A stretch of 39,181 nt of DNA from Actinomycetota bacterium (GTDB taxonomy: Bacteria > Actinomycetota > Thermoleophilia > Solirubrobacterales > Thermoleophilaceae). Where the stretch lies: positions 1 through 39,181 of the forward strand of contig JAFAQQ010000011.1 in assembly GCA_019246335.1 (NCBI GenBank). Reading direction: 5' to 3'. The notes beneath the pieces were generated by a model. That model had not been told where the DNA came from, did not search any database, and saw only the letters and a list, made by a program, of their open reading frames with translations. Shown one piece after another: positions 1-39,181 of this stretch (its first letter is position 1; each line of letters starts with the position of its first letter). Both the position numbers and the translations under genes were made by a program.

Positions 1-283
1 TACCGAGGCGCGACGCCGCCATCTCCTGTGCCGAGCGCAGCGCCTCGTTGACCGCGGCCAGGACCAGGTCCTGAAGCATCTCGATGTCCTCGGGATCCAC
101 GGCGTCGCGGTCGATCTGGATCTCACGCACCTCGAGGCCGCCCGAGACCCTCACCTTCACCATTCCCCCGCCGGCGCTCGCCTCGACGATCTCGGACTCG
201 AGCTCCTTCTGGGCCTTCGCCATCTCGGCCTGCATCTGCTGCACCTGCTTCATCATCTGGTTCAGGTTGGGCTGCTGGGGCAC
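1..283 (-). CDS. ybaB: YbaB/EbfC family nucleoid-associated protein (partial, runs off window start)
   Basis: Reverse-strand translation VPQQPNLNQMMKQVQQMQAEMAKAQKELESEIVEASAGGGMVKVRVSGGLEVREIQIDRDAVDPEDIEMLQDLVLAAVNEA is a typical YbaB sequence; GTG start at 283, 6 nt after the dnaX stop. Confidence 0.9.
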   Translation of the reverse strand, partial: MPQQPNLNQMMKQVQQMQAEMAKAQKELESEIVEASAGGGMVKVRVSGGLEVREIQIDRDAVDPEDIEMLQDLVLAAVNEALRSAQEMAASRLG

Positions 284-289
284 GGTGCG

Positions 290-2050
290 TCAGCCCTCTC
301 CGCTCGCGGGGCCGTCGAAGACCTCGGTCGCCCCGTAATCGCGCTTCAGGCGCTCGATGAGCTCCTCCGCACCCAGCCCGGGTGAGGTCCCGTCCTCGTC
401 GACGCCGGCCTCGGTCAGCTCGTACTCGAGCGCGAGGGAGTTGCCCGTCAGCGCGCGCAGCGACGTGCGAACGAGCTCCCGGTTGCGCTCCACAGTCTTC
501 CGGGAGAACCCGGCGAGCGCGGGAAAGGAGATCGTCAGCCGATCGCCCTCGAGCGAGGTCGGCCGGGCGGCCTCCAGGCAAGCGGCGACCATGGCGTTCT
601 GCACCCGCACCTGATCGACGACCGCGGGCCACAGCGCGCCGAGCTGCTCGAGGTCGAGCTCGAGGACGGCGCCGGCCGCCGGCTGCTCGGCCTGGGGCTC
701 CGGATCCACGGCGACGGCAGCGGCCGAAACCGTGGCGGCCGCAACGCTCGCAGTTGCAGGCGTCGACCGCGCGGCGACAGCACCCTCCCCGGCGACCGCC
801 ACCGCGGTCGGCGGCTCCCGCTCGGGCGGCTCAGCCGGCTCCGCACCGTGCCCGTGGGCTCCTGTTCCCGAGGCGCCGGGGCTCTCGCCTCCCTGGCCCC
901 CAACCACGCGCCGCTCGAGCTGGTCGAGCCGGAACAGCAGGGCCTGCATCGAGGCGTCGGCCTGCGGACGGACCGCCTTCAGGAGGGCGAGCTCGAGCTG
1001 GATCCTCGGGTCCGATCCGTCCTTGACCGCGCTCAAGGCCGCAGCGAGGAGGTCGATCGCGCGCAGGACCTCGGCCTGGTCGATGCGCTCGGCCTGCGCG
1101 GCCAGGCGATCCGTCTGGTCGGCCGTGACGGCAAAGGAATCCGGCACCTCCCCGAGCGTCTGGACCACGAACAGGTGGCGCAGGTGCGCGGCGAGGTCGC
1201 GCATGAACTGCACGACGTCGCGGCCCGAGCTCGCCAGCCGCTCGACGGCCAGGAGGGCGCGCTTCGGGTCGTGGCCCGCCAGCGCCTCGGCGGCCTCGAA
1301 GACGAGCTCGGCGTCCGCGACGCCGAGGATCTCGAGCACGTCCTCGAGCCTCACCTCGCGCCCGCCGTAGGTCACCAGCTGCTCGAGCGTGCCGAGCGCG
1401 TCGCGGAAGCTGCCGGTTGCCGCACGGGCGATCATCGCGAGCGCGGCATCGGGGACCTCAATCTCCTCCTGCGCCGCCACGCGCTGCAGCACGCCCTGGA
1501 TCTGCTGGAGGGACGGCCGGTGGAAGTCGAAGCGATGACAGCGGTCGACGATCGTGGCCGGGACCTTGTGCGCCTCCGTGGTCGCAAGGACGAACACGAC
1601 ATGCGAGGGCGGTTCCTCGAGCGTCTTGAGGAACGCGTTCCAGGCGGAGCTCGAGAGCATGTGGGCCTCGTCGAGGATGTAGACGCGGCGCCCACCGCCC
1701 ATCGGGGCGAGCGCGACGTTCTCGCGCAGCTCGCGGATGTCGTCGACTGAGTTGTTCGACGCCGCGTCCATCTCCACGACGTCGAGGGACGTGCCGGCCA
1801 TGATCGCCGCGCACGCCGGATCGTCGGGCGCGAAGTCCGCGCGCGGCCCGCCCTCGGCGTTCAGCGCGCAGGCGAGCACCTTCGCCATGCTCGTCTTGCC
1901 GGTGCCGCGGGAGCCCACGAAGAGGTAGGCGTGATGCACCTTTCCGAGCTCGACGGCGTTGCGCAGGGTGCGCACGATGTGCTCCTGGCCGACCACCTCG
2001 TCGAACGTGCGCGGGCGGTGGCGGCGGTACAGCGAGAGCATCAGCCGCAT
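290..2050 (-). CDS. dnaX: DNA polymerase III subunit gamma/tau
   Basis: MRLMLSLYRRHRPRTFDEVVGQEHIVRTLRNA...GSRGTGKTSMAKVLACALN (Walker A), YILDEAHMLSSSAWNAFLKTLEEPP. The start is placed at M54 or M57 of the supplied ORF because the upstream extension is low complexity. Confidence 0.93.
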   Translation of the reverse strand: MRLMLSLYRRHRPRTFDEVVGQEHIVRTLRNAVELGKVHHAYLFVGSRGTGKTSMAKVLACALNAEGGPRADFAPDDPACAAIMAGTSLDVVEMDAASNNSVDDIRELRENVALAPMGGGRRVYILDEAHMLSSSAWNAFLKTLEEPPSHVVFVLATTEAHKVPATIVDRCHRFDFHRPSLQQIQGVLQRVAAQEEIEVPDAALAMIARAATGSFRDALGTLEQLVTYGGREVRLEDVLEILGVADAELVFEAAEALAGHDPKRALLAVERLASSGRDVVQFMRDLAAHLRHLFVVQTLGEVPDSFAVTADQTDRLAAQAERIDQAEVLRAIDLLAAALSAVKDGSDPRIQLELALLKAVRPQADASMQALLFRLDQLERRVVGGQGGESPGASGTGAHGHGAEPAEPPEREPPTAVAVAGEGAVAARSTPATASVAAATVSAAAVAVDPEPQAEQPAAGAVLELDLEQLGALWPAVVDQVRVQNAMVAACLEAARPTSLEGDRLTISFPALAGFSRKTVERNRELVRTSLRALTGNSLALEYELTEAGVDEDGTSPGLGAEELIERLKRDYGATEVFDGPASGEG

Positions 2051-2157
2051 CGTAGCCGCGGGTGCGGCGGGCGCGCACGGCCCGATCCGCGCCCGCGGGT
2101 GCGAGCCGCGCGCCGGCGACTGCGCCGCAAGCGGGGCCGCCGTCATAGATTGTCCGG

Positions 2158-3669
2158 GTGCGTGGACGAGGCTATGGGTGCGCTCGCCGGGCCGCGCGGA
2201 GACTGGCATTCCTGATCCCGGTCCTCGCGCTCGTTCCCGCCGTGGCCGCTGGATCCGGCTCGCCGGCCTCGCAGCGCCGCCTCAGGATCTCGACCAGCCC
2301 CGCGCTCGAGCCTGTCTTCCAGCCGCAGGTGCACGATTATGTGGCGAGGTGCGGCACGCGGGGCTTGCACCTCGACGCCGACGCCCCGAGCGGCACGCAT
2401 CTCCTCCTCGACGGCGCCTCGGTTGCGAAGCGCCACCTCCGCAGGTGGAGGCGCCTTGGCACCGGAGAGGAGACGACGGTCTCGCTACTCGGCGACCAGC
2501 ACAGGTCGAGCTACCGCATCCGCTGCCTTCCGTCCGACTTCCCCAGGTACACGGCTGAGGTCTCGGGCCCACGACAGGCCCGGTGGTACATCGTCACGCC
2601 GCACCCTTGGGAGACGTCGGCGAGCTACGTGGCGATCCTCGACCGTAACGGCGTGCCGGTCTGGTGGATGCGGGAGAAGGGCGCGACGGACAACGCGACG
2701 CTCGGGCCGGGCGGCACGATCGCATGGGTGACGTTCCTCAGCGAGCGCGTTGCATTCCCCGCGTTCGCGGTCCACACGCTCGACGGCCGGACCGTCGAGA
2801 ATGTCTCGAGCCATGGAGTGAACTTCCCGGACTGGCACGAGCTGCGTCCCACTTCGAACGGCGACTTCCTGATCCTCGGCACCGACCTCCGCGACGGGGT
2901 CGACCTCCATCGCTATGGCGGCCCGCGGCAGGCGACGGTGAGCGACGGCGTGGTGCAGGAGGTGACGCCCCGCGGCAACGTCGTGTGGTCTTGGTCGACC
3001 GCGGGCCACTTGCATCCAGCCGAGACCGGGCGCTGGTACAAGCTGAGCGTGCTGCAGACCGGGTGGCACCTCCCCGACGGCCGCACGAGCTACGACCTCT
3101 ACCACCTGAACTCGGCGTCCGAGCAGGGCGATCGCATCCTGATCTCGGCGCGGCAGACCGATGCGCTGTACGAGATCGACCGCTCGAGCGGAAAGATCAT
3201 CTGGAAGCTCGGCGGGACTCGGACCAAGAAGAGCCTCACGGTCATCGGGACGAAGCACCCGGAGCGCCTGTTCGGAGGCCAGCACGACGCGACCTTGCTG
3301 CCGAACGGCACCGTCACGGTGCACGACAACTCGGCTGGGTGGAACCGGGCCCCGCGCGCGCTGCGCCTGAAGATCGACCTCGCCCGCAGGACTGCGCGCG
3401 TCATCGACCGGTTCGTTCTTCGACCGCGCGTGGGCTCGTTCTGCTGTGGGAGCGTCCGCAGGCTGCCGGGCGGCGACTGGGTGATCTCGTGGGGAGCGAT
3501 CAACGAGGTCGAGGAGCTGCAACCGGACGGGCATCCGGTCTTGACGGTCCGTTTCCGGCCCGGCGTGTTTTCCTACCGAGCCATCCCGGTGCTCGGGGGC
3601 CAGCTCTCGGGGGCCGCGATCCGACGCGGGATGGACGCGATGGCGGCCGCTGCGCGAGCGAGCCGTTAG
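2158..3669 (+). CDS. Arylsulfotransferase (ASST)-like secreted/anchored protein
   Basis: N-terminal hydrophobic signal; WYIVTPHPWETSASYVAILDRNGVPVWWM, DWHELRPTSNGDFLILGTDL, QHDATLLPNGTVTVHDNSAGWNRAPRALRLKIDL resemble ASST-family propellers; GTG start. Confidence 0.75.
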   Translation: MRGRGYGCARRAARRLAFLIPVLALVPAVAAGSGSPASQRRLRISTSPALEPVFQPQVHDYVARCGTRGLHLDADAPSGTHLLLDGASVAKRHLRRWRRLGTGEETTVSLLGDQHRSSYRIRCLPSDFPRYTAEVSGPRQARWYIVTPHPWETSASYVAILDRNGVPVWWMREKGATDNATLGPGGTIAWVTFLSERVAFPAFAVHTLDGRTVENVSSHGVNFPDWHELRPTSNGDFLILGTDLRDGVDLHRYGGPRQATVSDGVVQEVTPRGNVVWSWSTAGHLHPAETGRWYKLSVLQTGWHLPDGRTSYDLYHLNSASEQGDRILISARQTDALYEIDRSSGKIIWKLGGTRTKKSLTVIGTKHPERLFGGQHDATLLPNGTVTVHDNSAGWNRAPRALRLKIDLARRTARVIDRFVLRPRVGSFCCGSVRRLPGGDWVISWGAINEVEELQPDGHPVLTVRFRPGVFSYRAIPVLGGQLSGAAIRRGMDAMAAAARASR

Positions 3670-3699
3670 CGACATCGCGCGCCGGTAGCGTCCGAGGCG

Positions 3700-5145
3700 A
3701 TGTCGCCCGCTCGGAGAGCGCTGCCGAGAGCGGCTGCGAGCGCCGCGGCGGCCGCCGGCGTGGCGCTGGCGATCTTCGCCTGGTTCGGCCGGGCGCCTCT
3801 CAACTACGACACGTTCTACGCGCTCGTCTGGGGCGGGGACCTCCTCCACGGCCGCACGCCGCAGTACGGCGTGCCCGTGGCGCCCACCCCCCACCCGCTG
3901 GCGGTCCTCGCGGGGATGCCGGCGAGCCTCTTCGGCGACGGCGGGGTCGACGTGATGATCGGGCTCGCCGTCCTCGCGATCGGCTTCCTCGTGGTCGGGC
4001 TCTTCCGGCTGGGCACGGAGCTCTTCGGCCGGCCGGTGGGCCTGCTCGCCGCGGCGATCTTCGCGACCCGCGTGCCGCCGCTCGACTTCGGAATCCGCGG
4101 GTACGTGGACCTGCCCGCGGTGGCGTTCGTCGTCTGGGCCGCCGTGCTCGAGGCTCGGCGACCTCGCCGCGGAGCGCCGGTTCTAGTGCTGCTCGCGCTC
4201 GCGGGGCTGCTGCGCCCGGAGGCCTGGCTGTACGCCGGGGCGTACTGGCTCTGGTTGCTTCCGGCTCGGGATTGGCGCGGCCGGGGCCGGGCGCTCGTCC
4301 TGGTCGGCGCGGCGCCAGCTATCTGGGCGATCTCGGACCTCGCGATCACCGGCGACGCGCTCTGGTCGTTTCACGGCACGCACGACCTCGCCGCTCATTT
4401 CGCGCGCGAGCGGGGGCTCTCCCACGTGCCGTCGGTGCTGCGTGAGCGGCTCGGGATCACGATGCGTGCGCCAGAGCTGATCGCCGCGGCGGTCGGGCTC
4501 GTCGGGGGCCTGGCGTTGCGGCCCCTGCGGCGTCGGTCGGCGCTGCCCGCGGCGGTCGGCGCGCTCAACGGGGTGGCGTTCCTCGTGCTCGCGGCGGCCG
4601 GGCTGTCGCTGCTCGGCCGCTACCTCTTCCTCGCCGCCGCGATGCTGTCCCTTTTTGCCGCCGTCGGCCTTCTCGGGTGGACCGCTTTGCCGACGATGCG
4701 TGCCTCCAAATGGCTGTGGGCGGTCGCCGGCGCCGCCGGGCTCGTGGTCATCGCCCTGTTCTTCGTTGCACAGCAGGTAGACCGCCTCGACGGTCTGCGC
4801 GACCAGGTGCGCGCGCAGCAGGCGGTGCAGGCGGGACTCCGTGACGTGGTTCGGAACGCTGCTGCACGGCGGGCCTTGGATCGCTGCGGCACGCCATTTG
4901 TGACGAACCACTGGCCGGTGCCGCAGCTCGCGTACTGGACGGAAAGGCGCCCGGCCACGATCGCCGACGCCGCCGACCGACGCCCGGCGACGGGGGGCGT
5001 GTTCATCGCGCCGGGCAACGCGTCCGCTGCGCGGATCGCGGTGCTCGATCCGCACGACCCGAGCGCGACGCGGACCCCGCCCCCCGGGTACCGGCAGGTC
5101 GCGCGCAACGGCTCGTGGGTGGTGTACGCCGGGTGTCGCGGCTAG
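3700..5145 (+). CDS. Multi-pass membrane protein, GT-C glycosyltransferase-like
   Basis: About 10 hydrophobic segments; LNYDTFYALVWGGDLLHGRTPQYG near the N-terminus and LLRPEAWLYAGAYWLWL resemble GT-C/mannosyltransferase-like proteins. Confidence 0.6.
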   Translation: MSPARRALPRAAASAAAAAGVALAIFAWFGRAPLNYDTFYALVWGGDLLHGRTPQYGVPVAPTPHPLAVLAGMPASLFGDGGVDVMIGLAVLAIGFLVVGLFRLGTELFGRPVGLLAAAIFATRVPPLDFGIRGYVDLPAVAFVVWAAVLEARRPRRGAPVLVLLALAGLLRPEAWLYAGAYWLWLLPARDWRGRGRALVLVGAAPAIWAISDLAITGDALWSFHGTHDLAAHFARERGLSHVPSVLRERLGITMRAPELIAAAVGLVGGLALRPLRRRSALPAAVGALNGVAFLVLAAAGLSLLGRYLFLAAAMLSLFAAVGLLGWTALPTMRASKWLWAVAGAAGLVVIALFFVAQQVDRLDGLRDQVRAQQAVQAGLRDVVRNAAARRALDRCGTPFVTNHWPVPQLAYWTERRPATIADAADRRPATGGVFIAPGNASAARIAVLDPHDPSATRTPPPGYRQVARNGSWVVYAGCRG

Positions 5146-5209
5146 CCAGTCACGCGCGGGGCGGTCCTCCAGCCGCGCACCCCGATCGTCGGCGATCGAG
5201 CAAGTTCAG

Positions 5210-5484
5210 GTGGACCGCGCACCCGCCGTCGAAGAAAGGTCCCGGGCGTTCGCGTCGCCGTCGGCTCCGGTCAGGCTTCCCCACGGCGCATGAGCGGTAT
5301 CGCTTAAGGCTGCTTCCTCCCGGATCTGACCTGGTTCGCGAGCGCTCACCGCGTGGGACCTGGCCATCGACGCCTCCGGTCGGCGTACTGACCCCGAGGC
5401 CCAGCCCCTCGGACGGGGATTCGGCCCCGCTAGAGCGGATTGCGGGTGCAGGGCACCGCTACCTCCCCGCCTAGCACGGTCCAC
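5210..5484 (-). ncRNA. ffs: Bacterial large-type signal recognition particle RNA (about 275 nt)
   Basis: Minus strand contains AACCAGGTCAGATCCGGGAGGAAGCAGCCTTAAGCG (SRP helix 8 / Ffh-binding core) and an Alu-like 5' part GCAATCCGCTCTAGCGGGGCCGAATC. Ends are defined by an 11-bp terminal helix, GTGGACCGTGC (5') with GCGCGGTCCAC (3'). Confidence 0.92.
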
Positions 5485-5525
5485 GAGGCGATGGTAGTAG
5501 GGCCGCGGGCCAACATGCGCTGACT

Positions 5526-5531
5526 TAGAAT
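5526..5531 (+). promoter_or_regulatory. Putative -10 element (TAGAAT) for tRNA-Val
   Basis: TAGAAT ends 9 nt before the tRNA 5' end, within the 56-bp gap between divergent SRP RNA and tRNA genes. Confidence 0.4.
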
Positions 5532-5540
5532 CGCCTGCAA

Positions 5541-5612
5541 GGGCGCGTAGCTCAGTGGGAGAGCGCTCGCTTCACACGCGAGAGGTCGCTGGTTCGAAAC
5601 CAGCCGCGCCCA
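5541..5612 (+). tRNA. tRNA-Val (anticodon CAC), CCA not encoded
   Basis: Cloverleaf: acceptor GGGCGCG/CGCGCCC, D arm, anticodon stem CTCGC-TTCACAC-GCGAG (anticodon CAC), T arm GCTGG-TTCGAAA-CCAGC, discriminator A. Confidence 0.96.
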
Positions 5613-5659
5613 TTACCATGCCGCTGCAAAGCGAGCACGAGCGGCGAGAGGGGAAGGCG

Positions 5660-5920
5660 ATGGCTACCCACGTCATATTCCACGAAGTCGACGATGTCGA
5701 GCACTGGTTGAGCTCGACCAAGCGCGAGGAAGTCTTCGGACCGTTGGGGATCACGGTACGTACGTTCCGCGACCCGCAGGGCTCCAATCGGGTCGGCCTG
5801 ATTGCGGAAATCCCCGACATGGCCACGTTCCAGAGCTTCATGCAGACCGCCGAGGCAGCCGAGGCGATGAAGCACGACGGTGTGCGCCCCGAGACGGTTC
5901 TGGTCCTCGACGAGGGATAG
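5660..5920 (+). CDS. Small conserved-looking hypothetical protein (possibly dimeric alpha/beta-barrel type)
   Basis: MATHVIFHEVDDVEHWLSSTKREEVFGPLGITVRTFRDPQGSNRVGLIAEIPDMATFQSFMQT...; GAGGGGAAGG ribosome-binding site just upstream of ATG 5660. Confidence 0.7.
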   Translation: MATHVIFHEVDDVEHWLSSTKREEVFGPLGITVRTFRDPQGSNRVGLIAEIPDMATFQSFMQTAEAAEAMKHDGVRPETVLVLDEG

Positions 5921-6006
5921 GGCCTGACACGAGGCCGGATGTCGAGGCACTACGGCGGGGGATCGCGCTATTGCCGCGACGGCGGGACTTCGCCCTATAA
6001 GCGGTC

Positions 6007-6735
6007 GTGCGCGCCAAGCTCTACTCGCTCTCCCTGTCCCATCCGGCGCACGCCGCCCGCCTGATGCTCGAGCTCAAGAAGGTGGAGCACGAGGTCGTGG
6101 ACTGCCTGCCGGGCATGCACCCCGTCCAGGTGCGGTTCGCGGGCTTCCGCGGCAGCACGGTGCCCGCGCTGCGGCTCGACGGCCGGCGGATCCAGGGCTC
6201 GCGCGAGATCTCGCGAGCCCTCGACCAGCTCGTCCCGGAGCCGAGGCTCTTCCCGGTCGACCACCAGAGACGCGCCGCGGTGGAGGCGGCGGAGCAGTGG
6301 GGCGCGCGTGAGCTGCAGCCCGTGCCGCGGAAGCTGTTCCGCTGGGGCGTGGCGAATCGGCGGGAGATGCGGGTCTGGATGGCGCGCGAGGTCGCGCGGA
6401 TGCCCGCGCCCGGCCTGATGGCCTGGGCGAACGTGCCGGTCGCGCGCTACTTCGCCCGCGTCTCCGCCGCCACCGACGATGAGGTTCGCGGCGCGCTCGC
6501 CGCCCTGCCGAGCCAGCTCGATCGGGTCGACCGTCTCATCGCCGAGGGCGTCATCGGCGACGGAGCCGCCCCGAACGCAGCCGACTTTCAGATCCTCTGC
6601 TCGGTCCGCGCGCTCCTGGCGATGGAAGACCTGCGCGCACGGATCGAGAGCCGTCCGTGCGCGGCCGCCGCGATGCGGATCCAGCCCGATTTCCCCGGCC
6701 CGGTCCCTCGCTTCCTGCCGGCGGACTGGGTCTGA
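6007..6735 (+). CDS. Glutathione S-transferase-like protein
   Basis: Thioredoxin-like N-terminus MRAKLYSLSLSHPAHAARLMLELKKVEHEVVDCLPGMHPVQVRFAGFRGSTVPALRLDGRRIQGSREISRAL; GTG start. Confidence 0.8.
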   Translation: MRAKLYSLSLSHPAHAARLMLELKKVEHEVVDCLPGMHPVQVRFAGFRGSTVPALRLDGRRIQGSREISRALDQLVPEPRLFPVDHQRRAAVEAAEQWGARELQPVPRKLFRWGVANRREMRVWMAREVARMPAPGLMAWANVPVARYFARVSAATDDEVRGALAALPSQLDRVDRLIAEGVIGDGAAPNAADFQILCSVRALLAMEDLRARIESRPCAAAAMRIQPDFPGPVPRFLPADWV

Positions 6736-6783
6736 CGTCGGGGCCGGGCGGGTGAACCCGTTCTCGTGTGGTAATACGGCTCC

Positions 6784-7173
6784 ATGGCCGCATGGAGCGA
6801 CGTGGAACGGATGGCGCTCAGCCTGCCGGAGACGAGCGAGCGCACCTCGCGCGGTCTCCGGCAGTGGCGCGTCAAGGACAAGCTGTTCGCCTGGGAGCGG
6901 CCGCTGCGTCGGTCGGACCTCGAGGCCCTCGGCGCCGCGGCGCCCAACGGTCCGATCCTCGGCGCACGCGTCGAGCACCTCGTCGCCAAGGACGCGCTCC
7001 TCGCCAACGATCCGGACGTCTTCTTCACGACACCGCACTTCGACGGCTACCCGGCGGTCCTCGTCCGCCTAGGCCGGATCGGCCTGGACGACCTCGAGGA
7101 GGTCATCGTCGAGGCCTGGCTCGCCCGCGCCCCGAAGCGGCTCGCGGACGAGTATGTCAAGGCCTCGCTCTGA
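6784..7173 (+). CDS. MmcQ/YjbR-like protein
   Basis: MAAWSDVERMALSLPETSERTSRGLRQWRVKDKLFAWERPL...VFFTTPHFDGYPAVLVRLGRIGLDDLEEVIVEAWLARAPKRLADEY. Confidence 0.85.
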   Translation: MAAWSDVERMALSLPETSERTSRGLRQWRVKDKLFAWERPLRRSDLEALGAAAPNGPILGARVEHLVAKDALLANDPDVFFTTPHFDGYPAVLVRLGRIGLDDLEEVIVEAWLARAPKRLADEYVKASL

Positions 7174-7212
7174 CCGCCCGCGTCTCGGACGACTGAGACG
7201 AATCGGCCGCCG

Positions 7213-7635
7213 ATGCCCCTCAGGACGATCCGGGGAAACGCGGAGAGGCGCATCGCCGCCTCCGTCGAGACGTGTCGCCGGACCGCCGCCGACGCGCCGC
7301 GGTGGCCCGAGTGGCTGTCGGCCGTCCGATCGGTGACGGAGGCCGAGGGCCGCTTGGTCGTCGAGGCCCGGTTGCTCGCGATCGCGCTCTTCTTCCTCGC
7401 CGAGGTCGAGACGGACGCCGAGGGGGTGACCATTCGGAGAGCGCCGTTCGCGGCCGGCGACGACGAACGGCTCGAGATCGTCATCACGCTAACGACCGAT
7501 GGCGCCGACGTGTGCCTGGCGACGGCGGAGATCGACGCGGAGCTGGACGTTCCGAGGCTCCTGCCGGTGCCCGCCGCGATCGCCGACCAGGTGGCTGGGC
7601 GTCTGCTGTCCGACCTGGAGAAGCACGTCTCCTGA
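7213..7635 (+). CDS. SRPBCC/polyketide-cyclase-like protein
   Basis: RRIAASVETCRRTAADAPRWPEWLSAVRSVTEAEGRLVVEARLLAIALFFLAEVETD resembles an SRPBCC/START-like fold N-terminus. Confidence 0.55.
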   Translation: MPLRTIRGNAERRIAASVETCRRTAADAPRWPEWLSAVRSVTEAEGRLVVEARLLAIALFFLAEVETDAEGVTIRRAPFAAGDDERLEIVITLTTDGADVCLATAEIDAELDVPRLLPVPAAIADQVAGRLLSDLEKHVS

Positions 7636-7696
7636 CGCCGGGGGACCAGGCGCGGGCGACGCCGGGGTTGACCGGCCATTACCCTGCGCAGGGAGC

Positions 7697-8908
7697 TTGA
7701 GCACCGAAGCGGAAGCCCGAAAGAGACGGGTCGTGGTGGCGGGCGGCGGCGTCGCCGCGCTGGAGGCCGTCCTGGCCCTGCGTGACCTGGCCGGCTACAC
7801 GATCTCGATCACGATGCTCGCGCCGGAGGAGCACTTCGTGTACCAGCCGCTGAGCGTGGGCGACCCGTTCGCGCTCGGGCCCGCGAAGAGATACCCGCTG
7901 GCCAAGGTCGCCGAGGACTTCGACCTCGTGCTCCACCACACCGCCCTCGCGGCCGTGGACCCGGCCGCTCACGCCACGCGGACCTCTGACGGCGAGGAGC
8001 TCGGCTACGACTCGCTGCTCGTCGCCACCGGGGCCGCACGCCAGCCCGCATACGACCACGTGCTCACGTTCCGGGGCCAGGAGGACGGCGAGCGAGCGCA
8101 CGGGCTCGTCCAGGACCTCGAGGCCGGCTACGTCCGCCGGGTGGCCTTCGTCGTGCCGTCCGGGACCACTTGGTCGCTCCCGCTCTACGAGCTCGCCCTC
8201 ATGACGGCCACGCGTGCGCGCGAGATGTCGGTGGACGGCGCGGAGCTCACCTTCATCACACCCGAGGAGACCCCGCTGGCGGTTTTCGGCGGGGCGGCGA
8301 GCGACGAGGTGGCGAGCCTGCTCGCCGAGGCCGGGGTGGATGTCCGCACCGGGGTCCACGCCGAGGTCGAGCGAAAGGGCGAGGTGCGGCTGCGTCCCGG
8401 CGACGAGACGTTCGCGGTCGATCGCATCGTGGCCCTTCCGCGGGTCGTGGGCCGGCCGATCGAGGGCCTGCCGCACGACGAGCAGGCGTTCGTGCCCGTC
8501 GACGAGCAGATGCGCGTTCCCGGTGTCGAGGACGTCTGGGCGGCCGGGGACGGGACGACGTTTCCCGTGAAGCAGGGAGGGATCGCCTGCGAGCAGGCGG
8601 ACGCCGCCGCAGCCGACATCGCGCGGTCCGCGGGTGCCGACGTCGACGCGAAGCCCTTCCGGCCGGTCCTTCGCGGACAGCTGCTCACCGGGTCGAAGCC
8701 CCGCTTCATGCGCCACCACCTGGCGGGCGGCCACGGCGAGGACTCCGAGGTCTCGACCACGGCCCTGTGGTGGCCGCCGAGCAAGATCGCCGGCGTCCAT
8801 CTCGCGCCGTACCTCGGCGAGCTTCCCGAGGTCGAGCCCGAGCGGGAGCCGGAGGTCCCCCTCGACGTCGAGCCGAGCGGGGAAGCCGGGTCCCGCATCT
8901 GGATCTGA
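7697..8908 (+). CDS. FAD-dependent pyridine nucleotide-disulfide oxidoreductase family protein (SQR/NDH-2-like, lacks catalytic cysteines)
   Basis: RRVVVAGGGVAALEAVLALRDL (Rossmann), LGYDSLLVATGAARQP, VPGVEDVWAAGDGTTFPVKQGGIACEQADAAA; TTG start assumed. Confidence 0.8.
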   Translation: MSTEAEARKRRVVVAGGGVAALEAVLALRDLAGYTISITMLAPEEHFVYQPLSVGDPFALGPAKRYPLAKVAEDFDLVLHHTALAAVDPAAHATRTSDGEELGYDSLLVATGAARQPAYDHVLTFRGQEDGERAHGLVQDLEAGYVRRVAFVVPSGTTWSLPLYELALMTATRAREMSVDGAELTFITPEETPLAVFGGAASDEVASLLAEAGVDVRTGVHAEVERKGEVRLRPGDETFAVDRIVALPRVVGRPIEGLPHDEQAFVPVDEQMRVPGVEDVWAAGDGTTFPVKQGGIACEQADAAAADIARSAGADVDAKPFRPVLRGQLLTGSKPRFMRHHLAGGHGEDSEVSTTALWWPPSKIAGVHLAPYLGELPEVEPEREPEVPLDVEPSGEAGSRIWI

Positions 8909-8927
8909 CCTCGTAGCCGCCGCCGGC

Positions 8928-10046
8928 GTGCGGGTGCTCGTGGTCAACGTGGGGTCGAGCAGCGTCAAGCTGCGCGTGCTGGACGGCCCCGACGACGTCG
9001 TGGTGGCGGACGACCTCGCGGCCGCGGACCCCGCCGCGGCCGTGGAGCGGCGCCTCTCCGAGAGCCGTGACGTGGACGCGGTCGGGCACCGCATCGTCCA
9101 CGGCGGCCCGCACCTAACCCGTGCCGCTCTGGTAGATCGCCGCGTGATCGGAGAGCTGCGCGAGGCATCCGAGCTCGCCCCGGTGCACAACCCGCCGGCC
9201 CTCGCCGCGCTCGAGGCCGCCCTGGATGCCGCTCCCGAGCTGCCTAACGTGGCCTGCTTCGATACGGCGTTTCACGCAGGTATGCCGGCCGAGGCCTCGC
9301 TCTACGCGATCCCATCGGACTGGACCGAGCGCCACCGGATCCGCCGCTACGGCTTTCACGGGCTCTCGGTCGCATACTCGACGCGCCAGGCTGGGCAGCT
9401 GCTCGGGCTCCCGCCCGAGGAGATGCGAATCGTCGTCTGCCACCTGGGCGCCGGGGCTTCGGTCACGGCGGTTCGGGGCGGGCGCTCGGTCGACACCACC
9501 ATGGGCTTCACCCCGCTCGAGGGGCTGGTGATGGCTCGGCGCTCGGGGTCCGTCGACCCGGGCCTTCTCCTTTGGCTCGAGCGCTCGCGCGGCGTGAGCT
9601 CCTCCGAGCTGGAGGACGTGCTCGAGCACCGCAGCGGCATCGCGGGGATGGCGGGTGGCGACGGCGACATGAGGGCGGTCGTTCAGGCGGCGGCGCGCGG
9701 CGAGACACGGGCCGCCACCGCTCTTGGCGTATACATCCACCGCCTGCGCGCCGCAATCGCCGCGATGGCTGCGGCCATGGGAGGCTTGGACGCGATCGTG
9801 TTCACCGGCGGTGTCGGGGAGGGGTCCGACCACGTCCGGACGACCGCCTGCGCGGGGCTCGGATTCCTCGGGATCGAGATCGAGTCGACCGGCCGGGAGG
9901 ACCCGCCCGACGAGGACCTGGAGCTGACGGGCGGCCGCGCGCGGGTGCGGGCGCTCGTCGTCCGCGCGCGCGAGGACCTGCAGATCGCGGCGGAGACGCG
10001 CGACGCGTTGACCCGCGGGCAGGCGACGCCGCCGATCGGCCGCTAG
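8928..10046 (+). CDS. ackA: Acetate kinase
   Basis: [112 protein letters not shown]. Confidence 0.95.
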
Positions 10047-12454
10047 GCGGTCTCGCCGACCTTCCGGCCGCCGTCCGCCGCGCCGGCGTCGAATGGCCAG
10101 ACCCAGTCCCGCGCGTCCGGCATGTCATCGCCGACGTCACGCGTGTACGCGCGATGGCGCAGGCGCTCGTCGACCATCTCCTGCCGCAGCTCGGCCGTGC
10201 GCGGGCCGAGCCCGGGAACGCGGTCGATCACGTCCATCACCAGGTGGTAGCGGTCCATGTCGTTGAGCATGACCATGTCGAAGGGGGTCGTGGTCGTCCC
10301 CTCCTCCTTGTAGCCGCGCACGTGGATGTTGGCGTGATTCGTCCGCCGGTAGGTGAGTCGGTGGATCAGCCAGGGGTAGCCGTGGTAGGCGAAGATCACC
10401 GGCCGCGTCGTGGTGAACAGGGCGTCGAACTCCGCGTCCGGCAGGCCGTGCGGGTGCTCGGACTCCGGCTCGAGCCGCATCAGGTCGACGACGTTCACCA
10501 CGCGCACGGCGAGGTCGGGCACGCGCTTTCGCAGGATCGCGGCGGCGGCGAGGACCTCGAGCGTCGGGATGTCCCCCGCGCATCCGAGCACTACGTCGGG
10601 CTCGGCTCCGTCCTCGTTGCCAGCCCACTCCCAGATCCCGAGCCCCCGAGCGCAGTGCGCCACCGCCTCGTCCATCGAGAGGTAGTCGAGCGCCGGCTGC
10701 TTGCCGGCGACGACCACGTTCACGTAGTGACGGCTGCGCAGGCAATGGTCGGCAACCGACAGCAGGCAGTTCGCGTCCGGCGGGAGGTAGACGCGGATCA
10801 CTTCAGCCTTCTTGTTCACGACGTGGTCGATGAAGCCGGGGTCCTGATGCGAGAACCCGTTGTGGTCCTGACGCCAGACGTGCGAGCTGAGCAGGTAGTT
10901 GAACGAGGCGAGCGGCCGCCGCCAGGGGATCTCACGCGTCACCTTGAGCCACTTGGCGTGCTGGTTGAACATCGAGTCGACGATGTGGATGAACGCCTCG
11001 TAGCAGTTGAAGAGGCCGTGCCGGCCGGTCAGCAGGTAGCCCTCCAGCCAGCCCTGGCACATGTGCTCGCTCAACACCTCCATGACGCGGCCGTCGGGAG
11101 CCAGGTGGTCGTCACCCGGGAGGCGCGGCTCGAGCCAGGTTCGGTCGGTCGCCTCGAAGACCGCCGACAGCCGGTTCGAGGCGGTCTCGTCCGGCCCGAA
11201 GAGCCGGAACTGCGACGGGTTGCGGCGCACGACGTCGCGCACGTAGGCGCCGAGCACGCGCGTCGCCTCGCTGGTCGTCCGGGCGGGCGCCGGCACGTCG
11301 ACTCCGTAGTCGCGGAAGTCGGGTAGGTCGAGCGGCTGCAGCCGGGCGCCGCCGTTCGTGTCCGGATTGGCGCCCATCCGGCGAGGGCCGTCGGGTACGA
11401 GCGCCACGACGCGCGGACGCGGCGCTCCCCCCTCGTCGAAGAGCTCCTCGGGACGGTAGCTGCGCATCCAGTGCTCGAGCTGGGCGAGGTGGTCGGGCCG
11501 ATCGGCGAAGCCGCTGAGCGGGACCTGGTGAGAGCGGAAAGAGCCCTCGGCGGGTTCGCCGTCGACCTCCTTCGGGCCCGTCCAGCCCTTGGGCGTTCGC
11601 AGCACGATCATCGGCCAGCGAGGGCGCTCCGAGAGGCCGCCTTCGCGCGCCTCCGCCTGGATGGCGCGGATCTGCGCGACGCACGAGTCGAGGGCGGCCG
11701 CCATCTCATGGTGCATGGGGTCGGGGTCGTCGCCTTCGACGAAATGCGGCGCGTGCCCGTAGCCCTCCATCAGCGCGCGCAGCTCGTCGTGTGGAAGGCG
11801 TGCCAGGACGGTCGGGTTGGCGATCTTGTAGCCGTTCAGGTGCAGGATCGGCAGCACCGCCCCGTCCCGCGCCGGATTGACGAACTTGTTGGAGTGCCAG
11901 CTCGTCGCCAGCGGTCCGGTCTCCGCTTCGCCGTCCCCGACGATGCAGCAGGCAAGGAGGTCCGGGTTGTCGAAGACCGCGCCGTACGCGTGCAGGAGTG
12001 CGTACCCGAGCTCCCCGCCTTCGTGGATCGAACCCGGCGTCTCGGGCGCGACGTGGCTCGGTATCCCACCCGGGAACGAGAACTGCCTGAAGAGCCGGCG
12101 CATCCCGTCCTCGTCGAGGCCGATGTGCGGGTAGGTCTCGCTGTAGGTGCCCTCGAGCCAGGTGTTCGCGACGATGCCGGGTCCGCCATGCCCGGGACCG
12201 ATCACGTACATGGCGTCGAGGGCGTGGTCGCGGATCGCGCGGTTCATGTGCGCGTAGACGAAGTTGAGCCCCGGCGTGGTGCCCCAGTGCCCGAGCAGGC
12301 GCGGCTTCACGTGCTCGAGCCGCAGCGGCTCGCGGAGCAGCGGGTTGTCGAGCAGATAGATCTGTCCGACCGAGAGGTAGTTCGCGGCGCGCCAGTGGAG
12401 GTTCAGGCCCTCGACCTGCTCCGCCGCTAGGGCTTGGTCTGACCCCTGTGGCAC
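10043..12454 (-). CDS. xfp: Phosphoketolase (xylulose-5-phosphate/fructose-6-phosphate type)
   Basis: [106 protein letters not shown] start. Confidence 0.95.
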
Positions 12455-12463
12455 CGGTCAGAC
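12437..12463 (-). repeat. 8-bp perfect inverted repeat with the xfp GTG start codon in its 11-nt loop
   Basis: Plus strand GTCTGACC-CCTGTGGCACC-GGTCAGAC; xfp start codon occupies 12452-12454 inside the loop. Confidence 0.85.
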
Positions 12464-12542
12464 ACTTGCACACCGGTCCGGCCCGGCGCGTGTAAGCCCG
12501 GCTCGCCTCAATACGATCGGCGCCAAGCGAACGGGGGTCGGC

Positions 12543-12971
12543 ATGAAGATCGTTGTCGGCGTCGACGGATCGGACCACAGTAGGGCGGCGCTTGCCTTCG
12601 CCGCTGAGGAGGCGCGAGCGCACCAGGCTCGGCTGCAGGCGGTCTCGGCCTGGCACGTGGCGACAGCCGCCCTGAGCGGGCCGGTCGCACCTCCCCTCGC
12701 CGAGATGCAGAGCGCCCTCGAGGAAGCCGCCCGCACCGCGCTCGCCGAGTCGATCGACGGTCTGGAAGGGGGTGACCAGCTCGAGATCGAGTCGACGGTC
12801 CGCGAGGGCCACCCCGCGGAGGTGCTGATCGAGCTCGGGCAGGACGCGGACCTGCTCGTGGTGGGGACGCGCGGCCTCGGCGGCTTCCGCGGCGTGCTGC
12901 TCGGATCCGTGAGCCAGCACTGCGCCCAGCACGCGCCCTGCCCCACCGTGGTCGTCCCCTCAGGCGGTTAG
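12543..12971 (+). CDS. Universal stress protein (UspA family)
   Basis: MKIVVGVDGSDHSRAALAFAAEEARA...DADLLVVGTRGLGGFRGVLLGSVSQHCAQHAPCPTVVVP (ATP-binding Usp motif). Confidence 0.95.
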   Translation: MKIVVGVDGSDHSRAALAFAAEEARAHQARLQAVSAWHVATAALSGPVAPPLAEMQSALEEAARTALAESIDGLEGGDQLEIESTVREGHPAEVLIELGQDADLLVVGTRGLGGFRGVLLGSVSQHCAQHAPCPTVVVPSGG

Positions 12972-12982
12972 GCGGCGCGCAG

Positions 12983-14410
12983 CTACCCGTTCGCCGCGCC
13001 GGGGACCAGCCTGCGGAACAGCTCGAGGTACTGCGTGAGGCTGCGAGGCCCGAGGAACTCGTCGCGCACCCGCTCACGCGCCGCGCGACCCAGCTCGCCG
13101 GCGCGCTCGGGGTCTCGCACGAGCTGGGCGGCGACTTCACCGAAGGCGTCGGAATCGCCCGGGTCGACCAGGACACCGGTCTCGCCGTCCACTATCTGGT
13201 CCTGGATCCCGCCGACCCGGGACCCGATCACCGGCCGCCCTTTCCACATCCCCTCGGAGACCGTCAGGCCGAACCCCTCCGCGAGGCTCTTCTGCGCGAG
13301 GACGTCCGCGCGCCGCTGGAGCGCATTGACCAGCGTGGCGTTCTCCTCGGCGTCCTCCATCGGCAGCGACAGCAGGTGCACGCGGTCGCGCACCTCCGGA
13401 TCGAGGCGCTCGCGGGCCTCGATCGTCGCGGCCAGGACCTCGACCCCCTCCGGGTCGTCGGCGACAGCCGCGGTCGAGGGTCCCGCGAGCACGAGCTGCG
13501 CGTCCTCGACCCCGGCGACGTGCTCCGCGAAGCCCCGCATGACGCCGATCGGGTCCTTGAGCCGGTCCCAGCGCGAGATCTGGGCGACGACCCGGTCGGA
13601 CGGCCGCAACGGACGCGCCTGGACGGCCTCGACGCGGCGGTCGACGCGACCGGGGGAGCCGTCCGCGCGCACGAAGCTTGGATGACCGCCGGCTCCGTCG
13701 GATTGGATGCCGCCGGCGCGCAGGACCGCGCCGACGACCTCGGGGGGTAGCTCGGCGTTCTTCGCCGAGAAGGCGTCGATGGAGGGCGCGATTATCGCCA
13801 GTCGCGCCTCGTCGAGGTCATCCCAGACGAACGACCGGCGCGAGAACACGTATGCGTCGGCCGGCTCGACGAACGGGCGAAGGAAATCCCACGCGCCGCG
13901 CGCGAAGTCATTCGGCTCGTCGAGCCCGACGTGGCACCGCCACACGGCCGTGGCGCCCTGCTCCCGCAGCGGCTCGGCGAGCCCCGCGGTCTGCGGGTCG
14001 TGCAGCAGGACGAAGTCCCCGGCTCGCACCAGCGGCTCGAGCTCCTGCGCGTTGCGCTCTAGCGTGCGCCGGTATACGTCGATCTCCGTGCGGCCAAGCG
14101 GGCCGCCGTCGCCCTCGAAGCCGTGCAGCCGGTTGTGTATTCGCTTCGTCACCCGGAAGAAGTCGGGATCGCCGCCGATGACCATCCAGCGAGCGTCGAT
14201 GCCGGCCCCGCGGACGTACGCGACGAGAGAGGTCAGGAGCTCGGCCACGCCACCGCCCCGAGCGGTCGAGTTCACGGTCCAGACGACGCGCCCGCCGAGG
14301 AGGTCACGACCCCGCTCGATGACCTCCTGGAAGCGCGAGAACTGCTCCCCGCTCAGGACCTCGGCGAAGCGCTCGGGCGGCAGCGGGTTGACGTGGACCT
14401 CTCCGACCAC
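12983..14410 (-). CDS. treT: TreT-like trehalose synthase (glycosyl-transferring), GT4 family
   Basis: VVWTVNSTARGGGVAELLTSLVAYVRGAGIDARWMVIGGDPDFFRVTKRIHNRLHG, FVLLHDPQTAGLAEPL, LAEGFGLTVSEGMWKGRPVIGSRVGGIQDQIVDGETGVLVDPGD. Confidence 0.8.
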   Translation of the reverse strand: MVGEVHVNPLPPERFAEVLSGEQFSRFQEVIERGRDLLGGRVVWTVNSTARGGGVAELLTSLVAYVRGAGIDARWMVIGGDPDFFRVTKRIHNRLHGFEGDGGPLGRTEIDVYRRTLERNAQELEPLVRAGDFVLLHDPQTAGLAEPLREQGATAVWRCHVGLDEPNDFARGAWDFLRPFVEPADAYVFSRRSFVWDDLDEARLAIIAPSIDAFSAKNAELPPEVVGAVLRAGGIQSDGAGGHPSFVRADGSPGRVDRRVEAVQARPLRPSDRVVAQISRWDRLKDPIGVMRGFAEHVAGVEDAQLVLAGPSTAAVADDPEGVEVLAATIEARERLDPEVRDRVHLLSLPMEDAEENATLVNALQRRADVLAQKSLAEGFGLTVSEGMWKGRPVIGSRVGGIQDQIVDGETGVLVDPGDSDAFGEVAAQLVRDPERAGELGRAARERVRDEFLGPRSLTQYLELFRRLVPGAANG

Positions 14411-14439
14411 GGCTATAGCATCGCGAGATCGCCCGTGGG

Positions 14440-14769
14440 TTGGTCTTCGGCGCCATGGCCCTTGCGGCGAGCCTCAGCTTGGCCGCCTGCGGCAGCACGC
14501 CGCCGAGCCTGAGCGAGGGACGGCGCGTGTTCGTCGGCGCAGGCTGCGGCGGATGCCACACGCTCGCCGCCGCCGGGACGCACGGAACGCTCGGGCCCGA
14601 CTTCAACACCAGCGAGCGGCTTGACGAGGCGCAGATCCGCCTCCAGCTGAGGGTCGGAGGCGGCGGGATGCCGCCGTTTGACCACCGTCTCACGCCGCGC
14701 GAGCAGGAAGCGGTTGCTCATTTCGTAGCTACCGCGATGGCGCGACGGCGTCCTCGGCTCGGTCAGTGA
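14440..14769 (+). CDS. Monoheme c-type cytochrome lipoprotein
   Basis: Lipobox LSLAACGS; heme motif GAGCGGCHTL (CxxCH); GGGGMPPF distal Met segment. Start uncertain (TTG 14440 or ATG 14455). Confidence 0.85.
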   Translation: MVFGAMALAASLSLAACGSTPPSLSEGRRVFVGAGCGGCHTLAAAGTHGTLGPDFNTSERLDEAQIRLQLRVGGGGMPPFDHRLTPREQEAVAHFVATAMARRRPRLGQ

Positions 14770-14792
14770 GATTCGCCTGACGGAGCTCTATC

Positions 14793-16688
14793 TCAGTCGT
14801 GTATGTGGAACGGCAGCGTGGCGATCACCACGTCGGTCCGGGCCTCGAGGACGGTCTCGAGCAGGCGTCCACGCTGGTTGTGGAGGATCTCGTGGCGTCG
14901 CTTGGCGGGGCGGATCTCGGCTATCAGGACGGTCACGGTCGCATCCTCCGCCTCGATCCCGTCGACGTAACGGAGGACGGTGCGCACGAGGCTGCGATGG
15001 GGATCGAGCAGCACCTCGATCGGCACACCGGGCGCCCATTCGTCCCACTCGTGCTTGATCCGGTCGCACTCGTCGTGGTCTCCGGCGACCGCCACGGCCA
15101 CCACCGTGTCGCCGAGCGAGAGCGCCGCGGTCACCGCGCGCTCGGTCAGGAGGTTCACAGTCGACGCCGGGACGACCACGATGCTCTCGCGCCTTCGCGG
15201 GTGCGGCGGCGTCTTGCCGAGCCTCAGCTCGCGCGCCACCCGGGCGTAGTAGGACTCGGTGTGGGAGAAGAGCCACATCATCAGGGGGATCGCGATCGTC
15301 ACCACCCAGGCGCCGGCCAGGAACTTGGTCGAGAGGAACACCACCACCGCGACCGACGTCATGACCGCGCCCGCGCCGTTCAACGCCGTGCGCGCGCGCC
15401 ATCCCTTTGGGCGCTCGCGCCTCCAGTGCCGCACCAGGCCGACCTGGCTGATCGTGAACCCGACGAAGACGCCGATCGTGAACAGCGGGATCAGCCGGTT
15501 GGTCTCGGCGCTCACCGCGATCAGCAGCAGCGCGGCCGCGAGCGCCAGGGCGACGATCCCGTGGCGGTACACCGGCCGCTCGGCGCGCAGGTAGAACACG
15601 TGCGGAAGCCGGTGGTCGCGGGCCAGCAGGCTCATGAGCACGGGCAGCCCCCCGAAGCTCGTGTTGGCCGCGAGCCCGAGCACGAGCGTGACCGCGAGGT
15701 TCGAGACGTAGAAGGGCCAGCCCGTCCCGAAGGCGCCGGCCGTGACCTGCGCGAGGATCGTCACGTGGCCGCGCGGCACCACGTCGTGGGCGCGGATCAG
15801 GACCGACAGGCCGACGAGCATGACGGCCAGGAGGGCGCCGAGCAGGAGCTCCGTTCGCTGGGCCGTGCGGATCCGTGGCGCGCGGAACGCCGGCGTCCCG
15901 TTCGCGATCGCCTCCACCCCCGTGACGGCTGAGCAGCCGGCCGCGAACGCCTTGAGGATGAGGACGATGCCCAGTCCGGTGGTCGGCGTGATCGGCCCGA
16001 GGCTCGACCCGATCCGAGCAACCGGATGAGCGTGAAAGGCGCCGACCGCGATCGTGGCGAAGATGCTCACGACGAACACCGCCGTGGGCACGAGCAGCAG
16101 CCTGGCCGATTCGCTGATCCCGAACATGTTCACCGCGGTGAGCAGGGCCAGCCCGATCAGGCAGACGAGCAACAGGTGGTGGGCGAGCCCCGGGAAGACG
16201 CTTCCCAGGCTGGCCGCGCCCGCGGCCAGGCTCACCGCGACGGTGAGCACGTAGTCGACCACCAGGGAGGCCGCCGCGAGGAGGCTCGGCGCGCGCCCGA
16301 GGTGCTCCTTCGCGACCGCGTAGGCCCCGCCCCCGTCGGGATGCGCGGCGATCACCTGCGCGTACGAGAGGACCAGCAGGACGAGCATGCCGGTGATCAC
16401 GAGCGTCAGGGGGACCGTGAAGCGCAGCGCCGAGGCCCCGGCCCCCACCAGGACGAGGACCATCGCCTCGGGGCCGTAGGCGACGCTCGACAGCGCGTCC
16501 AGGCTCAGCGCCGATAGGCCGCCCACCACGCCGAGCTCGTGCCCGGCGTCGGCGTGCTTGCCGGCGCGGCGGCGGACGTCGCGCATTTCCGTGGCCCTCG
16601 ATCCGGACCGCCGAGGCGCAGCGGCTCGCGAGCCGCCGCCGGCGTCCGCCGTCGTCGTCCCAGTGCGCTCGTCGGGTGGCTCGCTCAT
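14793..16688 (-). CDS. APC-superfamily amino acid permease
   Basis: LGVVGGLSALSLDALSSVAYGPEAMVLVLVGAG, 12 or so hydrophobic segments, AFAAGCSAVTGVEAIANGTPAFR; start chosen at MSEPPDER. Confidence 0.85.
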   Translation of the reverse strand: MSEPPDERTGTTTADAGGGSRAAAPRRSGSRATEMRDVRRRAGKHADAGHELGVVGGLSALSLDALSSVAYGPEAMVLVLVGAGASALRFTVPLTLVITGMLVLLVLSYAQVIAAHPDGGGAYAVAKEHLGRAPSLLAAASLVVDYVLTVAVSLAAGAASLGSVFPGLAHHLLLVCLIGLALLTAVNMFGISESARLLLVPTAVFVVSIFATIAVGAFHAHPVARIGSSLGPITPTTGLGIVLILKAFAAGCSAVTGVEAIANGTPAFRAPRIRTAQRTELLLGALLAVMLVGLSVLIRAHDVVPRGHVTILAQVTAGAFGTGWPFYVSNLAVTLVLGLAANTSFGGLPVLMSLLARDHRLPHVFYLRAERPVYRHGIVALALAAALLLIAVSAETNRLIPLFTIGVFVGFTISQVGLVRHWRRERPKGWRARTALNGAGAVMTSVAVVVFLSTKFLAGAWVVTIAIPLMMWLFSHTESYYARVARELRLGKTPPHPRRRESIVVVPASTVNLLTERAVTAALSLGDTVVAVAVAGDHDECDRIKHEWDEWAPGVPIEVLLDPHRSLVRTVLRYVDGIEAEDATVTVLIAEIRPAKRRHEILHNQRGRLLETVLEARTDVVIATLPFHIHD

Positions 16689-16815
16689 GCCGTCTGGCCG
16701 GCCTCGCGGCCAGGATAAGCCCGGCCGCTCTGGGAGCATGCGCCGCTTGCGCACGGCTCGAGCTGCGGACCGCTCGCCCTCGGGACCTCACCGCGTCGGC
16801 TGTACTCTGCGCGGC

Positions 16816-17424
16816 GTGTTGCGCGGGCTCGCATCCGCAGCCGTGGCGATCGTCGCCGTCGCGGTTGCAGGCTGCGGCGGCGGCACGAAGGCCGGTTCGA
16901 CGCAGACCAGCACGGTCACCGTCACGTCGACCGGCGGGGGCGGGGCGTCGTCCGGCGGGACCACCCACACCGCCCACGGGATGGCTCAGGCGCCCTCGCC
17001 GGATGACGCGCAGCAGTACGCCCGGCATACCTATGTGGTCCAGCCGCAGCTCGGGAAGCGCGTGTTCAAGGTATTCGGCCCGGCACAGAGCGTCACCGCG
17101 GGCGACGGCTCCTTGATCACGGCCTTCAGCGCCGTGCTGGCCGATTCCGGCGATGGGACGGGGCAGGCGGTGCTGCTCTTCCGCGGCACGAAGTTCCTTG
17201 GCTGGGCGAGCAATCGGCTCGCCATCCGGCTCACGATCGGGCGGAGCGGCGACCAGATCGCGGTCAAGTACGGCAACTTCCAGGGAAACGACCCGCTTTG
17301 CTGCCCCTCGTCGATGAAGACCGTCGACTACTCGTGGAACGGCTCGCGCATCGTCGCCGACGGCGACCCGCCGCTCGCGTACGGAAAGCCGGGCGACGAG
17401 CTGCGCCTGGCCCCCGGCGGCTGA
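16816..17424 (+). CDS. Lipoprotein, LppP/LprE-like
   Basis: MLRGLASAAVAIVAVAVAGCGGG lipobox; C-terminal QIAVKYGNFQGNDPLCCPSSMKTVDYSWNGSRI. Confidence 0.65.
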   Translation: MLRGLASAAVAIVAVAVAGCGGGTKAGSTQTSTVTVTSTGGGGASSGGTTHTAHGMAQAPSPDDAQQYARHTYVVQPQLGKRVFKVFGPAQSVTAGDGSLITAFSAVLADSGDGTGQAVLLFRGTKFLGWASNRLAIRLTIGRSGDQIAVKYGNFQGNDPLCCPSSMKTVDYSWNGSRIVADGDPPLAYGKPGDELRLAPGG

Positions 17425-17451
17425 CCGGCCCGGCCGGGCGAGACGAGTCGC

Positions 17452-18993
17452 TCACGCCGAGCCCTGCTGCGAGGCCGCGGCGGTCGCGGTGTCGCGCCCG
17501 TAAGTGGTTCGAGCGCGCAGCAGGAAGACACCGCCCGCGGCGAGTGTCCCGAGGAGAAGGAGGAAGGAGATCTGGAGCCCTCTGGCGGCCCCCGGCGAGA
17601 CGATCGGATGGGTCCCGATCGGAGCCTGCTTGGGAGCGATTCCGGCGATGAGGTCCGCGAGCCCGCCGAACACGAGTGGCGCGACCGCCTGCGCGAGCGA
17701 CCGCAGGACCGTGCGCGTGCTCTCGGCGCGGCCCCAGAGACCGGCGGGCATGATGTCGAGGCGCGCGGCGTCCAGCGGCGGGTTGGCCGCCGAGAGCAGG
17801 GCCGCCCCCGCGACGTCGAACCAGACGGCGGGCGTGAGTTGACTCGACACGATGCCGGGGACGAGCAGACCGGCCGCGCCCAGATAGGAGACGGCGGGAA
17901 CCCAGACCCGTGCTTCGAGATAGCCGCGGCGCACGAGCGAATCGGTCAGCCGGCCGCTGATCAAGGTCCCGACCAGCGCGCCGGCTACGAGCAGGGCGAG
18001 AACGAGCTCGGCCTCCGCCTGGCTCGCGTGGTAGTGGCCGCGGACGAACAGCAGCGCGAAGGTCGACAGCCCGGCGAAGTAGAAGTAGCCGAGCGAGCTG
18101 CTGATGATCATCAGCACGTTGGTCGGGATCGAGAGGATGTAGCGGACCGCGGCGGCCAGGCCCAGCTTGCTCGGATCCGTTCGCAGTATGCGGCTCGGGT
18201 CGGGGTGTATGCCGCGGCGCCTGAGCGCCTGGCGGGCGGGCTCGCCGACGGACCCCTCCGGCTCCTCCTCCGCGGCCGGCGACTGCGCTCGCAGCCTGGA
18301 CTCGGCCACCGCCTGCTTCAGGTCGACGACCCCGTGCATGAGCCAGCTCGCCCCGCCGCGGGGCGGCTCCGGAACCGTCCTGTGGAGCTCGCGCGCCAGG
18401 AAGAACCCGGGGAGGGCGAGCAGCACGAAGGCGGCGCGCCAGTCGATCACGCTCGCGACGCTGCCGCTGACGATGAAGCCCGCCGCGGTCCCCACGATCT
18501 CGCCGCCGAGGATGTACGCCCACACACGCCCGCGCTCGCGTGACGGGAAGTAGTCGCCGGTCAGCGAGGCGATGGCGGGTCCGGCGGTCGCAGTGACCGC
18601 GCCGAGAACAAGACGCGTGAGGAGGAGCGTCCCGTAGCTGCCGGCGAAGGCGCTCATGAGCGACGCGCCGCTCCACATCACGATGCTCAGCGACAGCAGG
18701 GGCATCCGGCTTACGCGGTCGACGAGGAGCCCAACGGGGATCGTGAACAGCGCTCCGACCAGCAGCGCGACCGAGCTGAGGAGCCCGATCTCGGTGTTGC
18801 CGATGCGCAGGGAGTGCTCGAGCTGCGGCGCGACGGCCCCGACCGTGGCCGCGTCCGCGCCGCTCAGCGCGAGCACGGCGCCGAAGAGGGTGATCACGCG
18901 CGCCCGAGCAGGACCGCCCACCCGCCGTACGACCTGCCCGCGCACGAGCCGGCCGAGGCGGCGCAGCAGGCCGGGATCTCCGTTCGCCGTCAC
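17452..18993 (-). CDS. MFS transporter
   Basis: GADAATVGAVAPQLEHSLRIGNTEIGLLSSVALLVGALFTIPVGLLVDRVSRMPLL...; two hydrophobic halves separated by a long hydrophilic loop. Confidence 0.85.
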   Translation of the reverse strand: MTANGDPGLLRRLGRLVRGQVVRRVGGPARARVITLFGAVLALSGADAATVGAVAPQLEHSLRIGNTEIGLLSSVALLVGALFTIPVGLLVDRVSRMPLLSLSIVMWSGASLMSAFAGSYGTLLLTRLVLGAVTATAGPAIASLTGDYFPSRERGRVWAYILGGEIVGTAAGFIVSGSVASVIDWRAAFVLLALPGFFLARELHRTVPEPPRGGASWLMHGVVDLKQAVAESRLRAQSPAAEEEPEGSVGEPARQALRRRGIHPDPSRILRTDPSKLGLAAAVRYILSIPTNVLMIISSSLGYFYFAGLSTFALLFVRGHYHASQAEAELVLALLVAGALVGTLISGRLTDSLVRRGYLEARVWVPAVSYLGAAGLLVPGIVSSQLTPAVWFDVAGAALLSAANPPLDAARLDIMPAGLWGRAESTRTVLRSLAQAVAPLVFGGLADLIAGIAPKQAPIGTHPIVSPGAARGLQISFLLLLGTLAAGGVFLLRARTTYGRDTATAAASQQGSA

Positions 18994-19059
18994 AGCTCCG
19001 CCATGGTCGGTGCCTTACCGCCTGCGATCCGAACTGGACGGAGTACCTGGCGGTGTGAT

Positions 19060-19488
19060 CTAGCGGCCGGCCTCCCGGATCCGCCGGGCGAGGTCGGAGA
19101 GCGCTCTCGACGCGCCGCCGGGCGCCGTGGCCGCCTTGACCTGCAGGGCGCCAGGCGTTCCCGTCGCGCAGACCGCCTCTCCGTACGAAGAGTACGTCGT
19201 CGTGACGCTCGGATTGCCGAACCCGAAGGAAGCCTTCTTGAGGGTCGGCTGGACCGCCGCGTATCCGATCAGGTTCGCCCCGTTCACGGGGTCGGCGCTG
19301 ATGGCCACGAAGTGCTTCGGGCAGTGGACGTCTTCCTTCGCGACCTGTCCCGGCGGTATGTGAAGCATCTTCCCGAGGACCGTACGCACCCCGAGCGTGG
19401 GGGTCGGGTCGGCGCCGGACGAGGCCGTGACCGCGACCAGGGCCGCCGTTGTTGCGGCGAGAGCGACTGCGAGAACGGCCCTGTGCAT
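19060..19488 (-). CDS. Secreted hypothetical protein
   Basis: Signal peptide MHRAVLAVALAATTAALVAVTASSGA; AAAGGGAGG Shine-Dalgarno 4 nt upstream of ATG. Confidence 0.7.
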   Translation of the reverse strand: MHRAVLAVALAATTAALVAVTASSGADPTPTLGVRTVLGKMLHIPPGQVAKEDVHCPKHFVAISADPVNGANLIGYAAVQPTLKKASFGFGNPSVTTTYSSYGEAVCATGTPGALQVKAATAPGGASRALSDLARRIREAGR

Positions 19489-19605
19489 GGAACCTCCCTT
19501 TCGACGCGTGACCCGGCGGGTGGAGCTTAGGTGGAGGTGGCCCGCCTCGGTCGCACGTCACGTGGCGCCGCTGAACGCATCCTCATCCATCCTTAGGCCG
19601 CACTC

Positions 19606-21012
19606 ATGAAAGCCTCCCACCCTGCCCGCCTCATGGTCACCGTCGGCGCCAAGCCACGCGCGCAACCCGAGCGGCGCGAAGCGCCCCGCCGCGTGCGCGC
19701 GCGCGCACGCGTCGAGCTCGCGATCGCCGCGGCGCTCCTCGGCCTCGGGCTGCTCGTGCTTCGGCCCGGCATGGCGCTCCTCGGCGTCGCGGCGCTGCCG
19801 ATCGTCACGCTCCGGCTGGCCGGGGTCGCGGTCGGGGGCATGCGACGCCGCAGCCAGGTCGGCCTGCCGCCGCGAAGGGGCCGGCGCGCCGGCGTGGCAC
19901 GAGCGCGCCGGGCAGCCGACGTCGTGACCGCGGCGGCGGTCATGGCGATCGTGCTCTCGCTCGCCTCCTACGGGGGCGCCCTGGGCTCGCGCTCCAACTC
20001 CAGCCTGGGGATCCGGTCGGTCGAATGGCTGCGCGACAACGGCGCGGCCTGGCTCGTGTCCGACGTCGAACGCCTGTACTACTCGATCACCGCGCCAGCC
20101 AAGGGCGGTCCGGCCCTGAGGCAGCTGCCGACCGTGGGGCTCACCTCGCCACGCCTCGTGCCCACCTATCGCCTCCCCCACTCGGCCGCCCCGCCGAAGG
20201 GGATCGCGCCGGTGATCGCACCCGCGCTCCCCGGGGAGGGCGCCTGGCGGGCCACCCAGGATCGGTTCTCGAGCCTCGGCGAGGCGCCGCTGCTCGTGAC
20301 CACCTATCGGCCCGACCCGACCTATCCGAGGGTCGTCGCCGGGGTGGCGCGGATCAATCCGCGGCGCGCGGTCGTCGCTCTCTACCCCGGCATACGGGTG
20401 CCGCCGGGCGGCGCGTCGATGCAGAGCGCGGGCGAGGTACCGCCCCCGCTGCGCCGGCGGCTCCTGGCCACGTTCAACGGCGGGTTCAACCCGGCCGATT
20501 ACGCGGGCGGCTTCTACACCGGCGGGCGGCTGCTCGAGGCCATGAGGCCGGGACTTGCGACACTGGTCGGCACGACGTCGGGGCGCGTCGACGTCAGGAC
20601 CTGGCACGGGGGTTCCCGGCCGGGGCGGAACATCGTCTTCGCACGGCAGAACCTGCCCCTCATCGTCGCCGACGGCCGGCCGAACCCGGGGCTGAGCGGC
20701 GGTCGCGAATGGGGCACGACCGTGGGTAACACCACGCTGGTCTGGCGCTCCGGGGTCGGCGTCGACCGGCATGGCAATCTCCTCTACGCCGCCGCGAGCT
20801 ACCGCACGGTTCAGGGCCTCGCCGACATCCTCGTCCACGCCGGGGCGATCCGGGCCATGGAGCTCGACATCAACTCCTACTGGGTGACCTTCAACGTCTT
20901 CGGACAGCGAGGGGCGCGGAGCCCTTCGAAGCTGCTCGGGGGCATGGATCGACCCGCCACCCGCTACCTCGCGCCCGACGACCGGGACTTCTTCGCCGTC
21001 TACGCGCGCTGA
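19606..21012 (+). CDS. Phosphodiester glycosidase (NAGPA-like) family protein
   Basis: LLATFNGGFNPADYAGGFYTGGRLLEAM, QNLPLIVADGRPN, AIRAMELDINSYWVTFNVF; N-terminal membrane segments. Confidence 0.8.
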   Translation: MKASHPARLMVTVGAKPRAQPERREAPRRVRARARVELAIAAALLGLGLLVLRPGMALLGVAALPIVTLRLAGVAVGGMRRRSQVGLPPRRGRRAGVARARRAADVVTAAAVMAIVLSLASYGGALGSRSNSSLGIRSVEWLRDNGAAWLVSDVERLYYSITAPAKGGPALRQLPTVGLTSPRLVPTYRLPHSAAPPKGIAPVIAPALPGEGAWRATQDRFSSLGEAPLLVTTYRPDPTYPRVVAGVARINPRRAVVALYPGIRVPPGGASMQSAGEVPPPLRRRLLATFNGGFNPADYAGGFYTGGRLLEAMRPGLATLVGTTSGRVDVRTWHGGSRPGRNIVFARQNLPLIVADGRPNPGLSGGREWGTTVGNTTLVWRSGVGVDRHGNLLYAAASYRTVQGLADILVHAGAIRAMELDINSYWVTFNVFGQRGARSPSKLLGGMDRPATRYLAPDDRDFFAVYAR

Positions 21013-22241
21013 TCCGCGCGGCGCGCGAACCGTGAGCCCAGCGCGCCGGCCCCCGCGGCGATCGTGATCGCCGCCAGCACGATCAGCGAGACCTCCGCCG
21101 CCTGTCGAAAGCGGATCACTCCGTAGCCGAGGGCGCTCGTGACCGTCACGGCGATCGGGGGCGCGAGCAGGATGAACAGGGTCTGCGCGCGGCGGCGGAG
21201 GATGACCAATCCCGCGCCGGCCAGCGCGAACAGCGAGAAGTACATGACGGTCCCGGCCACCTGCGTTCGGTAGTCGCGCCCCTCGTAGAACTCCTCCTCG
21301 TGCCACTGACGGTCGGGCCGGTAGAAACCCCAGGTCTTCGCCACCCGGACACCCATTACGACGGGCAGCCTGCCGAGGTGGCGGCGGGCGTATCGAAGGC
21401 CCTCCCGGCGCTCCACCGTCGCCTCGTCCGCCTGGTTCCCCGGGCGTCTGTGCACGCAGCGCGGATCCCAGCCGCCGATGCCCTTGCCGTAGTACGCGCC
21501 TTCGCAATTCGCGCCCTCGACAAGCGACGCCTCGTTGGTCGAGATCGGCACGAAGCGGTCGAACGCGAGGAGGTTCCGGATGGTCCAGGGCGCGATCGCG
21601 ACGAGGCATCCCGCGCAGACCACCGCCGCCTGCAGCGCTCGCGCGCGCGGGGCACGACGCGCGAGCAGCACGCCCAGCAGCGGCAGGAAGAGCAGCGCCT
21701 CGGCGCGCACGAGCGCGGCCACACCGATGAGGGCGCCGAGCGCGAACAGCCGCCGCCCGGGCCTGTCCCACGCGGCATACGCGCCGATGAGCAGGCATGT
21801 GACCGCGAGCCCGTAGAGCGTCTCGCTCCGCAGCGACCCGTCGGTCGCGAGGAACACGGGGTACACGGCCGCAAGCGACGCGGCCACGAGGCCGACGGTC
21901 CGGCCGCCGACCCGCCGTGCGAGGACGCCGATCGCTCCGACCGTCCCGGCGCCGAGGAGGGAGTTCAGGACCTGCTGGCTCACCCATCCCCGCGAGATTC
22001 CCTGCACCGGAGCCAGCAGCAGCGGGTAGAGCGGGGGCTTCTCAGCGGTCGCCCGCAGCGCCCGCCGGCCGACGTTGGCGAGGGTGAAGCCGTGGCCGTC
22101 GATCAGGTGCTGAGCGATCCGCTGAAACGTCTCGGCGTCGCCGTTCAGCGGCGTCCGGCGCGCGTAGTGCAGCGCGTACAGCAGCCGGATCGCAAGGCCG
22201 GCGACGACGACCAGGGAGAGCTGTGCGCGGTAGCTCCGCAA
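21000..22241 (-). CDS. Glycosyltransferase family 39 / ArnT-PMT-like membrane protein
   Basis: AGLAIRLLYALHYARRTPLNGDAETFQRIAQHLIDGHGFT...EKPPLYPLLLAPVQGI...SRGWVSQQVLNSLLGAGTVGAIGVLARRVGG. Confidence 0.8.
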   Translation of the reverse strand: MRSYRAQLSLVVVAGLAIRLLYALHYARRTPLNGDAETFQRIAQHLIDGHGFTLANVGRRALRATAEKPPLYPLLLAPVQGISRGWVSQQVLNSLLGAGTVGAIGVLARRVGGRTVGLVAASLAAVYPVFLATDGSLRSETLYGLAVTCLLIGAYAAWDRPGRRLFALGALIGVAALVRAEALLFLPLLGVLLARRAPRARALQAAVVCAGCLVAIAPWTIRNLLAFDRFVPISTNEASLVEGANCEGAYYGKGIGGWDPRCVHRRPGNQADEATVERREGLRYARRHLGRLPVVMGVRVAKTWGFYRPDRQWHEEEFYEGRDYRTQVAGTVMYFSLFALAGAGLVILRRRAQTLFILLAPPIAVTVTSALGYGVIRFRQAAEVSLIVLAAITIAAGAGALGSRFARRADQRA

Positions 22242-22331
22242 CGGCGCGACAGGCTATGGAACCGTCCGAACGCGGGCGCGTGCGGATCGATCGGCTACGC
22301 GCTCGCGCCGCGGCCATTACTGTGCCCGGCG

Positions 22332-24878
22332 ATGCGTTTGCGGGTTGGGGGTATCGCGGCCTCGGCCGCGGTCGTGGTCCTCGTCGCCACCGCCACCGGT
22401 CATGCCGCGGACCCAACCGCGGTGACGATCTACAGGGACCAGTACGGCGTCCCGCAGATCGAGGCGGGGTCGGCGGACGCCCTGGCATACGGCACGGGCT
22501 ACGAGCAGGCGAAGGAGCGGCCGTTCATCACGAACGGGATCCGTCTGTTCGCACAGGGACGGATCTCCGAGCTCGAGGGCAAGGACGTGCTGCCCGCCGA
22601 CGAGGTGATGCGCCGCGACTTCTACAACCCCGCCGAGGTGCAGCGGCAATACGACCAGCTGCCCGACCCGATGAAGCGTGCGCTACAGGCCTTCAGCGAC
22701 GGCTTCAACAAGGGCATGCAGGAGGTGATGCTCGATCCCACCCGGCGTCCGGCGCTCTTCGACGCCCTCGGCTATACGCCCGAGCCGTGGAAGCCGACCG
22801 ACTCGATCAGCGTCCTGATGCTCTTCACGGAGGTCGAGTTCGCGGGCGAGGGCGGCGCCGGTCAGCTCGGCAACGCCGCTCTGCTCGGGCATCTTCAGAA
22901 GCGTTACGGGAACAGGCGCGGCCTCGCGATGTGGAACGACCTCCTGTTCAAGAACGACCCGCGCGCGCCCACCGTCGGAGGCGGGCAGGCGAACAGGGCG
23001 CCGCGCTCGATCCTCCACGAGCGGCTCCCCAGCGCGGCGCAGCAGAAGCTTGCGCGCGCGTACGCATCCCCGCTGCAGTCGATCGCGCAGGCGCGCGACG
23101 CCCAGGCCGCCTCGCTGCGCGCGATCATCAAGCGGCTGCCGCTCCCGAAGATCGGGTCCTACGGCGCGGCGATCAGCGGGCGGCGCACGAGGAGCGGCGG
23201 CGCGGTCGTGCTCGGCTCGCCGCAGGCCGGCCTCGGCGCGCCATCTATCTTCTGGCAGCTGGGCCAGCACGCGCCCGGATGGAACTGCACCGGGTTCACC
23301 GTCCCCGGAGTCGGGCCCTGGACCGGGATCGGCTGGTGCAACGACCACGCCTGGACGCTGATCGCCGGCAACATCGGCGAGCAGGTCGACAACTACATCG
23401 AGCGGATCAACCCGAGCAACCCGCGCCTCTACCTGTACCGCGGCAACTGGCGCCAGATGACCCAGCGCACCGAGACGTTCCACGTCGCCAAGTGCGCGCC
23501 GCCGATCTGCAAGGAGGTCGCCCCGCCCAGCACGGAGCAGGTGACCTTCGACTACACGGTCCACGGGCCGGTGGTCGCGCGCGACACCAAGCACGGCATC
23601 GCCATCACGCAGCGCCGTGCGCAGCGCGGGATATGGGGGCGGACGCTGCAGGCCCTCGCCGAGTGGAACACGAGCAGCGGGTTCTCCGGGTTCGACGCCG
23701 CGGCCGACCTCGCCACCGGCAGCTACAACATGCTCTACGGCGACCGCACGGGCAGGATCATGTACCGGTTCACCGGCGTGCAGCCGATCCGCGCCGCCGG
23801 GATCGACCGCCGCCTTCCCAGCCCGGGCACCGGCGGCGCCGAGTGGCGCGGCCTGCTGCACGGCCATGCGATGCCGCGCGTGGTCAATCCAAGGTCCGAC
23901 GTCCTCTCGGCGAACCAGGGAATCGAGACAAAGCCCGTGCCCTGGTGGCCGAACAGCTCGGCGGTCGCCGTGGGCCAGGTGTCGAGGGTGCGCGAGAACC
24001 GCCGGCTGCTCGTCCGGCTGCGGAACGTCGACACGAGCGTGATGAAGGCGGTCAACCCGCAGCTGATCCAGAGCCGAGATCCGATCACGCCGGTCTTCGC
24101 GGGCTACCTGCGCCGTGCGCTCGCACACGCGCATGACAAGCGCCTTCGTCAGGCGTGGAGGCTCTTCCGGCGGTGGGCCGCGGCGGGTTACCCGCGTGTC
24201 GACGCGAACCACGACCGCCGGTTCGACAGCCCGGCGCTCGAGATCTTCGGCGCCGACGACACCTCCTACGGCGACCTTCCTGACTCCGCCTACCCGCGCA
24301 CCCTCTGGCACCAGCTGCTGCGGCGGGTGTTCGGCGACGAGCTCGCGGGGGCGCAGATGCCCGGCACATGGCTCGGGCAGCTGTCGATGCTGAAGATCGC
24401 GCTCGACGGCCGCATCGGCCACCGTCGCCTCGCGCGCGACTACCTCGACAACATCCGGACCCACCGCCACCACACCGCGACCTCGTTGATCAGAGCGAGC
24501 CTGCGCAAGGCCCTGTCCGTCCTCCAGGCGCGCTTCGGCACCTCCGACATGTCGAAGTGGCTCGGTCCGGTGCCGCACCACGACTTCTCGGCCCAGGGCG
24601 CCGTCGGCGCACCGGGCTTCGACGGCTTCGACCACGGCACGTACAGCCAGATCGTCGATCCGCACGCCGGCGTGGGCCTCTACATCCTCCCGCCCGGGAA
24701 CGGGGAGGTGGACGGCGCCGCGGAGACGGCACTCGCGGAGGCCGGCACGTACCCGAAGCACTACACCGACCAGACCCCGCTGTACGCGCGCTTCGACTAC
24801 CTCGTGATGCCGCACTTCGCCTCGCAGTACCGCGCAAACCCGGAGTCCGTGGCGTCGCTGACCTACACGGGGCCATGA
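22332..24878 (+). CDS. Penicillin acylase family (Ntn-hydrolase) secreted amidase
   Basis: Signal peptide; VTIYRDQYGVPQIEAGSADALAYGTGYEQAKERPF; predicted autocatalytic site IG-SYGAAISGRRTRSGGAVVLGSPQAG; DHAWTLIAGNIGEQVDNYIERI. Confidence 0.85.
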   Translation: MRLRVGGIAASAAVVVLVATATGHAADPTAVTIYRDQYGVPQIEAGSADALAYGTGYEQAKERPFITNGIRLFAQGRISELEGKDVLPADEVMRRDFYNPAEVQRQYDQLPDPMKRALQAFSDGFNKGMQEVMLDPTRRPALFDALGYTPEPWKPTDSISVLMLFTEVEFAGEGGAGQLGNAALLGHLQKRYGNRRGLAMWNDLLFKNDPRAPTVGGGQANRAPRSILHERLPSAAQQKLARAYASPLQSIAQARDAQAASLRAIIKRLPLPKIGSYGAAISGRRTRSGGAVVLGSPQAGLGAPSIFWQLGQHAPGWNCTGFTVPGVGPWTGIGWCNDHAWTLIAGNIGEQVDNYIERINPSNPRLYLYRGNWRQMTQRTETFHVAKCAPPICKEVAPPSTEQVTFDYTVHGPVVARDTKHGIAITQRRAQRGIWGRTLQALAEWNTSSGFSGFDAAADLATGSYNMLYGDRTGRIMYRFTGVQPIRAAGIDRRLPSPGTGGAEWRGLLHGHAMPRVVNPRSDVLSANQGIETKPVPWWPNSSAVAVGQVSRVRENRRLLVRLRNVDTSVMKAVNPQLIQSRDPITPVFAGYLRRALAHAHDKRLRQAWRLFRRWAAAGYPRVDANHDRRFDSPALEIFGADDTSYGDLPDSAYPRTLWHQLLRRVFGDELAGAQMPGTWLGQLSMLKIALDGRIGHRRLARDYLDNIRTHRHHTATSLIRASLRKALSVLQARFGTSDMSKWLGPVPHHDFSAQGAVGAPGFDGFDHGTYSQIVDPHAGVGLYILPPGNGEVDGAAETALAEAGTYPKHYTDQTPLYARFDYLVMPHFASQYRANPESVASLTYTGP

Positions 24879-26947
24879 AGCGGACCGCGGTCGCACGGCG
24901 GGTGGCGCTCGCGGCGGCAGTCGCCGGGGCGGGAGCCTGCGCCGCCGCGCAGCCGGCCGCAGCGCTCGGCGCCGCGCACCCCGCCGTCTTTCGCGTGGGC
25001 GCCGCGGTGCGGAAGATCACCCCGACGGTGCCCGTCTTCTCCGGCGGCTTCGGCCTCAGCCCGCCGATCACCAAGCTGCACGATCCGCTGACCGTCCGCG
25101 CCTTCTACGTCGCGAGCCAGGGGCACGCGGTCGCGTTCGCGACGGTGGACGCCCAGGGGTACTTCGCGTCGTACCAGGAGTCGCCCACCCTTGGCATCAC
25201 CGACGAGCGCGCCGCGGCGGCCCGCCAGATCGGCCAGTTGAACGGCCGGCCGAAGATGAGCCAGGCCGACGTGATCGTCCAGGCCACGCACACCCACGCG
25301 GGTCCCACCCTCGAGGGGATCTGGGGGCCGTCGCCGCGCGTGTACCTGCAGCTCGTGCACGACAGGGTGGTGCAGGCCCTTATCGCCGCGGCGCGCTCGG
25401 CTCGGCCCGCGTACCTCCAGGCGGCCACGTACGACGCGAACCGCCTCGACACCCACGTCATCGACACCGACAGCTATCCGGGATGGGCCAACGACGGCCA
25501 GCTCTCCGTCCTGCGCGGAGTCGACCCGCACACGCGTGCGACCATCGCCACCTTCGCGAGCGTCAGCGTCCACGGGGCGCACGTGAAGGGCGACAGCGAG
25601 AGGTTCCTGAGCGCCGACTACTTCGGTCGGACGAGCCGGTCCCTGCAGCACAAGCTCGGCGGCGTGGCGGTCGTGGGCCCGGCGACGCTTGGCCGGCAGG
25701 AGAGCCCCGTCGAGGTGACCGACGTCCCGACCATGCAGTGGTTCGCGCGGATCGTCGAGAATTACATCGAGCGGGCGCTCGGCGCCGCGCATTTCGTGAC
25801 CGATCCGACCGTTCGCTCAGCCGAGACGTTCGTCCAGATACCGGCGACCAACGCCGCCCTGCTCGCGCTGAACCGCGCCTGGGGCTCACTCTCAGACGCG
25901 CAGAAGGAGCAGGAGGCGCAGGCGAGCGGCATCTACCCGATCGACCGCGACATCAGCCCGCCGTATGCCGAGGGCAACGTGATCGGAACGTGGCTCACCT
26001 CCGTGCGAATCGGCGGGTCGCTCTACCTGTCGATGCCCGGCGAGCCGTTCCCGGAGGTCTCGCATTCCCTCCGCCTGCACATCCAGGGAGCGCGGTCGGT
26101 CACGCTGCTCTCGAAGGGCCAGGACGACCTCGGCTACTTCTACCCGTCCTGGGTCTACCCGTTCACGGCGGCGTACGGCAGCGACCATCACCTCTTCAAC
26201 ATCGCGCCGCAGGCGGGCGACCAGTTCGTCGAGGGTCAGCTCGGCCTCGCTCCGAAGGTCGGGTTCTCGGCGACTCCGTACATCCCGCCGGAGCGCAAGG
26301 CCACCGAGGTCGGTCGCGACACTCAGCCCGGCCTCGAGGCCCTCGCCGCCCCGTACGCGTTCGACGCGGGCCGGGACGGGAAGGCGCGCCTCGTCTTCGA
26401 GGCGATCTACTCGCCCCCCAAGGCGAGCAGCTCGCGGCCGCAGGGAGACAGGGTGCACTGGAGCTTCGGTGACGGGACGAGCGCCGCCACGGGCTTCCTC
26501 GACACCGGGCAGGATTACGGTCAGGGAGGCCTCGGTCCCGTCGGCCGCGTGCGCACGCGTCATCTGCTCCGCGTCGGCCGGTACGAGGTGGCGGTCAGCG
26601 CGGTCAACAGCGACGGCCAGCCAGCGTCCTGGCAGCTTCCGGTCCGGGTCTTCCGGCGACTGCGCGTGCATATCGTCGCGCGGCGCCTGCACGGCTCCGT
26701 GTACCGGCTCTCGACGACCTTCCGCGGCGGCGCCCCGCCGGCGCTCGCGTGGTTCTGGCGGTTTGGCGACGGGCGGCGATTTGCCGGTCGCAGCGTGACG
26801 CGGCGTCTTCCGGGCTCGCGCGCACGGCAGGTCTCCGTGGTGCTGGTCGACTCCACGGGCTCGCTCGGGCGGGCATCTCTGCGGATCGCTCCCCCGCCGC
26901 CCTCGCATCCCCATCATGGCGGCGGCTCGGACGAGGACTCGCCCTAG
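24875..26947 (+). CDS. Neutral/alkaline ceramidase-like protein with C-terminal PKD-like domains
   Basis: VRKITPTVPVFSGGFG, ADVIVQATHTHAGPTLEGIWG, FASVSVHGAHVKGDSERFLSADYFG; C-terminal VHWSFGDGTSA and FWRFGDGRRFAGRSVTRRLPG; ATGA overlap with the upstream gene. Confidence 0.7.
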   Translation: MKRTAVARRVALAAAVAGAGACAAAQPAAALGAAHPAVFRVGAAVRKITPTVPVFSGGFGLSPPITKLHDPLTVRAFYVASQGHAVAFATVDAQGYFASYQESPTLGITDERAAAARQIGQLNGRPKMSQADVIVQATHTHAGPTLEGIWGPSPRVYLQLVHDRVVQALIAAARSARPAYLQAATYDANRLDTHVIDTDSYPGWANDGQLSVLRGVDPHTRATIATFASVSVHGAHVKGDSERFLSADYFGRTSRSLQHKLGGVAVVGPATLGRQESPVEVTDVPTMQWFARIVENYIERALGAAHFVTDPTVRSAETFVQIPATNAALLALNRAWGSLSDAQKEQEAQASGIYPIDRDISPPYAEGNVIGTWLTSVRIGGSLYLSMPGEPFPEVSHSLRLHIQGARSVTLLSKGQDDLGYFYPSWVYPFTAAYGSDHHLFNIAPQAGDQFVEGQLGLAPKVGFSATPYIPPERKATEVGRDTQPGLEALAAPYAFDAGRDGKARLVFEAIYSPPKASSSRPQGDRVHWSFGDGTSAATGFLDTGQDYGQGGLGPVGRVRTRHLLRVGRYEVAVSAVNSDGQPASWQLPVRVFRRLRVHIVARRLHGSVYRLSTTFRGGAPPALAWFWRFGDGRRFAGRSVTRRLPGSRARQVSVVLVDSTGSLGRASLRIAPPPPSHPHHGGGSDEDSP

Positions 26948-26968
26948 CCAGCCCCCGTCAGCCCGCCT

Positions 26969-28489
26969 CTACGCCGCCTGGAGCCCGGCGCCCGCCCCGG
27001 TACTCGATCCAACCAGCCGGAAGTCGGCCGGGTCCGGGCGCCGCGTCCGCCGCCGGTACTCGAAGGTGAACCCGGGCCAGTTGTTCACGACCTTCCCGGA
27101 CTCGGTGCGGTACCAGCTCTGGCAGCCCGCGGTCCACACCGTGCCCTGCAGGCGTTCCTGGACCTCGCGATTGAACTGCTCCTGGACCTCCTCGCGCACG
27201 TCCATCCAGCGAGCGCCCGTCCGGGCCAGCTCGCGCACCGCGGACACCACGAACTCGATCTGGCTCTCCAGCATGAAGATGATCGAGCCGGCGCCGAGGT
27301 TCGTGTTCGGCCCGTAGAGCATGAACATGTTCGGAAAGCCGCTCACGGCCAGCCCCAGGTAGGCCTCCGCACCGTCCCGCTCGCGCCACACGTCGTTCAG
27401 GTCGCGCCCGCCCAGGCCCCGGATGACCATGGGCGCGAGGAAGTCGTTCGCGGCGAAGCCGGTGCCCAGGATGATCGTGTCGACCTCGCACTCGATGCCC
27501 TCGCGGGTGACGACCGCGCGCTCGCGAACCTCCGCGATCGGGTCGGTGACGAGCTCGACGTTCTCGCGCGCGAGCATCGGCAGGTAGTCGTTCGAGATCA
27601 GCACGCGCTTGCAGCCGAGCGGGAAATCGGGAAGTAGCTTGCGTCGGAGCTCGGGGTCCGCGATCTCCTTCTCGAGCCGGCGCGCGTAGCCCGCGCGGTA
27701 GGGAGCGGCCAGCCAGCGCGCGCTCGTCAGCGCCAGGATCAGCATCTCGAAGCGCCAGTAGACGATCCACCGGCTGATGGCCTGCAGCCACGGCAGCGCC
27801 CGGAACAGCGCGCGCTGGCGCGGGCGGTACGGGCGGTCGGGCTTGGGCACGACCCAGCTCGGCGAGCGCTGGAACACGTACAGCCGCTCCACGAGGGGCG
27901 CGATCTCAGGCAGGTACTGGATGGCGCTCGCGCCGGTGCCGAGTGACGCGACCCGCTTGCCGCGCAGGTCGTATCCGTGCTCCCAGTGCGCGGAGTGGAA
28001 GAGCTTCCCGCCGAAGCGGTCGAGGCCGGGGAGGCCCGGGTACTTCGGCCTGCCGAGCTGGCCCGTGGCGGGTACGAAGACGTCACCTTCGAGCTCGCCG
28101 CCGTCGGTCGTCTGCACCCGCCAGCAGGCCTCGTCCTCGTCGAACTCGGCCGACGCCACCTCCACCCCCGTTCTCAGGTGCGGCCGGATGCCGTACTTGT
28201 CGACGCAATGCTCGAGATAGCTCAGGATCTCGTCGCGGCGGGGGTAGCGCCGCGACCAGTCGTGCTTCGGCTCGAAGGAGAACGAGTAGAGGTGCGACGG
28301 AACGTCGCAGGTGAGCCCGGGATACGAGTTGTGGCGCCAGACGCCGCCCACGGCCTCCGCCTTCTCGAGCAGGGTGAACGACTCGATCCCGGCTGTCTTG
28401 AGCCGGATTGCGAGGCCGATCCCTCCGAAGCCGGCCCCCGCGATCACGACGCGCGGCGTGCTGGAGGTCGATCCGTTGCTGGAGCCCAT
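26969..28489 (-). CDS. FAD-dependent monooxygenase (FMO/Baeyer-Villiger type)
   Basis: RVVIAGAGFGGIGLAIRLKTAGIESFTLLEKAEAVGGVWRHNSYPGLTCDVPSHLYSFSFE; FGGKLFHSAHWEH; VASLGTGASAIQYLPEIA. Confidence 0.92.
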   Translation of the reverse strand: MGSSNGSTSSTPRVVIAGAGFGGIGLAIRLKTAGIESFTLLEKAEAVGGVWRHNSYPGLTCDVPSHLYSFSFEPKHDWSRRYPRRDEILSYLEHCVDKYGIRPHLRTGVEVASAEFDEDEACWRVQTTDGGELEGDVFVPATGQLGRPKYPGLPGLDRFGGKLFHSAHWEHGYDLRGKRVASLGTGASAIQYLPEIAPLVERLYVFQRSPSWVVPKPDRPYRPRQRALFRALPWLQAISRWIVYWRFEMLILALTSARWLAAPYRAGYARRLEKEIADPELRRKLLPDFPLGCKRVLISNDYLPMLARENVELVTDPIAEVRERAVVTREGIECEVDTIILGTGFAANDFLAPMVIRGLGGRDLNDVWRERDGAEAYLGLAVSGFPNMFMLYGPNTNLGAGSIIFMLESQIEFVVSAVRELARTGARWMDVREEVQEQFNREVQERLQGTVWTAGCQSWYRTESGKVVNNWPGFTFEYRRRTRRPDPADFRLVGSSTGAGAGLQAA

Positions 28490-28521
28490 CCTGTCCGGCG
28501 AACGCTACCGTGACTCGGCTG

Positions 28522-29673
28522 ATGCGGCGGGCGATGGCGGTGGTGCTGTGCGCGGCGGGCTTGATCCTCGCCGCGAGCGCGCCCGCCGCGGCGAGACCCG
28601 TCCTGTTCGTCGGAAACCTCGAGGACGGGACCGTGAGCCTCGTAGACGCGCACGCGCTCCGCGTCCTCGGCGGTCTCAACGTGATCCCCGACGGCAACAC
28701 GCCGCGCGACCCGGCGCAGGCCGCGATCTACCCGGCGCTCGTCCAGGCGAAGGGCCTGGACTACGTGCAGGGGCTCGCCCTCTCGCCCGACGGACGGACC
28801 CTGTACGTCTCGCGCGGGTACCTGGGAGACGTCGCGGCCTTCGACATCGCGAGCCGGCGCCTTCTGTGGCGCCTGGAGGTGACGAGCCAGCGTGCGGACC
28901 ACGTCGTGCTCACGCCCGACGGCAGCCGCCTCTTCGTCTCGGCCCTCACGACGAACCAGGTGCAGGCCATCGATACCCGGACGCATGCGTTCGTCGGCTC
29001 GTTCCCGACCGGCGACTGGCCGCACGTGCTCGAGATGTCGCCCAACGGCAGGTACGTCTACAACGGGAGCCTCGGCGACCAGCTGCTTCCGCAGGGCACG
29101 CCGACCCGGACCGACATCACGGTCGCCGACGCCCGCACCCTGCAGGTAGTCCGGACGCTGCCGTTCGACGCCGGCGTCCGGCCATTCGTCTTCGGTCCGC
29201 GCCACCGCAGCCTCTTCGTGCAGTTCTCGTTCTTCAACGGGTTCCGCCAGGTCAACCCGATCACCGGCGCGATCGTCGCGACGAAGAACCTGCCCGTCGA
29301 GGGCCCCGCGCTCAACGAGAAGCCGAGCAGCTACCCGAACCAGGCGGCGCACCACGGCATCGACGTCTCGGGCGACGGCAAGCTGATCTGCGACGCCGCG
29401 ACGGTCTCGGATTACGTCGCCCTCGTGAGGCGAGGAACGCTCTCCACGGCGGCCATCATCCCGGTCGGCGATCAGCCCGCGGAGGCGGAGACGAGCCTCG
29501 ACGGCCGCTACTGCTTCGTGGCCAACCGCGGCCCGGCGTCGAACTCGCTGTCCGTCATCTCGTATGCGAAGCGCCGCGAGGTGAAGCGGGTCCGGCTCGG
29601 CAAACACCCGCAGGAGGAGGTCGAGGGAAGGGTCCCGGACGGGGTCCTGCGGGCGGCGGGCTTCCTCCACTGA
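28522..29673 (+). CDS. Secreted YVTN-type beta-propeller protein
   Basis: Signal peptide MRRAMAVVLCAAGLILAASAPAAA; repeats GLALSPDGRTLYVSRG, VVLTPDGSRLFVSAL, LEMSPNGRYVYNGS. Confidence 0.8.
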   Translation: MRRAMAVVLCAAGLILAASAPAAARPVLFVGNLEDGTVSLVDAHALRVLGGLNVIPDGNTPRDPAQAAIYPALVQAKGLDYVQGLALSPDGRTLYVSRGYLGDVAAFDIASRRLLWRLEVTSQRADHVVLTPDGSRLFVSALTTNQVQAIDTRTHAFVGSFPTGDWPHVLEMSPNGRYVYNGSLGDQLLPQGTPTRTDITVADARTLQVVRTLPFDAGVRPFVFGPRHRSLFVQFSFFNGFRQVNPITGAIVATKNLPVEGPALNEKPSSYPNQAAHHGIDVSGDGKLICDAATVSDYVALVRRGTLSTAAIIPVGDQPAEAETSLDGRYCFVANRGPASNSLSVISYAKRREVKRVRLGKHPQEEVEGRVPDGVLRAAGFLH

Positions 29674-29680
29674 GCCGCGC

Positions 29681-30946
29681 TCATGCCGGCGCCGGCTCGC
29701 CGATGGGCGCCACCGCGTCGCCGTCGTAGGCCGCCAGCGCGGGGAACATCGCCGCGACCAGCGCGACGCTCGCCACGCAGGCGAGCCCTCCGGAGACGAC
29801 CGAGAAGCGGGGCGACGCCGCTGAGGCCACGGCGCCGGCCTCGATGTCGCCAAGCCGGGGCCCGCTCGCCACCACGAGGCTGAACACCGACGACATCCGT
29901 CCACGCATGCGGTCCGGCGTGAGCGACTGCGAGATCGTGCTGCGACAGACCGCGCTGACGCTGTCCGCCGCGCCGGCGACCGCGAACAGGAGCGCGGCGG
30001 GCGCGAGCGCGGCGGTCAACCCGGCGGCGGCGATGGCCAACCCCCAGACCGCCACGGCCGCGAGCACGATCCGGCCCAGGTAGCGCGCGTGCTCGATCCA
30101 ACCGGTGCTGAGCGCCGCAACCGTGGCGCCCGCGGACACCGCCGCGAACAGCACCCCGGTCCCCCCGGCACCCGAGTGGTAGACGGTGAGCGACAGCACC
30201 GGGAACAGAGCGCGCGGCATGCCGAAGGTCATGGCCGCGAGGTCGATCGCGAAGCTTCCAACGAGCGCCTCACTGCGGCGCACGAAGCGCAGCCCGTCGC
30301 GGATCGAGCGCAGAACCGGGTCGTGGCGCTCCTCGCCGATCGGCCGCTGCGGGGACATCGCCGCCGCGGCCGCCACCATGCCCAGGCAACTCACTGCGTC
30401 GGCGATATAGACCGCCTGAACCCCGCTGCTCGAGATCAGCAGGCCGCCGACCAGCGGGCCGGCGACCATCGTCACCTGGTAGAGGCCGAACATGAAGGAG
30501 AGCGCTGAGCGCAGGCGGTCTCCGCTCACCACGTTGGGCACGATCGCGGTCCGCGTGACGCGCTCCATCCCGGCGGTGCCGGCGCTGGCGCCGGCGAGCA
30601 CATAGAGCAGCCAGACCGGCGGCGACCCAGCGAGCGCCGCCGCGGCCAGGCCGCTTGCCACCAGCACCAGCGCGACCTGGATCGCGAGGAGCAGGCTGCG
30701 GCGGTCGTAACGGTCGGCCAGCGCGCCGCCCAGGAGCGACGCCGTGACGAGCGGACCCAGCTCGACGAGGCCCAGGAGCCCCGTCAGGAAGGGAGATCGG
30801 GTGAGCACGTAGAGCTGAAACGGCAGCGCCACGAGCGCCGCCTGCGTCCCGAGCCCCGTGACGGCGGCGCCGTATGCGAGCAGGCGCAGGTCCCGCGACT
30901 CGCGCAGGGGCCGGGTGTCGACGGCTATGGAGCGGAGACGGCGGAT
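29681..30946 (-). CDS. MFS transporter (EntS-like); full-length start proposed at AUC 30946
   Basis: LPFQLYVLTRSPFLTGLLGLVELGPLVTASLLGGALADRYDRRSLLLAIQ. The ORF track starts at GTG 30832, inside TM1. The same frame upstream reads (ATC)RRLRSIAVDTRPLRESRDLRLLAYGAAVTGLGTQAAL. Confidence 0.75.
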   Translation of the reverse strand: MRRLRSIAVDTRPLRESRDLRLLAYGAAVTGLGTQAALVALPFQLYVLTRSPFLTGLLGLVELGPLVTASLLGGALADRYDRRSLLLAIQVALVLVASGLAAAALAGSPPVWLLYVLAGASAGTAGMERVTRTAIVPNVVSGDRLRSALSFMFGLYQVTMVAGPLVGGLLISSSGVQAVYIADAVSCLGMVAAAAAMSPQRPIGEERHDPVLRSIRDGLRFVRRSEALVGSFAIDLAAMTFGMPRALFPVLSLTVYHSGAGGTGVLFAAVSAGATVAALSTGWIEHARYLGRIVLAAVAVWGLAIAAAGLTAALAPAALLFAVAGAADSVSAVCRSTISQSLTPDRMRGRMSSVFSLVVASGPRLGDIEAGAVASAASPRFSVVSGGLACVASVALVAAMFPALAAYDGDAVAPIGEPAPA

Positions 30947-30961
30947 CCGCCTATTTAAGAA

Positions 30962-32185
30962 TCAGGCGGGCGCCCGCTCCCGCTGTCCGATCGCGGCGTA
31001 CACCGCGTCGCGCAGCGCCTTCTCGCGCGGGTCGTCGCGGAGGTGGAAGCCGAGGCGGTTGGGGGCGTAGGCGAACCCGAGCCCCAGGTCCGGGTCCGCG
31101 AACCCGAACGACCCGCCCGCGCCCGTATGTCCGTAAGCGCGATCGGTCGCGCCGAACCGGAACAGAGGCGACGGACGGAGGAAGCCGAGCGAGAACGCGG
31201 TCTCCACGCGGAGGACCAGGTCGTGCGCTCCGCCGCTCGGCGTCGAGGGGGGCGCGCTGAGCTCGTCGAGGGTCGCGTCCGCGTACCCGACCGCCTGGCC
31301 ACCCGTGGCCAGCTCGCCGTAGACGGCCGCCACGGCCCGCGGCGCTCCAACCCCGGTCGCGGCCGGCAGCTCGACCGCGAGAAACCTGCGCGCGGCCAGA
31401 TCGGCGGGCCCCCGCAGCCTGGGGTTGCCGAACGCGCGGTAGGTGAGCGAGCCGCGGCGGACGAAGCCGAGGACCATGCCGCGTGGCATCACATCCATGT
31501 GCAGAAGGACCTCGGCGCGCCGGTAGGCGCGCACCTGGGCGACCCGGTCGTCGGGGATCTCATCCGGGAGCCCGAAGTAGAACTCGACGCCGAGCGGCCC
31601 CGCGATCTCCTCGGCGAAGAAGCGCCCGAGGCTGCGGTGCCGGGGGTCGACCCGGCGCATCAGCTCCCCCTCGTAGAAGCCGAGGCTCAGGGCGTGGTAG
31701 CCCTGGCGCGTCCCGGGCTCCCAGGCCGGACGCTGCTTCGCGATGGCCGCGGCCACCCGGTCGAGGTCGCCAAGGATCGCGGCGTCGAGCGGCTCGTCGA
31801 TCGCGCAGAGCCCTCCCTGGTGCGCCAGCAGCTGACGCACCGTGATGCGTTCCTTCCCGTTCTGCGCGAACTCGGGCCAGTAGGCGGACACGCGCTCGTC
31901 GTAGTCGATGTAGCCGCGGCTGTGGGCAAGCGCAACGGTTGCGGCCGAGAGTCCCTTCGAGGTCGAGTAGACGATGACCAGCGTGTCCTCGGCCCACGGT
32001 GAGCGCTCCGCCCGATCGCGGTATCCGCCCCACAGGTCCACGACCTTCTCCCCGGCCAGGTAAACGGCACAGGCGGCGCCGAGCTCGCCACGGTCGCGGA
32101 AGTTCCGGCGGAACTCGTCGGCCACCGGCCCGAAGCCCGGGGCCACGTCGCCGCCGAGCGGCGGCTTCGCGGGAGCGACGGCCAT
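30962..32185 (-). CDS. Serine hydrolase, beta-lactamase/esterase EstB-like family
   Basis: VYSTSKGLSA (SxxK), RVSAYWPEFAQNGKERITVRQLLAHQGGLCAID, YGHTGAGGSFGFADPDLGLGFAYAPNR; ATG at 32185. Confidence 0.88.
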   Translation of the reverse strand: MAVAPAKPPLGGDVAPGFGPVADEFRRNFRDRGELGAACAVYLAGEKVVDLWGGYRDRAERSPWAEDTLVIVYSTSKGLSAATVALAHSRGYIDYDERVSAYWPEFAQNGKERITVRQLLAHQGGLCAIDEPLDAAILGDLDRVAAAIAKQRPAWEPGTRQGYHALSLGFYEGELMRRVDPRHRSLGRFFAEEIAGPLGVEFYFGLPDEIPDDRVAQVRAYRRAEVLLHMDVMPRGMVLGFVRRGSLTYRAFGNPRLRGPADLAARRFLAVELPAATGVGAPRAVAAVYGELATGGQAVGYADATLDELSAPPSTPSGGAHDLVLRVETAFSLGFLRPSPLFRFGATDRAYGHTGAGGSFGFADPDLGLGFAYAPNRLGFHLRDDPREKALRDAVYAAIGQRERAPA

Positions 32186-32191
32186 GCGCTC

Positions 32192-32226
32192 AGTATCGCG
32201 GGTCGCGCGGCGCCGCGCCGTAGGAT
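32192..32226. promoter_or_regulatory. Divergent promoter region: -10-like GATACT (minus, 32192-32197) and TAGGAT (plus, 32221-32226) flanking a 14-bp palindrome
   Basis: GCGCGGCGCCGCGC at 32205-32218 lies between the two hexamers, which end 6 and 7 nt before the two start codons. Confidence 0.45.
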
Positions 32227-32233
32227 CACGCCG

Positions 32234-32638
32234 ATGGCCCTCGAGCCCGGCATCGAGCGTGTCGACGAGTTCACGGTCGACGACCGGCTCCTCACCGACG
32301 TCGGCGGCACCCTCGGCGTGCGCGTGCTCTCGACGCCCGGCATGATCGCGATGATGGAGCGAAACGCTGCCATCCTGTCGGCTGAGCACCTGCCGGAGGG
32401 CAGCGCAACCGTGGGCTTCGAGGTGTGCGTCAAGCACGTCGCCGCCGCGTCCGAGGGAGCGCGCTGCGCCGTGCGCGCCGAGCTCCGCGAGGTCGTCGAC
32501 GATCGCAAGCTCCGGTTCGAGGTGGAGGTCGTCGAGGACGACCGCACCATCGGCGTGGGCACCCACGAGCGCCGGGTGATCGACGTCAGAGGCCACGCCG
32601 AGCGGAGCACGCCGACGGACCGGCCCGCCGCGCCCTGA
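32234..32638 (+). CDS. Hotdog-fold thioesterase (fluoroacetyl-CoA thioesterase-like)
   Basis: VDDRLLTDVGGTLGVRVLSTPGMIAMMERNAAILSAEHLPEGSATVGFEVCVKHVAAASEGARCAVRAELREVVDDRKLRFEVEVVED. Confidence 0.8.
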   Translation: MALEPGIERVDEFTVDDRLLTDVGGTLGVRVLSTPGMIAMMERNAAILSAEHLPEGSATVGFEVCVKHVAAASEGARCAVRAELREVVDDRKLRFEVEVVEDDRTIGVGTHERRVIDVRGHAERSTPTDRPAAP

Positions 32639-32647
32639 GCAAGGTGA

Positions 32648-32687
32648 GAGGCCATTTGATACCGCCATAGCTGTATCGAATGGCCTC
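32648..32687. repeat. 15-bp inverted repeat, 10-nt loop (terminator or operator candidate)
   Basis: GAGGCCATTTGATAC-CGCCATAGCT-GTATCGAATGGCCTC; one T/G position that is a G.U wobble in RNA; lies 9 nt after the thioesterase stop. Confidence 0.85.
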
Positions 32688-32766
32688 CGAGCCCCTCGGT
32701 TCGACGCTGCGAGCCCCCGGGCCCGGTTTTGCAAGTGACTTGTTAAATGTCGTAACCTCCCCGGCG

Positions 32767-33156
32767 ATGGCCAGGCCGAGCCACGTACGCGACGCCGTCC
32801 GGGAGGCGCTGAGCGGGAGCACCCGGCACGCCTGGTCGATCGAGGACGTCCTCCACGAGCTTCGGGGCCGGCGCGTCAGCGCTGACTTCTCCTCGGTCTT
32901 CCGTGCTCTGACCTTCCTCGAGCGCGAGGGCCTCGTCTCGCGCGTCGAGCTCGGCGACGGCAAGGCGCGGTTCGAGGCCACGCACGGCCACCACGAGCAC
33001 GTTCGGTGCGATTCGTGCGGGGCCGTCGCGCCCGTTCCCGGCTGCCCGGTCGAGGGCACGCGGGCACAGGTCGAGCGGGCGACGGGATTCACCATAACCG
33101 GGCACCGGCTCCTGTTCTCTGGGCTCTGCGCCGAGTGCCGCGGAAGGGTCGGGTGA
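32767..33156 (+). CDS. zur: Fur-family metalloregulator, probably Zur
   Basis: WSIEDVLHELRGRRVSADFSSVFRALTFLEREGLVSRVELGDGKARFEATHGHHEHVRCDSCGAVAPV...LCAEC; first gene of a metal ABC operon. Confidence 0.88.
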   Translation: MARPSHVRDAVREALSGSTRHAWSIEDVLHELRGRRVSADFSSVFRALTFLEREGLVSRVELGDGKARFEATHGHHEHVRCDSCGAVAPVPGCPVEGTRAQVERATGFTITGHRLLFSGLCAECRGRVG

Positions 33157-34097
33157 CGCGCGGTCCAGGCGAGCGAGGCAGCCGGCGCGCTCGGGCGCTG
33201 CTTGCGACCGCGGCCGCGCTGGCCGTCGCCGCGGCCGCCGCCGGCTGCGGCAACCACCGTTCCGCGCCCGCCGCCGGAGGTCGCGTGTCCGTGGTGGCGG
33301 CGGAGAGCTTCTGGGGCAGCATCGCCTCCCAGCTCGGGGGCGATCGGGTTCGAGTCCGGAGCGTGGTCTCGAATCCCGCGGCCGATCCACACGACTACGA
33401 GCCGACTCCCGCCGACGCGCGCGCGTTCGCGGGCGCCCAGGTCGCGGTCGTGAACGGGGCCGGCTATGACCCGTGGGCCCCGCGGCTCCTCGCCGCGAAC
33501 CCCGCCCGCGGACGCGCGGTGGTGAACGTCGGCGAGCTCGCGGGCGTCCGCGCGGGCGGCAACCCGCACCTCTGGTACTCGCCGGCGAATGTCGAACGCG
33601 CGATTGCCGCCATCACGACGGCCTACAGCCGACTCGATCCCCGTCACGCGACCTACTACGTCTCCCTGGGCAGACGGTACGCGTCGCAGGGACTGAGGTC
33701 CTACCGCTCGCTGATCGCCGACATCCGCCGCAGGTTCGCCGGCACGCCGGTCGGCGCCTCCGAGAGCATCTTCTCGCCGCTCGCCCGGGCCATAGGTCTT
33801 CGCTTGCTGACACCGCAGCGCCTGCTCGACGCGATCAGCGAAGGCACGGATCCGACGGCGGCCGACAAGAGCACTGCGGACCGCCAGATCGCCTCACACG
33901 CGATCAGCGTCTGGGTATACAACCGGCAGAACGCCACGCCGGACGTGCGGCGCCTGACCGACGCCGCCCGCCGCGACGGCGTCCCGATCGTGACGATCAC
34001 GGAGACGCCGGTCCCGGCGAGCGCGAGCTTCCAGGCCTGGCAGACGCTCCAGCTCGAAGCGCTGCGCGCCGCCCTGGAACGCGCCACCCGCCGGTGA
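33153..34097 (+). CDS. znuA: Metal ABC transporter substrate-binding lipoprotein (ZnuA/TroA family)
   Basis: Lipobox AAAAAGCGN; VVAAESFWGSIASQLGG, NPAADPHDYEPTPADARAFAGAQVAVVNGAGYDPW, GNPHLWYSPANVERAI; GTGA overlap with the zur stop. Confidence 0.9.
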   Translation: MTRGPGERGSRRARALLATAAALAVAAAAAGCGNHRSAPAAGGRVSVVAAESFWGSIASQLGGDRVRVRSVVSNPAADPHDYEPTPADARAFAGAQVAVVNGAGYDPWAPRLLAANPARGRAVVNVGELAGVRAGGNPHLWYSPANVERAIAAITTAYSRLDPRHATYYVSLGRRYASQGLRSYRSLIADIRRRFAGTPVGASESIFSPLARAIGLRLLTPQRLLDAISEGTDPTAADKSTADRQIASHAISVWVYNRQNATPDVRRLTDAARRDGVPIVTITETPVPASASFQAWQTLQLEALRAALERATRR

Positions 34098-34921
34098 GGG
34101 CGGAACAGGTCCTCCGCCTCGAGCGCGCCGCCGCCGCGCTCGGGGGACGCACGATCTGGAGCGATGTGTCGCTGACCGTCGACGGGGGGCGGTTCGTCGC
34201 GGTGCTCGGCCCCAACGGCGCGGGGAAGTCGACGCTGCTGCGGACGATCCTCGGGTTGGTTCCCCTTACCGCCGGCGACGCGACGGTCCTTGGCGCGCCA
34301 CCGGGCGCCCGCAACGACATGATCGGCTACCTCCCGCAGCGCCGCGAGCTCGATCCGGCCGTGCGCGTGCGCGGGGTCGACCTCGTCCGTCTCGGGCTGG
34401 ACGGGGGGCGCTGGGGCGTTCCCCTGCCCGCCTGGCTACCGGGGAATCGGACCGGCCGGGCCGCGGCCCGACGGGTCACCGACGTCCTCGAGCTCGTCGA
34501 CGCCGCGGCCTACGCCCGCCGGCCGATTGGCGAGCTCTCGGGCGGCGAGCGGCAGCGGGTGCTGATCGCGCAGGCGCTCGTGCGGGAGCCGGAGCTGCTG
34601 ATGCTCGATGAGCCGCTCGACAGCCTCGACCTCCCGGGCCAGCGCTCGGTGGCCGCGCTGCTGCAGCGGATCTGCAGGACGCGCGGCGTGGCCGTTGTCC
34701 TGGTCACCCACGACGTGAACCCGATCCTCCCCTACCTCGACCAGGTCGTGTACTTCGCCTCCGGGAGGGCGATGGCCGGCGCGCCTGAGGACGTCATCGC
34801 GAGCGGCGCGCTGACCGGCCTCTACGGCGTCCCGATCGAGGTGCTGCGCGCCTCAGACGGCCGCCTCGTCGTCGTGGGCCAGCCGGAGGCGCCGCACGTC
34901 CACACACCGCGGCATGCCTGA
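34094..34921 (+). CDS. znuC: Metal ABC transporter ATP-binding protein
   Basis: GPNGAGKSTLLRTILGL (Walker A), LSGGERQRVLIAQALVREPELLMLDEPLDSLD; GTGA overlap with the znuA stop. Confidence 0.93.
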   Translation: MRAEQVLRLERAAAALGGRTIWSDVSLTVDGGRFVAVLGPNGAGKSTLLRTILGLVPLTAGDATVLGAPPGARNDMIGYLPQRRELDPAVRVRGVDLVRLGLDGGRWGVPLPAWLPGNRTGRAAARRVTDVLELVDAAAYARRPIGELSGGERQRVLIAQALVREPELLMLDEPLDSLDLPGQRSVAALLQRICRTRGVAVVLVTHDVNPILPYLDQVVYFASGRAMAGAPEDVIASGALTGLYGVPIEVLRASDGRLVVVGQPEAPHVHTPRHA

Positions 34922-35861
34922 GCCGGTGGCGGCCGCCACGCTCGACATCCCCGGCCGGGTCCGGGAGCTCTTCACGTACCACTTCATGGTCAACGCCCTG
35001 GCCGCGGGGACGGCGGTGGCCGTGATGGCGGCGATCGTCGGCTGGTTCGTGGTCGTGCGCAGGCAGGTCTTTGCCGGACACACCCTGTCGCTCGTGGCCT
35101 TTCCGGGCGCCGCGGGCGCGGCGCTCGCCGGGCTGCCGGCGGCGTCGGGGTACTACGCCGCGTGCGGCCTCGGCGCCGTCGCGCTGGCGCCGGCCAGCCG
35201 GTCCGGACCCTCCCGAGGCGCCGAGACGGCCGCGATCGGCACCGTCCAGGCGTTCGCCCTCGGCTGCGGATTCCTCTTCGCCTCGCTGTACCACGGGCTC
35301 CTCGGCGGGGTGGCCGCGCTGCTGTTCGGCAGCTTCGTGGGCATCGACGACGGCCAGGTCCTCACGCTGTTCGCCGTGGCGGCGCTGGCGATCGCGCTCA
35401 TCGGGATCGCGGGGCGGCCGCTCCTCTTCGCCTCGCTCGATCCGGAGGGCGCTGCAGCCGCCGGCGTTCCCGTGCGCGCGCTCGGCGCGGCGTTTCTCCT
35501 GTTGCTCGCCCTGGCCGTGGCCGCGACGGCGCAGATCACGGGCGCTCTGCTCGTCTTCACCCTGCTGGTCACGCCCGCGGCCACCGCGCAGGCGCTCACG
35601 TCGCGGCCCGTTGCGGGCATGCTCGTCGCGGTGGCGCTCGCGCTCATCGTGACCTGGCTCGGGCTCGCCTTCGCGTACTTCTCCCCGTGGCCGGTCGGGT
35701 TCTGGATCACGAGCCTCTCGTTCGGCTTCTTCGTCCTCGCGCGCGTCTGGAGGGCGCGGCGGGCGAGGTCAGCGTGCGGAACCTCGCCGACGCGGCGTCT
35801 GATGCTCCCGCCCGGGCCCCCCAAGCGCCGGAGGCGCCGAACGCGAGAGGGCGGCGCCTGA
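34914..35861 (+). CDS. znuB: Metal ABC transporter permease 1
   Basis: FVVVRRQVFAGHTLSLVAFPGAAGAAL, GRPLLFASLDPEGAAAAGVPVRALGAAFLLLLALAVAATAQITGALLVFTLLVTPAATA; 8-nt overlap with znuC. Confidence 0.88.
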   Translation: MPEPVAAATLDIPGRVRELFTYHFMVNALAAGTAVAVMAAIVGWFVVVRRQVFAGHTLSLVAFPGAAGAALAGLPAASGYYAACGLGAVALAPASRSGPSRGAETAAIGTVQAFALGCGFLFASLYHGLLGGVAALLFGSFVGIDDGQVLTLFAVAALAIALIGIAGRPLLFASLDPEGAAAAGVPVRALGAAFLLLLALAVAATAQITGALLVFTLLVTPAATAQALTSRPVAGMLVAVALALIVTWLGLAFAYFSPWPVGFWITSLSFGFFVLARVWRARRARSACGTSPTRRLMLPPGPPKRRRRRTREGGA

Positions 35862-36721
35862 TGCTCAGCCACTCGTTCATTCGGCTCGCGCTGCTCGCCG
35901 GGACACCGATCGCGATCGCCTCCGGGCTCGTGGGCTATGCCCTGGTGCTGCGCAGCCAGGTATTCGCCGGCGACGCGCTGAGCCACGTGGCCTTCACCGG
36001 CGCGCTGGCCGCGGCGGCCGCAGGCGTCGACGTCCGAGTCGGCCTCTTCGCGGGGGCCGTCGTCGTGTCCGCCGGCATGGGGGCGCTCGGTCCGCGCGCT
36101 CGGGCCGACGACGTCGTGATCGGCGCCGTGTTCGCGTGGATCCTGGGCCTCGGCGCTCTCTTCCTCTCCCTGTTCACCATGACCCGCAGCGGCGGCAACG
36201 GCGTGGGTGGCGTGCGCGTGCTGTTCGGTTCGATATTCGGGCTGAGCCCGGGTGAGGCGACGCTCGCGGCGATCGTGGCGGCGGCGGTCGTGGTCGTGCT
36301 CCTCCTGATCGCGCGGCCGCTGCTGTTCGCCTCGCTCGACGGCGGCGTCGCCGAGGCGCTGGGGCTTCCCGTCCGGGCGCTCGGGCTCCTGTTCCTCTGC
36401 CTCGTCGGGCTGACGGCGGCGGAGGCCACCCAGGCCGTCGGAGCGCTGCTCTTGCTCGGCCTTCTCGCGGCGCCGGCGGGAGCCGCAAACCGGCTGACCG
36501 CGAGCCCCTACCGGGGCCTCGCACTGTCGGCCGGGCTGGCCGCGGCGTCACTGTGGCTGGGGATCGTCCTCGCATACGCGATCCCCTCGCTGCCGCCGAG
36601 TTCGGCGATCATCGGCGTCGCGACGCTGATCTACGCGGTGGCGGCCGCGACCACGCGGCGGCGCCCGGCCGCCGTTCGCTGGTCGCCGTCGCGCAGCGCC
36701 GCGGGGAACCGCGACCGGTGA
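35861..36721 (+). CDS. znuB: Metal ABC transporter permease 2
   Basis: ALVLRSQVFAGDALSHVAFTGALAAAAAG, RPLLFASLDGGVAEALGLPVRALGLLFLCLVGLTAAEATQAVGALLLLGLLAAPA; TGATG overlap with permease 1. Confidence 0.88.
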   Translation: MLSHSFIRLALLAGTPIAIASGLVGYALVLRSQVFAGDALSHVAFTGALAAAAAGVDVRVGLFAGAVVVSAGMGALGPRARADDVVIGAVFAWILGLGALFLSLFTMTRSGGNGVGGVRVLFGSIFGLSPGEATLAAIVAAAVVVVLLLIARPLLFASLDGGVAEALGLPVRALGLLFLCLVGLTAAEATQAVGALLLLGLLAAPAGAANRLTASPYRGLALSAGLAAASLWLGIVLAYAIPSLPPSSAIIGVATLIYAVAAATTRRRPAAVRWSPSRSAAGNRDR

Positions 36722-36734
36722 ACGACCGCCCGCC

Positions 36735-39181
36735 CTACGGCGCCGCGAACTCGACCTCGACCGAGAACGCGCCATCGGCCACCTTCTCGAAGCTCGCCAC
36801 GCGGCCCGCGTCGGCCACGTCGTCCTCGACCGCCGCCAGGAGCTCGAGTCGCTCGCCGCTGTCGCGGACCACCGCCCGCTCCACCTCCGCCCGCATGGGC
36901 AGCTGCGCCGTCGACTTGGCCTTGCGGATCTCCGAGAGGACCTCGGCCGCGACGTCGAGCACCCCGTCCGCCTCGCCGCCGTCGCGCACGGCGTGGAAGT
37001 CGCCGCCGGCGGGCCACGGCGCCCGGTGGACCGATCCGTCCCGCGACCACGACCACACCTCCTCGCATACGAAGGGAAGGAACGGCGCGAAGAGGCGCAG
37101 CTGAACGTCGAGCGCGGCTCGCAGAGCGCCGTTGGCGGACGCGGCCGCGTCCTCCTCGTGCGCGCCGTAGCGCCGGCCCTTGACGAGCTCGACGTAGTCG
37201 TCGCAGAACCACCAGAAGAAGGACTCGACGCGCTCGAGCGCGTGGGTGTACTGGTAGTCCTCGAACGCGTCCGTGACGGACGCAGCGGTACGCGCAAGCC
37301 GCCCGAGCATCGCGACGTCGAGCGGCTTCACCGCGTCCCCCACCGGTCCGTCGTGGCCGAGCACGAACCTCGAGACGTTCAGCACCTTGGTCGCCAGCCG
37401 CCGGCCAACCTTCATCTGGTTCTCGTCGAACGCGGTGTCCACCCCGGGCCTGCCGTTCGCGGCCCAGTAGCGCACGGCGTCGGAGCCGTACTGGTGGAGC
37501 ATCGACATCGGGGTGAGCACGTTGCCCTTCGACTTCGACATCTTCTTGCGGTCCGGATCGAGCACCCAGCCCGAGATCGCGGCGTTGCGCCAGGGCAGCG
37601 CGTCGTGCAGGAAGTGCGATCGCACGACCGTCGAGAAGAGCCAGGTGCGGATGATCTCGTGCGCCTGCGGCCGCAGGTCCATCGGAAAGACGCTGTCGAA
37701 CAGCTCGGGGTCCTCACCCCACCCGCCCGCGATCTGAGGCGACAGCGAGGACGTGGCCCACGTGTCCATGACGTCGGGATCGCCCGCGAAGCCACCCGGC
37801 TTGCCGCGCTGGTCGGGATCGAAGCCCGGCGGGACGTCCGACGACGGATCGACCGGCAGGGCCGATCCCTCCGGGAGGATCGGCCGTGAGTGGTCGATCC
37901 GGCCGTCGTCGCCGATCGGGTACCAGACCGGGAACGGCACGCCGAAGAACCGCTGGCGGCTGATTGCCCAGTCCTGGTTGAGGCCGTCCACCCAGTTCTC
38001 GTACCGAACGCGCATGTGCGCGGGGATCCAGCGAAGCTCGCGCCCGCGCTCCTTGAACTCGTCGCGGTGGTCGAGCGTGCGCACGAACCACTGCCGGCTC
38101 GTGACGATCTCGAGCGGTCGCTCGCCCTTCTCGAAGAACTTGACCGGATGCTCGATCGGCCGCGGCTCGGAGGCCATGGCGCCCGCCTCCGCCAGGAGGG
38201 CGGCGATCTCCTGCTGCGCCTGCTTGGCGCGCTTTCCGGCGAGGCGGTCGTACGCCGTCTGCGCCGCGGCCGGGTCCGCCGACTCGAGTCCGGCGTCCCC
38301 CCAGTTGAGTGGCCGCATGCGCCCGTCCGGCTGCACGACGGATCGGATCGGCAAACCCAGCTCGCGCCACCACATGACGTCGGTCACGTCCCCGAAGGTG
38401 CAGACCATGGCGATCCCCGTCCCCTTCTCGGGGTCGGCCAGCTCGTGAGCCAGCACGGGAACGCGGACGCCGAAGAGCGGGGTGGACACCTCCCGGCCGT
38501 CGAACAGCGCGGCGTAGCGATCGTCGCCCGGGTGCGCGACGAGGGCGACGCAGGCGGGAATCAGCTCCGGCCGGGTCGTCTCGATCTCGAGCGGATCGCC
38601 CCCGTCCGCCCGCGCGAACAGGACGCGGTACGCCGCGCCAGGGATGGCCCGGTCCTCGAGCTCCGCCTGGGCGACCGCCGTGCGGAAGTCCACGTCCCAG
38701 AGCGTGGGCGCCTCGACCGAGTAGACGAGGCCCTTTTCGAGCAGGTCGAGGAAGGCGCGCTGCGACGCCCGCTGGGCCCGCTCCCCGATGGTCGTGTACG
38801 TCATCGACCAGTCGACCGAGAGCCCGAGCTGGCGCCACAGCGCCTCGAAGGCCTTCTCGTCCTCGCCGGTCAGCCGGAGGCAGAGCTCCACGAAGTTGGG
38901 CCGGGAGACCGCGATCGGCTCCTTCGGCGGCTCCGCCGGCGGCTCGAAGTCAGGGTCGTACGGCAGCGACGGGTCGCAGCGGACGCCGAAGTAGTTCTGG
39001 ACGCGCCTCTCGGTCGGGAGCCCGTTGTCGTCCCACCCCATCGGGTAGAACACCTCGAGCCCGCGCATCCGCTTGAAGCGCGCGATCAGATCGGTGTGGG
39101 TGTACGAGAACGCGTGGCCGACGTGCAGCGCGCCGGAGACCGTCGGCGGCGGGGTGTCGATCGAGAACACGTGCTCGCGCG
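36735..39181 (-). CDS. valS: Valyl-tRNA synthetase (partial, N-terminus beyond window end)
   Basis: FSIDTPPPTVSGALHVGHAFSYTHTDLIARFKRMRGLEVFYPMGWDDNGLPTERRVQNYFG; DPDRKKMSKSKGNVLTPMSMLHQYGSDAVRYWAANGRPGVDTAFDENQMKVGRRLATKVLN. Confidence 0.95.
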   Translation of the reverse strand, partial: REHVFSIDTPPPTVSGALHVGHAFSYTHTDLIARFKRMRGLEVFYPMGWDDNGLPTERRVQNYFGVRCDPSLPYDPDFEPPAEPPKEPIAVSRPNFVELCLRLTGEDEKAFEALWRQLGLSVDWSMTYTTIGERAQRASQRAFLDLLEKGLVYSVEAPTLWDVDFRTAVAQAELEDRAIPGAAYRVLFARADGGDPLEIETTRPELIPACVALVAHPGDDRYAALFDGREVSTPLFGVRVPVLAHELADPEKGTGIAMVCTFGDVTDVMWWRELGLPIRSVVQPDGRMRPLNWGDAGLESADPAAAQTAYDRLAGKRAKQAQQEIAALLAEAGAMASEPRPIEHPVKFFEKGERPLEIVTSRQWFVRTLDHRDEFKERGRELRWIPAHMRVRYENWVDGLNQDWAISRQRFFGVPFPVWYPIGDDGRIDHSRPILPEGSALPVDPSSDVPPGFDPDQRGKPGGFAGDPDVMDTWATSSLSPQIAGGWGEDPELFDSVFPMDLRPQAHEIIRTWLFSTVVRSHFLHDALPWRNAAISGWVLDPDRKKMSKSKGNVLTPMSMLHQYGSDAVRYWAANGRPGVDTAFDENQMKVGRRLATKVLNVSRFVLGHDGPVGDAVKPLDVAMLGRLARTAASVTDAFEDYQYTHALERVESFFWWFCDDYVELVKGRRYGAHEEDAAASANGALRAALDVQLRLFAPFLPFVCEEVWSWSRDGSVHRAPWPAGGDFHAVRDGGEADGVLDVAAEVLSEIRKAKSTAQLPMRAEVERAVVRDSGERLELLAAVEDDVADAGRVASFEKVADGAFSVEVEFAAP

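Follow-up and report, generated by a model that had tools for sequence, protein, structure and literature searches.

The gene of an MFS transporter on the minus strand of the window (the whole stretch of DNA analysed, 39,181 nucleotides of contig JAFAQQ010000011.1, from a soil actinobacterium) was found to be a conserved gene without a canonical start codon. Comparison with related genomes suggests that its native start was most likely lost at a junction with the upstream gene, either real or made by assembly, a reading in which we have about even confidence. An ATC codon stands where many orthologues start. The gene is not good evidence of AUC initiation on a leaderless mRNA, a proposal that is poorly supported; a genuine AUC start, for which Streptomyces infC is the known analogous case, is possible but unproven. 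Weak initiation at a rare AUC start and loss of the start where two genes were joined are not distinguished by the evidence.

Start region of the MFS gene

The minus strand from 30964 to 30944 reads TGA TTC TTA AAT AGG CGG ATC, and after the ATC (30946-30944) it continues with CGC CGT CTC CGC TCC ATA GCC GTC GAC. The features of this region are as follows.

30962..32185, minus strand: upstream serine hydrolase gene of the beta-lactamase family (PF00144; Pfam E = 2e-54)
30943..30965, minus strand: junction without counterpart in relatives, from the end of the beta-lactamase-like homology to the beginning of the MFS homology
30953..30958, minus strand: TTAAAT, proposed -10 (1.8 bits on the genome's own leaderless -10 matrix)
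30947..30952, minus strand: AGGCGG, Shine-Dalgarno-like (5/6 to AGGAGG), badly placed with zero spacing to the ATC
30944..30946, minus strand: ATC codon, in the position at which 10 orthologues start with TTG or GTG (from the sequence and the start alignment)
30926..30928, minus strand: ATA, alternative near-cognate start six codons inside the ATC (from the sequence)
30830..30832, minus strand: GTG, first canonical in-frame start (residue 39, inside the MFS domain), rejected as the true start
29681..30946, minus strand: MFS transporter reading frame from the ATC to the stop (421 codons plus stop; Pfam MFS_3/MFS_1; 78% amino acid identity to congener G001)

Read from the ATC, the frame matched Pfam MFS_3 (E = 5.5e-31) and MFS_1 (E = 6.2e-28); the two scores were 108 and 98 bits, against curated cut-offs of 27 and 33.4. 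The TGA of the beta-lactamase-family gene (30964-30962) is in the MFS frame and lies 15 nt before the ATC. The initial annotation had reported that no ATG, GTG or TTG occurs in frame between this TGA and GTG 30832. This was confirmed and extends to any frame, as the only such codons on the minus strand from 31010 to 30827 are GTG 30832 and GTG 31003, the latter within the beta-lactamase-family gene. Because no frame nearby holds a canonical start, none would be revealed by correcting an indel error, and a frameshift masking one was ruled out. The frame proposed earlier, the TTAAAT at 30958-30953 and the six bases (AGGCGG) between it and the ATC were likewise found on the minus strand as claimed.

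No usable Shine-Dalgarno sequence at proper spacing was found for the ATC, the best such hexamer, AGGCGG, directly abutting the codon. A 12-bp palindrome at the ATC, GGCGGATCCGCC, was considered and set aside as unremarkable, since the window holds 44 such palindromes. ATC, ATT and ATA together account for ~3% of codons in gene-start regions, so that a near-cognate codon in this position is no great coincidence.

Orthologue starts and selective constraint

Among 232 genomes of the order, 44 gave strong matches to the MFS gene. Starts were compared over 31 distinct 5' ends, taken from the order-wide matches and from loci collected earlier, with codon positions counted from the conserved D of 'IAVD..PLR'; the ATC of the window is at -9. 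It was found that a canonical start stands exactly at -9 in 10 of the 31 distinct orthologues (GTG in L025, L030 and L044; TTG in L029 and L032-L037), the remaining starts lying at -4 to -18. Position -9 is the modal start, and the ATC falls exactly there. The gene combines a near-cognate codon at the orthologous start position with the lack of a canonical start at a conserved N-terminus.

The initial annotation had also considered an ATG-to-ATC substitution and asked whether relatives carry ATG here. The comparison argues against it: the aligned codon is TTG or GTG, ATG being found at -9 in none of the 31, which means that two changes are needed to reach ATC. The near-cognate codon itself is not conserved, ATC being present at -9 in none of the orthologues compared. 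The MFS gene of congener G001 has AGC at -9, CTG at -10 and GTG at -16, and the CTG belongs to a CTGA overlap between this MFS gene and the gene before it. In the window, the 14 codons that precede the conserved D include six that differ from a canonical start by one change.

The GTG at 30832, where the gene track begins the gene, had been regarded as too far in, and the present results agree. The MFS_1 match starts at residue 24 (counted from the ATC), so that a start at residue 39 cuts into the domain. Against G001, pN/pS was 0.29 for the codons from ATA 30928 to GTG 30832 and 0.32 for the rest of the gene. Because a start there would cost part of the domain, and because the preceding codons are under the same constraint as the remainder, GTG 30832 was ruled out, and the comparison indicates that it is not the biological start. 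The orthologue starts together with pN/pS point to a historical translation start upstream of GTG 30832 and near the position of the ATC. As the track's start truncates a conserved transporter, re-annotation is worthwhile.

Junction with the beta-lactamase-family gene

Blast similarity to the beta-lactamase gene of the congeners ended at 30966, and similarity to MFS genes started at ~30942. The ATC lies inside a ~23-bp stretch common to no relative compared, and consequently the relatives say nothing on which base stood at 30944. The beta-lactamase-family gene was found in both congeners (G001 and G002). G002 has a convergent gene after it and no MFS gene; in G001 the two genes are on separate contigs, with different sequence after the beta-lactamase-like gene. 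The upstream neighbours of the MFS gene vary among the relatives compared (for example, a secreted-type gene in G001), and in no relative examined does the beta-lactamase-like gene adjoin it. These comparisons indicate a point missed in the initial annotation, namely that the ATC sits in the junction of two genes lying apart in congeners. The ~23-bp stretch may mark a genuine rearrangement or, less likely, a join made in assembly.

We suggest that an intact, conserved MFS gene came to lie 15 nt behind the beta-lactamase-family gene, and that the joining, by genomic rearrangement or, less likely, in assembly, would have removed or replaced its native start codon and promoter. The MFS gene, without a promoter of its own, would then share a transcript with the beta-lactamase-like gene. 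Any protein made from it would stem from ribosomes that terminate at TGA 30962-30964 and re-initiate at a low level. The simplest site for this would be the AUC 15 nt downstream, where initiation would be as inefficient as is usual for such codons. Start loss would not be unique here, as ~10 of 846 well-scored genes (1.1 Mb) have no usable canonical start. Against it stands the MFS frame, intact over 421 codons with pN/pS of ~0.3 versus G001; such an intact, constrained frame implies that the loss would be recent or that the gene is still translated. The position of the ATC exactly on the modal orthologue start also speaks against start loss, with a chance of ~3% for ATC, ATT or ATA.

Leaderless signal of the genome

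The leaderless signal was learned from 118 stretches of the window's genome plus the window itself (1.11 Mb), in which genes were called by codon usage. In total 1040 genes were called; the 941 with an upstream in-frame stop were used for learning, and 846 were well-scored. TANNNT was found to peak sharply 6-9 nt before starts (130 of the 846 well-scored genes versus 9.8 expected), the leaderless signal of the genome being TANNNT 6-9 nt before ATG or GTG. By this signal, ~15% of the genes look leaderless. Strong leaderless geometry was observed in the window at 2041(-) (TACGAT-7-ATG), 2158(+) (TAGATT-6-GTG), 3700(+) (TAGCGT-8-ATG) and 32767(+) (TAACCT-8-ATG).

The fitted -10 matrix has A at position 2 in 93% of cases, and TTAAAT scored 1.8 bits on it, compared with 6-9 bits for real sites and 8.6 for TAGACT. 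TTNNNT showed no enrichment at the leaderless distance (7 observed versus 7.1 expected), and TTAAAT itself occurred at the leaderless position in none of the 846 genes. AT-only hexamers were slightly over-represented at this distance (4 versus 0.9 expected over the same genes). The 162 leaderless starts comprised 83 GTG, 76 ATG and 3 TTG, TTG being depleted compared with other genes (p = 0.007). ATC was found behind good -10 boxes in 3 of 453 in-frame cases near gene starts, compared with 1.0% for other sense codons and 13.6% for ATG; genome-wide leaderless usage of AUC was thereby rejected within the available power.

No TANNNT-type -10 box is present 6-9 nt before the ATC of the MFS gene. 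The earlier statement that its geometry is the same as that of other putative leaderless genes was correct for the distance (6 nt) and incorrect for the motif, since the genome uses TANNNT and not an AT-only hexamer. AT-rich hexamers are poor evidence for leaderless promoters where the genome's own signal is TANNNT. Overall, the observation made on the sequence was confirmed, and its interpretation was supported in part.

Other genes without a canonical start

The ~10 start-less genes include a frameshifted YceI gene, an FdhA-like gene, a few CTGA-overlap candidates and a DUF2127 membrane protein. The YceI-like gene (L129, ~8820) is split by a frameshift, due to an assembly error or a pseudogene. 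In the FdhA-like gene (L128:6447-9071) the frame starts behind a TGA whose context is NQARI-TGA-HSSTVPGLGTSFGRG, and this TGA is probably a selenocysteine codon.

The DUF2127 gene of the window's genome (L077:4283-5170, contig C22) has no in-frame canonical start; ATC stands where L223 has GTG, with a weak TATAGC 7 nt upstream. Many DUF2127 orthologues of the order (L220-L249) have TANNNT 6-9 nt before ATG or GTG. In L224 (genome G022, contig C64, ~15085) a good -10 box TAAGGT is followed after 6 nt by ATA, with no ATG, GTG or TTG before the conserved domain. L224 is a better candidate for a leaderless near-cognate start (AUA) than the MFS gene, a lost start through an isolated substitution, or an error, being equally possible. 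The candidates for AUH starts (AUC, AUA) are the MFS gene (AUC), the L077 DUF2127 gene (AUC) and the DUF2127 gene of the family member G022 (AUA). That a few genes of this actinobacterial family would use such starts, on mRNAs that are leaderless or coupled, seems improbable to us.

We counted 36 CTGA overlaps, versus 85 GTGA and 29 ATGA. CTGA overlaps were discarded as proof of CUG starts, as in many of them a canonical start lies within about a codon; the remaining CUG-start candidates are the anti-sigma RskA genes in L141, L153 and L088. The CTG in the CTGA overlap is the best-placed start in L003 (the MFS gene of G001), L141:10449, L153 (~1605) and L088 (~3305), and from their layout CUG starts in translational coupling are possible at these overlaps.

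Alternative explanations

IF3-sensitive near-cognate starts act as brakes on expression elsewhere. That the MFS gene has a genuine AUC start, retained as such a brake on an mRNA with a leader or with translational coupling, was considered rather unlikely. This reading is in line with the ATC lying at the modal orthologue start (10/31), with the constraint on the frame upstream of GTG 30832 and with the DUF2127 gene (L077), a second gene of this genome having ATC where an orthologue has GTG. The MFS gene of G001 is also without a start at the -9 codon and may use the CTG in its CTGA overlap. Actinobacterial precedents are the ATC of Streptomyces infC and the GTC of sigR (PMC5472188), and with a Shine-Dalgarno sequence ATC initiation was low but above background in M. 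smegmatis (PMC4633059). However, AGGCGG has zero spacing, no relative compared has ATC here, and switches from AUG to near-cognate codons are extremely rare: among 61,358 ancestral AUG starts, switches to 1 AUU and 2 CUG were reported, AUC not being mentioned (PMC5622118). Coupling of the AUC to the upstream stop is possible. A true AUC start of the protein would be one of the rare near-cognate starts in genes other than infC; if the mRNA were also leaderless, the mycobacterial rule that leaderless initiation needs AUG or GUG would be contradicted. A leaderless mRNA that starts at the AUC, with TTAAAT as its -10 box 6 nt upstream, as proposed in the initial annotation, is very improbable. The distance fits that of real leaderless genes here (6-9 nt), which are numerous in this genome, but the score of TTAAAT, the chance-level frequency of TTNNNT, the background level of ATC behind true -10 boxes and the restriction of leaderless starts to ATG or GTG in 159 of 162 cases all argue against it. 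In Mycobacterium, reporters at the leaderless position initiated with ATG and GTG only, ATC being the negative control (PMC4633059).

A single-base sequencing or assembly error or a strain variant, turning ATG into ATC in an otherwise ordinary gene, is unlikely. ATC is one change from ATG, and the assembly is fragmented and of metagenome type (227 contigs), with at least one frameshifted gene (YceI, L129). Nevertheless, the codons of the orthologues are two changes away, and closeness to a canonical start is not distinctive, being shared by the six of 14 codons noted above. Initiation at ATA 30928 or at a more internal CTG, or a beta-lactamase/MFS fusion made by reading through TGA 30962, is quite improbable. 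A start at the ATA would yield MAVDTRPLRESRD and leave the conserved core intact, the TGA and the MFS gene share a frame, and CTG starts in CTGA overlaps are plausible in some genes of the genus; but the ATA has no Shine-Dalgarno-like hexamer at 3-10 nt and no -10 at a usable distance, and neither a fused orthologue nor a relative with the two genes adjoining was seen, which argues against read-through.

Comparison with known systems

The infC gene starts with ATT in E. coli and with ATC in Streptomyces, and is autoregulated by IF3 (PMC5472188). As in infC, an AUC or AUU occupies the start position of a conserved bacterial gene; in contrast to infC, which is leadered and conserved, the AUC of the MFS gene is found in one genome only and without a usable Shine-Dalgarno sequence. 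The infC genes of the order (L174-L203), read in the hope of a positive control for AUU/AUC starts, did not provide one, since a conserved GTG was present at the N-terminus in 28 of the 28 relatives' genes read (the window genome's own infC not included). This conserved GTG, unlike the ATT/ATC of E. coli and Streptomyces, suggests that IF3 autoregulation by the start codon may be absent in this order.

Streptomyces sigR starts with GTC (PMC5472188). Like the MFS gene, it is an actinobacterial gene whose annotated start was wrong, and its true start is an NTC codon. Unlike the MFS gene, which is known from sequence alone, sigR has a strong ribosome-binding site, is functional and was proven by mutation and protein sequencing.

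In Actinobacteria, where leaderless genes are common, TANNNT ~12 bp upstream marks such genes (PMC3160421, PMC4633059). The genome of the window uses this system, at 6-9 nt and in ~15% of genes, whereas the MFS gene has TTAAAT and AUC and departs from it in motif and start codon alike.
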